A DNA stretch of 64,000 nt from Clostridia bacterium. Lineage in GTDB: Bacteria > Bacillota > Clostridia > Christensenellales > Aristaeellaceae. Location of the stretch: positions 62,001-126,000 of the forward strand of contig JAFTPN010000049.1 in the NCBI GenBank assembly GCA_017463245.1, in the 5' to 3' direction. Numbering within the stretch: position 1 is the first letter of the stretch; each line of letters opens with the position of its first letter. The notes below the pieces were generated by a model. The model searched no databases, was not told the origin of the DNA, and saw only the letters and a program-made list of their open reading frames with translations. This document shows positions 1 to 64,000 of the stretch, piece after piece. Position numbers and translations under genes: made by a program.

Positions 1-438
1 TTCTTCAGCAAAAAGGGCACCCGTATCGTCTGCGGCGGCACCACCAGCAATGTGGTCTCCCGCTACCTGAACCAACCCATCGTGGCAGCCCTGGATTATC
101 CCGACCCCGAGGTACCGCCCATCAGCACCATCAAGGGCGTTGACCTGACCACCGAGGGCGTTATCACCCTGGCCAAGGTGCTGACCTATGCCGAGGACTT
201 CCTCGACCAGGCCAAGCTGGCGCCGGTATGGCTCACCCGCAAGGACGGCGCCAGCCTTATTGCCAAGGAGCTGTTTGAAAACGCCACCGACGTGAACTTC
301 TACGTTGGCCGCGCCATCAACCCCGCTCACCAGAACCCGGATCTGCCCATCAACTTTGCCATCAAGCAGCAGCTCATCACCAGCCTGGCAGAATGTCTGG
401 AAAAGATGGGCAAGCACATCCGGCTATCTTACTTCTAA
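1..438 (+). CDS. SpoIIE-family protein phosphatase, C-terminal part (5' truncated by window)
   Basis: The open frame enters from the left edge and gives the last 145 residues. The visible part contains a GGTTSN stretch near the edge, followed by the DPEVPPISTIKGVDLTTEGV region. From memory, this matches the C-terminal domain of the SpoIIE-type phosphatases that sit directly before monomeric hydrogenase genes in Clostridia. The catalytic PPM-type part lies outside the window and cannot be checked. The stop is 21 bp before the hydrogenase start, so the two are probably co-transcribed, and a role in signalling or redox control of the hydrogenase is an inference from position only. Confidence 0.7.
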   Translation, partial: FFSKKGTRIVCGGTTSNVVSRYLNQPIVAALDYPDPEVPPISTIKGVDLTTEGVITLAKVLTYAEDFLDQAKLAPVWLTRKDGASLIAKELFENATDVNFYVGRAINPAHQNPDLPINFAIKQQLITSLAECLEKMGKHIRLSYF

Positions 439-459
439 GCAGAATGGAGGCACCAGAAG

Positions 460-1899
460 ATGCAACTGTTCGACACTTATGTGCAAAAACTGAAATACAA
501 GGTCCTGCGCGAGGTCGCCCGCCATGCCTATGAGGACAGCCTGCAGGACTGCTACCTGGACATTCCCAAGCTGATCTCCCCCGGCCCCAAGAGCGAATTG
601 CGCTGCTGCATCTACAAGGAGCGCGCCATTGTGGCCGAGCGTGTGAAGCTGGCCATGGGCGGCGACAAGAGCAACCCCAACATCGTTGAGGTCATCGACA
701 TCGCCTGCGACGAATGCCCCGTCAGCGGCTATCGCGTGGGCGCGGACTGCCGCGGCTGCATTGCCCACCGCTGCGCCAGCGCTTGCCCCCGCAACGCCAT
801 TTCCTTCGATGAAAACCATCGTGCCCACATCGACCCGGACAAGTGCGTCAACTGCGGCAAGTGCGCCTCTGTGTGCCCCTACAGCGCCATTCAGCAGCAC
901 GTGCGCCCCTGCGAGCGTGCCTGCAAGGTGAAGGCCATTTCCCAGGGCGAGAACCATGTGGCCAACATTGACGAAAGCAAGTGCATCAACTGCGGCGCTT
1001 GCGTGTATCAGTGCCCCTTCGGCGCCCTGCAGGACAAGAGCTTCCTGCTGGATGCCATCAAGCTGATCCGCGAAAGCGAGCAGAACAAGAACTACCGCGT
1101 GTATGCGGTGGTGGCGCCCTCCATTTCCAGCCAGTTTGTCCACGTGAAGGTGGGGCAAATTATCACCGCCCTGAAGGAGCTGGGCTTCTTCAGCGTGGTC
1201 GAGGCTGCGCTGGGCGCTGACATGGTAGCCTACAGCGAGGCGAAGGAGCTGGCCGAAAAGGGCTTCCTCACCTCCAGCTGCTGCCCTGCCTTTGTCTCCT
1301 ACATCGAAAAGTCCTTCCCCGCCCTGAAGCCCCATGTGAGCCACAACTTCTCCCCCATGGCCGAGCTGGGTCGCTTCATCAAAAAGACCGACCCCACCAG
1401 CAAGGTGATCTTCATTGGCCCCTGCACCGCCAAAAAGCAGGAAGCCCAGCGCGAAGCCGTGAAGCCCTGGGTGGATTGCGTGCTGACCTTTGAGGAGCTG
1501 CAGGCCTGGATCGACAGCCGCGACCTGGATCCCAAGACCATGGCCGAAGGCGTACTGGACAATGCCAGCTACTTTGGCCGCATCTTCGCCCGCAGCGGCG
1601 GCCTGAGCGACGCCGTGGCGCAGGCGCTGAAGGAGCAGAAGAACACCGAGTTCATTGCCAATCCCATCATCTGCGATGGCATCGAAGCCTGCCGCGTGGC
1701 GCTCCTGAAAAAGCAGAAGAACCTGCTGAAGGAGAACTTCATCGAGGGCATGGCCTGCGTGGGCGGCTGCATCGGCGGTGCCGGCTGCCTGACCCACGGC
1801 CCCAAGGATGCCGGCGAGGTGGACAAGTACGGCCACGAAGCCTACGAGAAAACCATTGGCGACGCCCTTGCCCAATGCAGCTGGTCCGGCGAAGAATAA
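460..1899 (+). CDS. Monomeric [FeFe] hydrogenase, group B-like
   Basis: A 479-residue iron hydrogenase that interconverts protons and H2 with ferredoxin as likely electron partner, in the cytoplasm. Two 4Fe-4S ferredoxin motifs are visible at C129/C132/C135/C139 and C175/C178/C181/C185. A further cysteine group (C83, C86, C97, C100, C105, C109) precedes them. The H-cluster motifs are TSSCCP (271-276), GPCTAKKQE (320-328) and MACVGGC (431-437). The SSCCPAF and GPC forms, instead of SCCPxW and MPC, suit group B enzymes. A GGAGG ribosome-binding site lies about 10 bases before the ATG. A strong terminator follows. No maturation genes (hydE/F/G) are in the window. Confidence 0.93.
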   Translation: MQLFDTYVQKLKYKVLREVARHAYEDSLQDCYLDIPKLISPGPKSELRCCIYKERAIVAERVKLAMGGDKSNPNIVEVIDIACDECPVSGYRVGADCRGCIAHRCASACPRNAISFDENHRAHIDPDKCVNCGKCASVCPYSAIQQHVRPCERACKVKAISQGENHVANIDESKCINCGACVYQCPFGALQDKSFLLDAIKLIRESEQNKNYRVYAVVAPSISSQFVHVKVGQIITALKELGFFSVVEAALGADMVAYSEAKELAEKGFLTSSCCPAFVSYIEKSFPALKPHVSHNFSPMAELGRFIKKTDPTSKVIFIGPCTAKKQEAQREAVKPWVDCVLTFEELQAWIDSRDLDPKTMAEGVLDNASYFGRIFARSGGLSDAVAQALKEQKNTEFIANPIICDGIEACRVALLKKQKNLLKENFIEGMACVGGCIGGAGCLTHGPKDAGEVDKYGHEAYEKTIGDALAQCSWSGEE

Positions 1900-1906
1900 G
1901 CACATC

Positions 1907-1940
1907 CCCATCCTGTATTTCCTTGCAGGATGGGTTTTTT
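1907..1940 (+). terminator. Intrinsic terminator of the hydrogenase operon
   Basis: A perfect 9-bp stem (CCCATCCTG with CAGGATGGG) closes a short AT-rich loop and is followed by six T residues, 8 bp after the hydrogenase stop. Confidence 0.9.
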
Positions 1941-1987
1941 GCATCAAAAAAGGTGTGCCGCTCTGTGCGACACACCATAGCAGTTGT

Positions 1988-2848
1988 TTAGTTATGACCC
2001 ACAATGCCGAAGGCTCCGGGGCCACCGTGGCAGGTGATCACGCAGCCGGTCTTGATCCAGGTGATCTTCTCAAAGCCCAGCGCCTTGGCCTCGGCATCCA
2101 GCACCGTGCGGACGTTCTCCTCCATGTAGGGGGTGCAGATGAAGTAAATCTGCTCCTTCTTCAGCTCGTGCTTCTGGGCAAACTCCCGCAGCAGCACCGG
2201 CGCAATGCGGGGCAGCGCGCCGCGGTACTTCTTGCCCGCCAGCAGCTTGCCATCGGTGATCTCAATGCAGGGATGCAGATTCAGCAGATTGCCCACCAGC
2301 GCCACCGCATTGCTGCAACGGCCACCGGCACGCAGATAATCCAGGTTCTTGGGGATGAAGCACATCTTGGTATGCTCGCCAATGGCCTTGGCTGCCTCGG
2401 CAGCCTCGTCCAGGGTGGCGTCGGGATGCTCGTCCAGCCAGGCGGACATGGCGATCACCACAGCGCATTGTCCCACAGAAACGTGCTTGGTATCCACAAT
2501 GCGCACATTCTGCTCGTAGGGCTTGCCCTCAATGGCCAGCTCGGAGCTGTGGCAGGAGCAGGTGGTCACCGCAGAATAGGCCAGGTGCAGCAGGCGGGCA
2601 TCGGGATTCTCTGCAAAGATGCGCTCGTACACCGATTCAAAGTCATACACCGTGCTGCCGCTGGTGGTGGGCACCTTGCCGGTCTGATCGTAGTATGCAC
2701 ACACTTCCTCGGGCGGGAAGGCGCCGTCGTCCTTGCTGACAGCGCCCAGGGACACGTGCATGGGGATCAGCACCACGCCCAGCTGCTGCGCAAGTTCTTT
2801 AGAAACGTCTGATCCGGTTTCCGCAACCAGAACAATCTTGTTTGTCAT
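1988..2848 (-). CDS. DegV family fatty-acid-binding protein
   Basis: A 286-residue DegV protein. Family members bind a fatty acid between two domains and act as FakB-type subunits that present exogenous fatty acid to the kinase FakA. Visible family marks are the N-terminal ETGSD strand, the PTTSGST loop (about 60-66), a DTKHVSVGQ segment, LRAGGR, and the C-terminal CHGGPGAFGIVG. A kinase partner gene is not in the window. The gene has its own consensus promoter upstream. Confidence 0.9.
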   Translation of the reverse strand: MTNKIVLVAETGSDVSKELAQQLGVVLIPMHVSLGAVSKDDGAFPPEEVCAYYDQTGKVPTTSGSTVYDFESVYERIFAENPDARLLHLAYSAVTTCSCHSSELAIEGKPYEQNVRIVDTKHVSVGQCAVVIAMSAWLDEHPDATLDEAAEAAKAIGEHTKMCFIPKNLDYLRAGGRCSNAVALVGNLLNLHPCIEITDGKLLAGKKYRGALPRIAPVLLREFAQKHELKKEQIYFICTPYMEENVRTVLDAEAKALGFEKITWIKTGCVITCHGGPGAFGIVGHN

Positions 2849-2885
2849 CTATTTATCCCTTCCTGAATAACCGTTTTTCGGATTT

Positions 2886-2914
2886 ATTATAGCACAATAC
2901 TCTTCGTCTGTCCA
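2886..2914 (-). promoter_or_regulatory. Sigma-A promoter of the degV-family gene
   Basis: Read on the minus strand: TGGACA (2914-2909), 17-bp spacer, TATAAT (2891-2886), about 40 bp before the start codon. Confidence 0.8.
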
Positions 2915-2948
2915 TTAGTTCACATTAAGTTCATAATTCTTTTTGCAC

Positions 2949-2985
2949 AAAAATAGGTTTGCCCGAATTCTCATCAGGCAAACCT
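2949..2985 (-). terminator. Terminator of the MBL-hydrolase operon
   Basis: A 9-bp stem AGGTTTGCC / GGCAAACCT just after the MBL gene stop; on the minus strand it is followed by ATTTTTG. Confidence 0.8.
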
Positions 2986-2995
2986 CAAAAAAACA

Positions 2996-3643
2996 TCACT
3001 TCAGGCTCTGGGGTTCCAGCACCGCCACCGCAGGCTGGCAATCCATGTCCCCCTTGCACACCCGCAGCAGGTTCAGCCGCTCTGCACCGCCATACAGCTG
3101 CACAAAGTCCTCCACCGGGGCGATGGGCCAATCCGCATTGGCCGCGGTACGGTAGTGCATGGGCAATATCACCTGCGCCTGCAAGAGCTGTGCCGTTTCC
3201 TTGGCCGTCTGCGCATCAATGGTGAAGAACCCGCCCACCGGCAGCATCAGCACATCCACGGGAGCCAGCGCAGCCGCCTGCTCCGGCGTGGGCAGATGCC
3301 CCAGGTCGCCCAGGTGCGCCACCCGCAGGCCTTCCGCCTCCAGCAGGAACATCAGGTTGCTGCCCCGCTTGCTGCCCTGAGCTTCATCGTGGAAGCAGGG
3401 CACCGCCGTCACCTCCACGCCGGGCGCCAGCGTGTGCCGTCCCGCCGTATCGATGATGCGGCTCACGCCCTGCACATTCTCCACCGCGTTGTGGTCGTGA
3501 TGCCCGTGAGACACCAGCACCCCATCGGCCTTCATGGGCAGAATGGGATAGCCGCAGCTTGCGTCATAAGGATCCGTCACAATGCGCATGCCATTGTCCA
3601 ATTCCAGCAGGAATTCCGCATGGCCGATACAGCTGATGATCAT
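2996..3643 (-). CDS. MBL-fold metal-dependent hydrolase (UlaG-like)
   Basis: A 215-residue metallo-beta-lactamase-fold protein. The metal-binding motif HGHHDHN lies near residues 46-52, a further His sits in PCFHDE, and the Asp ligand is in LGDLGH. It starts MIISCIGHAEF, the usual first strand of small UlaG/YtkL-like hydrolases, and fills the family length. The substrate is not predictable. AAGGAGG precedes the ATG. It overlaps the preceding gene by ATGA, so the two are translationally coupled in a three-gene minus-strand operon. Confidence 0.85.
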   Translation of the reverse strand: MIISCIGHAEFLLELDNGMRIVTDPYDASCGYPILPMKADGVLVSHGHHDHNAVENVQGVSRIIDTAGRHTLAPGVEVTAVPCFHDEAQGSKRGSNLMFLLEAEGLRVAHLGDLGHLPTPEQAAALAPVDVLMLPVGGFFTIDAQTAKETAQLLQAQVILPMHYRTAANADWPIAPVEDFVQLYGGAERLNLLRVCKGDMDCQPAVAVLEPQSLK

Positions 3644-4125
3644 TTTTCTTCCTCCTTCATGACTTTCGCCAGATAGGGTGCCAGCCCGCCCGGCAGCGGC
3701 AGATGTTCCCGCAGCCGCGCTGCAAATTCACCATGCCATTGGGAGCAGAGCCACTCCACCCGCTGCCGACCCACCTCGGCGGCCTTTACCAGCGCACGGA
3801 TGTATGCCTCTGCGGGTGCATCGCCGGGATGCTGGCGCAGCAGCCACAGGCAGCAGCCGCTCTCTCCGGTATATGCTTCCGGCCACACCATCTCCGACGC
3901 AGGCACAGCATGATCCAGCAGCAGCCAGCCCGTCTCCTGCCACACGCGCCAGCCCTCCGCCTCCAGCGCCGCAACGAAGCTCATCACCGCCGCTTCATCG
4001 GCAATGCGGGGCAAATCGCACATCAGCAGCGCCCGGGGATCATCCGTGCGCCGCAGAGCGGGCTTGCGTTTTGCAGGCACCTGTGCCAACTGCTCCTGCA
4101 CCGCCTGGCGCAGCCCGGTCAGCAC
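3640..4125 (-). CDS. Hypothetical protein in DUF1934 operon
   Basis: A 161-residue soluble protein that I do not recognise. It is rich in Leu, Ala and Trp, with an amphipathic helical C-terminus ending KVMKEEEK and no signal or membrane segment. The likely start is GTG, lying inside the last codons of the DUF1934 gene (7-bp overlap), and its stop overlaps the MBL gene start by ATGA. The tight overlaps on both sides support that it is real and translated. Confidence 0.6.
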   Translation of the reverse strand: MLTGLRQAVQEQLAQVPAKRKPALRRTDDPRALLMCDLPRIADEAAVMSFVAALEAEGWRVWQETGWLLLDHAVPASEMVWPEAYTGESGCCLWLLRQHPGDAPAEAYIRALVKAAEVGRQRVEWLCSQWHGEFAARLREHLPLPGGLAPYLAKVMKEEEK

Positions 4126-4583
4126 GGCTTTTCGCTGGCGGCGTATTCCAGCTGCATGGTGTGCATGGAGGCAAAGCCCCCTGCAAAGTCCAGCTGATAT
4201 TCCAGATACACGCTGCCATGCTCCGCACCCAGATTCACGTCCACCCGGGTGGCAAACAGCGCCATGTCCATATCGCCATAGGGGGTGTGGTACACGCCCT
4301 CAAACCGGCGATCCTTCACAAACACCATGGAGGTGCCGTACTCCCCCAGGCGGTTCATGCTCACCCGGCCGGGCTGCATCATCAGCACGATGTCCTGGGT
4401 CATCACGCTGCCATCGCTGTCGTCGGTCTGGCTTTCCTGATACCGCAGGATGTACCCGTTGGGCGTGGGCTTCAGTTCGCCCGTGGTCATCAGGCGAATG
4501 GGTTCGTCGCTCTCGCCCTGTTCATTCTTGGCCGCACCCAGCAGCGTCACCAGCACGCGGCGGCCTTTATCCTTCATATCCAT
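4119..4583 (-). CDS. DUF1934 (YwiB-like) beta-barrel protein
   Basis: A 154-residue protein with the pattern of the DUF1934/YwiB family: RVLVTLLGAA at the N-terminus, an ILRYQES strand, MNRLGEYGTSMVF, then YHTPYGDMDMALFAT and a final LEYQLDFAG strand. The fold is a small calycin-like barrel and the function is unknown. It is the first gene of a three-gene minus-strand operon and is divergent from ispE. A TATACT -10-like sequence sits upstream on the minus strand near 4616-4621 but without a convincing -35. Confidence 0.8.
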   Translation of the reverse strand: MDMKDKGRRVLVTLLGAAKNEQGESDEPIRLMTTGELKPTPNGYILRYQESQTDDSDGSVMTQDIVLMMQPGRVSMNRLGEYGTSMVFVKDRRFEGVYHTPYGDMDMALFATRVDVNLGAEHGSVYLEYQLDFAGGFASMHTMQLEYAASEKPC

Positions 4584-4706
4584 GGGATCTCATCGCTCCT
4601 TTTCTTTTGCCCCATCAGTATAGCATACTTTGCGTATTTTGTATTGCACTTTTTTCGCCATGGGGTTATCATTAGTTGAACAAGCACAAATGGAGGGCAT
4701 TTCACC

Positions 4707-5570
4707 ATGCGCATCAAAGCCCGCGCCAAGATCAACTGGACGCTGGACATCCTCGGCCAGCGGGAGGACGGCTACCACCTGATGGATATGCTGATGCAGT
4801 CCGTTTCCCTGGCGGACACCATCACCCTGACCCCCGCCAGCGAGCTGAGCATCACCACCGGCGGCACGCCGAAGCTCCCCGCCAACGAGCGCAACCTGGC
4901 CTACCGCGCCGCCGTGGCGCTGCAGGAGGCCACGGGCTGCCGCAGGGGCGCGGCCATCCATGTGGAAAAGCGCATCCCCGTGGGCGCTGGCATGGGCGGC
5001 GGCAGCGCCGATGCCGCAGGCGTGCTGGCCGGGCTGAACCAACTGTGGAACACCGGGCTGAACCAGCAGCAGCTGGAGGCCATCGGCCTCACCTTAGGCG
5101 CAGACGTCCCCTTCTGCCTGCGCGGCGGGCTGACCCGCACCACCGGCATTGGCGAAAGCATGGTCTCCCTGCCCTGCGGCAGGTACTACGACCTGGTGGT
5201 CATTCAGCCCTGCCGGGGACTGAGCACCGGCGCGGTGTTCACCGCCTATCACGAGAAGGCCGACATCCCCCGCCCCGCCACCGACGACGCCCAGCGCGCC
5301 CTGGAAACAGGCGACGCTACCCTGCTGGCCGCCAGCCTGGGCAATGTGCTTCAGGCCGTGAGCCAGGACATGCGTCCCCCCATTGCCGACGCCATCGCCG
5401 CCCTGAAGAAGCGGGGCGCCATCACCGCCCTGATGACCGGCAGCGGCTCGGCGGTGTTCGGCGTGTTCGAAGATGAAGACGCCGCCCGCGATGCCGCCCG
5501 CAGCCTGCGCAGCCGCTGGGCTTCCACCTTCTATTGCAGGACATGCCAGGAGAGCATTATTATCGCATAA
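4707..5570 (+). CDS. ispE: 4-diphosphocytidyl-2-C-methyl-D-erythritol kinase
   Basis: A 287-residue GHMP kinase of the non-mevalonate isoprenoid pathway; it phosphorylates the 2-hydroxyl of CDP-methylerythritol with ATP. The AKINWTL start, the ATP-binding loop PVGAGMGGGSADAA (91-104), GADVPFCL (131-138, catalytic Asp133) and the C-terminal GSGSAVFGVF are all present. Length is normal. GGAGGG stands upstream of the ATG. It is a single-gene unit ended by a strong hairpin. Confidence 0.95.
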   Translation: MRIKARAKINWTLDILGQREDGYHLMDMLMQSVSLADTITLTPASELSITTGGTPKLPANERNLAYRAAVALQEATGCRRGAAIHVEKRIPVGAGMGGGSADAAGVLAGLNQLWNTGLNQQQLEAIGLTLGADVPFCLRGGLTRTTGIGESMVSLPCGRYYDLVVIQPCRGLSTGAVFTAYHEKADIPRPATDDAQRALETGDATLLAASLGNVLQAVSQDMRPPIADAIAALKKRGAITALMTGSGSAVFGVFEDEDAARDAARSLRSRWASTFYCRTCQESIIIA

Positions 5571-5574
5571 GAAG

Positions 5575-5655
5575 GGAGGGACGCAAGTCCCGACTAACGA
5601 GGTCAATGCTTGCATTGACCGAAGTGTAGCCAGCGCCGAGCTTGCCTCGGTGATG
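5575..5655 (+). other. Cluster of small perfect hairpins after ispE
   Basis: Between the ispE stop and the terminator lie GGAC-GCAA-GTCC, the nearly loop-free palindrome GGTCAATGC-TT-GCATTGACC, and CCGAG-CTTG-CCTCGG-type pairing. No reading frame is supported. The GC-TT-GC stem tops resemble the interspersed hairpins at 28343-28437. Confidence 0.5.
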
Positions 5656-5662
5656 GCCGATA

Positions 5663-5700
5663 GAAAAGAGCAGTTCCTCACATGAGGAACTGCTCTTTCT
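5663..5700. terminator. Bidirectional terminator between ispE and the feo operon
   Basis: AGAGCAGTTCCTCA / TGAGGAACTGCTCT forms a long perfect stem with A-rich sequence to the left and T-rich sequence to the right, so it can end both ispE (+) and the feo operon (-). Confidence 0.85.
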
Positions 5701-5711
5701 TGATAGAGGGT

Positions 5712-5876
5712 TTATTTTCCCGTGCCGCCGCAGCCACAGCCGCAGCTCTTGGAGGCACAGGTTTTGCTGTAGGGGCAGCCGATGCACTTCTGCCCGCTCT
5801 TCTTGGCCTTGATGATGTAGGCCGCCGCAGCGCCCAGGATCACCGCCAGCACAGCAATGACAATGATATCCGTCAT
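5712..5876 (-). CDS. FeoB-associated Cys-rich membrane protein
   Basis: A 54-residue protein with a single N-terminal membrane helix (MTDIIVIAVLAVILGAAAAY) followed by a cytoplasmic Cys-rich tail (CIGCPYSKTC, then SCGCGCGG). This is the typical small gene after feoB in Bacillota and is thought to help ferrous iron uptake, perhaps by handling Fe2+ at the inner face. AAGGAG is placed correctly before the ATG. It follows feoB by 18 bp. Confidence 0.9.
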   Translation of the reverse strand: MTDIIVIAVLAVILGAAAAYIIKAKKSGQKCIGCPYSKTCASKSCGCGCGGTGK

Positions 5877-5894
5877 AGGAGTTTCTCCTTATGG

Positions 5895-7901
5895 TCAGGC
5901 CTGAGCCTTCAGCTCATATTCCTTCTGGAGGTTCTTGTTGGTCTTCTGGATCAGGTAAACGATCACCGCTGCAAAGGCAGCCACAGCGATCAGGCCGGGG
6001 ATGAAGCCAGCGCCCACCGTACCGGTGGTGATCAGGGTGCCGATCTGGTACACGGCATAGCCGATGGTGAAGCCAGCGCCCAGCTGGAAGGCGATGCCGC
6101 CCCACAGCCACTTGCTGCTCTTCATTTCGGAGTTCATGGCGCCCATGGCAGCGAAGCACGGAGGCGTGTAGAGGTTGAACATCAGGTAAGCCAGGGCAGC
6201 CACCTTGGTGATGGCCATGATGCCAGCGATCTCCGCACCAGCGCCTTCCATCATCGCCAGCTCTTCGGTGTCGATCAGGTTCTCCAGACCCACAAAGCAC
6301 ACAGCCAGGGTGCCCACCACGTTCTCCTTGGCGATGAAGCCGGTCACAGCGGCGGCAGCCAGCTGCCAGCTCGCCACGCCCACGATGGGCACCAGCAGAT
6401 AGGCAAAGGGCTGGGCAATGGAGGCCAGGATGGAAACATCAGCCGTTTCAGCGGGCTGGAAGTTCCAGGCGAAGGTCTGCATGATCTGCACAACGGTGTT
6501 GCACAGCAGGATGATGGTGCCAGCCTTGACGATGTAGGCCCAGCCGCGGGAGAGCATGGACATGAGCGCACGCTTCAGGCTGGGAAGCTTATACTCGGGC
6601 AGCTCGATGATGAAGAAGGACTTACGGGCCTTGTAGCCGGTGATCTTGTTGATCAGCAGAGCGCCGAAGAAGATCAGGGCAATGCCCACGAAGTACATCA
6701 GGGGACTCACCCAGCTGGCCTCGGGGAAGAACGCGCCAGCGAACAGGGCGATCACGGGCATCTTGGCGCCGCAGGGCATGAAGGGCGTCAGCATGGCGGT
6801 GGCGCGGCGTTCACGCTCGTTGCGGATGGTACGGCAGGCCATAACGCCAGGGATGGCGCAGCCAGTACCGATGACGAAGGGGATCACGGACTTACCGGAC
6901 AGACCCACCTTCTTGAAGATGGGATCCAGCACCACAGAGGCACGAGCCATGTAGCCGCAGTCTTCCAGCAGGGCGATGAGGAAGTACATCACCATCACCA
7001 GGGGCAGGAAGCCCAGCACGGCGCCCACGCCGCCCACAATGCCGTCAACCACCAGCGCATACAGGATGGGAGAAGCATTTTCCATCAGGCCGGAAACCCA
7101 CTCGGTCAAGGTCTCCATCCAGCCTTCCAGCACACCGGCCAGCCAGATGCCCAGGCCGCCCTCGGCCTGAGAGATCCAGAACACGCCGAACATGATGGCC
7201 GCGAAGATCGCCAGACCCGCAATGGGGTGAGTCACCACCGCGTCGATCTTGTCCTGGAAGTTCTTGTCCTTGGTAAAGACCTTGCGGGTCTCTACGTCCT
7301 TCACGATGTCATTGACGAAGGAGAAGCGGGCACGGTCGGCCTTTTCCACTTCAGCCTTGCTGGTCAGGTCGATGTTGCCCTGGCTGTAGGGAGCCTTCTG
7401 CTCCTTGCCATACTGCGCCACAGCAGCGGCGATCACGTCTTTGAGACCCTCGTTGGTGGTGGACACAGTCTCCACCACGGGGCAGCCCAGCTTGGCGGAA
7501 AGGGCAGCCGCATCGATCTTGGTCTGCTTCTTCTCGTTCACGTCGGCCTTGTTCAGCGCCACCACCACGGGGATGCCCAGCTCCAGCAGCTGGGTGGTGA
7601 AGAACAGGCTGCGGCTCAGGTTGGTGGCGTCCACGATGTTCACGATCACATCGGGATGCTCGTTGCGCACATAGCCGCTGGTGATGCTCTCTTCAGAGGT
7701 GAAGGGAGACATCGAATACGCACCAGGAAGGTCAACGGCGATCAGCTCCTGGGAGCCGGTGCAGTAAGCCTTCTTGATAGGATGTTCCTTCTTTTCTACG
7801 GTCACGCCGGCCCAGTTGCCGACCTTCTCGTTGCGGCCAGTCAACGCGTTGTACATCGTCGTCTTGCCGCTGTTAGGGTTACCAGTCAGTGCAATTCTCA
7901 T
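5895..7901 (-). CDS. feoB: Ferrous iron transporter FeoB
   Basis: A 668-residue Fe2+ permease with an N-terminal G-protein domain: G1 GNPNSGKT (7-14), G3 DLPG (57-60), G4 NKAD (117-120), then a multi-helix membrane domain. The first gate motif reads IGTGCAIPGVMACRTI, keeping the conserved Cys and Pro. A longer frame exists from a TTG seven codons upstream, but the ATG at 7901 has GGAGGAG at the right distance. It is the second gene of the feoA-feoB-Cys-rich operon. Confidence 0.95.
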   Translation of the reverse strand: MRIALTGNPNSGKTTMYNALTGRNEKVGNWAGVTVEKKEHPIKKAYCTGSQELIAVDLPGAYSMSPFTSEESITSGYVRNEHPDVIVNIVDATNLSRSLFFTTQLLELGIPVVVALNKADVNEKKQTKIDAAALSAKLGCPVVETVSTTNEGLKDVIAAAVAQYGKEQKAPYSQGNIDLTSKAEVEKADRARFSFVNDIVKDVETRKVFTKDKNFQDKIDAVVTHPIAGLAIFAAIMFGVFWISQAEGGLGIWLAGVLEGWMETLTEWVSGLMENASPILYALVVDGIVGGVGAVLGFLPLVMVMYFLIALLEDCGYMARASVVLDPIFKKVGLSGKSVIPFVIGTGCAIPGVMACRTIRNERERRATAMLTPFMPCGAKMPVIALFAGAFFPEASWVSPLMYFVGIALIFFGALLINKITGYKARKSFFIIELPEYKLPSLKRALMSMLSRGWAYIVKAGTIILLCNTVVQIMQTFAWNFQPAETADVSILASIAQPFAYLLVPIVGVASWQLAAAAVTGFIAKENVVGTLAVCFVGLENLIDTEELAMMEGAGAEIAGIMAITKVAALAYLMFNLYTPPCFAAMGAMNSEMKSSKWLWGGIAFQLGAGFTIGYAVYQIGTLITTGTVGAGFIPGLIAVAAFAAVIVYLIQKTNKNLQKEYELKAQA

Positions 7902-7999
7902 GAAAGATTCTCCTCCATCCAACCTGATCGGTTACGGTTAGCCGTGCTTAACCCATGTTTCAAAGAAATGCGGCATTCCTGCCGCTGATTTCTTCTACT

Positions 8000-8218
8000 T
8001 CAGACCACAATGGCGCGTGCCAGCTGATCATCAATGCTGTAGCGGGCGTCCTTCACGGAGATCACGCAGCCTCCGCGCTTGCGCGCCACCACGGTGATCG
8101 GCTCGCCGGAGTAGCACCCCAGCGAAAACAGGAAGGAATCCATTTCCTCGTCATCGGTATCGATGCGCTGGATGATGTACTCTTCGCCTTCCTGCGCCGT
8201 CAGCAAGGTCATTTCCAT
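8000..8218 (-). CDS. feoA: Ferrous iron transport protein FeoA
   Basis: A 72-residue SH3-like FeoA protein that modulates FeoB. The family pattern is visible: LGCYSGEPITVVARKRGG, then VKDARYSIDDQLARAIVV. The start at 8218 (MEMTLL) is chosen because AGGAGG lies 9 bases upstream; a GTG eight codons earlier would overlap that site. About 100 bp separate it from feoB. Confidence 0.9.
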   Translation of the reverse strand: MEMTLLTAQEGEEYIIQRIDTDDEEMDSFLFSLGCYSGEPITVVARKRGGCVISVKDARYSIDDQLARAIVV

Positions 8219-8246
8219 AACAATGATCCTCCTGTGTATCACGCGA

Positions 8247-8274
8247 TTAGTCTTGGTTAATTAGCCTCGACTAA
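8247..8274 (-). promoter_or_regulatory. Tandem DtxR/IdeR-type operator candidates
   Basis: Two abutting 14-mers, TTAGTCTTGGTTAA (8247-8260) and TTAGCCTCGACTAA (8261-8274), share the form TTAGYCTYGRYTAA, an imperfect palindrome like iron/manganese DtxR-family boxes. They cover the expected transcription start of feoA, directly after the -10. Iron-dependent repression is the likely use. No regulator gene of this family is in the window. Confidence 0.6.
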
Positions 8275-8279
8275 CCAAA

Positions 8280-8308
8280 TATATAGCACCTTTCCAGCGT
8301 TTTGTCAA
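8280..8308 (-). promoter_or_regulatory. Promoter of the feo operon
   Basis: Minus strand: TTGACA (8308-8303), exactly 17 bp, TATATA (8285-8280). A consensus-strength promoter, consistent with repressor control by the sites just downstream. Confidence 0.85.
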
Positions 8309-8368
8309 CGGCTTTTGCTACTTTTTTGACAAAAAAGTTTTATGCGTCTAACTTCATGGAAAAACCGG

Positions 8369-9337
8369 TCAATTCCTTACCTCTCCGCACAAATTTCTCC
8401 CCAGCCATTCTTCCGGATCTTCCTGTGCCAGCGCCCACATCAGCTTGGTCACAGCGGCCTCGGTGGTCATGTCCATGCCGGAGATCACCTCCGAGCGGAG
8501 CATCTGCATGCCTACCTCATAAATGGACAGGTCGGCCTTCTCGTACATGCACTGGGTCACCACCAGCACCCGCACGCCCCTCTCCCGCAGCATCCGCAGC
8601 TTTTCCACCAGGTTGCGGCGGATGTAGTGCAGCCCGCCCAGGCCAAAGGCCTCGATCACCAGTCCCCGATACCCCGCCTGTGTCACAAAGTCCAGCACGT
8701 CCGGCTGGGTGCCGGGCACCAGCTTCAGCAAAAACACCCGGCTGTCCACCTCCGGGCGCAGGCGGTACGGATCGCTGATCTGCTGCGGGCGCAGGAAATG
8801 CACGCCCTCGCTGTCGATCATGCCGGAAAGGGAGCGGTTCACGCTGTCGAAGGCGTCGAAGGACGTGGTGCGGGTCTTCACCGCCCGGCAGCCCAGGATC
8901 AGCTTGCGGGCAAAGCACACATAGGTGCCCGCAACGCCCTGGCAGGCCGCCTCCAGCGCACAGGAGAGGTTGATCTCCGCATCGGACAGGGGCGCGCCCA
9001 TGGGCAGCTGGCTGCCGGTGAGGATCACAGGCTTTGTCTGCCCCAGCAGCATAAAGGACAGCGCCGCCGCAGTATACCCCATGGTGTCCGTGCCGTGGGT
9101 GATCACCACGCCGTCGCACTCCTGCATGGCTTCATCCACCGACCGCGCCAGCTGCGACCATTCCTCCGGCTGGATGTTGCTGGAATCCATGCGGAACACA
9201 TCCCGGGCAACCACCTCCACCCCCGGCCGCAGGGTGACATATTGCAGCAGCTCCGGCGCACTCAAGGCGGGCATGAGTCCATCCGGGGTGTGGCGGCAGG
9301 CAATGGTGCCGCCGGTGGCCAGCAGGGCAATGCGCAT
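8369..9337 (-). CDS. Type I L-asparaginase
   Basis: A 322-residue asparaginase that hydrolyses L-asparagine to aspartate and ammonia, probably cytoplasmic since no signal peptide is present. The nucleophile motif TGGTI (8-12, Thr11) and the second-site THGTDTM (80-86) are visible; GYTAAALSFML after it is typical of type I enzymes. The start MRIALL at 9337 is preferred over an upstream frame because GGGAG precedes it. It is divergent from the MFS gene and has its own promoter. Confidence 0.9.
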   Translation of the reverse strand: MRIALLATGGTIACRHTPDGLMPALSAPELLQYVTLRPGVEVVARDVFRMDSSNIQPEEWSQLARSVDEAMQECDGVVITHGTDTMGYTAAALSFMLLGQTKPVILTGSQLPMGAPLSDAEINLSCALEAACQGVAGTYVCFARKLILGCRAVKTRTTSFDAFDSVNRSLSGMIDSEGVHFLRPQQISDPYRLRPEVDSRVFLLKLVPGTQPDVLDFVTQAGYRGLVIEAFGLGGLHYIRRNLVEKLRMLRERGVRVLVVTQCMYEKADLSIYEVGMQMLRSEVISGMDMTTEAAVTKLMWALAQEDPEEWLGRNLCGEVRN

Positions 9338-9368
9338 GGGTGATCGTCTCCCTTCCTTCTTTATCCTG

Positions 9369-9397
9369 ATTATAACATATCTCTTTTCCAAAAACAA
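9369..9397 (-). promoter_or_regulatory. Promoter of the asparaginase gene
   Basis: Minus strand: TTGTTT (9397-9392), 17 bp, TATAAT (9374-9369). Confidence 0.65.
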
Positions 9398-9456
9398 AAA
9401 GTGTGATATGATGTCCTCAATTCAACCGGTGCCCTGCACCAGGAGGAACATGATCC

Positions 9457-10758
9457 ATGAAGCTGAACGCAAAGCGAACCTTCCTTGTAGGTCTTGCCTT
9501 TCTGTCCATCAACGCCTTCTGGGGACTGTACGATTTCGTCGTCCCGCTGATTTTGAAAAACACCTATGCCCTGGGCGACACCTGGGCTGGCACCGTGATG
9601 GCCATGGACAATATCGTGGCGCTGGTGCTTTTGCCCTTCTTTGGCGCTTTGAGCGACAGATGCACCCTGCGCCTTGGCCGCCGGATGCCCTTTATCCTGG
9701 TGGGCACGGCCTGCGCGGTGATCCTGCTGCTGGCGCTGCCCACGGTGATCCGCCTGGGCACGCTGCCCGTGTTCCTCTGTACGCTGGCGCTGCTGCTCCT
9801 GTCCATGAGCATCTACCGCTCCCCCGCCGTGGCGCTCATGCCCGATGTGACCCCCAAGCCGCTGCGCTCCAAGGGCAACGCCATCATCAACCTGATGGGC
9901 GCCATCGGCAGTGCTCTCTCCCTGGTGCTGGTGAACTTTGCGGTGATCCGCACCGTGGATGCCTCCGGCGCTGTCCAGTCCGACTACACGCTGCTGTTCA
10001 TCAGCGTGGCCATGATCATGGTGGTATGCGTGGCCATACTTTTTGCCACCATCCGCGAGCGTAAGCTGGTAGCCGAAATGGAGGCCATCCACTACGGCGA
10101 AACCGCCCACACCCCCAAGCCCGTTACCGCTGCCGGCAAGGAAAAGCTGCCCCGGGACGTGATGCGCTCCCTGCTGCTGATCCTCTTCTCCGTCAGCCTG
10201 TGGTACATGGGCTACAACGCTGTGACCTCCGCCTTCAGCAAATACGCCACCACCGTCTGGGGCGTAGCCGAAAGCTCCGCTGCCAACTGCATGCTGTTGG
10301 GCACGGTGGCTGCCATCATCAGTTATTGGCCTGTTGGCATCCTCTCCAGCAAGATCGGCCGCAAGCGCATGATCCAGTTTGGCATCCTGCTGATGGTGGT
10401 CTGCTTCCTGTCGGGCGCGCTCCTGTCGGAAATGAGCTTCATTATGTACATTATGTTTGCCCTGGTGGGCGTGGGCTGGGCTGCCATCAACGTGAACTCC
10501 TTTCCCATGGTGGTGGAAATGGCCTCCGGCGCGGACACCGGCAAATACACCGGCTACTACTACACCTTCTCCATGGCCGCCCAGGTGCTCACGCCCATCC
10601 TCTCCGGCGCGCTGCTGGAGCATGTGGGCTACCACACTCTTTTCCCCTATGCCATGATCATGATGCTGGGCGCTTTCGCCACCTTCTTCTTTGTGAAGCA
10701 CGGCGACAGCAAGCCCCAGGCCAAAAAGGGTCTGGACGCCCTGGATGTGGAGGATTAA
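9457..10758 (+). CDS. MFS transporter (GPH/SLC45-like sugar symporter)
   Basis: A 433-residue, 12-helix major facilitator. The loop after helix 2 reads GALSDRCTLRLGRRMPFI, the motif typical of the SLC45/GPH-like sucrose and maltose symporters; a second copy-like motif SSKIGRKRM follows helix 8. The long central loop (about 195-230) is hydrophilic. AGGAGG precedes the ATG. The next gene, a glycerophosphodiesterase, begins 3 bp after its stop, so they are co-transcribed. The substrate is unproved; a sugar or a polyol phosphate product is possible. Confidence 0.8.
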   Translation: MKLNAKRTFLVGLAFLSINAFWGLYDFVVPLILKNTYALGDTWAGTVMAMDNIVALVLLPFFGALSDRCTLRLGRRMPFILVGTACAVILLLALPTVIRLGTLPVFLCTLALLLLSMSIYRSPAVALMPDVTPKPLRSKGNAIINLMGAIGSALSLVLVNFAVIRTVDASGAVQSDYTLLFISVAMIMVVCVAILFATIRERKLVAEMEAIHYGETAHTPKPVTAAGKEKLPRDVMRSLLLILFSVSLWYMGYNAVTSAFSKYATTVWGVAESSAANCMLLGTVAAIISYWPVGILSSKIGRKRMIQFGILLMVVCFLSGALLSEMSFIMYIMFALVGVGWAAINVNSFPMVVEMASGADTGKYTGYYYTFSMAAQVLTPILSGALLEHVGYHTLFPYAMIMMLGAFATFFFVKHGDSKPQAKKGLDALDVED

Positions 10759-10761
10759 CCC

Positions 10762-11562
10762 ATGCTGCTCTTTCTTTTGATCTTCTTCGCACTCTACTTA
10801 TTCCTCATCTTCCCCAACCTGCCCAAGCGGGACATCAAACACCTGCAGGGCTATGACTACGCCCACCGCGGCCTGTGGAACGCCACCCTGCCTGAAAACA
10901 GCATGGCCGCCTTCCGCAACGCCGTTGCCCACGGCTTCGGCATGGAGTTGGACGTGCACCTCACCAAGGATGACCAGCTGGTGGTTTTCCACGACGATAG
11001 TCTGCTCCGCATGTGCGGCGTGGATAAGCCCATCTGCGACTGCACCCTGGAGGAGCTGCGCCGCTGCCGCCTGAAGGGCACCGCCGAGGGCATTCCCACC
11101 TTCGATGAGCTGCTCACCATGGTAAACGGCCAGGTGCCGCTGATCATCGAGATCAAGCCCGACAAGCGCATCAGCGAGCTGTGCCAGCGCGTCCATGCCC
11201 GCTTGCAGAGCTATGCCGGTGCCTACTGCATCGAAAGCTTCCACCCCCTGGCGGTGCAATGGTTCCGCAAGAATGCCCCGCACATCATCCGCGGCCAGCT
11301 GGCGCATGGCCTCTACGGCAAGCCCGCCAAAGAGCGCACCTGGCTTTTCCGCGGCCTGGCCAGCCTGATCCAGAACGTGGTGGGGCGCCCGGACTTCATT
11401 GCCTACGAGCATTCCACCGACCGCAACCTGCCCATGATCCTCATGCGCCTTTTGCGTCCCCATCTCGTCTGCTGGACGGTGCGCTCCCAGCATGATATGA
11501 ACGTCCTGCGTCACCGCTATGATCTGCAAATCTTCGAAGGGTTCATCCCCCAGAAACATTGA
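10762..11562 (+). CDS. Glycerophosphodiester phosphodiesterase
   Basis: A 266-residue GDPD with an N-terminal membrane anchor (MLLFLLIFFALYLFLIF). The catalytic pattern is present: AHRG (about 34-37), PENS, the metal ligands MELDVHLTKDD, then VVFHDD, and IIEIKPD. It would split glycerophosphodiesters into glycerol 3-phosphate and an alcohol at the membrane. Its TGA stop falls inside the -35 hexamer of the greA promoter. Confidence 0.9.
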   Translation: MLLFLLIFFALYLFLIFPNLPKRDIKHLQGYDYAHRGLWNATLPENSMAAFRNAVAHGFGMELDVHLTKDDQLVVFHDDSLLRMCGVDKPICDCTLEELRRCRLKGTAEGIPTFDELLTMVNGQVPLIIEIKPDKRISELCQRVHARLQSYAGAYCIESFHPLAVQWFRKNAPHIIRGQLAHGLYGKPAKERTWLFRGLASLIQNVVGRPDFIAYEHSTDRNLPMILMRLLRPHLVCWTVRSQHDMNVLRHRYDLQIFEGFIPQKH

Positions 11563-11587
11563 CAAGCGGGCGGAAATCCAGTATAAT
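11559..11587 (+). promoter_or_regulatory. Promoter of greA, overlapping the GDPD stop codon
   Basis: TTGACA (11559-11564), 17 bp, TATAAT (11582-11587), a perfect sigma-A promoter. It leaves a ~95-nt leader before greA. Confidence 0.9.
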
Positions 11588-11688
11588 CAATCGGTATCGA
11601 GTTCAGAAGCCTTGAGATGCACTTCGGCCTTGACAAATGCCGGGGTGTTTTCTCTTAAAATCGACATTCCGAAGGGAGCTAACCAACC

Positions 11689-12168
11689 ATGGCAGAAGAA
11701 AAGCGCAACATCATGACAGAAGAGGGTCTTCGCAAGCTGCAGGAACAGCTGGACTACCTGGTCGGCGTCCGCCGCAACGAAGTCGCCCATAAAATCGAGG
11801 TCGCCCGCGGCTTTGGCGACCTGTCCGAAAACGCCGAGTACGACGAGGCCAAGAAGGAGCAGGGTCAGCTGGAAGACGAGATCGCCCGCCTGACCAAGGT
11901 CATCTCCACCGCCGTGGTGGTCTCCGACAGCGAGATCTCCACCGACAAGGTCTCCGTTGGCGTTACCGTGAAGCTGGAAGACGTGAACACCGGCGATGTC
12001 TTCGAGTACGCCATCGTGGGCGCCGAAGAGGCCGATCCCTACGAGGACAAGATCTCCAACGAGTCCCCCGTGGGCGCCGCCCTCATGGGCGCCACCGTCG
12101 GCTCCGTGCTGGACATCGAAGTCCCCATGGGCATGCTCAAGTACAAGGTGCTTGAGATCAAACGCTAA
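11689..12168 (+). CDS. greA: Transcription elongation factor GreA
   Basis: A 159-residue GreA that rescues backtracked RNA polymerase by stimulating transcript cleavage. The N-terminal coiled coil carries GDLSENAEYDEAKKEQ (43-58) with the acidic tip residues; the C-terminal FKBP-like domain ends SPVGAALMGATVG and VLEIKR. GAAGGGAG precedes the ATG. Followed by a repeat array rather than a simple terminator. Confidence 0.96.
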   Translation: MAEEKRNIMTEEGLRKLQEQLDYLVGVRRNEVAHKIEVARGFGDLSENAEYDEAKKEQGQLEDEIARLTKVISTAVVVSDSEISTDKVSVGVTVKLEDVNTGDVFEYAIVGAEEADPYEDKISNESPVGAALMGATVGSVLDIEVPMGMLKYKVLEIKR

Positions 12169-12179
12169 GGGAACGGTTT

Positions 12180-12350
12180 CGCCTACGGCGACCAAAGGGA
12201 GGCGCTGCCTCCCTTTGGAAACCCTCCGCCCAAGGGCGCTGCCCTTGGGAATCCCGCGAAGGGTCTTCGACCCTTTCGAAACCCATTTTTGTACAGTTGC
12301 TTGGCTGTACAAATGTAGGGGCGAACTGCGTTCGCCCGCTTCCGCATTCT
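12180..12350 (+). repeat. Composite hairpin repeat copy 1 (greA-lysS)
   Basis: Three perfect hairpins in a row, each with a three-base top: CCAAAGGGAGGC-GCT-partner (12192-12218), CCCAAGGGC-GCT-partner (12229-12249), and CGAAGGGTC-TTC-GACCCTTTCG (12257-12278) followed by AAACCCA. Then GTAGGGGCGAAC-TGC-GTTCGCCC (12315-12337). The same modules recur at 27748-28261, 44256-44634 and 58979-59320. Confidence 0.85.
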
Positions 12351-12375
12351 TTCCATATACAAAGGAGCGATCCTC

Positions 12376-13866
12376 ATGGCAGACTATCCCGTAACTCCCC
12401 TCACCCCTGAGCTTTCCGAGCAGGAGATCATCCGCCGCCAGAAGCTGCAGGCGCTGATCGACGCCGGTCAGAACCCCTATGAGATCACCCGCTATGATGT
12501 TACCCATCACAGCCAGGAGATCATCGACAGCTTTGTGGACGACGCCGAACCCATTCAGGTCTCCATCGCCGGCCGTATGATGAGCCGCCGCGTCATGGGC
12601 AAGGCCTCCTTCGCCAGCATCCTGGACGGTCAGGGCAGCATTCAGATCTACGTCACCCGCGACGACCTGGGCGAGGAAGCCTACGCCGCCTTCAAGAAGA
12701 GCGACATCGGCGACATCTTCGGCATCCAGGGCGTCCCCTTCCGCACCAAGACCGGCATGATCTCCGTCCACGTCAAGTCCATGACGCTGCTCACCAAGTC
12801 CCTGAAGGTTCTGCCTGAGAAGTTCCATGGCCTTCAGGATACCGACCTGCGCTATCGCCAGCGCTATGTGGATACCATCGTGAATCCCGAGGTGCGCGAC
12901 ACCTTCCGCAAGCGCTCCAAGATCATCGCCGCCGTGCGTGAGTTCCTGGATGGCCGCGGCTATCTGGAAGTGGACACCCCCGTGCTCCACACCCTTGAAA
13001 TTGGCGCCTCCGCCCGTCCCTTCAAGACCCATCACAACGCCCTGAACCTGCCCATGTTCCTGCGCATTGAAACCGAGCTGGCTCTCAAGCGCCTGATCGT
13101 CGGCGGCTTCGAGCGCGTGTACGAGGTGGGCCGCATCTTCCGCAACGAGGGCATGGACGCCACCCACAACCCCGAGTTCACCTCCGTGGAGACCTACCAG
13201 GCCTACGCGGATTACAACGAGATCATGGAAATGGTGGAGCAGCTCTACGAGTTCGTCGCCATGAAGACCCTGGGCACCACCGATGTGGAATACCAGGGCA
13301 AGACCATCCACCTCAAGGCGCCCTGGAAGCGCATCACCATGGCCGATGCCGTGAAGGAAGCCTGCGGTGTGGACTGGACGGAGTGGAAGACCGACGAGGA
13401 AGCCCGCGCCTGCTGCGACGAGCGCGACATCTATGTGGAAAAGACCGCCAAGCGCGGCGACTGCCTGGCCGCCCTGTTTGACGAATATGTCGAGGCCAAC
13501 CTGGTTCAGCCCACCTTCGTCATCGACTACCCGGTGGACATCTCCCCCCTGGCCAAGCGCAAGCCCGAGAACAACGACCTCACCGAGCGCTTCGAGTTCT
13601 TCATCAACGGCTGCGAATTCGGCAACGCCTTCTCCGAGCTGAACGACCCCATCGACCAGCGCCGCCGCTTTGAAGAGCAGGTGGCCGCCCGCAAGGCGCA
13701 GGGCATCAACGCCGAGGTGGACGAGGACTTCGTCAACGCCCTGGAATACGGCATGCCCCCCACCGGCGGCCTGGGCTTCGGCCTGGATCGCATGGTGATG
13801 CTCCTCACCGACAGCGCCACCATCCGCGACGTGCTGCTCTTCCCCACCATGAAGCCGCAGAATTGA
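12376..13866 (+). CDS. lysS: Lysyl-tRNA synthetase (3' end altered by the integrated element)
   Basis: A 496-residue class II lysyl-tRNA synthetase with N-terminal OB-fold anticodon-binding domain and a C-terminal catalytic domain. Motif 2 is around FRNEGMDATHNPEFT and motif 3 is GGLGFGLDRMVMLL. AAAGGAGCGATCCTC precedes the ATG. The last 110 bases (13747-13856) are repeated in frame at 24692-24801 with about 17 differences, and the tails differ: MKPQN here, [10 protein letters not shown] there. The enzyme is complete and probably active with the element-associated 3' end. Confidence 0.95.
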   Translation: MADYPVTPLTPELSEQEIIRRQKLQALIDAGQNPYEITRYDVTHHSQEIIDSFVDDAEPIQVSIAGRMMSRRVMGKASFASILDGQGSIQIYVTRDDLGEEAYAAFKKSDIGDIFGIQGVPFRTKTGMISVHVKSMTLLTKSLKVLPEKFHGLQDTDLRYRQRYVDTIVNPEVRDTFRKRSKIIAAVREFLDGRGYLEVDTPVLHTLEIGASARPFKTHHNALNLPMFLRIETELALKRLIVGGFERVYEVGRIFRNEGMDATHNPEFTSVETYQAYADYNEIMEMVEQLYEFVAMKTLGTTDVEYQGKTIHLKAPWKRITMADAVKEACGVDWTEWKTDEEARACCDERDIYVEKTAKRGDCLAALFDEYVEANLVQPTFVIDYPVDISPLAKRKPENNDLTERFEFFINGCEFGNAFSELNDPIDQRRRFEEQVAARKAQGINAEVDEDFVNALEYGMPPTGGLGFGLDRMVMLLTDSATIRDVLLFPTMKPQN

Positions 13867-13867
13867 G

Positions 13868-13893
13868 AAAGCCTTGATTTTCAAGGGTTTTCG
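13868..13893 (+). other. Left inverted-core sequence (candidate att-type site)
   Basis: The 26 bases from 13868, AAAGCCTTGATTTT plus CAAGGGTTTTCG, form inverted arms CCTTGA / TCAAGG with a TTT centre. A near-identical 27-base copy lies at 24529-24555 in the same orientation after the integrase gene. Such inverted cores are typical tyrosine-recombinase binding sites. It can also act as a weak terminator for lysS. Confidence 0.6.
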
Positions 13894-13913
13894 GGCGTTG
13901 ATGGTCGCTGAAA

Positions 13914-13952
13914 TACGCCAAATACGCCAATCTTACGCCAATTTTACGCCAA
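13914..13952 (+). repeat. Four arm-type TACGCCAA repeats, left end
   Basis: TACGCCAA begins at 13914, 13923, 13934 and 13945, mostly 11 bp apart and so on one face of the helix. Three more copies lie at the right end. These are probable integrase arm-binding sites. Confidence 0.8.
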
Positions 13953-14009
13953 TCAGATCAAGAATACATGCCAAGATGGTGTGAAATGAAGCAACCATTT
14001 ACAAGCAAG

Positions 14010-14037
14010 CGTCCCTCGCAAGAGGGACGTTTTGCTT
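14010..14037 (+). terminator. Terminator at the left end of the element
   Basis: CGTCCCTC-GCAA-GAGGGACG followed by TTTT. It would stop read-through from lysS into the element. The rest of 13953-14300 is AT-rich and shows no supported gene. Confidence 0.75.
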
Positions 14038-14277
14038 TATGGTCAAGAGCAAGTGTATAGCAAGTAGATGTATTCTGTGAAAAAAAGAAATTTTCGGAGA
14101 AATTCGCCCTGCACTCCTATTAGTACACTCTTGTTAAGTATGTAATTGGTGCTATTCCTGCGAATTTCTCCGAGTTTTCTTTTGTTTTGGTGTGTTTGTT
14201 TGAAATTGGTGGAATTACTGCAAATTTCGTGAAGCATAAGCCTAAATACTCTGAATTTCATCTAAAATCGCCCTGTC

Positions 14278-14306
14278 TTGCAGAAATTATCCCATTTTAG
14301 TATAAT
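14278..14306 (+). promoter_or_regulatory. Promoter of the membrane XRE gene
   Basis: TTGCAG (14278-14283), 17 bp, TATAAT (14301-14306). Confidence 0.75.
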
Positions 14307-14347
14307 ATTAGGTGTAAAAATCCTATGCGTAGGGAGAAATTACATCT

Positions 14348-15208
14348 ATGAGTATCGGAGATCAGATTAGAGACGCAAGAAATCGCAAGGATATTAGTCA
14401 AGAAAGGCTTGCCTTGCTGATTCATGTGTCGCGTGGCAAAGTTTCTCATTGGGAAACTGGTCTTAGAAAACCAAAAGCAGCTGACATTGCGGAAATGGAG
14501 AAAGTTCTCCAATGCAAGTTTGAAATAGAGCAAGAGCAAGCGAAATCTCCCGAGGATCAGGCGGTGGAGGCTCCTGCATCTGCGGATGATAATACGGCGG
14601 AGGCTGTGAAGAGCAACATAGCGGATGTATTCCGCAAGAAAGTCCCTGTCTGGCTGTGTGCGGCGATTGCTGGAGGAGTATTCGCCGTAATGCTGATTAT
14701 TATGATCTGCACAGTCTCTAATTTGAACAGACAGCTCAGCGCATATCAAGTGGAGAACAACGAAACTCAAAATCAGCCTATTGCAGAGAATACATTGGAA
14801 TGGTATCAACAAACTGTTCGTCCGCAGGATGGAAAAGCGTATGTGTCGGTTGAAATTGACCTAAATCCCGTGAAAGGTGTTCGCGATCCAGACGGCGGGG
14901 AACATTATGTTTGGCTTTATACTATTACCTTCATCGAACGCAACGGAATACCGTTTGAGGTGGAGGAAATATTCTTCCAAGATTTCAACGGTACTGCAAA
15001 AAGAGGGGCCAGATCAGTCGATACGACAATTTTGCTTGAAGCATGGGGAAGCAACATCATTCCGGCGAATGGACAGCAGATATTTACGGGCGGTATGCCT
15101 GTGCAGGATGTATCGAATACTGGTGTTCTGATAAAAGGCAAAGATGCAGATGGAAATGTGATGGAGTTCCGAGGGATTATCAATTATTCACAGGAATTAG
15201 CTGAATAA
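14348..15208 (+). CDS. Membrane-anchored XRE-family HTH protein
   Basis: A 286-residue protein with an N-terminal XRE helix-turn-helix (about 5-58, including SQERLALLIHVSRGKVSHWETG), an acidic linker, one membrane helix (about 99-123), and an extracytoplasmic domain of about 160 residues that I do not recognise. The layout suggests a one-component membrane regulator that senses an outside signal. GGGAG precedes the ATG. It has its own promoter and terminator, and it is the first gene of the element. Confidence 0.75.
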   Translation: MSIGDQIRDARNRKDISQERLALLIHVSRGKVSHWETGLRKPKAADIAEMEKVLQCKFEIEQEQAKSPEDQAVEAPASADDNTAEAVKSNIADVFRKKVPVWLCAAIAGGVFAVMLIIMICTVSNLNRQLSAYQVENNETQNQPIAENTLEWYQQTVRPQDGKAYVSVEIDLNPVKGVRDPDGGEHYVWLYTITFIERNGIPFEVEEIFFQDFNGTAKRGARSVDTTILLEAWGSNIIPANGQQIFTGGMPVQDVSNTGVLIKGKDADGNVMEFRGIINYSQELAE

Positions 15209-15217
15209 CACGCAACG

Positions 15218-15241
15218 CCGCCCGTAACAGGGCGGTTTTTG
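15218..15241 (+). terminator. Terminator of the membrane XRE gene
   Basis: CCGCCC / GGGCGG stem with TTTTT, 10 bp after the stop. Confidence 0.8.
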
Positions 15242-15255
15242 CTGTAAATAGGCCG

Positions 15256-15293
15256 TGATACGTTGATATTATCAGAAATGGATCAATGTATCA
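15256..15293. promoter_or_regulatory. Inverted repeat, candidate operator
   Basis: TGATACGTTGAT and ATCAATGTATCA are inverted with one mismatch pair around a 14-base centre, in the gap between the membrane XRE gene and the small gene at 15385. The size suits binding of a dimeric HTH repressor. Confidence 0.45.
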
Positions 15294-15384
15294 GCCAAAA
15301 TATCGTGACTTTTATGCATGATCCTCCTACAATGAAAGCATACGGACGGCGACAAGCTGCCGGACAAAAGAAGGAGGATTCCCC

Positions 15385-15618
15385 ATGAAGATTACCATTG
15401 ATACCGATAAGAAGTACATCATCGTCCCTGATAAGTTCTTCGCCAAGATCGAAGAGCTGAACGCTTTCCGCAAGGAGAATGGCGTTCCCGAAGTGAAGCC
15501 CATGGATTACATCCGCGAATGCTTTGAGAAAGCAATGGCAAATACTGATACGAATTTGAAGCGTCAGAGTGACGTTGTGGTGAAGCGTAATAAGTCCGAT
15601 AAGAATGAATCGAAGTAA
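15385..15618 (+). CDS. Small hypothetical protein of the element
   Basis: A 77-residue, Lys-rich soluble protein (MKITIDTDKKYIIVPDKFF at the start, basic C-terminus) that I do not recognise. GAAGGAGG is well placed before the ATG. It is followed 9 bp later by a second small gene, so they form a two-gene unit ending in a strong terminator. Confidence 0.65.
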   Translation: MKITIDTDKKYIIVPDKFFAKIEELNAFRKENGVPEVKPMDYIRECFEKAMANTDTNLKRQSDVVVKRNKSDKNESK

Positions 15619-15627
15619 GGTGATCTT

Positions 15628-15822
15628 ATGGGCGCGAAGAGAATAACGCCGGAAGAGATTGAGAAGATGATCCTTTTGTACGATAAGCTGGGTACATACG
15701 CCGCCGTAGCAAGAGAGATCAAACGCTCCCCGGATTCCGTGGCGAAATATATCAAGAAGAGCAAGCAGCACGACAACATAGCGATTGCTCTTGCATCATC
15801 GGTGAGAAAAAACGCCGTATAA
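15628..15822 (+). CDS. Small helix-turn-helix protein
   Basis: A 64-residue protein with a clear HTH-like pattern, ITPEEIEKMILLYDKLGTYA followed by AVAREIKRSPDSVAKYIKK, similar to the DNA-binding tails of resolvases. It probably binds DNA as a stand-alone regulator or accessory factor of recombination. The start is ATG with a weak AAGGTGA site. Confidence 0.65.
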   Translation: MGAKRITPEEIEKMILLYDKLGTYAAVAREIKRSPDSVAKYIKKSKQHDNIAIALASSVRKNAV

Positions 15823-15832
15823 GACGATCAGA

Positions 15833-15864
15833 GGCCGGACAGTTTCAATGCTGTCCGGCCTTTT
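15833..15864 (+). terminator. Terminator after the small HTH gene
   Basis: Perfect 10-bp stem GGCCGGACAG / CTGTCCGGCC followed by TTTT. Confidence 0.85.
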
Positions 15865-15868
15865 GCTG

Positions 15869-16177
15869 TTATGCCTGTTTCATAACGAGGATGAGCTGAT
15901 AAAGCACATCCTTTTGTTCTTTTGTGAGGGTACTCCATGCGGCGAACATTTCCCGCTGTTCCGCAGTCAGTTCTACCATATCACCTTCCGCGAAAAACTG
16001 TGATAATGTGATTCCGAAACCCGCGCAGATGCTTTCAAGCGTTGCGACGGACGGCGTAGTGTTTCTATTGAAGATATTCGCTACGGTAGACTGTGAGAGG
16101 CCGGACGCAATGGCAAGACGGTATTCGCTCCAACCGCGTTCCTGCATCAACTCACGAATTCTGGCTTTTGCGTCCAT
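15869..16177 (-). CDS. XRE-family transcriptional regulator
   Basis: A 102-residue protein with an N-terminal HTH: ERGWSEYRLAIASGLSQSTVANIFNR is spread over about 14-40. The C-terminal half (LTAEQREMFAAWSTLTKEQKD) is the short helical tail common in Clostridia element regulators. The ATG at 16177 has GGAGGA upstream; a longer frame seven codons further up lacks this. It is convergent with the previous unit and divergent from the cargo operon, which it may control. Confidence 0.8.
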   Translation of the reverse strand: MDAKARIRELMQERGWSEYRLAIASGLSQSTVANIFNRNTTPSVATLESICAGFGITLSQFFAEGDMVELTAEQREMFAAWSTLTKEQKDVLYQLILVMKQA

Positions 16178-16316
16178 TTTTCTTCCTCCTCCATTCAAAA
16201 ATATTTTATTACTCAGATGAATGGTAAAATAGAGGGAGGATGTATTGTGTTTATTCTTCTTTTGAGATATAATAATCGTGGCTATATCTATGCAAAAGAG
16301 AAAGAAGGGAGGCCCA

Positions 16317-16613
16317 ATGGTACTTTACATCGGATGGATCATAGCAGCCTTTCTTGCCGGACTTTTGCTTGGAAAATGGCCGAAAAAGCAAAAGATGAAG
16401 CTGCAAGAGCGATTCGACAGGTTGAATATCTGCATGGGCATGAGTTATGTGGAGATATTGCAGCGTGTGGAGGCCGCGCCGCGCATAACAGACCGCAATG
16501 CAAATGGCGTGACGGAAAGAACATGGGTGGAGGAACGGTATTCCATTACGCTCACATTTGATCATCAGGATATTTGCCTTGGGGTGCAGGAAGAACGGCT
16601 TGATAAGGAGTGA
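16317..16613 (+). CDS. Small membrane-anchored protein, first gene of the cargo operon
   Basis: A 98-residue protein with one N-terminal membrane helix (VLYIGWIIAAFLAGLLLG) and a soluble domain with the spacing W-x5-Y-x-I-x-L-x-F, loosely like SmpA/BLIP-type small domains. GGGAGG directly precedes the ATG at 16317; a longer frame from 16278 lacks a ribosome-binding site. Its stop overlaps the next start (GTGA). Function unknown. Confidence 0.6.
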   Translation: MVLYIGWIIAAFLAGLLLGKWPKKQKMKLQERFDRLNICMGMSYVEILQRVEAAPRITDRNANGVTERTWVEERYSITLTFDHQDICLGVQEERLDKE

Positions 16614-17074
16614 TTGTCACGAACGAAATCACCAATATGGAGAAATACGGCAATTACAAAGAGCAGATGGGCAGATTGAAAAAGGCGATGGACAATCATT
16701 TCCTGCTGGAAGCTCTGTTCATCGAATATGCTATCATAGAAGATCGTACAGAATCAATTTTGTATCATTCCGGCATAAAACTGCGTGACAGAGCTGGATT
16801 GATGGAAAAAGTGAAAGCTATTCATAAACTATTGGCAAAAGGCAGCATGATAAGCAAATACATTGTGCCGGATATGCTGGATGAAATAGACGTTTGGAGT
16901 AAAAAGCGAAACGACATGATTCATTCCCTGATGAAACAAAATCTAACCACAGATGGACTGGAAGAGATCGTCATGCAGGGACAGCAGATTGTCAAAACGC
17001 TGTGTTCAAAGACAACCTCTTACAAGAGGGCGTTGGAAAGAGAAAAAAACCGAATGGGGGAACAGACAAAATGA
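16610..17074 (+). CDS. Putative HEPN-motif protein
   Basis: A 154-residue all-helical soluble protein. Residues 100-105 read RNDMIH, which fits the Rx4-6H catalytic motif of HEPN RNases with the common polar residue after Arg. HEPN proteins often act as toxins or defence effectors. The start is uncertain: GTG at 16610 overlaps the previous stop, and an ATG at 16637 is also possible. The stop overlaps the next gene's ATG (ATGA). The HEPN call rests on the motif and helical pattern only. Confidence 0.5.
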   Translation: MIVTNEITNMEKYGNYKEQMGRLKKAMDNHFLLEALFIEYAIIEDRTESILYHSGIKLRDRAGLMEKVKAIHKLLAKGSMISKYIVPDMLDEIDVWSKKRNDMIHSLMKQNLTTDGLEEIVMQGQQIVKTLCSKTTSYKRALEREKNRMGEQTK

Positions 17075-18291
17075 AGAAGATGCTGGCTGCGCTGATGGCG
17101 TGTATGCTATTGTTGTCGGCAATTCCTGCAACGGCTGATAATGTGCGGACAAGCGGTGATTATCAATATACCATCAAGGGCAATGGTACTGCAACGATTG
17201 TTGGTTATACAGGTAAACAAAATGATATTATCCTTCCGTCTCTAATAGACGGATATACTATAACAACCATCGGAGCAAACGCATTTGCTTGCGAGCGCAA
17301 AGCGAATACACGTATTTCCGTATCACTGCCATCTAATATTACATCAATTGAAGATATGGCTTTTTATAATCGCAATGTTTACTCGATCAATATCCCAGAC
17401 TCGTTAGCGCACATTGGGTATGGTGCATTTAGTGGATGTGCAAGAGAAATACAGTTCCGAATCGCAAACAATCATCCCTATTTTGCGACGATCAACGGAT
17501 CGCTATATAATAAGAGGACAAAAGAACTCCTAAAATGGTGTTATGTTGATACTTTTTACGGTGCAGAAGCCATCCCCGAAGGGATTACTTCAATTGGTAG
17601 CTACTCATTTGAGAATATGGATGGTTCAACCGGGGAAACCGGTCAAGCTGGTTTGGATTTTCCGTTATCAATTACTCAAATTGGTGAAGGCGCTTTCAAA
17701 AACGCAGAACGGTTTATTCTGACCTTTAATACTAACAGCAATATTCGCACAATTCCTGACTGGGCCTTTGGTGGAGATATCAAAGACAATTTCTATGCAG
17801 TACGAATTGATGCATTACCTTATGGTGTAAAGCATATTGGTAATTATGCATTCCAAGATGCATTATATATACCTTCAGCACGTGTTGATGCACCAACATT
17901 TGATGAGTTTTTAAGTCAAGTTGAAGCTATCGGTCAATATGCTTTTTCTTATTTTCGTTATAGTACAAACGAGCAAATGACTATAACTATTCCCGAATCA
18001 TGCAAATTAATCGGAGAAGGGGCGTTCTATAAGATCGATAATGATGTTTATGGAATAAGTCTGGCGGTTGGAGTAGAAAGAATTGAATCAAAAGCATTTA
18101 TCATAAATTCTCCTAAATATGAAACAGTCTATCTCCCCGACAGTTTGATCTATATTGCAAATGATGCTTTTAATGCAGATACCAAATTCATTGTTGAAAA
18201 GGGGTCTTATGCTGAACGGTGGGCAGAAGAAAATGCATACAACTACACCATCAACGGCGAAGAACAGAACCTTGACTGGCTGAACAACTAA
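17071..18291 (+). CDS. Secreted BspA-type leucine-rich-repeat protein
   Basis: A 406-residue exported protein. The signal peptide MKKMLAALMACMLLLSAIPA is followed by LRR_5-type repeats of the form I-x-x-I-G-x-x-A-F, for example ITTIGANAFAC, ITSIEDMAFYN, LAHIGYGAFSG, ITQIGEGAFKN and VKHIGNYAFQD. Such proteins bind host or microbial surfaces. The start at 17071 is set by the signal peptide and the ATGA overlap with the HEPN-motif gene. No cell-wall sorting signal is seen. Confidence 0.85.
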   Translation: MKKMLAALMACMLLLSAIPATADNVRTSGDYQYTIKGNGTATIVGYTGKQNDIILPSLIDGYTITTIGANAFACERKANTRISVSLPSNITSIEDMAFYNRNVYSINIPDSLAHIGYGAFSGCAREIQFRIANNHPYFATINGSLYNKRTKELLKWCYVDTFYGAEAIPEGITSIGSYSFENMDGSTGETGQAGLDFPLSITQIGEGAFKNAERFILTFNTNSNIRTIPDWAFGGDIKDNFYAVRIDALPYGVKHIGNYAFQDALYIPSARVDAPTFDEFLSQVEAIGQYAFSYFRYSTNEQMTITIPESCKLIGEGAFYKIDNDVYGISLAVGVERIESKAFIINSPKYETVYLPDSLIYIANDAFNADTKFIVEKGSYAERWAEENAYNYTINGEEQNLDWLNN

Positions 18292-18300
18292 ACATGTACA

Positions 18301-18327
18301 CCCCTCTTTCCATCACGGAAAGAGGGG
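18301..18327. terminator. Hairpin between the LRR gene and the recombinase gene
   Basis: Perfect 11-bp stem CCCCTCTTTCC / GGAAAGAGGGG between convergent genes, without a strong T run on either side. Confidence 0.6.
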
Positions 18328-18333
18328 CAACCT

Positions 18334-18927
18334 TTATCCCACCAATTTCAGATACTTATACACCGTGGGCCGCGACAGATTACAAACGCGAGCGAATTCC
18401 GTCACGTTCATATGTCCCGCTGCATATGCGGGATAATGCTTGTAAAATATCGCCGGAATATCATCTTTTGTGGTCTGCGGTCTGCCTATTTTGCGGCCTT
18501 TTTCGCGGGCGTTGGCTAATCCTGATTTTACTCTTGCCCGAAGGATAGATAGCTCCAATTCTGCGAAAACCGCGCTCATTTGGATAAAGGCTTGGCTCAT
18601 GGGATCAATCTGTCCGCTACGACAATCAACGGTGATGCTGCCGAGGATCATCAACCGCATATGCTTTTCTTTGATGATGTTCACGATCTGGCAGAGCTGC
18701 TGCGTGGATCGGCTCAGTCGCGATACTTCGCAGCATATGAGCGTGCTGCCCTCTTCGGCGGTCTGCAAGAGCAAATCCAGATGGGGTTTCACTTTTGCGT
18801 CGCCGTGTTCGCGTTCCGTGATGATTTCCGTGGCCCCTGCCGCTTTCAATTCACGAACCTGTCTGTTCAAATCCTGTCCCTTTTCTTCTGCAAGGCTGCA
18901 ACGTGCAAATCCATATATTTTCTCCAT
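18334..18927 (-). CDS. Serine recombinase (resolvase/invertase family)
   Basis: A 197-residue small serine recombinase. The N-terminal catalytic domain starts EKIYGFARCSLAEEKGQDLN with the nucleophile Ser near residue 10, and the REHGDAKVKPHLDLLL and CCEVSRLSRSTQQL motifs follow. The C-terminal HTH reads NVTEFARVCNLSRPTVYKYL. It is most likely a resolvase or invertase rather than the integrase of the element. The ATG at 18927 has GAGGGA upstream; 35 further upstream codons are not supported. Confidence 0.88.
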   Translation of the reverse strand: MEKIYGFARCSLAEEKGQDLNRQVRELKAAGATEIITEREHGDAKVKPHLDLLLQTAEEGSTLICCEVSRLSRSTQQLCQIVNIIKEKHMRLMILGSITVDCRSGQIDPMSQAFIQMSAVFAELELSILRARVKSGLANAREKGRKIGRPQTTKDDIPAIFYKHYPAYAAGHMNVTEFARVCNLSRPTVYKYLKLVG

Positions 18928-19090
18928 CGTTATTCCCTCTCTGTCAGCGAAAACGTCCTTTTGATTTCTTTGCCGGAAATCGGGCCATTTTGCCTGTTTT
19001 CTGGCCCGTTTTGAAGGTGAAAAATCCGTCAATGATACCGATTGTTTTTATTGCCAGCCTCCTGACGATCAAGAGGCTGGCATATGTAGT

Positions 19091-19354
19091 TTATTGGTCG
19101 GCGGCAGCTTCTTCCGCAACGGCCCGAATAACTTCTTTCGTGTGGGCTTCCTGCATGTTGCGGATGTGCGTCCGCAATTCGTACAACGCTTCGCCAATCG
19201 TATCAAATCCGGCTGCGGCGATCAGATTCCCGGCATCCATCATCATTTTATTGATCCCGCTTGCATCCTCTTCGTACAACGTGACCGCCCCTTCGACGAT
19301 CAGCCGAATTTCCGCGATTTCGTTTCCTGTGTTCCAAAGATATGTTCCCTTCAT
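19091..19354 (-). CDS. Hypothetical protein between ArdC and recombinase genes
   Basis: An 87-residue acidic, helical, soluble protein (EIRLIVEGAVTLYEEDASG near the start) that I do not recognise. GGGAGGAA is well placed before the ATG at 19354. It follows the ArdC-type gene by about 30 bp in the same direction, so it belongs to that operon. A hairpin (19053-19081) separates it from the recombinase gene. Confidence 0.6.
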   Translation of the reverse strand: MKGTYLWNTGNEIAEIRLIVEGAVTLYEEDASGINKMMMDAGNLIAAAGFDTIGEALYELRTHIRNMQEAHTKEVIRAVAEEAAADQ

Positions 19355-19383
19355 CGGTATTCCTCCCATATGGGGAGGCGGGA

Positions 19384-20214
19384 TCAACCCGCCGTCCCCA
19401 AGATCATGTTCACAGCCTTTTCAGCTTTGCCAGCAGCGGAAACGATGAACCGCTTATCATCTTTCAGCACTTGCAGCCAGTTCTGAATGTATGCCGCGTT
19501 ATTGCGGAAGCTGTCCGGCGTTTCAAGGCCCGTATGATTGACCAGAGCTGCCGCGCCGATCTCTGCGATCAATTCTTCCTTGCTGTAATCCTCCGAACCG
19601 AACGCCGCAACGCGATCCAGACGATCAAGGCGGGATTTGTGGCCCGTGCTGTGGGTCATTTCGTGGAAGAGGGTACTGTAATATTCAGCAGTCGCGGAAA
19701 ACTGACGCATATGGGGAACGGTGATGGAATCGGTGGACGGACGGTAGAAAGCACGGTCGCCCTCTTCGTGGATCAGCTTCACACCTTCGCGGGAGCAATA
19801 GGCGGCAACAAGTTCGTCGGCGGTTTCGTCTGCCGTGGCAGGATTCGCGGGAACTTCTGCTGCATATCGTGCGGTCAGCCCTTCGCATTGGTCGATGTGG
19901 AATACGTTGTAATAGCGCAGGAAGGGAATCTCCTTAACTTCGCCCGTTTCTTCGTCCTCTTGCTCAATCCACTTCCAGAAAACCACCATGCTGGCCTTTT
20001 CGCCCTTCTTCACATAGCCGCCAGCCTTTTGAATCTGCGCATATGTGGCATATTCGCCGGGACGGCCCAAGAGCATCTGATTCAAGAGGGAATAAGGTTT
20101 GCCGGTTGCGTGGGAGACTGCCGCGCCGCTTGCGATCCACGGTTTGCGCCACGGAATGATGCCGGTTTCCATCTGCTGCATGATTCGGGAGGTAACTTCT
20201 GCGTAAATATCCAT
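19384..20214 (-). CDS. ArdC-family antirestriction protein
   Basis: A 276-residue protein with an N-terminal ArdC ssDNA-binding domain (MDIYAEVTSRIMQQMETG, then WRKPW and GKPYSLLNQMLL) and a C-terminal zinc-metallopeptidase-like domain with HEMTHSTG near residue 184. These proteins protect incoming single-stranded DNA of plasmids and integrative elements from host restriction. AAAGGAG precedes the ATG at 20214. A stem-loop with a conserved loop lies 22 nt upstream of the start. Confidence 0.88.
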   Translation of the reverse strand: MDIYAEVTSRIMQQMETGIIPWRKPWIASGAAVSHATGKPYSLLNQMLLGRPGEYATYAQIQKAGGYVKKGEKASMVVFWKWIEQEDEETGEVKEIPFLRYYNVFHIDQCEGLTARYAAEVPANPATADETADELVAAYCSREGVKLIHEEGDRAFYRPSTDSITVPHMRQFSATAEYYSTLFHEMTHSTGHKSRLDRLDRVAAFGSEDYSKEELIAEIGAAALVNHTGLETPDSFRNNAAYIQNWLQVLKDDKRFIVSAAGKAEKAVNMILGTAG

Positions 20215-20235
20215 TTTCTTTGCTCCTTTGCTTGT

Positions 20236-20273
20236 GGGGAGCAAGGAAGTGTGGTAGAATATCCTTGCTCCCC
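20236..20273 (-). ncRNA. Stem-loop 1 of the CTACCAC-loop family (ArdC leader)
   Basis: Perfect 12-bp stem GGGGAGCAAGGA / TCCTTGCTCCCC with a 14-base loop; in the transcript (minus) the loop contains TCTACCACA. It sits just before the ArdC ribosome-binding site. Confidence 0.6.
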
Positions 20274-20304
20274 GGTTTTCTTGATCGTTAGTCGGGAGAG
20301 TGTC

Positions 20305-20332
20305 GCCGGAGTGTTGTGGTAGATGCTCCGGC
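20305..20332 (-). ncRNA. Stem-loop 2 of the CTACCAC-loop family
   Basis: 7-bp stem GCCGGAG / CTCCGGC with a 14-base loop containing TCTACCACA on the minus strand. It lies directly after the stop of the gene at 20335. Confidence 0.6.
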
Positions 20333-20334
20333 TT

Positions 20335-20604
20335 TTAGTTTACGCTGAATCGGCGGGCCGTGGTCTGCTTCGTGAACTGTGCGGCGATCTCCGGCAACGC
20401 CTTTTTGAGTGCCGTGCTGTCCAGACGGGAAGAAGTGAAGGTTTTCCACGATACTTTGAACGCTCCGGCGAAAAGGGTTTCTTCATCGCCCATGACCTTC
20501 TTAATTTCATCTTCCACAGCGGCGATTTCCGCTTCCAGCTCTTCCTTCATCCTTTTGAGTTCCAGCAGCTCCTTGACCTTGACTTCCATGCTCTGATTAG
20601 ACAT
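20335..20604 (-). CDS. Stand-alone YqaJ C-terminal-like protein
   Basis: An 89-residue protein: an N-terminal coiled-coil (LLELKRMKEELEAEIAAVED), then FKVSWKTFTSSRLDSTALKK and a C-terminal TARRFSV. The second half resembles, from memory, the last segment of YqaJ/lambda-exonuclease family recombination nucleases, without the nuclease domain. AAAGGAGG precedes the ATG. It is the first gene of the ArdC operon, behind a promoter with an operator-like palindrome. Confidence 0.6.
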   Translation of the reverse strand: MSNQSMEVKVKELLELKRMKEELEAEIAAVEDEIKKVMGDEETLFAGAFKVSWKTFTSSRLDSTALKKALPEIAAQFTKQTTARRFSVN

Positions 20605-20657
20605 TGTGTTTGCCTCCTTTATTCTTGGAAGTTTGTCACTTCCTCTTTACAGTTACT

Positions 20658-20686
20658 ATTTTACACTAATTAGTTCAAAAAGTCAA
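20658..20686 (-). promoter_or_regulatory. Promoter of the ArdC operon
   Basis: Minus strand: TTGACT (20686-20681), 17 bp, TAAAAT (20663-20658). Confidence 0.75.
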
Positions 20687-20700
20687 TAGGTATTTGAACT
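20672..20700. promoter_or_regulatory. Operator-like palindrome over the ArdC-operon -35
   Basis: AGTTCAAA and TTTGAACT are perfectly inverted around 13 bases and cover the -35 of the minus promoter. The divergent HTH gene product (20775) is the obvious candidate binder. Confidence 0.5.
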
Positions 20701-20726
20701 TTTTCGTGAAAAATTTTTGTTTTCAG

Positions 20727-20755
20727 TTGACTACTAAAATTATTTCGTGTATAAT
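20727..20755 (+). promoter_or_regulatory. Promoter of the divergent HTH gene
   Basis: TTGACT (20727-20732), 17 bp, TATAAT (20750-20755), about 20 bp before the start codon. Confidence 0.85.
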
Positions 20756-20774
20756 CTCAAGAGAGGTGATAAAC

Positions 20775-20993
20775 ATGGGTATGGTTGAACCTATTCGCAT
20801 TGCATTGGTCAAGCGTGGGAATATTTCCGAATCAGAGCTTGCGCGGCGCATTGGTATTTCGCCGCAGAACTTGCACAACAAAATGAAGCGCGACAATTTC
20901 ACCGAAACAGATTTGCGGGAAATTGCGGACGCGCTGGGTTTGCGTTTGGAGATTTCTTTTGTTGATCCTAAAACAGGTGAAAAGATTTGCTGA
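20775..20993 (+). CDS. Small XRE-type repressor
   Basis: A 72-residue HTH protein: ISESELARRIGISPQNLHNKMKR (about 17-39) is the helix-turn-helix, followed by FTETDLREIADALGLRLEISF. This compact form is common as a phage or element repressor. GAGAGGTGAT precedes the ATG at 20775. It is divergent from the ArdC operon and probably represses it. A strong terminator follows. Confidence 0.82.
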   Translation: MGMVEPIRIALVKRGNISESELARRIGISPQNLHNKMKRDNFTETDLREIADALGLRLEISFVDPKTGEKIC

Positions 20994-21015
20994 TTTATGC
21001 ATAAATGAGAAAATC

Positions 21016-21056
21016 GGGACAGCTCCGCATTTCGCCATGCGGTTGCTGTCCCTTTT
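21016..21056 (+). terminator. Terminator of the small repressor gene
   Basis: Outer stem GGGACAGC / GCTGTCCC enclosing CCGCAT / ATGCGG, followed by TTTT. The region 21057-21175 holds no supported gene. Confidence 0.85.
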
Positions 21057-21175
21057 GCGTTCGGTGTGCCGTATGCCGGGGTATCTTTTGGGCGCAAAAA
21101 CTATTCGCACCCCGAACCGGCCCCTGCCTGGCATACATTCCCGCTAAATGTGATTTTGTTTTCGGAAAACGATCC

Positions 21176-21376
21176 TTATCGCCACATTTTGCGAAGTATT
21201 TCCGCAAACTCATTGACCTTTTTCTTTGCGGTCTGATATGCTTTTTCTTCGACCTTGATTTCGACTTCTTTCTTGTCCAGCTCTTTGCGGATGAGGGCAG
21301 GAAGTTGCTTCAAAATGTATTCTACTGTGGATTCTGCCAAAGCATCTGCGTAATCACAAAACTCTTTGATGTGCAT
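21176..21376 (-). CDS. Small charged coiled-coil-like protein
   Basis: A 66-residue, strongly charged helical protein (IRKELDKKEVEIKVEEKAYQ in the middle) that I do not recognise. No good ribosome-binding site is visible. It follows a micro-ORF and an RHH gene in the same direction and may depend on them for translation. Confidence 0.4.
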   Translation of the reverse strand: MHIKEFCDYADALAESTVEYILKQLPALIRKELDKKEVEIKVEEKAYQTAKKKVNEFAEILRKMWR

Positions 21377-21394
21377 ACCGTGATAAGGGTTGCT

Positions 21395-21469
21395 CTACAT
21401 ACCAGCCCGCAGATTCATTTGGTGGCGGATGAGTTCTGCCTCTCCGCTCCGAAGTTCAAATCTATTCAT
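21395..21469 (-). CDS. Possible 24-residue leader or micro-ORF
   Basis: ATG at 21469 with AAAGGAG upstream encodes MNRFELRSGEAELIRHQMNL plus four residues. Its ATG overlaps the end of the RHH gene in another frame, which suggests coupling, but its small size makes the call weak. Confidence 0.3.
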   Translation of the reverse strand: MNRFELRSGEAELIRHQMNLRAGM

Positions 21470-21635
21470 AATCGTGCTCCTTTCGTGCAGCGGCTTCTTC
21501 TTCGCCCTGCGCTGTAATAAATGTGCGGATCAATCTCCGCATGATCTGTGAAATGGTGGTGTCTGTCCGCTTCGCGATAGCCGCAAGGTTCTCTTTTTCA
21601 TCTGCGGACAGTCTGATTCCGATGTTTGCGATCAT
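21462..21635 (-). CDS. Ribbon-helix-helix DNA-binding protein
   Basis: A 57-residue protein, MIANIGIRLSADEKENLAAI followed by AKRTDTTISQIMRRLIRTFI, with the beta-strand/helix/helix pattern of Arc/CopG-type regulators. AAAGGAG precedes the ATG at 21635. In elements such small RHH proteins control copy number, transfer or toxin-antitoxin operons. Located downstream of the winged-helix replication-type gene, after ~375 bp of structured non-coding DNA. Confidence 0.75.
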   Translation of the reverse strand: MIANIGIRLSADEKENLAAIAKRTDTTISQIMRRLIRTFITAQGEEEAAARKEHDYE

Positions 21636-21763
21636 AACCACTCTCCTTTCACAGATTCATGGAGAATGCAAAAGATGAATTGTCAAACCGTGTCCAACAC
21701 AGTATAATTTGCCGCGTTTTTATCCGGCTTCCTCTTGATCGTGAGGGACAATTCTTTGCCGGA

Positions 21764-21797
21764 TTTGCTCTTCTGGTGGTAGCAATGCAAGAGCAAA
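21764..21797 (-). ncRNA. Stem-loop 3 of the CTACCAC-loop family
   Basis: 9-bp stem TTTGCTCTT / AAGAGCAAA with a 16-base loop containing TTGCTACCACC on the minus strand, about 130 nt upstream of the RHH gene. Confidence 0.6.
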
Positions 21798-21803
21798 GAA
21801 GAA

Positions 21804-21877
21804 GGGCAGGAAACGTATTGCAGTAATGTTCTGCGGCATTCGCGCTGCGGATTGTGCTTTGCAATACGTTCCCGCCC
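21804..21877. repeat. Long imperfect inverted repeat
   Basis: A 19-base arm (from 21804) and an 18-base arm (21860-21877) share ACGTATTGCA inverted, with G/C-rich outer ends, around a 37-base centre that itself holds CTGCGG repeats. The gap 21636-22011 (376 bp) contains this and two of the loop-family hairpins but no supported gene; it could be an origin or an attenuator region. Confidence 0.5.
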
Positions 21878-21954
21878 TTTGATTGGCTCTGTAAGCCGAT
21901 TTCTGGCATTTTCAAGCTGTTTCCCTACACTCTTTCGGAAAGGCTCACGTTGCT

Positions 21955-21992
21955 CTGCTCTTGCTCCTACGGTGGTAGCAAATGAAGAGCAG
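21955..21992 (-). ncRNA. Stem-loop 4 of the CTACCAC-loop family
   Basis: 8-bp stem CTGCTCTT / AAGAGCAG with a 22-base loop containing TTGCTACCACC on the minus strand. It begins about 20 nt after the stop of the winged-helix gene. Confidence 0.6.
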
Positions 21993-22011
21993 ATCTTGAC
22001 GCTCTCTGCGA

Positions 22012-22713
22012 TTAGAAATCAAATTCATCTTCATCAAGGAACGCAAATAGTTTTCTCTTTGGCGGCTGCGTGGAAATCCTGCTACACTCAACCTCTGCTT
22101 TTGATGGCAAGCCCGATGCGCCAGCATCGGGCGCAGCCGGGGTGCGGGGTGTCCCCGCATCTATATTATCTATCCGTTCTTCTCTATCCTTATCTATTTT
22201 TCTATTATCTATTTCTTTATCGGGTGGCGAAGTAAGTGAATCGCGGGACGATAAGGGCAATTCGTCAGGCGAAGTTACACTTCGCGAGACGGATTCTGAA
22301 ACTTCGCCATCCGATATAGGGTCTTCGCCTCGCGGGACGGAAGATGTTTCCTCAAACGTGATTCCTTCAAAGTGTTCATCGGGATGCGTTCTGTCTTTCG
22401 GTTCGCGGGGCGATGTGTAAAAATCAAAGAGGTTTCCTTTTCGCCAGACGAGATAACCCTCGATCTCCAACAGGCGCAAATACTTGTGGAAGGTTGTGCT
22501 TTTTATTCCAGCGTACTCTTCGGCAGCCGCAGGGGACAACGCAAATTGATATTCGTTATTGTTCGCGGCGAGGTATAAATAGAGCTGCAATCCAAAAGGT
22601 TTGAGCGTTTTATTGGCTTGCATCCAATCCTCATTGGCGATCTGCAAGAAATTTGCCTCTACGCGTGGCTTGTGAATACAAATGCTTTTCTGATTTTCGC
22701 ATGATCTTGGCAT
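22012..22713 (-). CDS. Winged-helix, replication-initiator-like protein
   Basis: A 233-residue protein. The N-terminal third (about 25-95) reads like a winged-helix domain: LKPFGLQLYLYLAANNNEYQ, AGIKSTTFHKYLRLLEIEGY, LVWRKGNLFDFY. The C-terminal part is rich in Asp, Ser, Pro and Glu and probably disordered, ending KRKLFAFLDEDEFDF. Similar proteins occur as replication or maintenance regulators in mobile elements. This function is an inference. Confidence 0.55.
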   Translation of the reverse strand: MPRSCENQKSICIHKPRVEANFLQIANEDWMQANKTLKPFGLQLYLYLAANNNEYQFALSPAAAEEYAGIKSTTFHKYLRLLEIEGYLVWRKGNLFDFYTSPREPKDRTHPDEHFEGITFEETSSVPRGEDPISDGEVSESVSRSVTSPDELPLSSRDSLTSPPDKEIDNRKIDKDREERIDNIDAGTPRTPAAPDAGASGLPSKAEVECSRISTQPPKRKLFAFLDEDEFDF

Positions 22714-22795
22714 AGTTTATATAAATCTCCTTTTTCTCACTCTTGATTCATAGGAACGGTTCTGGATTTTTCCTTTCCTCATTCCTTATATATAA

Positions 22796-22824
22796 ATTAT
22801 ACCAAAATTTTTGGTCATTTTCAA
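22796..22824 (-). promoter_or_regulatory. Promoter of the winged-helix gene, with palindromic spacer
   Basis: Minus strand: TTGAAA (22824-22819), 17 bp, TATAAT (22801-22796). The spacer is mostly the palindrome ACCAAAATTTTTGGT (22801-22815), an operator candidate. The stretch 22825-23174 shows no supported gene. Confidence 0.7.
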
Positions 22825-23174
22825 AAAACGGGCATTGTGGGGCGACTGATAATGCCTGTGACGGCAAGCACTCCGTCTGACGAGAGCGGCAAAGGGTTAC
22901 GGTGGAGGCAATTCGCCCTGTGGTTTGTATGGCTCTTGAAAATGAGGACTTCGCAGGGCAAAATTTGCGTTGTCATGCGAACGCGAGGCGAAAATTCGTG
23001 CTGGAAGCGGAGGGTTATATGAAGTGGGAACAAAAAAACAGAGGCGGAGGCGTGGCTGCACTCCGCGTAGCGGTGGAGGGACGTTTTCCGTTACCGTGAT
23101 CGTTCTACTCTTGTATTCACACATTATTGCCACATTTGAAGAGCCGATATGTTCGCATTCCATGTATCGGATTC

Positions 23175-23203
23175 TTGCTAACCGAGACATTTTGTGGTAT
23201 TAT
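23175..23203 (+). promoter_or_regulatory. Promoter of the integrase gene
   Basis: TTGCTA (23175-23180), 17 bp, TATTAT (23198-23203), about 40 bp before the start codon. Confidence 0.65.
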
Positions 23204-23243
23204 ATCACTGGTAAATGGTTCTTCATTTCCGAAAGGAAAAGGA

Positions 23244-24485
23244 ATGACCGAATTACAATCTTCTCCCCGCAACAAGAAAAACGGATCATCTTTGCGAAAA
23301 GGTGAATCTCTTCGCGGTAATGGCGGTTATGAATACCGCTGGACTGACGCAAACGGCAAACGCCATTCCGTTTATGCTTCCACGCTTGATGAACTCCGTG
23401 CAAAAGAGGAAAGCATAACGAAGGATCAATGCGATAAGATCAAAACCGAGGCGCGATTTGTTACCGTCAATGAAATGTTTGATTTGTGGAAGCAGCTCAA
23501 ACGTGGATTGAAGGATAACACTTTCCAGAATTATCAGTACATGTATTTGCAATTCGTGGCCCCTTCTCTTGGCAAGCGGCGAATATCAACGCTGGTCAAG
23601 TCAGATGTGAAGCGATTTTACAATACATTGGCTGATGAACGTGGGCTTGCAATCTCAACCATAGACTGCGTACATACTGTTCTGCATCAGGTGTTGGAAA
23701 TGGCCGTGGATGATAACTACATCCGCCGTAATCCATCCGACAATGTGCTGAAAGAGTTGAAACAGAATCAGGCGTTGAGAGGTGAGAAGCGTCGGGCGTT
23801 GACGAAAGCGGAACAGGACTTGTTTCTGAATTATCTGAAACGCACTCCGCAGAATCGGCATTGGTATCCTGTCTTTGCAATCATGATCGGTACTGGAATG
23901 CGTGTGGGGGAAGCGGTTGGGCTTCGATGGTGTGACATTGACCTTGACAACGGTATGATAGACATAAACCATACGCTTGTGTACTATCGCCATGCGGAGA
24001 ATGGATGTTACTGCAACATCCACACACCGAAAACCGCAAATGGCATCCGACAAATTCCCATGCTGGGCTTTGTGAAGGACGCATTTCTGGAAGAACAGCG
24101 TTATCAGGCTGAAAATGGTATTCGCTGCGAGGCCACAATCGATGGTTACACGGATTTCATCTTCGTCAATCGCTTTGGACAGCCGCAGCATCAAGGTACG
24201 CTCAACAAAGCATTACGAAGGATCATCCGAGACTGTAACGACGAAGTGTTTCTGAAAAAGAAGCACAATCCTGTGTTGTTGCCGCATTTTAGCTGTCACA
24301 GTCTGCGACATACATTCACCACAAGAATGTGTGAAGCTGGTGTGAATGTGAAGGTGATTCAAGATGCGCTGGGTCATGCCGATGTATCAACCACCCTCAA
24401 CATCTATGCGGACGCAACAAGAGACTTGAAGAAGTCAGCTTTTGAAGAATTTGAGGCTCATTGGAAGGGAGCTTTGGAGGGCTGA
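23244..24485 (+). CDS. int: Tyrosine site-specific integrase
   Basis: A 413-residue tyrosine recombinase of the Tn916/phage-integrase type: N-terminal arm-binding domain, core-binding SAM-like domain, catalytic domain with R220 (GTGMRVGEAVGLRW), H352-S-L-R355, H378 (ALGHADVSTT) and nucleophile Y388 (NIYADA). All catalytic residues are present. The ATG at 23244 has AAAGGAAAAGGA upstream; a longer frame from 23127 is not supported. It ends 4 bp before the first right-end arm repeat, as expected for the integrase of this element. Confidence 0.95.
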   Translation: MTELQSSPRNKKNGSSLRKGESLRGNGGYEYRWTDANGKRHSVYASTLDELRAKEESITKDQCDKIKTEARFVTVNEMFDLWKQLKRGLKDNTFQNYQYMYLQFVAPSLGKRRISTLVKSDVKRFYNTLADERGLAISTIDCVHTVLHQVLEMAVDDNYIRRNPSDNVLKELKQNQALRGEKRRALTKAEQDLFLNYLKRTPQNRHWYPVFAIMIGTGMRVGEAVGLRWCDIDLDNGMIDINHTLVYYRHAENGCYCNIHTPKTANGIRQIPMLGFVKDAFLEEQRYQAENGIRCEATIDGYTDFIFVNRFGQPQHQGTLNKALRRIIRDCNDEVFLKKKHNPVLLPHFSCHSLRHTFTTRMCEAGVNVKVIQDALGHADVSTTLNIYADATRDLKKSAFEEFEAHWKGALEG

Positions 24486-24489
24486 ACCG

Positions 24490-24519
24490 TACGCCAATCG
24501 TACGCCAAAAATACGCCAA
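24490..24519 (+). repeat. Three arm-type TACGCCAA repeats, right end
   Basis: Copies begin at 24490, 24501 and 24512, exactly 11 bp apart, matching the four copies at the left end. Confidence 0.8.
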
Positions 24520-24528
24520 TTTCGTCGT

Positions 24529-24555
24529 AAAGCCCTTGATTTACAAGGGTTTTCG
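24529..24555 (+). other. Right inverted-core sequence (candidate att-type site)
   Basis: The arms CCCTTG / CAAGGG flank ATTTA. It matches the left copy (13868-13893) in 25 of 26-27 positions apart from one extra C and one T/A change. The stretch 24556-24691 holds no gene; it ends in the hairpin GAGGGGCC-GTA-GGCCCCTC (24674-24692). Confidence 0.6.
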
Positions 24556-24685
24556 CCTCCATTGCACCGAACGGAACGGATTGACCGAAAAAAGCAGCAT
24601 CAAGCGATAAGAAGCGGGATTCGACGACATTTCGCTTGAACTTGCCGAAAACGGCTGGAAAATCGCCCATTTAGAGGGGCCGTAG

Positions 24686-24826
<141 letters not shown>

Positions 24827-24837
24827 TCCAGTTTCCC

Positions 24838-24876
24838 ATCGTTCCTGATTCGTTGAGTCAGGAACGATTTTTTCTG
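24838..24876 (+). terminator. Original lysS terminator
   Basis: TCGTTCCTGA / TCAGGAACGA stem followed by TTTTTT. Confidence 0.85.
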
Positions 24877-24994
24877 GACAAATCCCCCGCCATCCCTTAC
24901 AATAGTAACGTTATGTTTTCCCCTTGTTCACAGGCGCTTCATAATTTGGCGCTATACTGTTATCCGTAAGATTCTACGCAAGGAAGGGCTGCCC

Positions 24995-25651
24995 ATGAAG
25001 ACCCCCATCACCATCAAGGCCATCCGCCAGCACTTCACCTATTCCTGGTGGAAGTATGTTCTGCTGGCTGCGCTGGCCATTTTCGGCTGGAACCTCACCT
25101 ATACCGTTACCGAATACCGTCCCCCGGCGGATAAGAAGATCGACCTGTTCATCTTCGGCGTTGGCGAGGAGGAGCTGATGGACGCCTACATGGAGGACAT
25201 TCGCACCACCGAAATGTCCGACATGGAGGAAATGGACAGCGCCTTCCTGCTGGTGGACGATACCTACACTCCCATGCAGCTGGCCACCTACATCGCCGTG
25301 GGCGAAGGCCACCTGTACATGCTGCCCAAGGATTACTTCCAGGATTATGCCTCCCAGGGTGCCTTCCTGCCCCTGGAGAACATTCCCGGCCTGGTGGAAA
25401 CGCTGGAGGAGGCTGGCATCGACCTGGATCGCGGCTGGCGCACCGAGGCTGACTCCGGCGAGAAGCACCTCTACGGCATCCCCATGGAGAAGTTCCCCGG
25501 CCTGGCCGCCTATGCCTATACCTACAGCGATACCTACCTGTCCATCACCGCCACCAATGGCAACGACGAGAACAGCTACAAGTTCCTGCAGCTCTTCCTG
25601 GAGGATATGCTGGAGCCGCCGCTGCAGATCGCCATGCCCGACATCTATTAA
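24995..25651 (+). CDS. Membrane-anchored hypothetical protein
   Basis: A 218-residue protein with a short basic cytoplasmic start, one membrane helix (WWKYVLLAALAIFGWNL, about 18-35) and an acidic extracytoplasmic domain of about 170 residues. The domain has the strand pattern KKIDLFIFGVG, YLPKDYF-like AVGEGHLYMLPKDYF and YGIPMEKFPGL, a little like a solute-binding lobe. I do not recognise a named family. AAGGAAGG precedes the ATG. The next gene starts 12 bp later. Confidence 0.65.
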   Translation: MKTPITIKAIRQHFTYSWWKYVLLAALAIFGWNLTYTVTEYRPPADKKIDLFIFGVGEEELMDAYMEDIRTTEMSDMEEMDSAFLLVDDTYTPMQLATYIAVGEGHLYMLPKDYFQDYASQGAFLPLENIPGLVETLEEAGIDLDRGWRTEADSGEKHLYGIPMEKFPGLAAYAYTYSDTYLSITATNGNDENSYKFLQLFLEDMLEPPLQIAMPDIY

Positions 25652-25663
25652 AGGAGCAGCACC

Positions 25664-25948
25664 ATGCAGCATCACATCTTAGTCAAGTGGAAGGAACGCC
25701 CCGCCGATGTCCCCGCCCGCCTGCGGGAGGTGGAAGCCGTGTTTGCCCCCTGCCTGGAGGTTCCCGGCGTGCAGCAGGTAGAGGTCATCCCCAATGTGAT
25801 CGACCGCCCCAACCGCTACGACCTGCTCATCCGCATCACCATGGATGAGGCCGCCCTGCCTCTCTACGACGACTGCGACGCCCATCACCGCTGGAAGGAT
25901 GAATACGGCGCGCTGATCGAGAAGAAGGCCATCTTCGATTGTGAATAA
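25664..25948 (+). CDS. Dabb (stress-responsive A/B barrel) family protein
   Basis: A 94-residue ferredoxin-like dimeric barrel protein. MQHHILVKWKE at the start, RYDLLIRITMDEAALPLYDD in the middle and HHRWKDEYGALIEKKAIFD at the end are the family pattern. Roles of Dabb proteins vary and the substrate is unknown. AAAGGAG precedes the ATG. A terminator follows. Confidence 0.88.
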   Translation: MQHHILVKWKERPADVPARLREVEAVFAPCLEVPGVQQVEVIPNVIDRPNRYDLLIRITMDEAALPLYDDCDAHHRWKDEYGALIEKKAIFDCE

Positions 25949-25958
25949 ACAAAACAAC

Positions 25959-25990
25959 CGCCAGGCTGTACAAGCAGTCTGGCGTTTTGT
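25959..25990 (+). terminator. Terminator after the Dabb gene
   Basis: CGCCAGGCTG / CAGTCTGGCG stem (one G-T pair) followed by TTTTGTT. Confidence 0.8.
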
Positions 25991-26019
25991 TACTTTGCGG
26001 AAAATCCAATCATCGTTTG

Positions 26020-26244
26020 TCAATTCAACTTTTTCCCACAATGTTGGCAATATGCCGCAATATCTCTACCTAATTCTTTGCCGCAATGCGGACACTTATT
26101 ATACCGAAAATGAATCACAAGACCGAAGCAAACAAGGACACTACCAATCAACAGTAGTGGCTTATAGAGATCAGTACATAACATTGTGACTATGCCCGCA
26201 ACCAGAAGTATTTCTTTCAATATTTGAATCTGACAGATTTTCAT
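26020..26244 (-). CDS. Small zinc-ribbon membrane protein
   Basis: A 74-residue protein with two hydrophobic segments (EILLVAGIVTMLC and PLLLIGSVLVCFGLVIHF) and a C-terminal zinc ribbon, CPHCGKELG then CQHCGKKLN. The start at 26244 (MKICQIQ) is chosen from the domain layout and a GAGGAA site; a much longer frame upstream is a shadow of the GNAT gene. Its local codon use is more AT-rich than the neighbours. Function unknown. Confidence 0.65.
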   Translation of the reverse strand: MKICQIQILKEILLVAGIVTMLCTDLYKPLLLIGSVLVCFGLVIHFRYNKCPHCGKELGRDIAAYCQHCGKKLN

Positions 26245-26290
26245 ATGACCACATTCCTCGCCAAATTGCTTTGGTTCTGCTTCTTCTCTC

Positions 26291-26722
26291 CTACCCTCTC
26301 TGCATGATATACCTGCTGCTCCCAACCTCCTGCACGATCTCAAACCCCAGCCGCTGGTACAGCCGCACCGCGCCCTCATTGCGCCGGAACACATACAGAT
26401 ACACCGGCTTCTCCGTTTCCGCGCAGCACTTCTCCACCACCGCTGTGCCGATGCCCTGCCCCCGGTATTCCGGCAGAATGTACAGGTCGTCGATCTCCAT
26501 CCTGTCGCCATCCGGGTGGAAATGCACATACCCAGCCAGCGCATCGTCCATCAGCACCCGCTGATACTCGCCGATCTGCGCTCCGATCTTCCTGCGCACC
26601 CATTGCAGCACCTTATCATAGTCGATGCTGTCCACGTCCTCATACTGGTCGATCAGCGCCTTGCACATGGCAAAAATGCTTTCCGCATCGGCGGCTGTTG
26701 CCTGCTCATAGGTCAGTCGCAT
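26291..26722 (-). CDS. GNAT family N-acetyltransferase
   Basis: A 143-residue GNAT enzyme that transfers an acetyl group from acetyl-CoA. The CoA-binding motif A is IDDLYILPEYRGQGIGTAVV (about 77-96) and motif B is VFRRNEGAVRLYQRLGFE. The substrate is not predictable. The start at 26722 fits the family's first strand; a longer frame runs into the upstream gene. It follows the DUF6487-type gene by 11 bp. Confidence 0.85.
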   Translation of the reverse strand: MRLTYEQATAADAESIFAMCKALIDQYEDVDSIDYDKVLQWVRRKIGAQIGEYQRVLMDDALAGYVHFHPDGDRMEIDDLYILPEYRGQGIGTAVVEKCCAETEKPVYLYVFRRNEGAVRLYQRLGFEIVQEVGSSRYIMQRG

Positions 26723-26733
26723 TTCATCACCAC

Positions 26734-26976
26734 TCACTTTTCCACCACGGCGTCCAGGATGATCTTCCTGCACTTTTCGCAATAGTCGCCCTCCAGCTCG
26801 AACCTCCACTTCCAGAAGTTCGCCCCGGAGTCATTGTTCGTCTTCACATAACCTACACCGACAAACTTTTCGCTCCAGCTCAGCTTCACGCCCTCCTGAT
26901 CAAAGCGCACCCCGCTGCGGCCATCGCCGGTCAACTTGCCGTGCTTCATTTCTTCATTACAATAGGGGCATTTCAT
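26734..26976 (-). CDS. Small CxxC protein, DUF6487/PF20097-like
   Basis: An 80-residue protein with MKCPYCNEEMKHGKL at the start and a second CEKCRKIIL pair near the end, together a likely zinc site. This spacing matches the small family usually listed as PF20097. AAGGAGG precedes the ATG at 26976. It is the first gene of a three-gene minus-strand unit with a consensus promoter. Confidence 0.75.
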   Translation of the reverse strand: MKCPYCNEEMKHGKLTGDGRSGVRFDQEGVKLSWSEKFVGVGYVKTNNDSGANFWKWRFELEGDYCEKCRKIILDAVVEK

Positions 26977-27007
26977 CGCGCAATTCCTCCTTTTTGTTTC
27001 TGTATGC

Positions 27008-27036
27008 AGTATACCATGCCCACCATTTCCTGTCAA
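27008..27036 (-). promoter_or_regulatory. Promoter of the CxxC-GNAT-zinc-ribbon unit
   Basis: Minus strand: TTGACA (27036-27031), 17 bp, TATACT (27013-27008). Confidence 0.85.
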
Positions 27037-27104
27037 TTTGCGCAAATTTACATCAGCGGGAAGAAAAGCACCTCAGCTATCGTTGAATGGATGAGGTGAT
27101 ACTC

Positions 27105-27749
27105 ATGGCTGAAATACTGATTATGGAACCCGAGCTGCGCTTGGGCATGAAAATGTGTGACACATTGACCCGTGCAGGCCACACCTGCACCCTATCGCAA
27201 ACCATCGCCGACGGCCTGGCCACGCTGGAAGCCAGCGACCATGTGCTGACGATTCTCAACGCACGCCTGCCCTGGAAGGACAGCTTTGCCTTCCTCCGCG
27301 CCCTGAGCGACCGCGAGTGGCCTGTGCTGTTCATCACCAGCGACGAGGGCAACGCGGAGCACCTGCGCGCCATGTACCCCGCCGAATGCGCCGTGCTGTC
27401 CACGCCCTTCGACGGCCACGCCCTGCTGTCCGCCATAGCCAACCTGACCCAGGCCAGCGGTCAGCTGCTCACCCTGGGCAGCCTGCAAATGGACACCCGC
27501 CGCCGCCAGGTCACCAAGGACGGCCAGGAGCTGTATCTCACCGCCCAGGAGTTTGCCCTGCTCCACGCGCTGATGCTCTCCCCCGATGCCGCCCTCACCC
27601 GCGAGCAGCTCCTGCGCACCGCCTGGGGCTACCAAACCGTGGGCGAGACCCGCACCGTAGATGTCCACATCCAGCGCCTCCGCCGCAAAATCGGCCCCTC
27701 CTGCATCGAAACCGTCTACAAGCTGGGTTACCGATTGAAGCCCGCCTAA
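27105..27749 (+). CDS. OmpR-family response regulator with degenerate receiver
   Basis: A 214-residue protein: N-terminal receiver-like domain (about 1-115) and C-terminal winged-helix DNA-binding domain (about 125-214: LTAQEFALLHALMLSPDAAL, TVDVHIQRLRRKIG, VYKLGYRLKP). The receiver lacks its key residues: the acidic pair is EPE (8-10), the phospho-acceptor position is N52 (ILNARLP), and the conserved Lys is T100 (LSTPFD). So control by phosphorylation is unlikely. No histidine kinase is nearby. The ATG at 27105 has GAGGTGA upstream. Confidence 0.85.
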   Translation: MAEILIMEPELRLGMKMCDTLTRAGHTCTLSQTIADGLATLEASDHVLTILNARLPWKDSFAFLRALSDREWPVLFITSDEGNAEHLRAMYPAECAVLSTPFDGHALLSAIANLTQASGQLLTLGSLQMDTRRRQVTKDGQELYLTAQEFALLHALMLSPDAALTREQLLRTAWGYQTVGETRTVDVHIQRLRRKIGPSCIETVYKLGYRLKPA

Positions 27750-27789
27750 GGGGCTTTGCCCCTTAGGGATCCCCACGAAGGGTCTTCGA

Positions 27790-27891
27790 TCCGCAACCTC
27801 AATCGTCGCACTCTCGCTGCCGCTCGATTGCTCGTTTCGGTTGATTCGCTCAGCTCGCTGCTTCCGCCACTGGCGGCGCTCGCATCGCTCA
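27790..27891 (-). repeat. Small nested element, copy A
   Basis: A 102-bp block that splits a hairpin arm pair of the composite repeat. Read on the minus strand it starts TGAGCGATGCGAGCG and ends GATTGAGGTTGCGGA, the same as copy B. Confidence 0.75.
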
Positions 27892-28019
27892 CCCTTTCGA
27901 AACCCATGCGGGGATGGCGATGCTGGGTGGTCTCCGAGCAGGGGTCACGCCGCGAATACGGTCGCGCCGCGACGCAGGGACTGTTTGGTTTTGCACGCCA
28001 AAAGGCTCCCTCCCCGAGG

Positions 28020-28112
28020 TGAGCGATGCGAGCGTCGCCAGTGGCGACAAAAAGCGAGCTGAGCGAATCAACCGAAACAAGCGAGCTTGCTCGCGCCGAT
28101 TGAGGTTGCGGA
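28020..28112 (+). repeat. Small nested element, copy B
   Basis: A 93-bp block with the same ends as copy A but in the opposite orientation, inserted into the CCCCGAGGGAGG module. An internal hairpin changes from CCGCC-AGT-GGCGG in copy A to TCGCC-AGT-GGCGA here, a compensatory pair change. Confidence 0.75.
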
Positions 28113-28261
28113 TAGCTGGCAGCCGCTTGCGGCTGACTGAGGGAGTGGTTCTGCCACTTGCATCGACGCCACACCTGGCTGTGCAACTGTAGGGGCGATC
28201 TGCGATCGCCCGCCCGTGCCACAAACTTAATTCCGAATTCCGCATTCCGCATTCCGAATTC

Positions 28262-28293
28262 AAAAAGCAGCTTGCCTCAGCAAGCTGCTTTTT
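28262..28293. terminator. Bidirectional hairpin terminator
   Basis: AAAAAGCAGCTTGC-CTCA-GCAAGCTGCTTTTT, symmetrical, between the composite repeat and the hairpin element that precedes the DUF4279 gene. Confidence 0.8.
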
Positions 28294-28335
28294 CATGCTC
28301 CCGGTACATCTAACTCAGCCGTCCGCAGGACTGTA

Positions 28336-28437
28336 ATCGTATCCGGCGGCTTTGCCGCCGGGGCGGGGCGTTTCCGGCTCTGCCGGAAACATTCCTTACA
28401 CGGAGGAACGGCCGTGAGCGGCGCTTGCGCCGCTCAC
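28336..28437 (+). repeat. Hairpin element, copy 1
   Basis: ATCGTATCC, then CCGGCGGC-TTT-GCCGCCGG (28343-28361), TTTCCGGC-TCT-GCCGGAAA (28371-28389), CATTCCTTACA, and GTGAGCGGCGC-TT-GCGCCGCTCAC (28414-28437). A second copy with matching spacers and a changed, still paired second stem lies at 30078-30183 on the other strand. Confidence 0.7.
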
Positions 28438-28455
28438 AGTGACGGAGTGCCTATT

Positions 28456-28482
28456 CCCTAAAATGGCTCCGCCATTTTAGGG
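28456..28482 (-). terminator. Hairpin after the DUF4279 gene
   Basis: Perfect 12-bp stem CCCTAAAATGGC-TCC-GCCATTTTAGGG, 5 bp after the gene's stop; it lacks a clear T run, so it may be a processing or stabilising hairpin. Confidence 0.5.
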
Positions 28483-28487
28483 AGCGC

Positions 28488-28907
28488 TTACAGCGCAAAT
28501 TCTCCCCAGCTCAGGCTGGAAATACTTAAGGGCAGCGCCAGCTCAGCCAGCTTCGCCAGCGTTTCCGGCATCAGGCTGTAGGTCATCTGTGCATAGTCGG
28601 ATTGCACGTACAGCCGCAGTTCCACATTATATTTCTCCTGCAGCTGCGCCAGCACAGCCTTGCGCGCAGTCAGGTGTGCCAGCAGCTGGTTCAGTCCGGC
28701 ATCGGCGCTCTCGGGCGCCGTCAGCGAAATGCTGTGCGTCCATTCATCCGCGCTGGCCTCGATCAGCGGCAGGCGGTTGATCACATCACCCTTGCGCAGC
28801 GTGCGGGTGGCCTGCAATTCCAGCGCGGCCTCGATCTGCTCCATGGCCAGTTCGTCACCATGCAGCAGCAGGGAAAACCGAGCCTCGCCCATCTTGTTCT
28901 CTGCCAT
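28488..28907 (-). CDS. DUF4279 domain protein
   Basis: A 139-residue soluble protein of the DUF4279 type: EARFSLLLHGDELAMEQIEA at the start, ATRTLRKGDVINRLPLIEAS, a WTHSISL strand, and a central LNQLLAHLTARKAVLAQLQE helix before VELRLYVQSDYAQMTY. Function unknown. The ATG at 28907 has AAGGAGGG upstream; 21 further codons in frame are not supported. Confidence 0.75.
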   Translation of the reverse strand: MAENKMGEARFSLLLHGDELAMEQIEAALELQATRTLRKGDVINRLPLIEASADEWTHSISLTAPESADAGLNQLLAHLTARKAVLAQLQEKYNVELRLYVQSDYAQMTYSLMPETLAKLAELALPLSISSLSWGEFAL

Positions 28908-29014
28908 ATGTATCCCTCCTTGTTCTCTCGCAACCATCTTATTCATCCCTATTCGACACCCATGCCCCATTTCCTCCCATCATCCCTTGCCAACTTTCTT
29001 GCGGATTTTGTGAA

Positions 29015-29076
29015 AGAATTCGCAAACCTCTTTTCATCCGCCAAGAGTTGTGCTATAATGGTGGAGAATTCGCAAA
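29015..29076 (+). promoter_or_regulatory. fba promoter between two direct repeats
   Basis: AGAATTCGCAAA occurs at 29015-29026 and 29065-29076. Between them lie TTTTCA (29031-29036), 17 bp, and an extended TGC-TATAAT -10 (29054-29059). The weak -35 plus flanking repeats suggest activator or repressor control. Confidence 0.65.
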
Positions 29077-29091
29077 GGAGGGTTTTTTCCA

Positions 29092-30027
29092 ATGGCGATT
29101 GTTACTACGAAGGAAATGTTCAAGAAGGCTTACGAAGGCGGCTATGCCGTCGGCGCTTTCAACGTCAACAACATGGAGATCATCCAGGGCATCACCGAGG
29201 CTGCCGGCGAGCTGAAGGCTCCCGTGATCCTGCAGGTGTCCAAGGGCGCCCGCTCCTACGCCAACCACACCTACCTGGTGAAGCTGGTGGAGGCCGCCGC
29301 CCAGGAGAACGATATCCCGATCGCTCTGCACCTGGATCATGGCGACAGCTTCGAGCTGTGCAAGTCCTGCATCGATGGCGGCTTCACCTCCGTCATGATC
29401 GACGCTTCCTCCAAGCCCTTTGCCGAGAACATCGAGCTGACCCGCAAGGTCGTTGAGTATGCTCACGATCACGGCGCTGTGGTCGAGGCCGAGCTGGGCA
29501 CCCTGGCTGGCGTGGAAGACGAAGTGGTCGTCGAGGCTGGCAAGGAAATGTTCACCCGTCCCGAAGAGGTGGAAGAGTTCGTCTCCAAGACTGGCTGCGA
29601 CTCCCTGGCCATCGCCATCGGCACCTCTCACGGCGCTTACAAGTTCAAGCCCGGCACCAAGCCCCAGCTCCGCTTCGACGTGCTGGAAGAGTGCGCCAAG
29701 CGTCTGCCCGGCTTCCCCATCGTGCTGCACGGCGCTTCCTCTGTGCCCCAGAACTTCGTTGAGGAGATCAACAAGTTCGGCGGCAACATGCCCGGCGCCA
29801 TCGGCATCCCCGAGGAGCAGCTGGCTCAGGCTGCCAAGCTGGCCGTGTGCAAGATCAACATCGACTCCGACATTCGTCTGGCCATGACCGCTTCCGTCCG
29901 CAAGTACATGGCGGAGCATCCGGATCACTTCGATCCCCGTCAGTGGCTGAAGCCCGCCCGTCAGGCTGTGAAGGACATGGTCACCCACAAGATCGTGAAC
30001 GTTCTGGGCTGCAATGGGAAAGCCTAA
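29092..30027 (+). CDS. fba: Class II fructose-1,6-bisphosphate aldolase
   Basis: A 311-residue zinc aldolase of glycolysis and gluconeogenesis. LHLDHGDS (79-86) holds the catalytic Asp82 and zinc ligand His83; GTSHGAYK and VLHGASS carry the other zinc histidines and phosphate loop; KINIDSDIR is the second phosphate site. AAAGGAGGG precedes the ATG. Single-gene unit with its own terminator. Confidence 0.96.
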   Translation: MAIVTTKEMFKKAYEGGYAVGAFNVNNMEIIQGITEAAGELKAPVILQVSKGARSYANHTYLVKLVEAAAQENDIPIALHLDHGDSFELCKSCIDGGFTSVMIDASSKPFAENIELTRKVVEYAHDHGAVVEAELGTLAGVEDEVVVEAGKEMFTRPEEVEEFVSKTGCDSLAIAIGTSHGAYKFKPGTKPQLRFDVLEECAKRLPGFPIVLHGASSVPQNFVEEINKFGGNMPGAIGIPEEQLAQAAKLAVCKINIDSDIRLAMTASVRKYMAEHPDHFDPRQWLKPARQAVKDMVTHKIVNVLGCNGKA

Positions 30028-30035
30028 CGGCTTTC

Positions 30036-30067
30036 AAAAAGATGGATCCTGAAGGATCCATCTTTTT
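30036..30067. terminator. Terminator of fba
   Basis: AAAAAGATGGATCC-TGAA-GGATCCATCTTTTT, fully symmetrical, 8 bp after the stop. Confidence 0.9.
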
Positions 30068-30077
30068 GAGTTTTTGG

Positions 30078-30183
30078 CAGATTTGGACTGGTCGCTGCGC
30101 TCCCGGCCGTCCAAATCTGTAAGGAATGTTTTTCGCAGAGCGAAAAACGACCCGCCCCGGCGGCAAAGCCGCCGGATACGATG
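30078..30183 (-). repeat. Hairpin element, copy 2
   Basis: On the minus strand: ATCGTATCC, CCGGCGGC-TTT-GCCGCCGG (30175-30157), TTTTTCGC-TCT-GCGAAAAA (30147-30129), CATTCCTTACA, then a CAGATTTGGAC / GTCCAAATCTG stem (30119-30078) with the GGACGGCCGGGAGCGC sequence in common with copy 1. The gap 30068-30280 has no gene; GAGAGGC / GCCTCTC (30191-30208) is one more hairpin. Confidence 0.7.
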
Positions 30184-30280
30184 AGAGTCAGAGAGGCTGT
30201 GGCCTCTCCGACACCTCTCCGGGGGTGGTGGCGTGCGTCCCTCACCGGCGCAGAATAGGCATATTTTTACGAAAAGCCTG

Positions 30281-30308
30281 TTTACAAGGCAGGAAACTGT
30301 GTTATACT
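30281..30308 (+). promoter_or_regulatory. Promoter of the Q/Y/P/G-rich membrane protein gene
   Basis: TTTACA (30281-30286), 16 bp, TATACT (30303-30308). Confidence 0.65.
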
Positions 30309-30422
30309 AATGGATGTATGGCGTGAAGCCATTCCTGTTAACGACGCTTTTTTTCAGCATGGATGTGCTTGAAGGATGAAGGATGCCGCCCTGCAAAGCG
30401 GCAGAAAGGTGAAGGTATACGG

Positions 30423-31919
30423 ATGAATAACGGCCGTCCAAACTACGGAAATACGCCTCTCTGGGGTCAGCAGGGGCAGCCGCAGAATGGCTACCCCCAG
30501 CAGCCCCAGCAAACTGGCTATCAGCCCCGGGGCAACTACCAGCAGGGCTATGCCCAGCAGCAGCCCCAGGGCTATCAGCAGCAGAGCTATCAGCCCCAGC
30601 AGGGTTATCAGCCCGGCTTTGGCCAGCAGGCGTATCAGCAGCCCTACCAGCAGAATATGCCCCAGGGCTACCCCCAGCAGCAACCTGCCCAGCGGGGCTA
30701 TCAGCAGGGTTACCCCCAGCAGCAGCCCTTTGGCTACACCCAGCAGAATTATCCCCAGAACTACCAGCAGCGCCCCGGCTATCAGCCCATTACCCAGCAG
30801 AGCCAGTCCCCCTACCAGCAGGGTTACCAGTATCCCCAGGGCGGCCAGCCCCAGGGCTATGGCTACACCCAGCCGGTGCCGCGCCAGCAGGGCATCCGCA
30901 AGCCCGCCATCAAGCTGGAAACCGTGGCCATGGTGGTGCTGTGCGGCCTTTTGCCGGTGCTGTTCATCCTCGGCCTGGTGTTCCCCGGTCTGCCGGTGCT
31001 GAAGTGGATCTTCGTTGTGCTGGCTGTGGCTGCCGTGGCCTTCCTGTGGGTGAAGCCCGTGGTGGCCTCCAATGTGCGCCTGACCTTCACCGGGGTCTAT
31101 GGTGCGCTGGCGATCGTGGCGCTGGTCAGCGCCCTCACCGGCACGCCCCCTTTAGATAGTACTGCTGACACTCAAAATCCTGCCAATTCGGGCAACCAGG
31201 TCACCAGTCAGCAGTCCACCTCCAGCGTGACCAACCAGACCACGGACAGCAATACCAGCAATGTTCTTGGCACCTGGACCACCGATATCCCCGCCGCTGT
31301 TCCCACCACCGCCCCCGATACCGGCCTGAACAGCCAGGCGGTGGAGCAGCTGAAGTCCTTCTTCTACTTCTGGTCGGTAAACAACCAGGACAACATGATC
31401 ACCCTGTGCGCGCCCAGCTGGCAGCGCAGCGTGGAGGAACCGCCCAAGGCGCTGTTCTCCATCCTGCAAAACCGCATCCCCGTGGAGTATGAGGTAGAAA
31501 AGATCTCCGGCACGGAGAACGACACCGCCCGCACCGTGACCGTGGTGGCCGATATCAACAAGCGCAACGGCCAGGATCCTCAAAAATACCGCTTCCAGGT
31601 CATCATGAAGAAGGAAGACGGCGTGTGGTATGTGGATCCCGAGTCCCTGGAATCCAACGTGGTGGAGACCACCGCAGCCGTGACCATCAACATCACCCCC
31701 GAACCTCCGCCCGCCCCGGTGGAAGGCTCGGCCGACACGGTGCTGTATTGGAACAAGTCCGGCGGCGGCTCCTACTACCACATCGACCAGAACTGCACCT
31801 CCACCGCGCCCAAGTGGCTGCCCTTTGACGGTCAGTTCACCTTCAGCCAGATCAACGAGGGCGACTATGCCAAGCTCACCCCCTGTGCCGAGTGCGGCGC
31901 TCCCCTCCGTGTCTATTAA
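30423..31919 (+). CDS. Membrane protein with long Q/Y/P/G-rich cytoplasmic tail
   Basis: A 498-residue protein. Residues 1-155 are almost only Gln, Tyr, Pro and Gly in QGYxQQ-like units, a prion-like low-complexity region with no charged residues to speak of. Three hydrophobic segments follow (about 166-187, 190-210, 220-238), then a Ser/Thr-rich linker and an extracytoplasmic domain. The end, [10 protein letters not shown]...PCAECGAPL, looks like a small metal-binding YH-C-CxxC module. A second protein here (36715) shares the tail style. AAAGGTGAAGG precedes the ATG at 30423. tilS starts one base after its stop. Confidence 0.75.
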
Positions 31920-31920
31920 G

Positions 31921-33183
31921 ATGAAGCTCCCCCGCCGCCTGCTCATCGGCCTGTCCGGCGGGGCGGACTCCATGGCGCTGTGCCACCTGCTGCACCAGCA
32001 GGATGCCCTCGACCTGTGCGCTGTTCATGTCAACCATGGCCTGCGGGGCGAGGCATCCGATGCCGACGAGGCCTTCGTGCGGGATATCTGCCAGCGCTGG
32101 CAGCTGCCCCTCTTGGTCTATCGTGCCCAGCCGCCGGAGAACCCTGGCGAGGACTGGGCGCGGCAGGCACGCTATGGCTTCTACCGCCAGGCCATGGAAG
32201 AGCATCAGGCCGAGGCCATTGCCCTGGCACACCACCGGGATGATCAGGCCGAGACCCTGCTGCTCCACCTTTTGCGGGGCGCAGGCCTCACCGGGCTGAG
32301 CGCCATGGCCGCCGACAGCGAAGTGCTGGGCGTGCGGGTCATTCGCCCGCTGCTGAACTATTCCCGGCAGGAGCTGCGGGAGATCCTCACGCAGGCCAAC
32401 ATCCCCTGGCGGGAGGACGCCTCCAACCAGGATCCCCGCTACCTGCGCAACGCCCTGCGCCACCAGCTGCTGCCCCTGATGGAGCAGCTCGCCCCCGGCG
32501 CGACCCAGCGCATCGCCACCACCGCCTCTCTTCTCTGGGAGGACGATGCGGCGCTGACGCAATCTGCCCAAACCTTTTTGCAGCAGCATGGCAAGCGCAG
32601 CTATCTGCCGCTGAGTGCCCTGCGCCAGCTGTCCGCCGCCCTGGTGAACCGGGTGCTGCGGCTGTGGTGGCTGCAATATGCTGAAGAACCAGCTGATCAG
32701 CGCGGGCTGACCCACCAGCAGACAGCGGCGCTGGCCGCCTTGGTGGATGCACCTGCCGGCAGCCAATGCAACCTTCCCGGCAACTGCCACGGCTACCGCG
32801 GCTGGACGCACCTGCATCTGCTGGGCAAGCCCGTGGCTTATCCCCCGGTGACCGCACAGTTCACAGAGCAAGCCGATGTCCCCGGCGATGGCCGCCATCA
32901 GCAGGCGCTGCCCAAGGCGCTGCTGGAGGCATGCACCATCCGCACCCGGCAGACCGGCGACTGGATCAGACCCTTCGGCCAGCGTGGCCGACAATCCCTG
33001 CAGGACTATTTCATCAACAAGCGGGTGGACGCCCCCTTCCGGGACAGCGTGCCGCTCCTGTGCCGGGGCAGCGAGGTGCTGCTGGTTTCCGGCGTGGGCG
33101 CAGGTGATGTGCCACCCAAGGACGACACAAATGAACAAGTAATGGTGCGCTGGGTGGGCGAAATGCCCTGGGCGCAGAAATGA
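31921..33183 (+). CDS. tilS: tRNA(Ile)-lysidine synthetase
   Basis: A 420-residue enzyme that adds lysine to C34 of the CAU-anticodon tRNA-Ile. The PP-loop SGGADS (12-17), VHVNHGLRG, AHHRDDQAETLLLHLLRGAGL and the substrate loop REDASNQDPRYLRNALRH are present; the C-terminal domain ends near SLQDYFINKRV. The ATG at 31921 directly follows the previous stop, so translation is probably coupled. In the common tilS-hpt-ftsH order. Confidence 0.95.
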   Translation: MKLPRRLLIGLSGGADSMALCHLLHQQDALDLCAVHVNHGLRGEASDADEAFVRDICQRWQLPLLVYRAQPPENPGEDWARQARYGFYRQAMEEHQAEAIALAHHRDDQAETLLLHLLRGAGLTGLSAMAADSEVLGVRVIRPLLNYSRQELREILTQANIPWREDASNQDPRYLRNALRHQLLPLMEQLAPGATQRIATTASLLWEDDAALTQSAQTFLQQHGKRSYLPLSALRQLSAALVNRVLRLWWLQYAEEPADQRGLTHQQTAALAALVDAPAGSQCNLPGNCHGYRGWTHLHLLGKPVAYPPVTAQFTEQADVPGDGRHQQALPKALLEACTIRTRQTGDWIRPFGQRGRQSLQDYFINKRVDAPFRDSVPLLCRGSEVLLVSGVGAGDVPPKDDTNEQVMVRWVGEMPWAQK

Positions 33184-33197
33184 GGAGGAACAACCAC

Positions 33198-33758
33198 ATG
33201 GAACGGGATGCGAAGCTGTATGGCGATCTGTCCAAGGTGCTGGTGACCCGGGAAGAGATTCAGGCTGCGGTGAAGAAGATGGGACAGCAGATCACCGCTG
33301 ATTATCAGGGCAAGTCCCCTGTGGTGATCGGCATTTTGAAGGGTGCTGTGGTGTTCTACAGCGACCTGATCCGCGAGATCGACCTGCCCCTGCGCACGGA
33401 TTTCATGGCCGTGTCCAGCTACGGCAGCGCCACCAAAACCACCGGCGTGGTGAAGGTGCTGAAGGATTTGGATCGCGACATCGTTGGCCAGGACGTGCTG
33501 ATCGTGGAGGACATCGTGGACTCCGGCATGACGCTGTCCTACCTGAAAAAGATGCTGGCCGACCGCGGTGCGACCTCCATCAAGATCGTGACCCTGCTGG
33601 ATAAGCCCGCCCGCCGCCGTGTGGAGCTGAAGGCGGACTATTTCTGCTTTGAGATCCCGGATGAATTCGTGGTGGGCTATGGCCTGGACTACGACGAAAA
33701 GTACCGCAACATCCCGGATATCGGCGTGCTGCATCCCCGCATCTACGGCGGCGAATAA
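33198..33758 (+). CDS. hpt: Hypoxanthine phosphoribosyltransferase
   Basis: A 186-residue purine salvage enzyme that makes IMP and GMP from the bases and PRPP. The PRPP-binding motif VEDIVDSGMT (103-112), the SYG loop (74-76) and the C-terminal FVVGYGLDYDEKYRNIPDIG are present. AGGAGG stands before the ATG at 33198. It is 14 bp after tilS and 80 bp before ftsH. Confidence 0.95.
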   Translation: MERDAKLYGDLSKVLVTREEIQAAVKKMGQQITADYQGKSPVVIGILKGAVVFYSDLIREIDLPLRTDFMAVSSYGSATKTTGVVKVLKDLDRDIVGQDVLIVEDIVDSGMTLSYLKKMLADRGATSIKIVTLLDKPARRRVELKADYFCFEIPDEFVVGYGLDYDEKYRNIPDIGVLHPRIYGGE

Positions 33759-33772
33759 TCGTCCCCGTACAT

Positions 33773-33802
33773 TTGCAATTCAATAGTGAACCATGGTATA
33801 AT
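33773..33802 (+). promoter_or_regulatory. Promoter of ftsH
   Basis: TTGCAA (33773-33778), 18 bp, TATAAT (33797-33802). Confidence 0.75.
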
Positions 33803-33840
33803 ATACAAGTTATTTATTTCCACCGAAGGAGGATCCGGCT

Positions 33841-35835
33841 TTGAAGAAATCTCCCAAAGGATTGCTGAGCATCGTTGTATGGATCGGCACCTTTCTATTG
33901 ATCGCCATTCTGCTCAACGGCGCTCTGGGTACGCCTGCCAGCAAGCGCATCGAGTATCCCCAGCTGCTGCAGATGATCGAGGATGGCGGCGTGGCTCGCG
34001 TGGCGATCCGCAACAACACCCTGGTGGGTCTTACCAACACCACCAAGGTAGCCGCTGTGGATTTCCCCGACAAGAATTACGACTTTGAAACCACCATCGG
34101 CGATGACTTTATCGAAACCGTGCGCCAGATGGAAGCCACCAAGCAGGGCAAGCCCCTGGACGAGGTCTCCGTGAGCGACCTGAGCTTCACCGTGGAGTAT
34201 CGCGCCCCCGTGACCATCCCCTGGTGGTACGATTTCCTCCCCTTCCTGATCATCACGGCGCTGTTCCTGGTGTTCTGGTTCCTGATGATGCGCAGCCAGG
34301 GCGGCGGCAACAGCAAGGTGATGAACTTTGGCCGCAGCCGTGCCCGCATGCAGGATCCTGCCAAGAACAAAATCACCTTTGCCGACGTGGCCGGTGCTGA
34401 CGAGGAAAAGGAAGAATTGCAGGAGATGGTCGATTTCCTGCGCAACCCCAAGAATTATACCGAACTGGGCGCCCGCATCCCCAAGGGCGTGCTGCTGGTG
34501 GGTCCTCCCGGCACGGGTAAAACCCTGCTGGCCAAGGCCGTGGCTGGCGAGGCCGGTGTGCCCTTCTTCTCCATTTCCGGTTCCGACTTTGTTGAAATGT
34601 TTGTCGGCGTTGGCGCCAGCCGCGTCCGCGACCTGTTCGACCAGGCCAAGAAGGCCGCTCCCGCCATCGTGTTTATCGACGAGATCGACGCCGTTGGCCG
34701 TCACCGTGGTGCCGGTCTGGGCGGCGGCCACGACGAGCGCGAGCAGACCCTGAACCAGCTGCTGGTGGAAATGGACGGCTTCGCCATCAACGAGGGCGTG
34801 ATCGTCATGGCTGCCACCAACCGCCGCGACATCCTCGACCCCGCCCTGCTGCGCCCCGGCCGCTTCGACCGTCAGGTCACCGTGAATTATCCCGACCTGG
34901 ATGGCCGCGTGGCTATCCTGAAGGTGCATTCCCGCGGCAAGCCCCTCAGCAAGGACATCGACCTGCGCAACATTGCCAAGCGTGTTCCCTATGCCACCGG
35001 CGCTGAGCTGGAAAACATGATGAACGAGGCCGCCATCCTGGCTGCCCGCGCCCGCAAGAAGGAAATCACCCAGCAGCTGCTGATCGACGCCATCGCCCGT
35101 GTGCAGATGGGTCCCGAGAAGCGCAGCCACAAGGTCTCCGAGCGTGACCGCCGCATGGTGGCCATTCACGAGTCCGGCCACGCGGTGGTGGGGCACTTCA
35201 CCCCCGGTGCCGATGATGTGCATCTGGTCACCATCGTGCCCCGCGGCCAGGCTGCTGGCCACACCCTCTCCCTCCCCGGTGAGGAAAACGACCTGATGAC
35301 CCAGAGCCAGCTGATGGCTCGCATCGCCATGACCCTGGGCGGCCACGCCGCCGAGGAACGCGGCCTGGGCGAGTTCTCCACCGGCGCCACCAGCGATTTG
35401 AAGCACGCCACCGAGCTGTGCCGCCGCATGGTGACCCAGTTCGGCATGAGCAGCGAGATCGGCCCGGTGTACCTGGACAGCGACCAGGAAGTGTTCGTGG
35501 GCATGGAATTCGGCCAGAGCCGCGGCTATTCCGAGGAAGTGGCCGCCAAGATCGACCAGGAAGTCCGCCGCCTGCTGGACGAGGGCTATGCCATGGCCCT
35601 GAAGGCCATCGACGACAACCGCGAGCGCTTCGACCAGCTGGTGGAAGCCCTGCTGGCGCAGGATACCCTCAGCCGTGCTGAGTTTGCCGGCCTGATGGAA
35701 ACCGGCGTGGTGCCCGTGATCGAGGACGACATCAAGCCCCAGGCCGAAGCGGAAGTTCCCCAGGAGGAAGCCGCAGAGGAACCCGCCGTGGAACTTCCCC
35801 AGGAACCCACCGATGAACACCATGATGAAACCTGA
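33841..35835 (+). CDS. ftsH: ATP-dependent zinc metalloprotease FtsH
   Basis: A 664-residue membrane AAA+ protease that degrades misfolded membrane proteins and regulators. Two membrane helices (about 9-27 and 132-150), Walker A GPPGTGKT (221-228), Walker [10 protein letters not shown] (278-285), SRH around RPGRFDRQ, and the zinc site HESGH (442-446). The C-terminal tail is long, acidic and Pro/Glu-rich. The start codon is TTG with GAAGGAGG upstream. Confidence 0.97.
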
Positions 35836-36667
35836 TCTTCACATGCACTCCACCTACAGCGATGGCGTACTGACGCCCGCGCAGTTGGTGGAGCGCGCCG
35901 CGTCTACCGGCGTGACCGCCATGGCCATCACCGACCATGATACCTTTGCGGGCATCGATACCCTGCAGGGCGTCAGCACGGCCATCCCGGTGATCCCCGG
36001 CGTGGAGCTGAGCCTGAAGGACATGCACGGCCTGCACCTGCTGGGCTACGGCCTCGCCGCCGCCCCGGAGCTGCGCCGCACCGTGGCCGACCTGGCCGCC
36101 AAGCGCCTCACCCGCGCCCAGACCATGGTCAGCCGCCTGGCCAGCATGGGCATGCCCCTCAACTGGCACGCCATGACCTCCGGCTATTCCGGCACGCTGG
36201 GCAGGGCGCACATCGCCCGGGCGCTATTGGAGCAGGGCTATGTGATCTCCTTGCAGGAAGCCTTTGACAAATACCTTGGCGAAGGCAAGCCCGCCTATGC
36301 CGCCGGAGAGCGGCTCTCCATGGCCGAGGCACTCCCCCTGATGCGCCGCAGCGGCTTTGTGCCCGTGCTGGCGCACCCCGCCCTGCTTTGCAAGGACGAC
36401 CTCACCCTGCGCACGCTGATCGCCCATTGGCAGACCCAGGGTCTCATGGGCGTGGAGGTCTACCACCCTACCCTGCTGGGACGCACCGCCGCCCTGGAAC
36501 ACATGGTGCGCAGCATGGGACTGTTGGTGACCGGCGGCAGCGACTTCCACAAGGATGGCGATGGCCACGGCGCGCCGGGATGCATCTGCCCGGAGTGGAC
36601 GAACGCCCAGCAGGACATGGATCGCCTGATGGACGCCCTGCAAAAAGAAAAATTTGCCGAAATATGA
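35813..36667 (+). CDS. PHP-domain phosphoesterase
   Basis: A 284-residue PHP protein of the TrpH/YciV type, which removes phosphate from nucleoside 3',5'-bisphosphates or trims short RNA. Metal-site motifs: [11 protein letters not shown] (8-18), ITDHDT, an internal PAYA-type region, VLAHPALL and GSDFHKDG. It overlaps the end of ftsH by 14-23 bp; ATGs at 35813, 35822 and 35825 are all possible and none has a strong ribosome-binding site, so it is probably read by coupling from ftsH. Confidence 0.88.
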   Translation: MNTMMKPDLHMHSTYSDGVLTPAQLVERAASTGVTAMAITDHDTFAGIDTLQGVSTAIPVIPGVELSLKDMHGLHLLGYGLAAAPELRRTVADLAAKRLTRAQTMVSRLASMGMPLNWHAMTSGYSGTLGRAHIARALLEQGYVISLQEAFDKYLGEGKPAYAAGERLSMAEALPLMRRSGFVPVLAHPALLCKDDLTLRTLIAHWQTQGLMGVEVYHPTLLGRTAALEHMVRSMGLLVTGGSDFHKDGDGHGAPGCICPEWTNAQQDMDRLMDALQKEKFAEI

Positions 36668-36714
36668 AAAAATACGTATGATGATCCGTCAATTTGATGG
36701 AAAGGAGGAAGACG

Positions 36715-38529
36715 ATGTACCCCAATCATGGCTATACGCCCCAGCAGCCCCAGGAACGCCGTCGCCGCAGCGACCGCTATGCCCAGGAAAGTCAGCCGTC
36801 TTCCGTCCAGGGCTGGCAGCAGCCTGTGTATCAGCAAAGTGCAGCACCCCAGCCGGGCTACCAGCCCCGCCAGGGCATCCCGCCCCAGGCGCAGCAGATG
36901 CCGCCCCAGGGCTATCAGCAAGCCTGGCAGGCGCCGCCCCAGCAGCAAAGCTACGGCCGGGGCTATCATCCCCAGCAGCCCACCGGGCAATGGAACCACG
37001 CCCAGATGCAGCCAGGCAGCAACCCCCGGGGCTATCAGCCCCCGCAGCAGCAGCCCAAGGGAGGCTCCGGGTCGAAGAAGCCCGGCGTGAACTGGAAGCT
37101 CATCATGCTCATCCTCATCGTGCTGGCGGGCCTGGTGGTTGCTGGCATTCTGGGCAAAAACGCCCATGAGGAGCAGCAGATAAAGGACTACGTGGCCTCC
37201 TTCGACAATGTGTTCTGCCAGAACGTGTATGTGGACGGCATCCATCTGGGCGGCATGACCCAGCAGGAGGCCGCCAACGCCGTGACCGCCAAGGCGCAGC
37301 AGCGCAACAACGCCTGGTCGGTGAAGCTGACCTATCAGGGGCAGCTGGTCACCGAGCTGAACGCCAGCCAGCTGGGCATGAAGGTGGATGTGTACGAGCA
37401 GCTGAACCAGGCCTGGAGCCAGGGTCACACCGGTGACACCCACCAGCGCCTGGCCGCCATGGAAGCCCTGGCCGAGACCCCCTATCATGCTTACTCTGCC
37501 CTGCCCAGCGGCGATACCTCCGTGGTGGACAATGTGCTTGCCGAGATCCGCACCAAGGTCTACCGCGCCCCCCAGGACGCCGCGCTGATCGAGTTCAATC
37601 CCCAGAACACCACAAACCCCTTCACCTTCCGTGAGGAGGTGGTTGGCCGCAGCCTGGACACCGATCCCATCAAGCAGAAGATCTACCAGATGGTCTCCAC
37701 CCTGGAGAGCGGCAGCATCGAGATCGAGCCGGATATCATCCAGCCCCAGGTCACCGTGGCCGATCTGCAAAAGCTGGTCACCCTGCGCGCCAGCGCCAGC
37801 ACCAAGATATCCACCCGCAGCACCGAAAACCGCACCAACAACATCCGCCGTGCCTTCCAGCTCATCAGCGGCACCATCATCAAGCCCGGCGAGCAGTTCA
37901 GCTTCAACGGCATCGTGGGTGAGCGCAGCGTGGAGAATGGCTTCTACGAGGCCATCGAGTACGCCTATGGTGAGCAGACCATGGGCATCGGCGGCGGCGT
38001 GTGCCAGGCCAGCAGCACCGTTTATCAGGCCGCTGTGAACGCCGGTATGCAGATCACCAAGCGCGAGCAGCATTCCCTGCCGGTGAACTACACCGATATG
38101 GGTCTGGACGCCACCGTGTTCTGGAGCAAGAACCGCAAGATCGACTTCGCCTTCAAGAACAACACCAACTACCCCATCTACATCGTCTCCGCCGTGCAGA
38201 CCGACCCGGACAACCGCAAGCGCTGGGTGGCCAAGGTGTCCATCTACGGCGAGGACATGGGCAATGTTGCCTATAAGCTGGAGGCCGCCACCACCGAAGT
38301 GCTTCAGCCCCCGGAGGAAACCAAAACCATCCGGGACAAGAAGGAGACCTACGTCACCTACACCGACGAGGAGCACGTCTACCAGGAGGCCGCCGAAGGC
38401 TATGTGGTGGACAGCTGGACGGTGAAATATGTGGACGGCGTGGAGACCGAGCGCATCCATATGTACACCGACCGCTATGAACCCAAGCAGAAAACCGTTT
38501 ACGTGGGCATCAAGACCCGCGAAGAATGA
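36715..38529 (+). CDS. VanW/G5-domain cell-wall protein with Q/P/Y-rich cytoplasmic tail
   Basis: A 604-residue protein. Residues 1-125 are rich in Gln, Pro, Tyr and Gly with a basic patch (ERRRRSDR), then one membrane helix (127-147). Outside follow a peptidoglycan-binding-like YoaR region (about 160-350), a VanW domain (about 365-510, with GEQFSFNGIVGERS and GGGVCQASSTVYQAA) and a G5 domain (about 515-600). It probably acts in the cell envelope. AAGGAGG precedes the ATG at 36715. Confidence 0.88.
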   Translation: MYPNHGYTPQQPQERRRRSDRYAQESQPSSVQGWQQPVYQQSAAPQPGYQPRQGIPPQAQQMPPQGYQQAWQAPPQQQSYGRGYHPQQPTGQWNHAQMQPGSNPRGYQPPQQQPKGGSGSKKPGVNWKLIMLILIVLAGLVVAGILGKNAHEEQQIKDYVASFDNVFCQNVYVDGIHLGGMTQQEAANAVTAKAQQRNNAWSVKLTYQGQLVTELNASQLGMKVDVYEQLNQAWSQGHTGDTHQRLAAMEALAETPYHAYSALPSGDTSVVDNVLAEIRTKVYRAPQDAALIEFNPQNTTNPFTFREEVVGRSLDTDPIKQKIYQMVSTLESGSIEIEPDIIQPQVTVADLQKLVTLRASASTKISTRSTENRTNNIRRAFQLISGTIIKPGEQFSFNGIVGERSVENGFYEAIEYAYGEQTMGIGGGVCQASSTVYQAAVNAGMQITKREQHSLPVNYTDMGLDATVFWSKNRKIDFAFKNNTNYPIYIVSAVQTDPDNRKRWVAKVSIYGEDMGNVAYKLEAATTEVLQPPEETKTIRDKKETYVTYTDEEHVYQEAAEGYVVDSWTVKYVDGVETERIHMYTDRYEPKQKTVYVGIKTREE

Positions 38530-38532
38530 TTG

Positions 38533-38560
38533 AAGGGACTGCACCATGCAGTCCCTTTTC
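38533..38560 (+). terminator. Terminator of the VanW/G5 gene
   Basis: AGGGACTGCA / TGCAGTCCCT stem followed by TTTT. Confidence 0.8.
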
Positions 38561-38625
38561 TGCGTCTATCCCCGCCCTTCCCTGCATATGCTCCACCAGC
38601 ACCTGCAAAGAAAGGAGCATCCACC

Positions 38626-39279
38626 ATGACCGATACCACCACCCGTGCGCCCCAGGACAAGGTTTGCGGCTACGAATACACCGTCCGCCGGGGCGACAGC
38701 TTTTACCTCATTGCCCATCGCCTGGGCGTACCCCTGCGCGACCTGCTGGAGGCCAATGCGGACATCAACCCAGCCCGCCTGATGGTGGGCGACGTGCTGT
38801 GCATCCCCATGGAGGAGGACGACGCACCCCAGCCGCCCCTCATCACCCCTGCGCCGGAGGCCACACCTACCCCCGCGGAACCCGACGCCGAGGACAGCCT
38901 GGATCAGCCCGCCGCGCCGGAGGACGGCATCATGGACGACGACATCGCCGTTTGTCCCGAGGCCGACCGTCGCACCGTGGGCGAGGGCGAGACCATTTCG
39001 GATATCCAGCTCAGCGCCGACCTGAACCGCCACACCCTCGAGCTGGCCAACCCCAACACCGACCTGGAAGCGCTGACCCCCGGCCAGGTGCTGTGCGTTC
39101 CCCAGCAGAATCAGCCCTGCCCCACCGCCACCACCCACACCCTCACCCAGGACGAGACCCTGGAGACCATTTCGCTGCAATGGAACCTCTCCGTGGGTGC
39201 GCTGCTGCGCGCCAATCCCTGCCTGGCTCCCTCCGACTTCACGGCGGGCACCTGCATCACCATCCCACCCACACGTTAA
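38626..39279 (+). CDS. LysM-repeat protein without signal peptide
   Basis: A 217-residue acidic protein with three LysM-type modules: about 16-62 (YTVRRGDSFYLIAHRLGVPL), 112-157 (RTVGEGETISDIQLSADLN) and 168-215 (HTLTQDETLETISLQWNLSV). Pro/Glu-rich linkers join them. No signal peptide is visible, so it is either cytoplasmic in the mother cell and spore-coat related, like SafA-type proteins, or exported by another path. AAAGGAG precedes the ATG at 38626. Confidence 0.8.
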   Translation: MTDTTTRAPQDKVCGYEYTVRRGDSFYLIAHRLGVPLRDLLEANADINPARLMVGDVLCIPMEEDDAPQPPLITPAPEATPTPAEPDAEDSLDQPAAPEDGIMDDDIAVCPEADRRTVGEGETISDIQLSADLNRHTLELANPNTDLEALTPGQVLCVPQQNQPCPTATTHTLTQDETLETISLQWNLSVGALLRANPCLAPSDFTAGTCITIPPTR

Positions 39280-39305
39280 TCAAACGCACACCAGTCGACC
39301 ATCCC

Positions 39306-39338
39306 AATTCCGCATTCCGAATTACGCATTCCGAATTC
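39306..39338 (+). repeat. AATTCCG-type short tandem repeat
   Basis: Three to four units of ATTCCGMATTMCG, the same module as at the ends of the composite repeats (28229, 44602, 59287), here alone after the LysM gene. Confidence 0.75.
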
Positions 39339-39340
39339 AT

Positions 39341-39374
39341 AAAAAGAAGGGAAGCTTTCGCTTCCCTTCTTTTT
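39341..39374. terminator. Bidirectional terminator
   Basis: AAAAAGAAGGGAAGC-TTTC-type stem with GCTTCCCTTCTTTTT; it serves the LysM gene (+) and the GGDEF gene (-), whose stop it overlaps. Confidence 0.85.
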
Positions 39375-41247
39375 ATTCAGCTCTGCTGTCCCGGCGGCGG
39401 CTGCGCTTGTTGCGGTACATGGCGCCGTCTGCACGGATGAGGAAATCATCCAGCTTGTCGCCCTCCTTGGGCACGGCAGCAAACACGCCCACGCTGGCGC
39501 CGATATCGGTGATCCAGCGATCCCGGTGGTTGATGTCGTCAATGGCCAGGTGCAGGCTCTCACCCAGCTGAGAGGCGTGGTCGGCATCCCGCACGGTGCC
39601 CACAGCGATGAACTCGTCACCGCTGATGTGGACGCAGGTCATGCCGTCCATTTCCAGCACCCGCAGGGCGCGACCCATGCGGGTAATGGCGGTATCGCCA
39701 GCCATGTGGCCATATTCGTCGTTGATGCGCTTCATGCCGTCCATGTCGCAGCTGATCACCGCAAAGCACTTCTCCTGCTCCTTGGCCTCGCCAAAGCGCA
39801 TGGGCGCCAGCTGGTTGTAGCCGCGGCGGTTATACAGGCCGGTCAGCGGGTCGTGGATGGACATATCCTCCAGCGCCGTGGCATAGGCTGTAACGGTGCA
39901 CTTCAGGTTCAGGCTCATCAGCGCGCCGCCCAGCAGCGTCAGCACAGAGTAAAGCTCAAAGCCGGTGGCATGCTTCAGGTCGAACACCGCGTAACCAAAG
40001 ATCTTGTCCAGGTAATACAGCGGGCTGAACACCAGCGCCAGGGGCCTCTCGTGGGGCTGGGACAGAATGGGCAGCAGGTCGTGGGTATCAAAGGTGGTCT
40101 GCACATGCTCCTTGCCGCCGGAATAGGAGGCCAGCAGCAGCATTCTGTCGGGATAGCCCACTTCCTGGTCGTCCGCCTCGGGATTCAGGAAGTCCGGCTC
40201 CACGCACACGTGCATATCGTTTACGCCCCAGCCATGGGCGAAGTTGGCGATCACCTTGCCCGCCTCCACCTGGCCGGAAACCCCAGCCAGCGAGCTGGAG
40301 AAGCTGGATGCCCGCATCAGGCTGCGCTCGATGTTGCGGTGCTGCTCGCTCATCTTGCGCATATACTTTTCTGCCGTGCCCGCCTTGGCCTCGCAGCCGC
40401 AGGAGGATCCCAGCACCACCTGGGTGGGCAAGGTCACCAGGTGGTTTTCCGGCTTGTGACCATTCATCCAGTCCACCAGGATGTTCACGCTGGCCGTGCC
40501 CGCATCCCTGGAGGGACGCAGAATGGTGGTCAGGCCGCGGCCAACAGCCTCGCGCAGGGCGTCGAAGCCGGTGACCTTCACATCCTCGGGCACGCGGACG
40601 CCGCCGGCGCTCAGGCCTTCCATCACACCAAAGGCCATGTCGTCGTTGCAGCAGATCACGACCTCCGGCAGTCCCTTGGGATCCTTCAGCATGCTGGCCG
40701 CAGCGGTGCGTCCGCCATCGCGGGTCCAGCTGCCATCGAACACATAATCCAGCTGGCAGCGGTGCTCCCGCATCATTTCCACACAGGTGTTGTAGCGTCC
40801 CATGGCCACCTTGTTGCCCATGGGGCCGTTCACCAGCGCATAGCGGCGGTAGCCGTGATCCACGATCATGTGGCGCATCAGCTCCTGCACGCTGGTCACA
40901 TCATCAAAGGTAACTTCAACAGCCGACTCGGTGCGGGTGTCGATGGTCACCACCGGGATATCCCCCAGCTCGTTCAGAAGCTCGTTGATGTGATCCAGCG
41001 CCGTGGAGGACACCATGGTGTAACAAAGTGCCACCACACCATCAAAGGACTTCAGATCCGGCAGGTCGAAGATAGAATTCTCCCCCATGTCGTTGCGGAT
41101 CACGTCCTCCTCCGCCTGACCCTGGCAGTTGAAAATGCACAGGTCAATGTCGTGGAGGGCAGCCGCCTTCGCCATTCCCGTGGAGAAGTCCTGCTGATAT
41201 TCCTTATCCAGTCCGGCCATCAAAGCCGCAATTCGCTTTCTACTCAT
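39373..41247 (-). CDS. Cytosolic LacI-type sugar-binding / GGDEF protein
   Basis: A 624-residue fusion. Residues 1-290 resemble a periplasmic-binding-protein fold of the LacI type (RIAALMAGLDKEYQQDFSTG, VVICCNDDMAFGVMEGL, VKVTGFDALREA), without a LacI HTH and without signal peptide. A GAF-like middle region follows, then a GGDEF domain with DPLTGLYNRRG and the signature SGDEF. It would make c-di-GMP in response to a small ligand. No RxxD inhibitory site is seen before SGDEF. The ATG at 41247 is used; a GTG four codons earlier is possible. Confidence 0.85.
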   Translation of the reverse strand: MSRKRIAALMAGLDKEYQQDFSTGMAKAAALHDIDLCIFNCQGQAEEDVIRNDMGENSIFDLPDLKSFDGVVALCYTMVSSTALDHINELLNELGDIPVVTIDTRTESAVEVTFDDVTSVQELMRHMIVDHGYRRYALVNGPMGNKVAMGRYNTCVEMMREHRCQLDYVFDGSWTRDGGRTAAASMLKDPKGLPEVVICCNDDMAFGVMEGLSAGGVRVPEDVKVTGFDALREAVGRGLTTILRPSRDAGTASVNILVDWMNGHKPENHLVTLPTQVVLGSSCGCEAKAGTAEKYMRKMSEQHRNIERSLMRASSFSSSLAGVSGQVEAGKVIANFAHGWGVNDMHVCVEPDFLNPEADDQEVGYPDRMLLLASYSGGKEHVQTTFDTHDLLPILSQPHERPLALVFSPLYYLDKIFGYAVFDLKHATGFELYSVLTLLGGALMSLNLKCTVTAYATALEDMSIHDPLTGLYNRRGYNQLAPMRFGEAKEQEKCFAVISCDMDGMKRINDEYGHMAGDTAITRMGRALRVLEMDGMTCVHISGDEFIAVGTVRDADHASQLGESLHLAIDDINHRDRWITDIGASVGVFAAVPKEGDKLDDFLIRADGAMYRNKRSRRRDSRAE

Positions 41248-41300
41248 TCGCTTGCACACCTACATCAGGTTATTTTAAGGTTTCACGGTGGTACGATGTT

Positions 41301-41329
41301 AGTATATCACATCATGTTACTTTATGCAA
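41301..41329 (-). promoter_or_regulatory. Promoter of the GGDEF gene
   Basis: Minus strand: TTGCAT (41329-41324), 17 bp, TATACT (41306-41301). Confidence 0.75.
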
Positions 41330-41453
41330 CCTTGTATATACCCTCAAAAATCAAAAGGACTCAAAATCGTATGATAAAAACTAATTTTTGTGGGAACAAT
41401 TTTGCTTCTGGTTCGTCTGATAGTATGTAACCACAATCAAGGAGGTCACCACC

Positions 41454-41987
41454 ATGACGAAACTCATTGCCATCCTGTCCGCTATCGCCTTTGTGCTGCT
41501 GAGCACCTTCGCCAGCATCCCCGCCCAGCCCTCTGCTGAAGTCGAAATCACCGAGGAGCTTGAGGAGGTTTATGAAATGACCGGCACCGTGCAGGAGATC
41601 ACCAAAGACTATTACCTCATCCAGAATGCCGATGGCCAGCAGGTGCAGGTCAATCTCCACGGCGAGACCATCCTCGAGGGCGAAACGCCTGACATCGGCT
41701 CCCTGATCCACGTTCTCTACAACGGCATGATGACCCGCTCCCTGCCTCCGCAGATCAACGCCCTGCGCATTGGCTGCTATGCCCGCACCGGCGCCATTGT
41801 GGAGCTGACTGAAGAGGGCTTTACCCTGGACGATGGTATGGAGATCATTCAGGTCAACGCCCTGGCTGAGCAGCTCTCTGGCCTGGAGCCTGGCGCACAG
41901 GTGACCGTATATTTCAACGGGGCCATGACCATGTCTCTCCCCGCCCAGATCGGTGCTGAGCTGATCGTTTCTCACGCAGCAGAATAA
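41454..41987 (+). CDS. Secreted protein with two related domains
   Basis: A 177-residue exported protein: signal peptide about 1-25, then two related segments of about 65 residues. The first holds GTVQEITKDYYLIQNADGQQ and YNGMMTRSLPPQINALRI; the second holds GAIVELTEEGFTLDDG and YFNGAMTMSLPAQIGAELI. The shared pattern suggests a duplicated small OB-like beta domain. Not a family I can name. CAAGGAGG precedes the ATG. Confidence 0.75.
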   Translation: MTKLIAILSAIAFVLLSTFASIPAQPSAEVEITEELEEVYEMTGTVQEITKDYYLIQNADGQQVQVNLHGETILEGETPDIGSLIHVLYNGMMTRSLPPQINALRIGCYARTGAIVELTEEGFTLDDGMEIIQVNALAEQLSGLEPGAQVTVYFNGAMTMSLPAQIGAELIVSHAAE

Positions 41988-42002
41988 ATTAAATTATACC
42001 AC

Positions 42003-42043
42003 AAAAAATACACGCTGCTGTAAGTTGCAGCGTGTATTTTTTG
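42003..42043. terminator. Bidirectional terminator before secG
   Basis: AAAAAATACACGCTGC / GCAGCGTGTATTTTTT, symmetrical. Confidence 0.85.
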
Positions 42044-42117
42044 TGTTTTTCATGCAAAAAAGCTGCCATCCACCATGGGACGCAGCTATTTTGCACCGTT
42101 CAGCAGAATCAGGCGAC

Positions 42118-42354
42118 TTAGTTCAGCACCAGCATCAGCAGGGCGATCACAACGAACACAGCCGCAGCGATCTTGGTGCCCAGAGCCAGCTTGGCGTCGA
42201 TGGTCTTGGCCTTGTTCTTGCTGAAGTAGCTCTCCATCTGGCCAGCCACAGCGCCCAGACCCTTCGCATTGCTGCTCTGCAGCAGAACGGTCACGATCAG
42301 GAACAGGCAAGCCAGGATCAGCACGATAGAAAGAAGCACATTTACAACACCCAT
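42118..42354 (-). CDS. secG: Preprotein translocase subunit SecG
   Basis: A 78-residue SecG with two membrane helices (3-25 and 58-76) and the conserved QSSNAKGLGAVAG loop between them. It supports SecYE-SecA protein export. AAGGAGG precedes the ATG. Transcribed alone on the minus strand. Confidence 0.95.
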   Translation of the reverse strand: MGVVNVLLSIVLILACLFLIVTVLLQSSNAKGLGAVAGQMESYFSKNKAKTIDAKLALGTKIAAAVFVVIALLMLVLN

Positions 42355-42384
42355 GTTAATACCTCCTTGGCATTTCGCTTAACT

Positions 42385-42413
42385 ATGATACCACACGTTT
42401 TTCCAAAACACAA
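42385..42413 (-). promoter_or_regulatory. Probable promoter of secG
   Basis: Minus strand: TTGTGT (42413-42408), 17 bp, TATCAT (42390-42385). Confidence 0.55.
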
Positions 42414-42598
42414 GCACAAAATGGGTGCTGATTTGGTCAGTTTTTCGCCATTTGTTTGGTTTAAGTCCGTTTTGTCCCTTTTCAAACGCCGTTTGACCCT
42501 GTAAAATAGACTTAGCGGAAAATTGCATGCTCTTTTGCATTTTTCTGCATCGGCAAAATGTAAGTATTTTCACATAACCATAAAAGGAGGTCTGTCCC

Positions 42599-43429
42599 AT
42601 GGAGCTTCGTACTGCTTCCTCCCCCCGCGACGTAAAAACCTACGATACCGCCCGCCTGCGCGAGGAGTTCCTCATCCAGAATCTCTTCGTGGCCGACGAG
42701 GTCAAGATGGTCTACTCCCACATCGACCGCATCATCACCGGTGCCGCCGTGCCTGTCACCAAGGCGCTGAGCATTGATGCCGGCGACGAGCTGCGTGCCG
42801 AGTACTTCCTGCAGCGCCGGGAGATGGGCATCATCAACATCGGCGGCGAAGGCACCGTGACCGTGGACGGCACCGTGTACACCCTGCGTCCCCGCGACGG
42901 CATCTACATCGGCCGCGGCTGCAAGGACATCGTGCTGGCAAGCACCAATGCCGACCAGCCTGCCCACTTCTATTTCAACTCCTGCCCCGCCCACAAGGAA
43001 TACCCCACCGTGTACATCCGCCCCGAGGACTGCGTTCGCGTGGAGCTGGGCGCCCTGGAGACCTCCAACCACCGCACCATCTGCAAGTACATCCTGCCCG
43101 GCCAGGTGGAGAGCTGCCAGCTGGTCATGGGTATGACCAGCCTCAAGCCCGGCAGCGTGTGGAACACCATGCCCTGCCACACCCACGACCGCCGCATGGA
43201 GGTCTACCTCTACTTTGACCTGCCCGAGGACGCCTTCGTGATGCACTTCATGGGCGAGGGCAACGAGACCCGCCACATCATCATGCGCAACGAAGAGGCC
43301 GTTATCAGCCCCAGCTGGTCCATCCACTCCGGCGCAGGCTCCCAGAACTACACCTTCATCTGGGGCATGTGCGGCGAGAACCAGGACTTCGACGACATGG
43401 ACGGCATTGCCACCAAGGATCTGAAGTAA
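42599..43429 (+). CDS. kduI: 5-keto-4-deoxyuronate isomerase
   Basis: A 276-residue cupin-type isomerase that converts 5-dehydro-4-deoxy-D-glucuronate to 2,5-diketo-3-deoxygluconate in pectin and glycosaminoglycan breakdown. The family pattern is complete: FLIQNLFV at the start, RREMGIINIGG, and the zinc-binding region MPCHTHDRRMEVYLYFDLP with SWSIHSG near the end. AAAGGAGG precedes the ATG. It is followed 27 bp later by the matching dehydrogenase. Confidence 0.96.
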   Translation: MELRTASSPRDVKTYDTARLREEFLIQNLFVADEVKMVYSHIDRIITGAAVPVTKALSIDAGDELRAEYFLQRREMGIINIGGEGTVTVDGTVYTLRPRDGIYIGRGCKDIVLASTNADQPAHFYFNSCPAHKEYPTVYIRPEDCVRVELGALETSNHRTICKYILPGQVESCQLVMGMTSLKPGSVWNTMPCHTHDRRMEVYLYFDLPEDAFVMHFMGEGNETRHIIMRNEEAVISPSWSIHSGAGSQNYTFIWGMCGENQDFDDMDGIATKDLK

Positions 43430-43456
43430 TCCACCGACTGAAAGGAGATCACCATC

Positions 43457-44257
43457 ATGAACGTTATGGAATCCTTCTCCCTGAAGGGCAAGGTCGCCCT
43501 CATCACCGGCGCCAGCTACGGCATCGGCTTCGCCATCGCCTGCGCTCTGTCTGATGCAGGCGCCACCATCGTCTTCAACGATATCAAGCAGGAGCTGGTG
43601 GACAAGGGTCTGGCCGCCTACGAAGAAAAGGGCATCAAGGCGCATGGCTATGTTTGCGACGTGACCGACGAGACCGCCGTGAACGCCCTGGTGGCTCAGG
43701 TCGAGGCCGAGGTCGGCGTTATCGACATTCTGGTGAACAACGCCGGCATCATCAAGCGCATCCCCATGTGCGAAATGACCGCCGATCAGTTCCGCCAGGT
43801 CATTGATGTTGACCTGAACGCCCCCTTCATCTGCGCCAAGGCTGTGATCCCCTCCATGATCAAGAAGGGTCACGGCAAGATCATCAACATCTGCTCCATG
43901 ATGTCCGAGCTGGGTCGCGAAACCGTGTCCGCCTACGCCGCTGCCAAGGGCGGCCTGAAGATGCTCACCAAGAACATCGCCTCCGAATACGGCGCCCAGA
44001 ACATCCAGTGCAACGGCATTGGCCCCGGCTACATTGCCACCCCCCAGACCGCTCCCCTCCGCGAGTTCCAGCCCGACGGCAGCCGCCATCCCTTCGACCA
44101 GTTCATCCTGGCCAAGACCCCCGCGAACCGCTGGGGCGACCCCGAAGACCTGGCCGCTCCCGCCGTCTTCCTGGCCTCCGACGCCTCCAACTTCGTCAAC
44201 GGCCACATCCTCTACGTCGATGGCGGCATCCTCGCCTACATCGGCAAGCAGCCTTAA
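43457..44257 (+). CDS. SDR dehydrogenase, KduD/gluconate 5-dehydrogenase type
   Basis: A 266-residue short-chain dehydrogenase. Cofactor loop TGASYGIG (17-24), NNAG (94-97), catalytic Ser147/Ser150 region, Tyr160 and Lys164 (YAAAK). Proteins of this exact type are usually listed as gluconate 5-dehydrogenase. Next to kduI it most likely acts as 2-deoxy-D-gluconate 3-dehydrogenase, making 2-keto-3-deoxygluconate. KduDI is the second half of unsaturated uronate use; the KDG kinase and aldolase are not in the window. AAAGGAG precedes the ATG. Confidence 0.9.
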   Translation: MNVMESFSLKGKVALITGASYGIGFAIACALSDAGATIVFNDIKQELVDKGLAAYEEKGIKAHGYVCDVTDETAVNALVAQVEAEVGVIDILVNNAGIIKRIPMCEMTADQFRQVIDVDLNAPFICAKAVIPSMIKKGHGKIINICSMMSELGRETVSAYAAAKGGLKMLTKNIASEYGAQNIQCNGIGPGYIATPQTAPLREFQPDGSRHPFDQFILAKTPANRWGDPEDLAAPAVFLASDASNFVNGHILYVDGGILAYIGKQP

Positions 44258-44634
44258 GGGGACTTTGTCCCCTTAGGAATCCCCTACGCAGAGGGCGCTG
44301 CCCTCTGCACTCCCGCGAAGGGTCTTCGACCCTTTCGAAACCCATTCGGCGATAGCCGGGTGGGTTTTTCCTTTGCAGGGGTCACGGCGCAAATACGGTT
44401 GCGCCGCGACGCGTGACAGTTAGTGAGGCTCCCCTTCGTAGGGGAGCTGTCCCGAAGGGACTGAGGGGTTGAGCCTCCCTCCCCGAGGGAGGTGGCAGCC
44501 GCTTGCGGCTGACGGAAGGAGTGGTTCTGCCCCTTGCCCCACGCCCCACTTGGCAGTACAATTGTAGGGGCGATCTGCGATCGCCCGCCGCCCACACTCT
44601 AAATTCCGAATTCCGCATTCCGAATTCCGAATTA
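44256..44634 (+). repeat. Composite hairpin repeat copy 3 (after the KduD-like gene)
   Basis: Modules in order: AAGGGGAC-TTT-GTCCCCTT (44256-44274, overlapping the stop), GCAGAGGGC-GCT-GCCCTCTGC (44288-44308), CGAAGGGTC-TTC-GACCCTTTCG (44316-44337), AAACCCATTCGGC-GATA-GCCGGGTGGGTTTTT (44338-44369, an intrinsic terminator), GCTCCCC / GGGGAGC, CCTCCCTCCCCGAGGGAGG with CAGCCGC-TT-GCGGCTG (44474-44515), GTAGGGGCGATC-TGC-GATCGCCC (44564-44587), AATTCCG repeats (44602-44634). No gene is supported here. Confidence 0.85.
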
Positions 44635-44700
44635 TTTTCAATTTCCTATGTCCTTTTTCTTGTTCCTCCTCGTCTGTACATATGAAAGGAGGTTGACCCT

Positions 44701-45216
44701 ATGCAACCCGACCTGACGCCTGACAGGCAAGCCGTCCTTGAACGGCTCATGACGCAGTACGGCAGCACGCTGCTCAGAATGTGTACCCTCCACCTCCGCG
44801 ATGCCGCCCTGGCCGAGGATGCTGTGCAGGATACCTTTCTCAAGGCGTACAAGCGGCTTGATGATCTGCGGGATGCCAGCAGGGAGCGCTCGTGGCTGAT
44901 GAGCATTGCCATCAACACCTGCCGCGACTACCTGCGCACCGCGTGGCTTCGCCATACCGACCGCCGCATTTCCCTGGATCTGCTGCCCGAACCGACCTGC
45001 GAAAGCATCTGGCCGGATGCAACCGTCATCACCGAAGTCATGAGCCTGCCGCACAAGCTGCGCGAGGCGGTTCTCCTGCGCTATTACCAGGGCATGAAGC
45101 TGAAAGAAGTAGCGGACGCGCTGCACATTTCACCTTCCACCGTCAAGCAGCGGCTTGACCGTGCCAACACCATCCTGCACAGCAGGCTCGAAAGGTGGTA
45201 TTTCAATGAGGACTGA
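44701..45216 (+). CDS. ECF-type RNA polymerase sigma factor
   Basis: A 171-residue group 4 sigma factor. Region 2 spans about 15-85 (AEDAVQDTFLKAYKRLDDLR, ERSWLMSIAINTCRDYLR) and region 4 about 110-165 (LPHKLREAVLLRYYQGMKLK, EVADALHISPSTVKQRLDRA). It directs polymerase to a small regulon, often envelope-stress related. AAAGGAGG precedes the ATG. It overlaps the next gene by 11 bp, the usual sigma/anti-sigma arrangement. Confidence 0.92.
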   Translation: MQPDLTPDRQAVLERLMTQYGSTLLRMCTLHLRDAALAEDAVQDTFLKAYKRLDDLRDASRERSWLMSIAINTCRDYLRTAWLRHTDRRISLDLLPEPTCESIWPDATVITEVMSLPHKLREAVLLRYYQGMKLKEVADALHISPSTVKQRLDRANTILHSRLERWYFNED

Positions 45217-46180
45217 ACGCAACGAGTTCCAGCAGCTTGTGGATCATCAGCTTGCCAATGTCCAATGGGATCGCCGCTTGAGCAACGCTGTTTTCCGCAA
45301 GCTAAATGAAGAAAAGAAACCCCGTATCCCCCGCAGCGCCCTGCGCTATGGCCTGGCCTTTGCCGTGGTGCTGCTGGCCGTTGGCCTGGTGAGCCTCTCC
45401 CTGCTGAACCGCACCTCCCCGCCGGATACGGTGGTGGCTGCGCAGCCCGGCACCATCGCCACCGCCATCGACCTGCCCGGCGATTCCCGTGCCGAGGCCG
45501 TCCATCTCGCCCGCCAGGCGGTGATGGAGAAATACGGCCTCACCCTGCAGACCCTGGGCATTTTCCGGGACGATTGCCATTTGACCGATGCAGGCTGGGT
45601 GGTTCGCTTCTACACCAATGGGCAGCTCAGCCCCCGCCTGGCCGGTGAATACACCGTGGAAAAGGAACACGGCTTCATCACCGCCAGTTGGACGCACGAC
45701 GATGTGGACAGCGCCCTCCTGGCTGATGGGAGCCTGAACCACGAGGCCTGGGGGCAGCCCCAGCTGCTCTACGCCCGCACCACCGGCGCCCGGGAGGCAT
45801 GGAGCATCACCGAGAAAACCAACGCCGAAGACGGCGTGAAGGTTGACTACGACTACATCGAAGGCACCGAGCTTTGGGGCGATCCCCTGACGGACGTGGA
45901 GCCTGCACCGGGCGACCTTTCTGCGGAGGTGCTGGCAGATGCTGCCCATGCAGCACTTGCCCGCCAGTTTGACCTCACCCACGAGCAGCTCATCACCGCC
46001 ATGGGCGGCGAGCTTGACCCGCAGCACGCAGCCCTGCGCCAATCCGATCTCGGCATCCGCGTGCGGGTATTCTCCGCCACGCTGACCATCGATGGCGTGA
46101 ACTACTACGTCGCCGTGTGCATCAACACCCAGACCGGCGAGCTGGAACGCCTGGAGTACACCACCCTGGGCAACGGATAA
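45206..46180 (+). CDS. Membrane partner of the ECF sigma factor (putative anti-sigma)
   Basis: A 324-residue protein with a short N-terminal cytoplasmic region (1-44, EFQQLVDHQLANVQWDRRLS), one membrane helix (about 46-66) and a large extracytoplasmic domain with PepSY-like traits (LTLQTLGIFRDD, WVVRFYTNGQ, INTQTGELERLEY). The short cytoplasmic part would bind the sigma factor; no zinc HxxxCxxC motif is visible. The start at 45206 has AAGGTGG upstream and overlaps the sigma gene. Confidence 0.75.
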   Translation: MRTERNEFQQLVDHQLANVQWDRRLSNAVFRKLNEEKKPRIPRSALRYGLAFAVVLLAVGLVSLSLLNRTSPPDTVVAAQPGTIATAIDLPGDSRAEAVHLARQAVMEKYGLTLQTLGIFRDDCHLTDAGWVVRFYTNGQLSPRLAGEYTVEKEHGFITASWTHDDVDSALLADGSLNHEAWGQPQLLYARTTGAREAWSITEKTNAEDGVKVDYDYIEGTELWGDPLTDVEPAPGDLSAEVLADAAHAALARQFDLTHEQLITAMGGELDPQHAALRQSDLGIRVRVFSATLTIDGVNYYVAVCINTQTGELERLEYTTLGNG

Positions 46181-46187
46181 CCAACCC

Positions 46188-46221
46188 CGGAGGCAGTCAA
46201 CACGGCTGTCTCCATTTTTGT
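46188..46221 (+). terminator. Terminator after the sigma/anti-sigma pair
   Basis: GGAGGCAG / CTGTCTCC stem (one G-T pair) followed by ATTTTTG. Confidence 0.65.
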
Positions 46222-46240
46222 AAATACCCGTCCTGAACTC

Positions 46241-46269
46241 TTGCGGCATTCCTTCCACAATGGTATAAT
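46241..46269 (+). promoter_or_regulatory. Promoter of the second VanW operon
   Basis: TTGCGG (46241-46246), 17 bp, TATAAT (46264-46269). Confidence 0.8.
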
Positions 46270-46310
46270 GATGCGTGACGTGTATTTTTCACCAAGGAGG
46301 TCTCTGACCC

Positions 46311-47450
46311 ATGCTGAAACGCCTGCTGATGCTGATGATGGCGCTGTGCCTGATGCTTTCCGCGCTCCCTGCCCTGGCAGAAGACGTGGCTGAAGGAACC
46401 CTCTCCCAGGAGGAGCTGGACGAGCTGCTCAAACTGGACGAGGTGGAAGAAAACGAGGCTCCCGTGCAGGTAGTGGGTGCCGTTTATCAGGAAAAGAACC
46501 GCGAGGATTTCGACAAGAATTCCCCCGCCATCTACACCTGCCGCCTGATCGACGCCTCCAGCTTTTTCAAAGAGCGCAGCCTGGAAAGCGAGCGCGTGGC
46601 CTATGTGCGCACCAGCGGCTCCATCGATGTGCTGTATGTGGGCAGCTACTGGGCCATCGTCCGCTATGGCGATGACATTGGCTACATCAAGCGCGACCGC
46701 ATTCACCAGGTCACCCCGGTGGATCCGGTGAACACCCCGCCCTACGGCGTGCAGAAGTCCGCCTATATCGCCACCACCGCCGATGTGTGCGAGGTGCGCA
46801 AATCCATGAGCAATACCGACGACAGCTGGGTGGTGCTGAACCCCGGCACCAAGCTGAGCATCTGGAAGATCCAGGACGGCTGGGCCATCGTGCCTTACTG
46901 GCGCACCTATGGCTACATCAACCTGAACGATCTGACCGACCTGATCCCCGTTTCCCCCACCGACGATCCCATCAGCGAGGATTCTCCCATTGCCGCCTAC
47001 ACCTCTTATTACACCATGGTGCAGACGGATATCAACCGCAGCCGCATCATCAACATCCGCGTGGCCTGTGACCGTCTCACCCGCGTGATGCAGCCCGGCG
47101 AAAGCCTCAACTTCAACACCCAGGTCGGCCCCTATCGTCCCCAGTACGGCTACCAGAAGGCATGGGTGCTGATCAACGGCGAGTCCGTCCCCGGCTACGG
47201 CGGCGGCACCTGCCAGGTTTCCTCCACGCTGTACAACGCGCTTTTGCAGCTCCCCGGTGTGGAGATCCTCCAGCGCCGTCCCCATGGTCCCGCCGGCGCC
47301 AAGTATCTGCCCCATGGCGTGGACGCCGCCGTAGGCAGCGATAACCTGAACCTACGCTTCCGCAACAACTACGATTTCCCCATCCGCGTGGAAGGCCACA
47401 CCTCTGATGACGGTGCCCTGCTGATGCTGGTCTACAAGGTGGAACAGTGA
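46311..47450 (+). CDS. Secreted SH3-like / VanW protein
   Basis: A 379-residue exported protein: signal peptide 1-23 (ending ALPALAE), an acidic linker, two SH3-like bacterial modules (about 75-145 and 150-220; SYWAIVRYGDDIGYIKRD, GWAIVPYWRTYGYINL), and a C-terminal VanW domain (about 235-379; PGESLNFNTQVGPYRP, GGGTCQVSSTLYNALLQLPG). A cell-wall role is likely. AAGGAGG precedes the ATG. The sfsA start overlaps its stop (GTGA). Confidence 0.88.
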   Translation: MLKRLLMLMMALCLMLSALPALAEDVAEGTLSQEELDELLKLDEVEENEAPVQVVGAVYQEKNREDFDKNSPAIYTCRLIDASSFFKERSLESERVAYVRTSGSIDVLYVGSYWAIVRYGDDIGYIKRDRIHQVTPVDPVNTPPYGVQKSAYIATTADVCEVRKSMSNTDDSWVVLNPGTKLSIWKIQDGWAIVPYWRTYGYINLNDLTDLIPVSPTDDPISEDSPIAAYTSYYTMVQTDINRSRIINIRVACDRLTRVMQPGESLNFNTQVGPYRPQYGYQKAWVLINGESVPGYGGGTCQVSSTLYNALLQLPGVEILQRRPHGPAGAKYLPHGVDAAVGSDNLNLRFRNNYDFPIRVEGHTSDDGALLMLVYKVEQ

Positions 47451-48133
47451 AGCTCTACCACCGTTTGAAGGAAGCCCGCTTCCTCTCCCGCCCTAACCGG
47501 TTCATCTCCCTGTGCGAGGTGGACGGCCAGGAAACCGTGTGCCATGTGAAAAACACCGGCCGCTGCAAGGAGCTGCTGCTCCCCGGCGCCGCCGTGTGGC
47601 TGGAGGAAAGCGATAACCCCGCCCGCAAGACCCGCTTTGACCTGGTGGCCGTGGAAAGCCGCGGCTATACCGTGAACATGGACAGCCAGGCGCCCAATCT
47701 GATCTTTGCCGAATGGGCGCGCAGCGGCGGGTATCTCCCCGGCCTCACCGACCTGAAGGCCGAGACCACCTACGGTGCTTCCCGCTTTGATTTCAGCTAC
47801 CACGCAGGCGAGCAGCAGGGCTTTGTGGAGGTCAAAGGCGTGACCCTGTTCGACGAGGCAGGCATGGCCTACTTCCCCGATGCACCCACCGACCGGGGCG
47901 TGAAGCACATCCACGAGCTGATGGCCGCCAAGGCCGCCGGGTATGACGCAGGCATCTGCTTTGTGCTGCAGCGGGAGAATGTCATTGGCCTTGCACCCAA
48001 CGACAGGACGCACCCCGCCTTTGGCGAAGCCCTGCGCCAGGCCAATGCCGCCGGGGTGCGCATCACCGCCGCGGTGTGCCATGTTACCCCGGAGAGCTGC
48101 ACCATCACCCACACCGTTCCCATTATCCTGTAA
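47447..48133 (+). CDS. sfsA: SfsA family protein
   Basis: A 228-residue SfsA protein (nucleic-acid-binding OB fold plus restriction-like fold). HVKNTGRCKELLLPGA, the FDFSYH and FVEVKGVTLFD nuclease-like core and FPDAPTDRGVKHIHELM are the family pattern. The start is GTG, overlapping the previous stop by four bases. Precise role unresolved in the family. Confidence 0.93.
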   Translation: MKLYHRLKEARFLSRPNRFISLCEVDGQETVCHVKNTGRCKELLLPGAAVWLEESDNPARKTRFDLVAVESRGYTVNMDSQAPNLIFAEWARSGGYLPGLTDLKAETTYGASRFDFSYHAGEQQGFVEVKGVTLFDEAGMAYFPDAPTDRGVKHIHELMAAKAAGYDAGICFVLQRENVIGLAPNDRTHPAFGEALRQANAAGVRITAAVCHVTPESCTITHTVPIIL

Positions 48134-48146
48134 GGAGGAATCCGCC

Positions 48147-49049
48147 ATGAAGAAGCTGCTTGCGCTCATGTGTACGCTGCTTCTTTTTGCTTTCCCCGCC
48201 CAGGCCGAGGAGCTTGCCAGCTACACCCGCATCGCCCCCGCCTATCCCGTGCCGGATTATGTAAGCTGGCTGCTGGACATCGCCATTGAAGAAGTGGGTT
48301 ACACCGAGGGCGACCACGGCTGGTCGAAGTACGGCGAGTGGGTGGGCGATCCCTACACCCAATGGTGCGCTGAATACCTGTGCTGGTGCGTGGATCAGGT
48401 AGATCAGCGCCACGGCACCCAGCTTCTGCGCCAGGTCTACCCCATGTATTCCGGCAGCAACACGGGCAAGAACTGGTTCATCCAGCAAGGGCGCTACCTG
48501 GTGCGCTGGGGCAACCTGGAAAACTGGGGCTACCAATGGCTCAAGGGCGAGGACAGCTACATTTCCACCGGGGATTACATTCCCCAGCCCGGGGACTGGG
48601 TGTTCTTCACCTGGGACAGCGACCAGGATACCGACCACGTGGCCATGGTGGAATACTGCACGAAGGATCAACACGGCAATGTGCAGATCCATGTATTGGA
48701 GGGCAACGCCCCCTCCGCCGTGCAGCGCAATGTGTACGACCTGACCTACACCCGCATCCTGGGCTACGGCACCGTGCATGACGTGCTGGACGTCACCATG
48801 CGCTATGGCAACCAGGGCGTGAAGGTGCAGCAGCTGCAGGAGAAGCTGGTCTACCTTGGCTACCTGAACGCCGAGAAGGCCGACGGTCTCTACGGTGCAG
48901 GCACCGCCGATGCCCTGCGCGCCTTCCAGGCCGACCATGGACTGAAAACCTATGGCGTGGCCAACATCACTACCCAGAAGGCTCTCAACTTCGCCATTGA
49001 CGAAGCCATCGACAACGACCCCGCCACCTGGACGGTCATCGACGAATAA
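48147..49049 (+). CDS. Secreted CHAP-like amidase with peptidoglycan-binding domain
   Basis: A 300-residue exported protein: signal peptide 1-20, a CHAP-like catalytic domain (about 45-215) with the likely catalytic Cys in TQWCAEYLCWC and His in DTDHVAMVEY, and a C-terminal peptidoglycan_binding_1 domain (about 220-285; GNQGVKVQQLQEKLVYLGYL). It would cleave cross-linking peptides of the wall. AAGGAGG precedes the ATG at 48147, 13 bp after sfsA. Confidence 0.85.
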   Translation: MKKLLALMCTLLLFAFPAQAEELASYTRIAPAYPVPDYVSWLLDIAIEEVGYTEGDHGWSKYGEWVGDPYTQWCAEYLCWCVDQVDQRHGTQLLRQVYPMYSGSNTGKNWFIQQGRYLVRWGNLENWGYQWLKGEDSYISTGDYIPQPGDWVFFTWDSDQDTDHVAMVEYCTKDQHGNVQIHVLEGNAPSAVQRNVYDLTYTRILGYGTVHDVLDVTMRYGNQGVKVQQLQEKLVYLGYLNAEKADGLYGAGTADALRAFQADHGLKTYGVANITTQKALNFAIDEAIDNDPATWTVIDE

Positions 49050-49073
49050 TGCCACCAACAAGGAGGCTTCCCT

Positions 49074-50693
49074 ATGGATCCCATTTATGTATTCGGCCAC
49101 CGCAATCCCGACACGGATTCCGTGGTCTCCGCCATGGCCTATGCCGCGCTGAACAATTCCCTGGGCAGCAGCGAATATGTGGCCGCCCGCCTGGGACACC
49201 TGAACGACGAGACTGCGTTCCTCCTGGAGCGCTTCGGCTTTGAGCCGCCCCTGTACATGACCACCGTCCGCACCCAGGTACGGGACATCGAGTTCGACCG
49301 TCCTCCCACCCTGTCCTCCGGCGTGGCCGTAAGCCGCGCCTGGGATGTGCTGCGGGAAAATGTCGGCCTGTCCGCCGTGCCCGTCACCGACGAGCATGGC
49401 GGATTGTTCGGCATGGTCACCGCCGGCGGCATTGCTGAAAAGGACATGGACTCCATCCAGCATCCCGCCATCGACGCGGTGCCGGTGTTCAACCTGCTCT
49501 CTGCCCTGGAAGGTCTGATCATCAACGACGAAAGCGACGTGTTCGACTGCATCTCCGGCGAGGTGACCATCGCCCTGCCCTGCAACGGCGGCGATGTCCG
49601 CGGCATCAAGGAAGGCAGCGTGGTCATCTGCGGCCATCAGGCGGACGTGGTGGAGCTTGCCCTGGAAAAGCAGGCCTCCTGCGTGATCCTCTGCCAGACT
49701 GACCTGGCGGAGAAGTACCGCGGCATTTCCAGCCGCACCTGCATCATCGCCACCCCCTGCGACGCCTACCGCGCCGCCCGCATGATCTACCAGGCCATTC
49801 CCGTGGGGCGCATTGCCCAGATCAAAAACATCGTCCACTTCCACATGGATGATTACATCGACGATGTGCGCGACGCCGTGCTGCAAAGCCGCTACCGCTC
49901 CTACCCCGTGCTGGACGAGAACCAGAAGGTCGTCGGCACCCTGAGCCGCTATCACCTGATCCGCCCCCGCCGCAAGCGCGTGGTGCTGATGGATCACAAC
50001 GAGCGCGCCCAGTCCGTGCAGGGTTTGGAGCAGGCAGAGATCGTGGCCATCATTGACCATCACCGCCTGGCGGATGTGCAGACGGGCAACCCCGTGTTCA
50101 TGCGCAACGAACCCGTGGGCTCCACCACCACCATTGTGGCCACCATGTATCAGGAGCGGGGGCTGATGCCCTCCCAGCGGCTGGCAGGCCTGATGGCCGC
50201 CGCCATCCTCTCCGACACGGTAATGTTCAAGTCCCCCACCTGCACCAGCCACGACAAGCGCATTGCCGAGCGCCTGGCACGCATTGCAGGCATCGACCTG
50301 GACGAATTGGGCAAGGAGATCTTCTCCCTGGGCACCGATGCCAGCAAAACCGTGGAAGAGCTGCTGGCTACGGACTTCAAGGAGTTCCACATTGCAGGCC
50401 ACACCCTGGGCATCGGGCAGATCACCTGCCTGGATACCGACAGCGTGCTCTCCCGCCTGCCGGAGCTGCTCCCCGCCATGGAGAAGATGAAGCGCAACAA
50501 GGAATACGATATGCAGCTGCTGATGCTCACCGATGTGCTTCGCGAGGGTACCGAGCTGATCTTCCTGGGCGACGATGATGTGATCCGCATGGCCTTCAAC
50601 ATTGCCGAGGTGCAGGGCAACCATGTGTTCCTGCCCGGCGTGGTGAGCCGCAAAAAGCAGATCGTCCCCGCCCTGTCCCTGCTCTGGGGCTGA
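49074..50693 (+). CDS. ppaC: CBS/DRTGG-type manganese-dependent inorganic pyrophosphatase
   Basis: A 539-residue family II pyrophosphatase with regulatory insert. The DHH-type core starts FGHRNPDTDSVVSAM (7-21), is interrupted by two CBS domains flanking a DRTGG domain (about 65-300), and resumes with VLMDHNE, IIDHHR and a DHHA2 domain ending VVSRKKQIVPAL. Such enzymes are controlled by adenine nucleotides. AAGGAGG precedes the ATG. Confidence 0.93.
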   Translation: MDPIYVFGHRNPDTDSVVSAMAYAALNNSLGSSEYVAARLGHLNDETAFLLERFGFEPPLYMTTVRTQVRDIEFDRPPTLSSGVAVSRAWDVLRENVGLSAVPVTDEHGGLFGMVTAGGIAEKDMDSIQHPAIDAVPVFNLLSALEGLIINDESDVFDCISGEVTIALPCNGGDVRGIKEGSVVICGHQADVVELALEKQASCVILCQTDLAEKYRGISSRTCIIATPCDAYRAARMIYQAIPVGRIAQIKNIVHFHMDDYIDDVRDAVLQSRYRSYPVLDENQKVVGTLSRYHLIRPRRKRVVLMDHNERAQSVQGLEQAEIVAIIDHHRLADVQTGNPVFMRNEPVGSTTTIVATMYQERGLMPSQRLAGLMAAAILSDTVMFKSPTCTSHDKRIAERLARIAGIDLDELGKEIFSLGTDASKTVEELLATDFKEFHIAGHTLGIGQITCLDTDSVLSRLPELLPAMEKMKRNKEYDMQLLMLTDVLREGTELIFLGDDDVIRMAFNIAEVQGNHVFLPGVVSRKKQIVPALSLLWG

Positions 50694-50718
50694 TATTTCC
50701 CGAAAGCGAGGTGCGCCT

Positions 50719-52113
50719 ATGCGCTCCATTTTCCGCCGCGCCCTGTGTGCGCTGCTTTGCCTGTGTCTGCTGCCCTGCGCCGCCCTGGCCGAAAGGGATG
50801 CCTCCGGCGTGCGCTTCGATGTGGCCTTTTCCATGGATCCCCAGGCTTTTTCTCCCGAGCAGCGCCCCCTGGCCTCCGGCCTGGCCGATTTGATGAACAT
50901 CCTCACCCTGAAGGGCAGCCTGGATCAGGCCTACACCGGCTGCTTCGACCTGAATACCGAGTGGATGCTGAATGGCGAAGAGGCCACCCGCACCACCCTG
51001 CGCCTCTTTGGCACCGAGGCCTTCTGGGGCGTGGAATCCAGCCTGCTGGGCGATGAGATGCTCATGGTGAACATGATCTCCCTCCTGGAATTCTCCATGA
51101 AGATGTACTTCCACCTGGAGATCCCCCTGCAGCGCCTCACCCTGCTCATCTCCCCCTACGTCCACACCAGCGCCTTCGAGGCTCTGGGCAGCGCCTGGCA
51201 GGGCGTGATGCTCTCCCAGGAGGGCGAGCGCACCATCCCCTATGATCAGCTGCTTGCCCTTTCCAGCCAGCTGGCGGAGATCGCCGAGGGCGACCGCGCC
51301 TTCTTCTACTGGACGCAGGCTGTGGGCATGGAGGCCGGCTACGACGAAACCCTGATGGAGGTCATGCTCTCCCTGCCGGAATGGGCCGAAACCATCCTGG
51401 ACGAAGAAGGTATCACCGTGAGCATCAAGGGCGCCACCGAGACCTGGCGCACCGGCGAAACCACCCTGTTCACCCGCACCGTGGAGGACAGCGTTACCGC
51501 CTGGAGCATCACCCTGCCCGCCTTCCCCAACGGCTACGCCTTCTCCGCTTTCTATAACGGCCAGCCCGATGGCGAGCACATCCTGCAGGTACGCGTCGAG
51601 GACGACTATGGCGATACCATGCTGGACAGCACCATCAAGGCCAACAACATCCCCGACCTGACCCGCGAGGCGCCCATCACCTCCCCCTTCTCGCTGGAAG
51701 TGGAAATGACGGGCGACTTTATGGAAGAAAAGCTCCACCTGCTTTTTGAAGGCGAGGGCGAAGGCAACACCTTCTCCCTGCGGATGCTGAACGCCGCCAC
51801 CCGCGCACCCCAGCTGACCATGTTCGGCACGCTGGAGCCCACCACCCCCAGCACCGTGCCGGAGTTCACCACCGCTCAGCTCATGGAGGGCATGAACCTG
51901 CTCTCCATGAACGATGTGACCCTCACCGAGCTTTTGAACAATGTGGCACAGCCCATGTTTGATGGCCTGGTGCCGATCCTGGTGCAAATGCCCGCCTCCA
52001 CCGTGCAGAGCCTGCTGGATCTGCTCACCGAGCATGGCGTGATCGACCTGCTGCTCAACGGCGGTGCGGCGGAATATGAAGAAGAGTATTACGAGGAAGA
52101 GTATTACGATTGA
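50719..52113 (+). CDS. Secreted hypothetical protein with acidic Tyr/Glu tail
   Basis: A 464-residue exported protein: Cys-rich signal peptide (RALCALLCLCLLPCAALA, about 7-24), then a beta-rich region without a domain I know, ending in the repeat EYEEEYYEEEYYD. No lipobox of clear form and no sorting signal. It starts 25 bp after the pyrophosphatase gene with GCGAGG upstream, and the alpha-galactosidase gene follows 26-29 bp later. Confidence 0.65.
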   Translation: MRSIFRRALCALLCLCLLPCAALAERDASGVRFDVAFSMDPQAFSPEQRPLASGLADLMNILTLKGSLDQAYTGCFDLNTEWMLNGEEATRTTLRLFGTEAFWGVESSLLGDEMLMVNMISLLEFSMKMYFHLEIPLQRLTLLISPYVHTSAFEALGSAWQGVMLSQEGERTIPYDQLLALSSQLAEIAEGDRAFFYWTQAVGMEAGYDETLMEVMLSLPEWAETILDEEGITVSIKGATETWRTGETTLFTRTVEDSVTAWSITLPAFPNGYAFSAFYNGQPDGEHILQVRVEDDYGDTMLDSTIKANNIPDLTREAPITSPFSLEVEMTGDFMEEKLHLLFEGEGEGNTFSLRMLNAATRAPQLTMFGTLEPTTPSTVPEFTTAQLMEGMNLLSMNDVTLTELLNNVAQPMFDGLVPILVQMPASTVQSLLDLLTEHGVIDLLLNGGAAEYEEEYYEEEYYD

Positions 52114-52142
52114 CCCCAATCCAAACATACAGGAGTGATATG

Positions 52143-54332
52143 ATGGCTATCCGTTACAACGAAAGCAGCAGGAGCTTCCAGCTGGACACCAAGGCAGCCT
52201 CTTACGTCATTGGCATCGTGGATGCAGAGGGATTTGTCGGCCATGCCTACTTTGGCAAAAAGCTGGGCGAGGACGATGTGACCTACCTCATGCGCACCGG
52301 CGAAGGTCCCTTCACCCCCGAGACCAACGCCCGCGACCGCCTGTCCTTCCTGGACAGCTTCCCCATGGAATACCCCACCGGCGGCATTGGCGATTTCCGC
52401 GAGAGCGCCATGGTCGTCCGCAGCAACGGCGGCCACCGCGCCCTTCAGCTGACCCTGGACAGCTACAGCATTTTCAAGGGCAAAAAGCCCCTGGAAGGCC
52501 TCCCCGCCACCTGGGGCAATGAGAACGACACCGAGACCCTGGAACTGGTGCTGACCGATAAGGTGCTGAAGGTGAAGGCCGTGCTTTCCTACAGCATTTT
52601 CGAGGGCATCGACGCCGTGGTGCGCAGCGTGAAGCTGATCAACGAGAGCGACGCCCCTGTGTTCATCGACCGCATCATGTCCGCCTCCATGGACATGGAC
52701 AACAAGGAATACGACAAGATCCTGCTCACCGGCTCCTGGGCCCGTGAACGCCACATCAACCGCACGCCCGTGAACTATGGCATTCAGGGCATGTCCTCCC
52801 TGCGCGGCGAGGAAGGCCATCAGACCCACCCCTTCATGGCGCTGCTGGACAAGACCGCCACCGAGGACGTGGGCGATGTGTACGGCATCAACCTCATCTA
52901 CTCCGGCAACTTTCTCACCCTGGCCGACCGTGGCCAGTTCGACACCGTGCGCGTGATGACCGGCATCAACCCGGAGGGCTTCTGCTGGAAGCTGAACCCC
53001 GGCGAGAGCTTCCAAGCGCCGGAGGCCGTGCTGGTCTACTCTGCCGAGGGTCTCAACGGCATGAGCCATGCCTTCCACGACCTGTATCGCGAGCATCTCA
53101 TCCGCGGCCAGTATCGGGACAAGAAGCGCCCCATCCTCATCAACAACTGGGAAGCTACCTATTTCAATTTCAACACCGAAAAGCTGCTGGACATCGCCCG
53201 CCAGGCCTCCAAGCTGGGCATTGAAATGCTGGTGATGGACGACGGCTGGTTCGGCAACCGTTTTGACGACAACCGCGCCCTGGGCGACTGGTTCGTGAAT
53301 GAAGAAAAGCTCTCCGGCGGATTGAAGCACCTGGTGGACGAGGTGAACAAGCTGGGCATGAAGTTCGGCATCTGGGTGGAGCCGGAGATGATCAGCCCCG
53401 ATTCCGACCTGTACCGCGCGCATCCCGACTGGGCCATCCAGGTGCCCGGCCGCACCGCCGGTCTTGCCCGCAACCAGTATGTGCTGGATATGTCCCGCAG
53501 GGAGATCCAGGACTACATTTTCGACATGATCGCCAAGGTGCTGCGCAGCGCCAACATCGAATATGTGAAGTGGGACATGAACCGTCCCCTGTCCGACCTG
53601 GGCAGCTATGCCCTCTCTGCCGAGTGCCAGGGCGAGCTGTATCACCGCTACGTGCTGGGCATGTATCGCCTGCAGGAGCGCCTGACCAGCGAGTTCCCCC
53701 ACATTCTGCTGGAGAACTGCTCCGGCGGCGGCGCCCGCTTTGACGCCGGTATGCTGTACTACAGCCCGCAGATCTGGTGTTCCGACGACACCGACGCCAT
53801 CGAGCGCCTCACCATCCAGGAAGGCACCGCGCTGATCTACCCCCTCTCCGCCATGGGCGCCCACGTCAGCGATTGCCCCAACCACACCGTTGGCCGCACT
53901 ACCCCCTTCGAGACCCGCGGCTATGTGGCGCTGGCCGGCACCTTCGGCTATGAGCTGGACGTGACCAAGATCCCCGAAGCCGACCGCAACATGATCCCCG
54001 ACCAGGTGGCCATGTATCACAAATACAACGACCTGGTGCGCACCGGCGATTACTACCGCGTGGCCTCCTACCAGCAGAACCGCATGTACGACTGCTGGAT
54101 GGTGGTGAAGAAGGACAAGTCCGAAGCCCTGGTGACCTTTATCCAGGTCATGGGCAGAGCCAACGCCCACTCCCGCCGCATCCTGCTCAAGGGACTTTGT
54201 CCCAACAAGACCTACCGCATCGAGGGCGAAGACCGCACCTACCTGGGCAGCACCCTGATGCAGGCTGGCATTCTGGTAGGCAACCTGTGGGGCGACTACA
54301 AGGGCAAGCTGATCCACATCGTGGAAGCCTGA
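52143..54332 (+). CDS. GH36 alpha-galactosidase
   Basis: A 729-residue glycoside hydrolase family 36 enzyme that removes terminal alpha-galactose from raffinose-type sugars and galactomannan side chains; no signal peptide, so cytoplasmic. N-terminal beta-sandwich, central TIM barrel with MDDGWFGNR, the nucleophile Asp478 in YVKWDMNR and the acid/base Asp548 in SDDTD, and LENCSGGGARFD between them. ATGs at 52140 and 52143 share the AGGAG site. Confidence 0.95.
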   Translation: MAIRYNESSRSFQLDTKAASYVIGIVDAEGFVGHAYFGKKLGEDDVTYLMRTGEGPFTPETNARDRLSFLDSFPMEYPTGGIGDFRESAMVVRSNGGHRALQLTLDSYSIFKGKKPLEGLPATWGNENDTETLELVLTDKVLKVKAVLSYSIFEGIDAVVRSVKLINESDAPVFIDRIMSASMDMDNKEYDKILLTGSWARERHINRTPVNYGIQGMSSLRGEEGHQTHPFMALLDKTATEDVGDVYGINLIYSGNFLTLADRGQFDTVRVMTGINPEGFCWKLNPGESFQAPEAVLVYSAEGLNGMSHAFHDLYREHLIRGQYRDKKRPILINNWEATYFNFNTEKLLDIARQASKLGIEMLVMDDGWFGNRFDDNRALGDWFVNEEKLSGGLKHLVDEVNKLGMKFGIWVEPEMISPDSDLYRAHPDWAIQVPGRTAGLARNQYVLDMSRREIQDYIFDMIAKVLRSANIEYVKWDMNRPLSDLGSYALSAECQGELYHRYVLGMYRLQERLTSEFPHILLENCSGGGARFDAGMLYYSPQIWCSDDTDAIERLTIQEGTALIYPLSAMGAHVSDCPNHTVGRTTPFETRGYVALAGTFGYELDVTKIPEADRNMIPDQVAMYHKYNDLVRTGDYYRVASYQQNRMYDCWMVVKKDKSEALVTFIQVMGRANAHSRRILLKGLCPNKTYRIEGEDRTYLGSTLMQAGILVGNLWGDYKGKLIHIVEA

Positions 54333-54357
54333 TCGTCCGCCATTGCATAACCAAATG

Positions 54358-54404
54358 AAAAGACATCATGCAGAGCGTTGAAGCGTTCTGCATGATGTCT
54401 TTTC
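54358..54404. terminator. Bidirectional terminator
   Basis: A 17-bp stem (AAAAGACATCATGCAGA and its complement) between the convergent alpha-galactosidase and HTH genes, with A and T runs on its two sides. Confidence 0.9.
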
Positions 54405-54408
54405 TTGT

Positions 54409-55032
54409 TCATCGCTTGTATGTTATCTGGTTGCAGGTCAGGTTGGCAGCATGGATATCTCCGGCGCATTCGATATTGTTTGCCTGCAGCCTGTAGCAAT
54501 CATGGATCCCGTTGCAAACAACACGTCCCATAGCGTGCAATTCACTAACCTTTATGTCTCCTTCTGCGCGTGCATCACCATTGATCTGCGAACACTCGAT
54601 GGATTGATGACAAACCACATCGCCCTGGATGGAGCCATCGGCAATGACATGGCCATACACTTCCACCTTGAAATACTGTGTGCGGTCATTGCAGTTGCGT
54701 GGAAATGCTATTTCGATGGCCGGAGAATCCGGCGTGACCCTCGGCGAAACAGCGATCACCTTTTTCCCACGCATCTGAATGACCCGAATGACGCCATCAT
54801 CTTCCCAAGGGAGCATCCCCTCTTGCAGCGGCAGCGTATCAAGAGAGAACAGCGTGTCGATCGGCACACCGAACAGCGCGGCCAACCCCGGCAGGAGCGA
54901 AATGTCCGGCGTGTTGGCGCCGGTTTCCCACTTGGACACAGCCTGGTAGGATACACCCAAACAGGTCGCCACCTGCTCCTGTGTCAGTCCCTTGCGCTGA
55001 CGCAATGTGCGAATGTTGCTTCCAATTTCCAT
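54409..55032 (-). CDS. XRE HTH protein fused to a bactofilin-like beta-helix
   Basis: A 207-residue protein. Residues 1-65 are an XRE helix-turn-helix (TLRQRKGLTQEQVATCLGVS, YQAVSKWETGANTPD). Residues about 120-205 show short repeats of bactofilin-like parallel beta-helix type (VYGHVIADGSIQGDVVCHQS, INGDARAEGDIKVSELHAMG, IECAGDIHAANLTCNQI). Such fusions could form oligomers or filaments of DNA-binding units. GGAGG precedes the ATG. Convergent with alpha-galactosidase, divergent from the ABC exporter. Confidence 0.78.
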   Translation of the reverse strand: MEIGSNIRTLRQRKGLTQEQVATCLGVSYQAVSKWETGANTPDISLLPGLAALFGVPIDTLFSLDTLPLQEGMLPWEDDGVIRVIQMRGKKVIAVSPRVTPDSPAIEIAFPRNCNDRTQYFKVEVYGHVIADGSIQGDVVCHQSIECSQINGDARAEGDIKVSELHAMGRVVCNGIHDCYRLQANNIECAGDIHAANLTCNQITYKR

Positions 55033-55176
55033 GCGATAACCTCCTTTTTCATCATTATGGCATAGCCTTGCATGAATAGCAAACGAGGATTTCTCTTGTC
55101 ACTCAACCATTGCGCGAGTTCCATGCAGCATAACTGCCGATGCCGTTTTGTTCACACAATGTTCAGAACCGAACCA

Positions 55177-55205
55177 TTGACACCTATTTGCCAATTCGCT
55201 ATACT
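55177..55205 (+). promoter_or_regulatory. Promoter of the ABC exporter operon
   Basis: TTGACA (55177-55182), 17 bp, TATACT (55200-55205). It leaves a ~70-nt leader. The divergent HTH protein may regulate it. Confidence 0.85.
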
Positions 55206-55277
55206 AAAATGATGGCGGGTAACTCCGCTTGTTTATCATTCCCTTTTGACTCCCGTGAGAAAGGATGATCCTACCCT

Positions 55278-57047
55278 ATGCTGAAAACCCTGATGAGGCA
55301 GATCAAGGAATACAAGACTGTCTCCATCCTCACGCCCACCTTTGCGGCGCTGGAGGTGCTCATGGAGGTGCTGATCCCCTTCACCACCGCCGCGCTGATC
55401 GACCAGGGCATCCAGGCTGGCAACATGGCCGAGATCCTCAAGTATGGCCTGTACATGATCCTGCTGGCCTTCCTGAGCCTGTTCTTCGGCGTGGCTGCAG
55501 CCAAAACGGCTGCCAAGGCTTCCGCAGGCTTTGCTTATAACCTGCGCGAGGCCATGTATGAAACGGTGCAGATTTTTTCCTTCTCCAATATCGATAAGTT
55601 CTCCACCGCCGGTCTCATCACCCGCATGACCACCGATGTGAGCAACATCCAGAATGCCTTCCAGATGATCCTGCGCATCGCCGTGCGCGCCCCCCTGACC
55701 ATGATCTGCTCCATGGTGATGTGCTTTGTGATCAACCAGCGCCTGAGCCTGATCTTCCTGGCAGCGCTGATCATCCTGGCGGTGGTGCTGTTCAGCATCA
55801 TCCGTGTGGTGTCGAAGCTGTTCCAGCAGGTCTTCCAGAAATACGATGCGCTGAACGCCTCCGTGCAGGAGAATGTGTCTGCCATCCGCGTGGTGAAGGC
55901 CTTTGTGCGCGAGGAGCATGAGACCACCAAGTTCACCAAGGCTGCCGAGAGCGTCTACAAGCTCTTTGTGAAGGCCGAGAGCATCGTTGCCCTGAACAAC
56001 CCCTTCATGATGCTGATCGTTTATGGCTGCATCATCGCCCTGAGCTGGTTCGGCGCCCACTTTATCGTTGCCGGCAACCTGACCACCGGCGAGCTTACCT
56101 CCCTGTTCAGCTATGTGATGAGCACCCTCATGTCCCTGATGATGCTCTCCATGATCTTCGTGATGCTCACCATGTCCACCGCCTCCGGCAAGCGCATCTG
56201 CGAGGTGCTGCACGAGAAGCCCGACATCGTGAATCCCGAAAACCCTGTGATGGAGGTGCAGGACGGCTCCATCGACTTCAACCATGCCTTCTTCTCCTAC
56301 CACAAGGGCAGCGGCGAGGATGCCCTGAAGGATATCGACCTGCACATCCACTCCGGCGAGACCATCGGCATCATCGGCGGCACCGGCTGCGGCAAAAGCT
56401 CCCTGGTGAACCTCATCAGCCGCCTGTACGATGTCAAGAGCGGCTCGGTGTGCGTGGGCGGCAAGGACGTCCGCGAGTACGACCTGGACACCCTGCGCAA
56501 CCAGGTGGCCGTGGTGCTGCAGAAGAACGTGCTGTTCTCCGGCACCATTCTGGACAACCTGCGCTGGGGCAAGGAGGACGCCACCGAGGAAGAATGCCGC
56601 GAGGTCTGCCGCCATGCCTGCGCCGATGAATTCATCGAGCGTATGCCCGACAAGTACAACACCTGGATCGAGCAGGGCGGCACCAATGTTTCCGGCGGCC
56701 AGAAGCAGCGCCTGTGCATTGCCCGCGCTTTGCTGAAAAAGCCCCGGGTGCTGATCCTGGACGACTCCACCTCCGCCGTGGACACCGCCACCGACGCCAG
56801 GATCCGCAAGGCCTTTGCCCAGAAGATCCCCGGCACCACCAAGATCATCATCGCCCAGCGCGTGGCCTCGGTGGAGAATGCCGACCGCATCATCGTGATG
56901 GAGGATGGCCGCATCGACGCCTTCGACACCCACGAGAACCTACTTGCCACCAACGAGATCTATCGCGAGATCTACGAGACTCAAACCCAGGGCAGCGGCG
57001 ACTTTGACGAGCCTGCGCCCGATGCGGAAGGAGGCGAAGCCAAATGA
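55278..57047 (+). CDS. ABC exporter half-transporter, degenerate-site subunit
   Basis: A 589-residue type IV ABC exporter half: six membrane helices (1-320) and a nucleotide-binding domain with Walker A GGTGCGKSS (367-375), signature VSGGQKQR (from 471), Walker B VLILDDSTSAVD, where the catalytic Glu is Asp496, and switch residue Gln527 (IAQRV) instead of His. These changes mark the non-hydrolysing partner of a heterodimer like TM287/288. The substrate is unknown; drug or peptide efflux is typical. Confidence 0.92.
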   Translation: MLKTLMRQIKEYKTVSILTPTFAALEVLMEVLIPFTTAALIDQGIQAGNMAEILKYGLYMILLAFLSLFFGVAAAKTAAKASAGFAYNLREAMYETVQIFSFSNIDKFSTAGLITRMTTDVSNIQNAFQMILRIAVRAPLTMICSMVMCFVINQRLSLIFLAALIILAVVLFSIIRVVSKLFQQVFQKYDALNASVQENVSAIRVVKAFVREEHETTKFTKAAESVYKLFVKAESIVALNNPFMMLIVYGCIIALSWFGAHFIVAGNLTTGELTSLFSYVMSTLMSLMMLSMIFVMLTMSTASGKRICEVLHEKPDIVNPENPVMEVQDGSIDFNHAFFSYHKGSGEDALKDIDLHIHSGETIGIIGGTGCGKSSLVNLISRLYDVKSGSVCVGGKDVREYDLDTLRNQVAVVLQKNVLFSGTILDNLRWGKEDATEEECREVCRHACADEFIERMPDKYNTWIEQGGTNVSGGQKQRLCIARALLKKPRVLILDDSTSAVDTATDARIRKAFAQKIPGTTKIIIAQRVASVENADRIIVMEDGRIDAFDTHENLLATNEIYREIYETQTQGSGDFDEPAPDAEGGEAK

Positions 57048-58969
57048 TGAGAGGTCCCGGTCCCCGCGGTCGCGGTCCCATGATGCCCAAGGGCTCCTTC
57101 AAAGGCCAGGGCAAGGTACTCATGCGCCTGTTGAAGCTGGTCATGACCCAATACAAGTGGCACTTCCTGGCTGTAACGGCGCTGATCATCGTTTCCGTGC
57201 TTTCCTCCCTGCAAAGCACCCTGTTCACCCGCACCCTCATCGACGATTACATCCTGCCCATGCTGGACGCCCAGAAGGCAGGCATCGCCCCTGACTTTGC
57301 ACCCCTGGCTGCCGCCATTGGCCGCCTGGCCATCTTCCTGGTGCTGGCCATTGCCAGCTCCTATGGCTACAACCGCATCATGGTCAATGTAAGCCAGGGC
57401 AGCATGCTCCACATCCGCACCCAGCTCTTCTCCACCATGGAAAAGCTGCCCATCAGCTACTTCGATACCCACGCCCATGGCGACATCATGTCCATCTACA
57501 CCAACGATGTGGACACCCTGCGCCAGCTCATCGGCGGCACCCTGCCCCAGATCATCAACTCCGCCATCACCATCGTTTCCACCTTTGTGAGCATGATCAC
57601 CATGTCCTTCCCCCTCACCCTGCTCTCTCTGGTGATGATCGCCATCATGATGGTCACCGCAGGCAAGTTCTCCGGCAAGGCTGGCACCTACTTCGTCGCC
57701 CAGCAGAAGAACCTGGGCGCTGTGAACGGCTACATCGAGGAAATGATGGACGGCCAGAAGGTGGTGAAGGTCTTCTGCCACGAGGACAAGGCCATCGAGA
57801 AGTTCCGCACCCTGAACGAGGAATTGCGCCACTCTGCCGAAAACGCCAACTCCTACGCCAACCGCCTTGGCCCCATCAACAACAACCTGGGTCACATCTC
57901 CTATGTGCTCATCGCCGTTTCCGGCGCGGCCATGGCGCTCTCCGGCTTTGCCAGCATGACGCTGGGTCGCCTGGTGTCCTTCCTGACCCTGAACAAGAAC
58001 TTCACCCAGCCCGTGACCCAGATCGCCCAGCTGCTGAACTCCATCGTTATGGCCATGGCCGGTGCAGGCCGCGTCTTTAGCATGATGGACGAGCAGCCCG
58101 AGGCCGACGAGGGCTATGTGGAGCTGGTCAACGCCGTTGAGAATGCCGATGGCACCCTCACCGAGACCGATGAGCGCACCGGTCTGTGGGCATGGAAGCA
58201 CCCCCACAAGGACGGCACCGTCACCTACAAAAAGGTTGAAGGCGGCGTGACCTTCGACGATGTGGACTTCGGCTACACCGAGGAAAAGACCGTACTGCAC
58301 AACATCACCATGTATGCCATGCCCGGCCAGAAGATCGCCTTCGTGGGCGGCACCGGTGCTGGCAAAACCACCATCACCAACCTGATCAACCGCTTCTACG
58401 ATATCCAGGACGGCAAGATCCGCTACGACGATATCAACATCAACAAGATCAAGAAGGACGACCTGCGCCGCTCCCTGGGCATGGTGCTGCAGGACACCCA
58501 CCTTTTCACCGGCACCGTGCTGGACAACATCCGCTATGGCCGCCTGGACGCCACCGACGAGGAATGCATTGCCGCCGCCAAGCTGGCCAATGCCGATGCC
58601 TTCATCCGCCGCCTGGAGAATGGCTACAACACCATGCTCACCGGCGACGGCGCGAACCTCTCCCAGGGACAGCGCCAGCTGCTGGCCATCGCCCGCGCCG
58701 CCGTGGCCGACCCGCCCGCCCTGATCCTGGACGAAGCCACCTCTTCCATCGACACCCGCACCGAGACCCTCGTGGCGCGCGGCATGGACGCCCTGATGAA
58801 AGGCCGTACCACCTTCGTCATCGCCCACCGCCTCTCCACCGTCCGCAATTCCGATTGCATCATGGTCCTCGAGCAGGGCCGAATCATCGAGCGCGGCACC
58901 CACGACCAGCTCATCGACCTCCAAGGCAAATACTACCAACTCTACACCGGCAACGCGATCACAGCATAA
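57044..58969 (+). CDS. ABC exporter half-transporter, catalytic subunit
   Basis: A 641-residue partner of the previous gene, overlapping it by ATGA. N-terminal GPGPRGRGPMM stretch, six membrane helices, then a nucleotide-binding domain with canonical Walker A GGTGAGKTT, signature LSQGQRQLL, Walker B LILDEATSS and H-loop IAHRLST. An insert of about 35 residues (ENADGTLTETDERTGLWAWK region) precedes the nucleotide-binding domain. Together the two make one asymmetric exporter. Confidence 0.93.
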   Translation: MMRGPGPRGRGPMMPKGSFKGQGKVLMRLLKLVMTQYKWHFLAVTALIIVSVLSSLQSTLFTRTLIDDYILPMLDAQKAGIAPDFAPLAAAIGRLAIFLVLAIASSYGYNRIMVNVSQGSMLHIRTQLFSTMEKLPISYFDTHAHGDIMSIYTNDVDTLRQLIGGTLPQIINSAITIVSTFVSMITMSFPLTLLSLVMIAIMMVTAGKFSGKAGTYFVAQQKNLGAVNGYIEEMMDGQKVVKVFCHEDKAIEKFRTLNEELRHSAENANSYANRLGPINNNLGHISYVLIAVSGAAMALSGFASMTLGRLVSFLTLNKNFTQPVTQIAQLLNSIVMAMAGAGRVFSMMDEQPEADEGYVELVNAVENADGTLTETDERTGLWAWKHPHKDGTVTYKKVEGGVTFDDVDFGYTEEKTVLHNITMYAMPGQKIAFVGGTGAGKTTITNLINRFYDIQDGKIRYDDININKIKKDDLRRSLGMVLQDTHLFTGTVLDNIRYGRLDATDEECIAAAKLANADAFIRRLENGYNTMLTGDGANLSQGQRQLLAIARAAVADPPALILDEATSSIDTRTETLVARGMDALMKGRTTFVIAHRLSTVRNSDCIMVLEQGRIIERGTHDQLIDLQGKYYQLYTGNAITA

Positions 58970-58978
58970 GGGGACACG

Positions 58979-59320
58979 CCAGAGGGCGCTGCCCTCTGGA
59001 CTCCCGGTCAGGGCTCTGCCCTGACAACCCGCGAAGGGTCTTCGACCCTTTCGAAACCCATCCTGTGATGTCATGCAGGGTGGGTTTTCTGTTGGGGTCA
59101 CGGTGCGCAACGGGCGCACCACGACGCGGAGCCTGTTTGGCTTCGCACCCCAAAAGCCTCCCTCCCCGAGGGAGGTGGCAGCCGCTTGCGGCTGACGGAA
59201 GGAGTGGTTCTGCCTCTTGCCTCAACGCTTAACTTTTCCTTGCAAATGTAGGGGCGATCTGTGATCGCCCGCCAGTCCACAAACTAAATTCCGCATTCCG
59301 AATTCCGAATTCCGCATTAC
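58979..59320 (+). repeat. Composite hairpin repeat copy 4 (after the ABC exporter)
   Basis: Modules in order: CCAGAGGGC-GCT-GCCCTCTGG (58979-58999), GTCAGGGC-TCT-GCCCTGAC (59007-59025), CGAAGGGTC-TTC-GACCCTTTCG (59032-59053), the terminator-like AACCCATCCTG / CAGGGTGGGTTTT (59055-59087), GGTCACGGTGCGCAACGGG module, CCTCCCTCCCCGAGGGAGG with CAGCCGC-TT-GCGGCTG (59157-59198), GTAGGGGCGATC-TGT-GATCGCCC (59248-59271), AATTCCG repeats (59287-59320). No gene is supported here. Confidence 0.85.
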
Positions 59321-59352
59321 AAAAGACCTGGAAGCTTGCTTCCAGGTCTTTT
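59321..59352. terminator. Terminator of the cca-CDF-LCP operon
   Basis: AAAAGACCTGGAAGC-TT-GCTTCCAGGTCTTTT, symmetrical, directly after the LCP gene stop on the minus strand. Confidence 0.85.
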
Positions 59353-59354
59353 GC

Positions 59355-60326
59355 TCACTCCGCCCCGAAGAATTCCTTCAGCGCCTTCTGATTCTTTTTC
59401 AAGTCCGGCTTGATCACCGCCATGCCGTCCACGGTAGCGTGGTGTCCTGCGCCATTCACCGGAATGGACAGCGTCTCGAAGGCGGCATTCTTGCACCGCA
59501 GCGCCAGGGGGATCAGGTCAATGGCGTCCGCGATGGTCAGGTCGGTCTCCACCGCGTCCATGTTCTGCAAGATCAGCATGGTGATCTCCGCCATGCTCAG
59601 CTGCGTCACCTTGTGGAAGGCGGCCTCCAGCACCTTGCGCTGGCGGGCGGTACGCTGCACATCGCCATCGATCTTCCGTATCCGGCTGAAGCACAGCGCC
59701 TGCTTGCCTGTCAGGTGCACCAGCCCGCTTTCCTGCAGCAGCTGATCCTCCGCCGCATCGCCGATCTTTTCGTTATAGAACCGCAGAATGCTGTTCACCT
59801 GCTGGCGTTCCTTCTCGCTGACCTCCACCTCAACGCCGCCAATGGCGTCGATCACCTTCACCAGCCGCTCGAAATTGACCTCCACATAAGCATCTGCCGT
59901 TACGCCAAAGTTGGTCTCCAGCGTTTTGCGCAAAAGCTCGTGTCCGCCCCAGATGTAGCTGGCGTTCAGCCTGTTGCTGCCCTTGCCGGGAATTTTCACA
60001 TACATATCCCGCAGAAACGAGGCCATGCGGATGGTCTTGTCGTCCCCATCCACCTGCACCAGGATCACCGTATCGCTGCGCCCGCGGTTGTCATCGTCAT
60101 AGGCGTCGCTGCCCACCAGCAGAATGGTGTAGGTGTTGCCCTCCGGCATGGCGATGTCCTCCGGCAGCACAAGGAAGGCCGAATTGTCCTCTTCGCCTTC
60201 CTCCGGAATGGCCGCCATCATGTCCAGCAGCTCATCATCGGAGTAGACCACCAGTCCGTCCTCCGCATAGGCAAAGGGCAGGGCGACCAGCAGGATCATC
60301 AGCAGGCACAGCAGGCGTTTCAGCAT
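59355..60326 (-). CDS. LytR-CpsA-Psr (LCP) family protein
   Basis: A 323-residue exported LCP protein; family members transfer glycopolymers from lipid carriers to peptidoglycan. N-terminal signal/anchor (MLKRLLCLLMILLVALPFAYA), LCP core about 65-290 with YTILLVGSDAYDDDNRGRSD, MASFLRDMYVKIPG, a central RLNASY and the late CFSRIRKIDGDVQRTARQR with the conserved Arg residues. AAAGGAG precedes the ATG. Last gene of the cca operon, 15 bp after the CDF gene. Confidence 0.92.
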   Translation of the reverse strand: MLKRLLCLLMILLVALPFAYAEDGLVVYSDDELLDMMAAIPEEGEEDNSAFLVLPEDIAMPEGNTYTILLVGSDAYDDDNRGRSDTVILVQVDGDDKTIRMASFLRDMYVKIPGKGSNRLNASYIWGGHELLRKTLETNFGVTADAYVEVNFERLVKVIDAIGGVEVEVSEKERQQVNSILRFYNEKIGDAAEDQLLQESGLVHLTGKQALCFSRIRKIDGDVQRTARQRKVLEAAFHKVTQLSMAEITMLILQNMDAVETDLTIADAIDLIPLALRCKNAAFETLSIPVNGAGHHATVDGMAVIKPDLKKNQKALKEFFGAE

Positions 60327-60341
60327 GGGAACTCCTTTCGT

Positions 60342-61496
60342 TTATCCATTGGCACGATGGTAGAAATCCAGATCGAAGTGGATCACGCACACATGGCGTG
60401 GATCGATCTCCTTCGCGGCATCCGAAATGCGCTGGCGCAGACCCTCCACGTCCTCATAGTCCACAGGCAGCGCCACATCGAACACCAGGTTGATCTGCTC
60501 CTTGCCCGGCACGCGGCGCAGGTCATGGAGCATCAGCCCCTCTTTTTCCAGGAAGGCGCTCAGGTGGGCGTGAACGCGGTCGGTCTCCTCGTCGCCGGTC
60601 ACAACGGGATCCATGTGGATGCACACAATGATGTTCAGCTTCTCGGCGATCTCCCGCTCCGCCCGGTCAATGATCTCGTGCAGCTCGATGAGATTGCCGT
60701 CCGCAGGCACCTCCGCATGGAGCGAGGCCATGCAGCGACCGGGGCCATAGTCATGCACCATCAGGTCATGCACGCCCAGCACGCTCTCGTAGGCCAGCAC
60801 CATGTCATAGATTTTCCGGCCCAGCTCCTTGTCCGGCTCGCCGCCCAGCAGCTGGTCGATGGTGCTTTTGCACACATCGAAGCCTGCCTTGAAAACCAAC
60901 CCAGCCACAATGAGCCCCATCCAGCCATCCACCGGCCAGCGCAGGAAATGCCCCACCAGCATGCTCACCGCCACCGCGGAGGTAGCGATCACGTCCGACA
61001 AGGAATCCTTGCTGGCAGCCAGCAGCGCAGCGGAGTCGATCCGCCCGCCCACATCCTTGTAGAACTGGTAGAGCCAGGCCTTCATCAGAATACTGATCAC
61101 CAGAATGACGAAGGGCACCCAGCCAAAGGCCAGCAGCGAGGGGTGCAGAATGCTGTTCACCGCATCCTTCAAAAGCTCAAAGCCCATCAGCAAGATCAGC
61201 GCACCCACACCCAGGGCGCCGATATACTCCATGCGCCCATGGCCGAAGGGATGCTCCTTGTCCAGGGGCTTCTGGGCAATGCGCATCGTCACCAGCGAGA
61301 CCACGCTGCCGCCCGCGTCGGAGAGGTTGTTCACCGCATCCGCCGCCACGGCTACCGAGCCGGTCACGCTGCCAATGATGAACTTCATCACCGCCAGGAG
61401 CGCATTCACCACGATCCCCGTGGCAGAACCAGCCTGGCCGATCTTGCCCCGGTCGTCGCTGTCACCAATCAAACGATTCAGCAGCCACTGATTCAT
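60342..61496 (-). CDS. Cation diffusion facilitator transporter
   Basis: A 384-residue CDF metal exporter with six membrane helices (about 25-205) and a long cytoplasmic C-terminal part. The metal site shows DAVNNLSD in helix 2 and SKDSLSD in helix 5, DxxxD patterns used for Zn, Mn or Fe. HPFGHGRMEY follows helix 2. The C-terminal domain (IHMDPVVTGDEETDRVHAHL) is His/Asp-rich. The ATG at 61496 overlaps the cca stop (ATGA) with GGAGG upstream. Confidence 0.92.
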   Translation of the reverse strand: MNQWLLNRLIGDSDDRGKIGQAGSATGIVVNALLAVMKFIIGSVTGSVAVAADAVNNLSDAGGSVVSLVTMRIAQKPLDKEHPFGHGRMEYIGALGVGALILLMGFELLKDAVNSILHPSLLAFGWVPFVILVISILMKAWLYQFYKDVGGRIDSAALLAASKDSLSDVIATSAVAVSMLVGHFLRWPVDGWMGLIVAGLVFKAGFDVCKSTIDQLLGGEPDKELGRKIYDMVLAYESVLGVHDLMVHDYGPGRCMASLHAEVPADGNLIELHEIIDRAEREIAEKLNIIVCIHMDPVVTGDEETDRVHAHLSAFLEKEGLMLHDLRRVPGKEQINLVFDVALPVDYEDVEGLRQRISDAAKEIDPRHVCVIHFDLDFYHRANG

Positions 61497-62833
61497 CCCT
61501 GTTCCTCCATTTTCCATTGCGCGGCGGCCTCCAGCAGGGTGTCCCGCTGATTTTCCAGCCGCTCCGCCATCACTTCGGTCAGCAAATGCTCCAGGCACAC
61601 GCCGATGGCCTTACCCTTCAGCCCGGCGGCCATCAGGTCGCCGCCACGCACCGCCAGGTCTTTCAATGTCACACAGGGCTGGCTGGCGATCAGCTCCGCC
61701 AGCGCAGCACGAATGCCGTCCATGCGGGCTTCGACCTCCGCCTCCGTTACGGTTCCCTTGCCCATGGCGTCGGCCCGCTGCACCTCGATGAGCTGCCACA
61801 GGGCTTCCTCGCCAAACTTGTGCAGGCGGCGCTTGAGCAGCGTGCGCTCGGTGGAAAGCGGCCAGTCATGGCATTCCACCAGCAGCCGAACCCGGTCGTG
61901 GGTGGCATTGTCCACCCGCAGGGCGGTCAGCACCTCATCCGCGATCTCTGCAGAAATCTTATGATGGCCATAGGCGTGTCCCACGCCCTTCTCGTCCATG
62001 GTGAAGGCCGCAGGCTTGCCGCTGTCGTGCAGGAGCATGGTGAGCCGCAGCACCTCGGTGGCGGGCGCAGCTTCCACCGCCCGGATGGTATGCTCCCACA
62101 CATCATATTTGTGGAAGGGCGTGTGCTGCTCAAAACCCACCATGGGCTTGACCTGCGGGATCACCTGGCCGATCACATCATGATACGTCCGCAGGATGTC
62201 CCCTGCCCCCTTGCCGCAAAGCAGCTTCGCCACTTCCACCCGGATGCGCTCCGCCGCCACATCGGCCAGGGTCTCCTTCAGGCTATGCACAGCAGCTGCC
62301 GTTTCTTCCTCAATGGCAAAGCAATAGGTGGAGGCAAACCGCAGCGCCCGCAGGATGCGCAGCGCGTCCTCATCAAAGCGGCGCTCCGCCTCGCCCACGC
62401 AGCGGATGATCCCCACCGCCAGGTCTTCCTGCCCGCCAAAGGCATCCACCAGCCCGGTTTCCGGGTGGTAGGCCATGGCGTTCACGGTGAAATCCCGCCG
62501 CGCCAGGTCTTCCCGCACATCCTGCACAAAGCGCACCTCGTCCGGGTGGCGGTGGTCGGTATACTCGCCATCCACCCGGAAGGTGGTCACCTCATAAGGC
62601 ACATGCTCCAGCACCACCGTCAACGTGCCGTGCTTCAATCCGGTCTCCACCACATGCTGGTCGCGGAAGATGCGCTGCATCTCCTCCGGCAGGGCAGAGG
62701 TGCAGATGTCCCAGTCCTTGGGCGCGATGCCCAGCAGGGAATCCCGCACGCAGCCGCCCACCACGTAAGCCTGATGGCCATGCTCGTTCAATCGGTTGAT
62801 GATAAACGCCGCTCCGGCAGGTAAATCAAACAT
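61493..62833 (-). CDS. cca: CCA-adding tRNA nucleotidyltransferase with HD domain
   Basis: A 446-residue class II nucleotidyltransferase that builds or repairs the tRNA 3' CCA end. YVVGGCVRDSLLG and the catalytic DWDI pair near the N-terminus, RRDFTVNAMAY, EDALRILRALRFA, and a middle HD-type domain (LLHDSGKP, GHAYGHHKIS). The ATG at 62833 is preferred; an in-frame GTG four codons earlier lies against the AAGGAG site. Confidence 0.94.
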   Translation of the reverse strand: MFDLPAGAAFIINRLNEHGHQAYVVGGCVRDSLLGIAPKDWDICTSALPEEMQRIFRDQHVVETGLKHGTLTVVLEHVPYEVTTFRVDGEYTDHRHPDEVRFVQDVREDLARRDFTVNAMAYHPETGLVDAFGGQEDLAVGIIRCVGEAERRFDEDALRILRALRFASTYCFAIEEETAAAVHSLKETLADVAAERIRVEVAKLLCGKGAGDILRTYHDVIGQVIPQVKPMVGFEQHTPFHKYDVWEHTIRAVEAAPATEVLRLTMLLHDSGKPAAFTMDEKGVGHAYGHHKISAEIADEVLTALRVDNATHDRVRLLVECHDWPLSTERTLLKRRLHKFGEEALWQLIEVQRADAMGKGTVTEAEVEARMDGIRAALAELIASQPCVTLKDLAVRGGDLMAAGLKGKAIGVCLEHLLTEVMAERLENQRDTLLEAAAQWKMEEQG

Positions 62834-62859
62834 CAAATTGCTCACTCCTTAACCGTTTT

Positions 62860-62888
62860 ATTATAATGTAAGAAAAGGCAACACGCAA
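62860..62888 (-). promoter_or_regulatory. Promoter of the cca-CDF-LCP operon
   Basis: Minus strand: TTGCGT (62888-62883), 17 bp, TATAAT (62865-62860). Confidence 0.75.
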
Positions 62889-62934
62889 GTCTGGAAGAAA
62901 TGCAAAAAAAGTTTGTGAAATTCATAAAAAACGA

Positions 62935-62963
62935 TTTACAAGTTGCGCAAAGTATGATATTAT
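62935..62963 (+). promoter_or_regulatory. Promoter of the rpsM operon leader
   Basis: TTTACA (62935-62940), 17 bp, TATTAT (62958-62963), predicting a start near 62970. Confidence 0.75.
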
Positions 62964-62969
62964 GAGATG

Positions 62970-63300
62970 GTTAGCAAGTAGGCTCCATTGGTGGGCGGCT
63001 GCATGTGCATCCCCGCACGTGTTCCATCATACAGCCTGCAAGATAACACCAAGGCGCATCCCTCCGCACCTTCCATAGCGGATGGACGCGTTGTTCTGCG
63101 CTTGCTTTCACCAGGCGCGAACACCTCAGGCGGCTGACTCCTAAGGTCGCCTGATGGAGGAAAGCCACTTCCCCAACGGTTAAAGCTTTCCTTAACAAGG
63201 TTGCAGGCCGGGACAAATCCCCGGGAGTGGGTTGCTCCCACGGGATTGTGAAAAGCCTGCGTCTTCCGTATCCCGGCTCATAGAGCCAAAGCACAATTTG
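62970..63300 (+). ncRNA. Long structured leader or ncRNA upstream of rpsM
   Basis: About 330 nt with no supported gene and many paired segments: GGCTGCATG / CATCATACAGCC around GTGC...GCAC (62997-63038), CAGGCGGC / GTCGCCTG (63130-63156), GGAAAGC / GCTTTCC (63161-63193), GCAGGC / GCCTGC enclosing ATCCC / GGGAT and GTGGG / CCCAC (63202-63260), and GGCTC / GAGCC (63276-63288). It runs from the promoter to just before the rpsM ribosome-binding site. I could not match it to a riboswitch, RNase P, 6S or tmRNA. Confidence 0.55.
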
Positions 63301-63316
63301 GAGGTGTATTCAATCC

Positions 63317-63694
63317 ATGGCACGCATTGCGGGCGTAGACCTGCCCAGAGAAAAGCGCGTTGAGATCGGCCTGACCTATATCTACGGTATTGGTCTGACG
63401 ACCTCTAAGAAGATGCTCGAGGAAGTCGGCATCAACCCCGACACCCGAGTGAAGGATCTCTCCGAGAACGAGATCAGCAAGCTGCGTGACTACATCGAGC
63501 ACAACCTGAAGGTAGAAGGCGACCTTCGTCGTGAGGTGTCCCTGAACATCAAGCGACTGATGGAAATCGGCTGCTACCGTGGCGTCCGTCATCGTCGTGG
63601 TCTGCCCGTTCGCGGTCAGAACACCAAGAACAACGCCCGTACTCGCAAGGGTCCCGCGAAGACCATTGCTGGCAAGAAGAAGGCCGGCAAGTAA
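63317..63694 (+). CDS. rpsM: 30S ribosomal protein S13
   Basis: A 125-residue S13, located in the head of the small subunit near the peptidyl t[23 protein letters not shown], the [15 protein letters not shown](N)[10 protein letters not shown] region and the basic KKKAGK end are typical. GGAGGTG precedes the ATG at some distance. infA and rpmJ, often upstream, are absent here; the gene opens its own transcript. Confidence 0.98.
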
Positions 63695-63731
63695 TTTGCT
63701 GAGAGACGCAGAATAACGGAGGGAATTAACA

Positions 63732-64000
63732 ATGGCTCCTAAGTCGAAGAACCTGAAGAAGGTTGTCCGCAAGCGCAAGGAGCGCAAGCTTGTCGAGCGC
63801 GGCGCTGCCCACATTTCTTCTTCTTTCAACAACACCATCGTCACCATCACTGACACTCAGGGCAACGCCCTGTCCTGGGCCTCCGCTGGCGGTCTGGGTT
63901 TCCGTGGCAGCAAGAAGTCTACTCCCTTTGCTGCTCAGATGGCCGCTGAGACTGCCGCCAAGGCCGCTATGGAATACGGCCTGAAGACCGTCGAAGTGTA
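63732..64000 (+). CDS. rpsK: 30S ribosomal protein S11 (3' truncated by window)
   Basis: The first 89 codons of S11: a basic start ([16 protein letters not shown]), then [40 protein letters not shown] and [20 protein letters not shown]. It follows rpsM by 37 bp with GGAGGG upstream, in the conserved rpsM-rpsK-rpsD-rpoA order. The gene runs past the right edge. Confidence 0.97.

What the first reader, a model, noticed from the sequence alone, without database searches (positions are those of the whole stretch)
20236..21992. Four stem-loops with unrelated stems but one shared loop sequence
Seen directly: stem-loops at 20236-20273, 20305-20332, 21764-21797 and 21955-21992 have different perfect stems of 12, 7, 9 and 8 bp, yet all loops carry GTGGTAG on + (CTACCAC in the minus transcript). 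Loops 1 and 2 are both 14 nt and share TGTGGTAGA; loops 3 and 4 share GGTGGTAGCAA. All lie between minus-strand genes of the element, one just before the ArdC ribosome-binding site and two right after stop codons. Conserved loop on variable stem is what a loop-binding RNA regulator, RNA-RNA kissing control or a processing signal would leave. I know no named motif that fits.
Basis: partly seen in the sequence, partly recalled or inferred. Interest (0 to 1): 0.8.

Follow-up and report, generated by a model that had tools for sequence, protein, structure and literature searches.

The report
Antisense RNA switch for antirestriction gene
Two of the four hairpins frame a conserved promoter-like and terminator-like pair on the strand opposite an antirestriction gene of mobile DNA; this pair likely makes a small antisense RNA that is predicted to switch the gene's translation off, while the other two hairpins share the loop letters but remain unexplained.

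Summary
The hairpins are real, but the loop was read on one strand only. On the other strand, hairpin 1 holds an extended -10 element (TGG-TAGAAT, TTGTGG 17 nt upstream) and hairpin 2 is an 11-bp terminator-like hairpin followed by T's. They frame a predicted ~70-nt RNA antisense to the leader of ArdC, an antirestriction protein. A covariance model found the unit at 46 places (E < 1e-6) in 34 of 300 genomes of the family, mostly just upstream of ArdC. In 49 loci examined, the promoter pattern is in 48 (other strand 0; shuffles 29 of 2450), and in 18 of the 19 that lost the shared heptamer. Hairpin 2 pairs in 176 of 176 cells on the antisense strand, 128 of 176 on the other. Hairpin 1's 3' arm matches the ArdC ribosome-binding site and tracks it between loci, so antisense pairing would free that arm to close the site. 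This works like the antisense attenuator of plasmid pSK41, here on a gene that is needed in the recipient and thought to need only brief expression. Hairpins 3 and 4 have one close relative in 200 genomes and may be further targets of the RNA's loop. Nothing was tested at the bench.

The parts
20232..20237 (+). -35 element TTGTGG of the predicted antisense promoter
   Evidence: read; TTG at 17 or 18 nt from an extended -10 in 48 of 49 loci. It matches the -35 consensus at only 3 of 6 places, so the scan does not list this promoter.
20252..20260 (+). extended -10 element TGG-TAGAAT inside hairpin 1
   Evidence: kept as TGnTAnnnT in 18 of 19 loci that lost the heptamer
20267..20340 (+). predicted antisense RNA, about 71-74 nt; the 5' end is assumed 7 nt after the -10, the 3' end is set in the T run
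   Evidence: promoter and terminator positions; no transcript data
20305..20336 (+). hairpin 2 as intrinsic terminator: 11-bp stem, loop GTGGTA, then TTTT
   Evidence: listed by the scan; in 43 of 49 loci on this strand, 0 of 49 on the other; 176 of 176 cells paired against 128 of 176 on the minus strand
20236..20273 (-). hairpin 1 in the ArdC leader: 5' arm 20273-20262, loop 20261-20248, 3' arm 20247-20236, the 3' arm being an anti-Shine-Dalgarno
   Evidence: fold -22.9 kcal/mol; arm and Shine-Dalgarno track each other between loci
20220..20226 (-). Shine-Dalgarno region GGAGCAA of ArdC
   Evidence: 7-nt match to the 3' arm of hairpin 1
19384..20214 (-). ArdC-like antirestriction gene, 276 aa from ATG
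   Evidence: Pfam ArdcN and MPTase-PolyVal
20335..20604 (-). 89-aa gene upstream of the unit; no Pfam or NCBIfam family
   Evidence: homologues in 11 of 60 genomes
21764..21797 (.). hairpin 3, loop with GTGGTAG on +; possible trans target of the antisense RNA loop (untested)
   Evidence: stem and heptamer kept in the one relative
21955..21992 (.). hairpin 4, 81% like hairpin 3 over 31 nt; loop partly paired inside
   Evidence: outer stem has a mismatch in the one relative

Best explanation
Hairpins 1 and 2 are the two ends of a conserved, predicted ~70-nt antisense RNA gene on the + strand opposite the ArdC leader, and this RNA likely switches ArdC translation off by freeing an arm that covers the ArdC ribosome-binding site. 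Steps: (a) seen in the sequence: an extended -10 with a TTG -35 lies across hairpin 1 on the + strand, and hairpin 2 on + is a GC-rich hairpin followed by T's. (b) Seen: hairpin 1's 3' arm is complementary both to its 5' arm and to the ArdC Shine-Dalgarno. (c) Inferred: without the antisense RNA the two arms pair and ArdC is translated. (d) Inferred: the antisense RNA, whose predicted 5' end falls at nt 3-8 of the 5' arm, pairs with the leader and takes up that part of the arm; the 3' arm then pairs with the Shine-Dalgarno and translation stops. (e) Inferred, for loci with the heptamer: the RNA's GUGGUAG loop first kisses the complementary CUACCAC loop in the mRNA. (f) Inferred: since transferred DNA brings no antisense RNA, ArdC would be made in a burst in a new host until the RNA builds up. 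Hairpins 3 and 4 stay open, as possible further targets of the same loop.
For: Promoter pattern TTGnnn-17/18-TGnTAnnnT on the antisense strand in 48 of 49 loci, 0 of 49 on the sense strand, 29 of 2450 dinucleotide shuffles; kept in 18 of 19 loci without the heptamer at the -10. Terminator in 43 of 49 on that strand and 0 of 49 on the other, 232 of 980 mononucleotide shuffles. Hairpin 2: 176 of 176 cells paired on the antisense strand, 7 of 11 pairs changed on both sides, against 128 of 176 on the ArdC strand; wobbles over 30 distinct stems 50 to 0 for the antisense strand. Arm and Shine-Dalgarno: 36 distinct leaders 17.83 against 16.16 permuted (0 of 1000), 17 without the common core 17.47 against 14.63 (0 of 2000). 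Shine-Dalgarno unpaired 0.51 alone, 0.16 with the antisense footprint blocked, lower in 41 of 42; with the freed stretch shuffled 0.31, real lower in 40 of 42. By hand count over, 42 of 42 ArdC matches of 390 bits or more with a start carry the promoter pattern or a model match: 38 model matches, 4 found by the pattern in leaders whose other letters differ.
Against: No transcript or repression data. The consensus scan does not list the hairpin 1 promoter, as its -35 matches 3 of 6. The search model contains the heptamer, so the 30 loci that have it are not independent evidence for the promoter. 6 of 49 loci have no called terminator, and one called (L083, 163 nt away) is probably chance. Wobbles in hairpin 1 are mixed, 19 for the mRNA strand and 12 for the antisense strand. 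L059 moves the wrong way in the accessibility test. All loci are related, so permutation counts are not probabilities. Three units (L075, L083, L085) precede other genes. Loci without the heptamer show no hairpin 1-hairpin 2 loop complementarity by eye.
Confidence: 0.7

Rival explanations
1. The antisense unit is real but acts in another way: by colliding transcription, by exposing the duplex to RNase, or by its 5' end pairing directly with the Shine-Dalgarno in trans.
For: Any antisense promoter facing a gene can interfere; the RNA's predicted 5' end is itself complementary to the Shine-Dalgarno (for the 5' ends, for the Shine-Dalgarno regions); by eye, L063 matches the RNA better than the 3' arm.
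Against: The 3' arm tracks the Shine-Dalgarno between loci, and by eye L059, L069, L078 and L080 favour the 3' arm where the arms differ by wobbles.
Confidence: 0.12
2. DNA operator: the inverted repeat of hairpin 1 flanks the -10 and is bound by a repressor; the arms change together because both half-sites follow one protein, and the copy at the Shine-Dalgarno is a third site.
For: Inverted repeats beside a -10 are typical of operators; the ardC-type genes of p576 are controlled by the repressor Reg (PMC8708921, Results part 2 and section 4.1); wobbles in hairpin 1 are mixed.
Against: It does not explain hairpin 2 as a terminator of the same strand. The p576 dual motif, up to 3 mismatches, is not in this region; 6 chance-level matches elsewhere in the window.
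Confidence: 0.09
3. One reading: a protein binds the CUACCAC loops of the minus transcript at all four hairpins.
For: The heptamer is in all four loops, and it is strictly kept in class A hairpin 2.
Against: Hairpin 2 pairs fully only on the other strand; the heptamer is lost in 19 of 49 hairpin 1 loops, the promoter in 1.
Confidence: 0.06
4. Single-stranded DNA promoter as on plasmids F and ColIb-P9: the hairpin folds on the incoming strand and drives early expression.
For: Such promoters drive antirestriction genes on those plasmids (PMC8708921, section 4.1).
Against: The -10 lies in the loop and the -35 mostly outside the hairpin, not in a duplex made by the fold, and the promoter points away from ArdC.
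Confidence: 0.03

Closest known systems
RNAI and rep leader of staphylococcal plasmid pSK41
   Same: A ~83-nt antisense RNA over a leader is proposed to induce a stem-loop that makes the ribosome-binding site inaccessible (PMC5703833, passages). Here the predicted RNA is ~70 nt and would do the same.
   Different: It controls rep and plasmid copy number, ~100 nt upstream of the start; here the gene is ardC and the RNA starts inside the hairpin next to the Shine-Dalgarno. No sequence kinship was tested.
RNAI and repC leader of pT181, RNAIII of pIP501
   Same: Antisense RNA flips a leader between two folds (pre-emptor and attenuator; PMC5703833, passages).
   Different: There the outcome is transcription termination; here no T run follows the Shine-Dalgarno hairpin.
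Establishment-gene control on pLS20-family plasmids (EGeRS1, EGeRS2/Reg)
   Same: Also lies directly upstream of ardC; meant to give brief expression after transfer (PMC8708921).
   Different: EGeRS2 uses a protein repressor; EGeRS1 is 420-751 bp on pLS20, without a promoter found in either direction for the ardC copy, mechanism reported unknown. Here the unit is ~110 bp with an antisense promoter.
symR/symE of E. coli (recalled, no call)
   Same: A cis-antisense RNA over the 5' leader of a gene.
   Different: Another gene; I recall no anti-Shine-Dalgarno arm freed by the RNA.

Membership tests
Antisense-RNA translational attenuator (pSK41 type) | Antisense promoter and terminator facing the leader | tested here: met
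   48 of 49 and 43 of 49 loci; prediction from sequence only
Antisense-RNA translational attenuator (pSK41 type) | Alternative leader fold that covers the ribosome-binding site when the antisense RNA is bound | tested here: met
   computed only: 0.51 to 0.16 unpaired, 41 of 42 lower; shuffle control 0.31
Antisense-RNA translational attenuator (pSK41 type) | RNA is made and represses translation | not testable with these tools
   no expression data at hand
Antisense-RNA translational attenuator (pSK41 type) | Controls a replication initiator | tested here: not met
   45 of 54 places precede an ArdC-like frame; so 'works like', not a member of the rep-control family
Antisense-RNA transcription attenuator (pT181, pIP501) | Terminator-like hairpin with T run just before the start codon on the mRNA strand | tested here: not met
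   window leader reads GGAGCAAAGAAAATGG after the arm; 0 of 49 loci have a terminator on the sense strand in the stretch scanned, which ends at the antisense start and does not reach the Shine-Dalgarno
EGeRS2 / Reg | Dual motif TTATCCCnnTTATCCC at the promoter | tested here: not met
   no match up to 3 mismatches in this region
EGeRS1 | Region of 400-750 bp with many inverted repeats directly upstream of ardC | tested here: not met
   the unit and leader are ~110 bp, bounded by the upstream gene's stop codon
ssDNA promoter (Frpo type) | -35 and -10 in the duplex of the folded strand | tested here: not met
   -10 in the loop, -35 at and beyond the hairpin edge
Any Rfam 15 family | Match at gathering score | tested here: not met
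   0 matches in the window; 10 sub-threshold matches at 20200-22050

The most novel reading that the evidence does not exclude
A new RNA-based timer for establishment genes: an antisense RNA that is absent from the recipient lets ArdC fire on entry and then silences it; the paired loops of leader and antisense RNA diversify in linked steps, as in plasmid incompatibility groups, and the same RNA loop also reaches hairpins 3 and 4 to tune a second operon of the element.
Probability: 0.35. Interest if true: 0.85.

Novelty: new variant of a known kind. Interest (0 to 1): 0.7.

Why it matters
[quoted passage not shown] An antisense RNA would be a further way to get a burst on entry, since transferred DNA brings no RNA with it. 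The unit is an RNA family without a match in Rfam 15, present in dozens of genomes of one family of uncultured Clostridia, and a short reporter test would settle it. I found no paper on an antisense RNA over ardC (listings of an open-licence library that lacks most subscription papers).

Tried and rejected
Rfam at gathering and relaxed thresholds gave nothing useful. The loop letters alone (MCCTACCACAGCR) matched in 106 of 300 genomes, too short to be telling. I read the matches in 50 of those loci (51 matches): 5 have the hairpin 2 geometry, all at ArdC leaders already known; 5 have another, weak stem; 41 have none. Order-level search: 14 of 396 genomes at E <= 0.01, every match below 1e-6 in the window's own family; for the eight genomes outside it I printed about 260 nt at the middle of each locus and saw no ArdC leader, but did not search their flanks. 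The exact tandem pattern is absent from IMG/VR. In the plasmid and phage collections no record covers the locus: 9 and 3 records with at most 17% of the query. Hairpins 3 and 4 as promoter or terminator: the -10-like letters are TAGCAA and no T run follows; a better + promoter (21680-21708) lies outside them. In the best fold of + 21715-21890 hairpin 3 does not form. Not opened: 18 matches weaker than E = 7e-4 and one reverse-strand match (G113); ArdC matches without a start, and G152.
Full report
Observation. Hairpins 1 and 2 lie in the 120 nt between an 89-aa gene and ArdC (Pfam ArdcN and MPTase-PolyVal). Hairpins 3 and 4 lie between a 233-aa gene without a Pfam or NCBIfam match and a short gene that I read as ribbon-helix-helix-like (by eye).

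Relatives. The 89-aa protein has matches in 11 of 60 genomes, at 17 places. Both hairpins are at 11 of the 17, hairpin 2 alone at one (L003), neither at four (L008, L011, L014, L018), and one place (L012) is cut off. The loop heptamer is the same while the stems differ. A tandem covariance model from three sequences (R1) found 52 of 300 family genomes at E <= 0.1, with 46 matches below 1e-6 in 34 genomes (my count from the list). I printed 54 places: those 46 and the next eight. 45 of 54 have an ArdC-like frame downstream by phmmer, one of them (L051) only a 19-aa remnant; 36 of 54 have the 89-aa type gene upstream. Of the nine without ArdC, L019, L030 and L074 look truncated or recombined, L081, L084 and L087 look like chance matches, and L075, L083 and L085 precede other genes. 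A scan of named genomes for the exact tandem pattern gave 25 stretches; 23 titles say Clostridia or Clostridiales, one Christensenella, one only bacterium, and 12 name a ruminant gut sample.

The other strand. Hairpin 1's loop read on + is TGTGGTAGAAT, an extended -10, and the conserved CAAG beside the 3' arm is a TTG -35. From the 54 places I dropped five (L030, L074, L081, L084, L087) and used 49. TTGnnn-17/18-TGnTAnnnT is in 48 of 49 on the antisense strand, 0 of 49 on the sense strand and 29 of 2450 dinucleotide shuffles. Because the search model contains the heptamer, the telling part is the 19 loci without GTGGTAG at the -10: 18 keep the pattern, as TGTTATAAT, TGGTATTAT or TGGTACAAT, and L082 has TTGACA-17-TGCTATAAT. 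The heptamer can go; the promoter stays. Against this: the window's -35 matches the consensus at 3 of 6 places, so the stricter scan does not list this promoter.

Terminator. Downstream of that promoter a hairpin with a T run occurs in 43 of 49 loci on the antisense strand and 0 of 49 on the other strand of the same stretch; mononucleotide shuffles give 232 of 980. One of the 43 (L083, 163 nt away) is probably chance; L019, L020, L021, L058, L075 and L085 have none by this test. The median predicted RNA is 69 nt. In the window the hairpin is 20305-20332, then TTTT; one search lists it among 9 such sites (shuffle mean 5.3). Sixteen class A copies taken by reference pair in 176 of 176 cells on the antisense strand, 7 of 11 pairs changed on both sides (0-1 of 500 shuffles as high on the main measures; slid versions at most 48% paired), against 128 of 176 on the ArdC strand. 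A strand-neutral count over 30 distinct stems gave 50 A-C and no G-T mismatches as read on the ArdC strand, all G-U in the antisense RNA.

Arm and Shine-Dalgarno. Hairpin 1's 3' arm is complementary to the ArdC Shine-Dalgarno region and follows it between loci: 36 distinct leaders score 17.83 against 16.16 (sd 0.31) with partners permuted, 0 of 1000; the 17 without the core TTGCTCC score 17.47 against 14.63 (sd 0.55), 0 of 2000. The loci are related, so these are not probabilities. With the antisense footprint blocked, the Shine-Dalgarno's mean unpaired probability falls from 0.51 to 0.16 in 42 loci, lower in 41 (L059 rises), by 0.3 or more in 25. With the freed stretch shuffled it is 0.31, and the real value is lower in 40 of 42. 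The predicted 5' end of the antisense RNA falls at nt 3-8 of the 5' arm as called by the script. Hairpin 1's own wobbles are mixed, 19 for the mRNA and 12 for the other strand over 33 stems, so its strand is inferred from the Shine-Dalgarno link.

ArdC with and without the unit. An ArdC search of 300 family genomes gave matches in 58. I fetched 20 leaders at places the model had not hit. Four (L205-L208) have the antisense promoter pattern and a fifth (L213) has TTGACA-17-TACAAT without TG; in these five I also see, by eye, a leader hairpin and an upstream hairpin beside an A run. The other 15 show no such unit to me, and G006's two ArdC leaders lack it. By hand count, 42 ArdC matches have 390 bits or more and a start; 38 have a model match and the other four are L205-L208. 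The unit thus marks one ArdC subgroup, with a few members below that score (L082, L086, L213). In 396 order genomes I found no convincing case outside the family.

Why one shared loop. In the class with the heptamer, the mRNA's hairpin 1 loop (CUACCACA) and the antisense RNA's hairpin 2 loop (UGUGGUAG) are complementary over 8 nt; RNAduplex gives -14.1 kcal/mol for the window. These loci carry the less ideal -10 TAGAAT (32 of 49), while TATAAT is found in 10, which may reflect a second demand on those letters (inference). On a tree of 42 ArdC proteins, 27 loci have the heptamer at both places, 13 at neither, 2 at the second only; of these two, L067 has it in the spacer and L072 has one changed letter in hairpin 1. 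The both-class needs 10 changes, at least 5 forced by well-supported branches (38 of 500 label shuffles need as few), so the loops switch together repeatedly. Exchange of whole leaders would do the same. L063, too short for the tree, has the heptamer in hairpin 1 only. Loci without it show no such complementarity, so the contact is not essential.

Hairpins 3 and 4. In 200 genomes their region has one close relative, G168, at 88% identity; two further matches are 24 nt long. There hairpin 3's stem and both heptamers are kept, and hairpin 4's outer stem has a mismatch. They have no good -10 and no T run. RNAduplex between the antisense loop and their minus loops gives -13.2 and -12.5 kcal/mol, so they could be trans targets, but nothing shows it.

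Literature. ArdC of R388 is needed in the recipient, not the donor (PMC7213743: abstract and passages). Establishment genes are described as needing rapid, transient expression; the Reg repressor and ssDNA promoters are known ways, EGeRS1 is unexplained (PMC8708921: abstract, Results parts 1-2 of 3, section 4.1). pSK41 RNAI is proposed to make the rep ribosome-binding site inaccessible (PMC5703833: passages). No listing showed a paper on an antisense RNA over ardC.

Verdict. A conserved antisense unit over the ArdC leader is well supported by sequence. That it represses ArdC translation is likely. That it times expression on entry, and that hairpins 3 and 4 belong to it, are open.

Noticed in passing
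window 21680-21708 (+): A near-consensus promoter TTGTCA-17-TATAAT that would read through hairpin 3, a long inverted repeat (21802-21822 / 21860-21880) and hairpin 4, against the rep-like/RHH operon: perhaps a second antisense RNA. In the one relative the -10 seems to read TATAAA.
   Followed up: partly
window 20280-20288 (+), 21734-21742 (+), 19073-19065 (-): CTTGATCGT recurs in three intergenic stretches of the element, once beside hairpins 1-2 and once beside hairpin 3; a fourth copy (from 19629, -) lies in ArdC coding sequence. Unexplained.
   Followed up: no
window ~21469-21180 (-): The small gene after the RHH-like gene has an in-frame TAG after 24 codons and then stays open.
   Followed up: no
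window ~24500-24830: The element's tyrosine integrase (23127-24485, NCBIfam XerA/XerD-like) ends next to what reads, by eye, like the 3' end of a lysyl-tRNA synthetase gene: a likely insertion site.
   Followed up: no
G016 (L019, L020, L021, L022, L030): One genome carries five copies of the unit, at least two of them decayed; cross-talk between copies would be expected if the loops pair in trans.
   Followed up: no
L083 6734-6806 (-), L085 864-939 (+), L075 1074-1164 (+): Hairpin 2 with the class A loop precedes other genes. In L083 and L085 a different fold with CCTCCTTGA complementary to the downstream TCAAGGAGG replaces hairpin 1, again an apparent anti-Shine-Dalgarno (by eye).
   Followed up: partly
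window 17002-18291 (+): A BspA-type leucine-rich repeat protein (Pfam LRR_5) sits beside the element's serine resolvase gene, as possible cargo.
   Followed up: no
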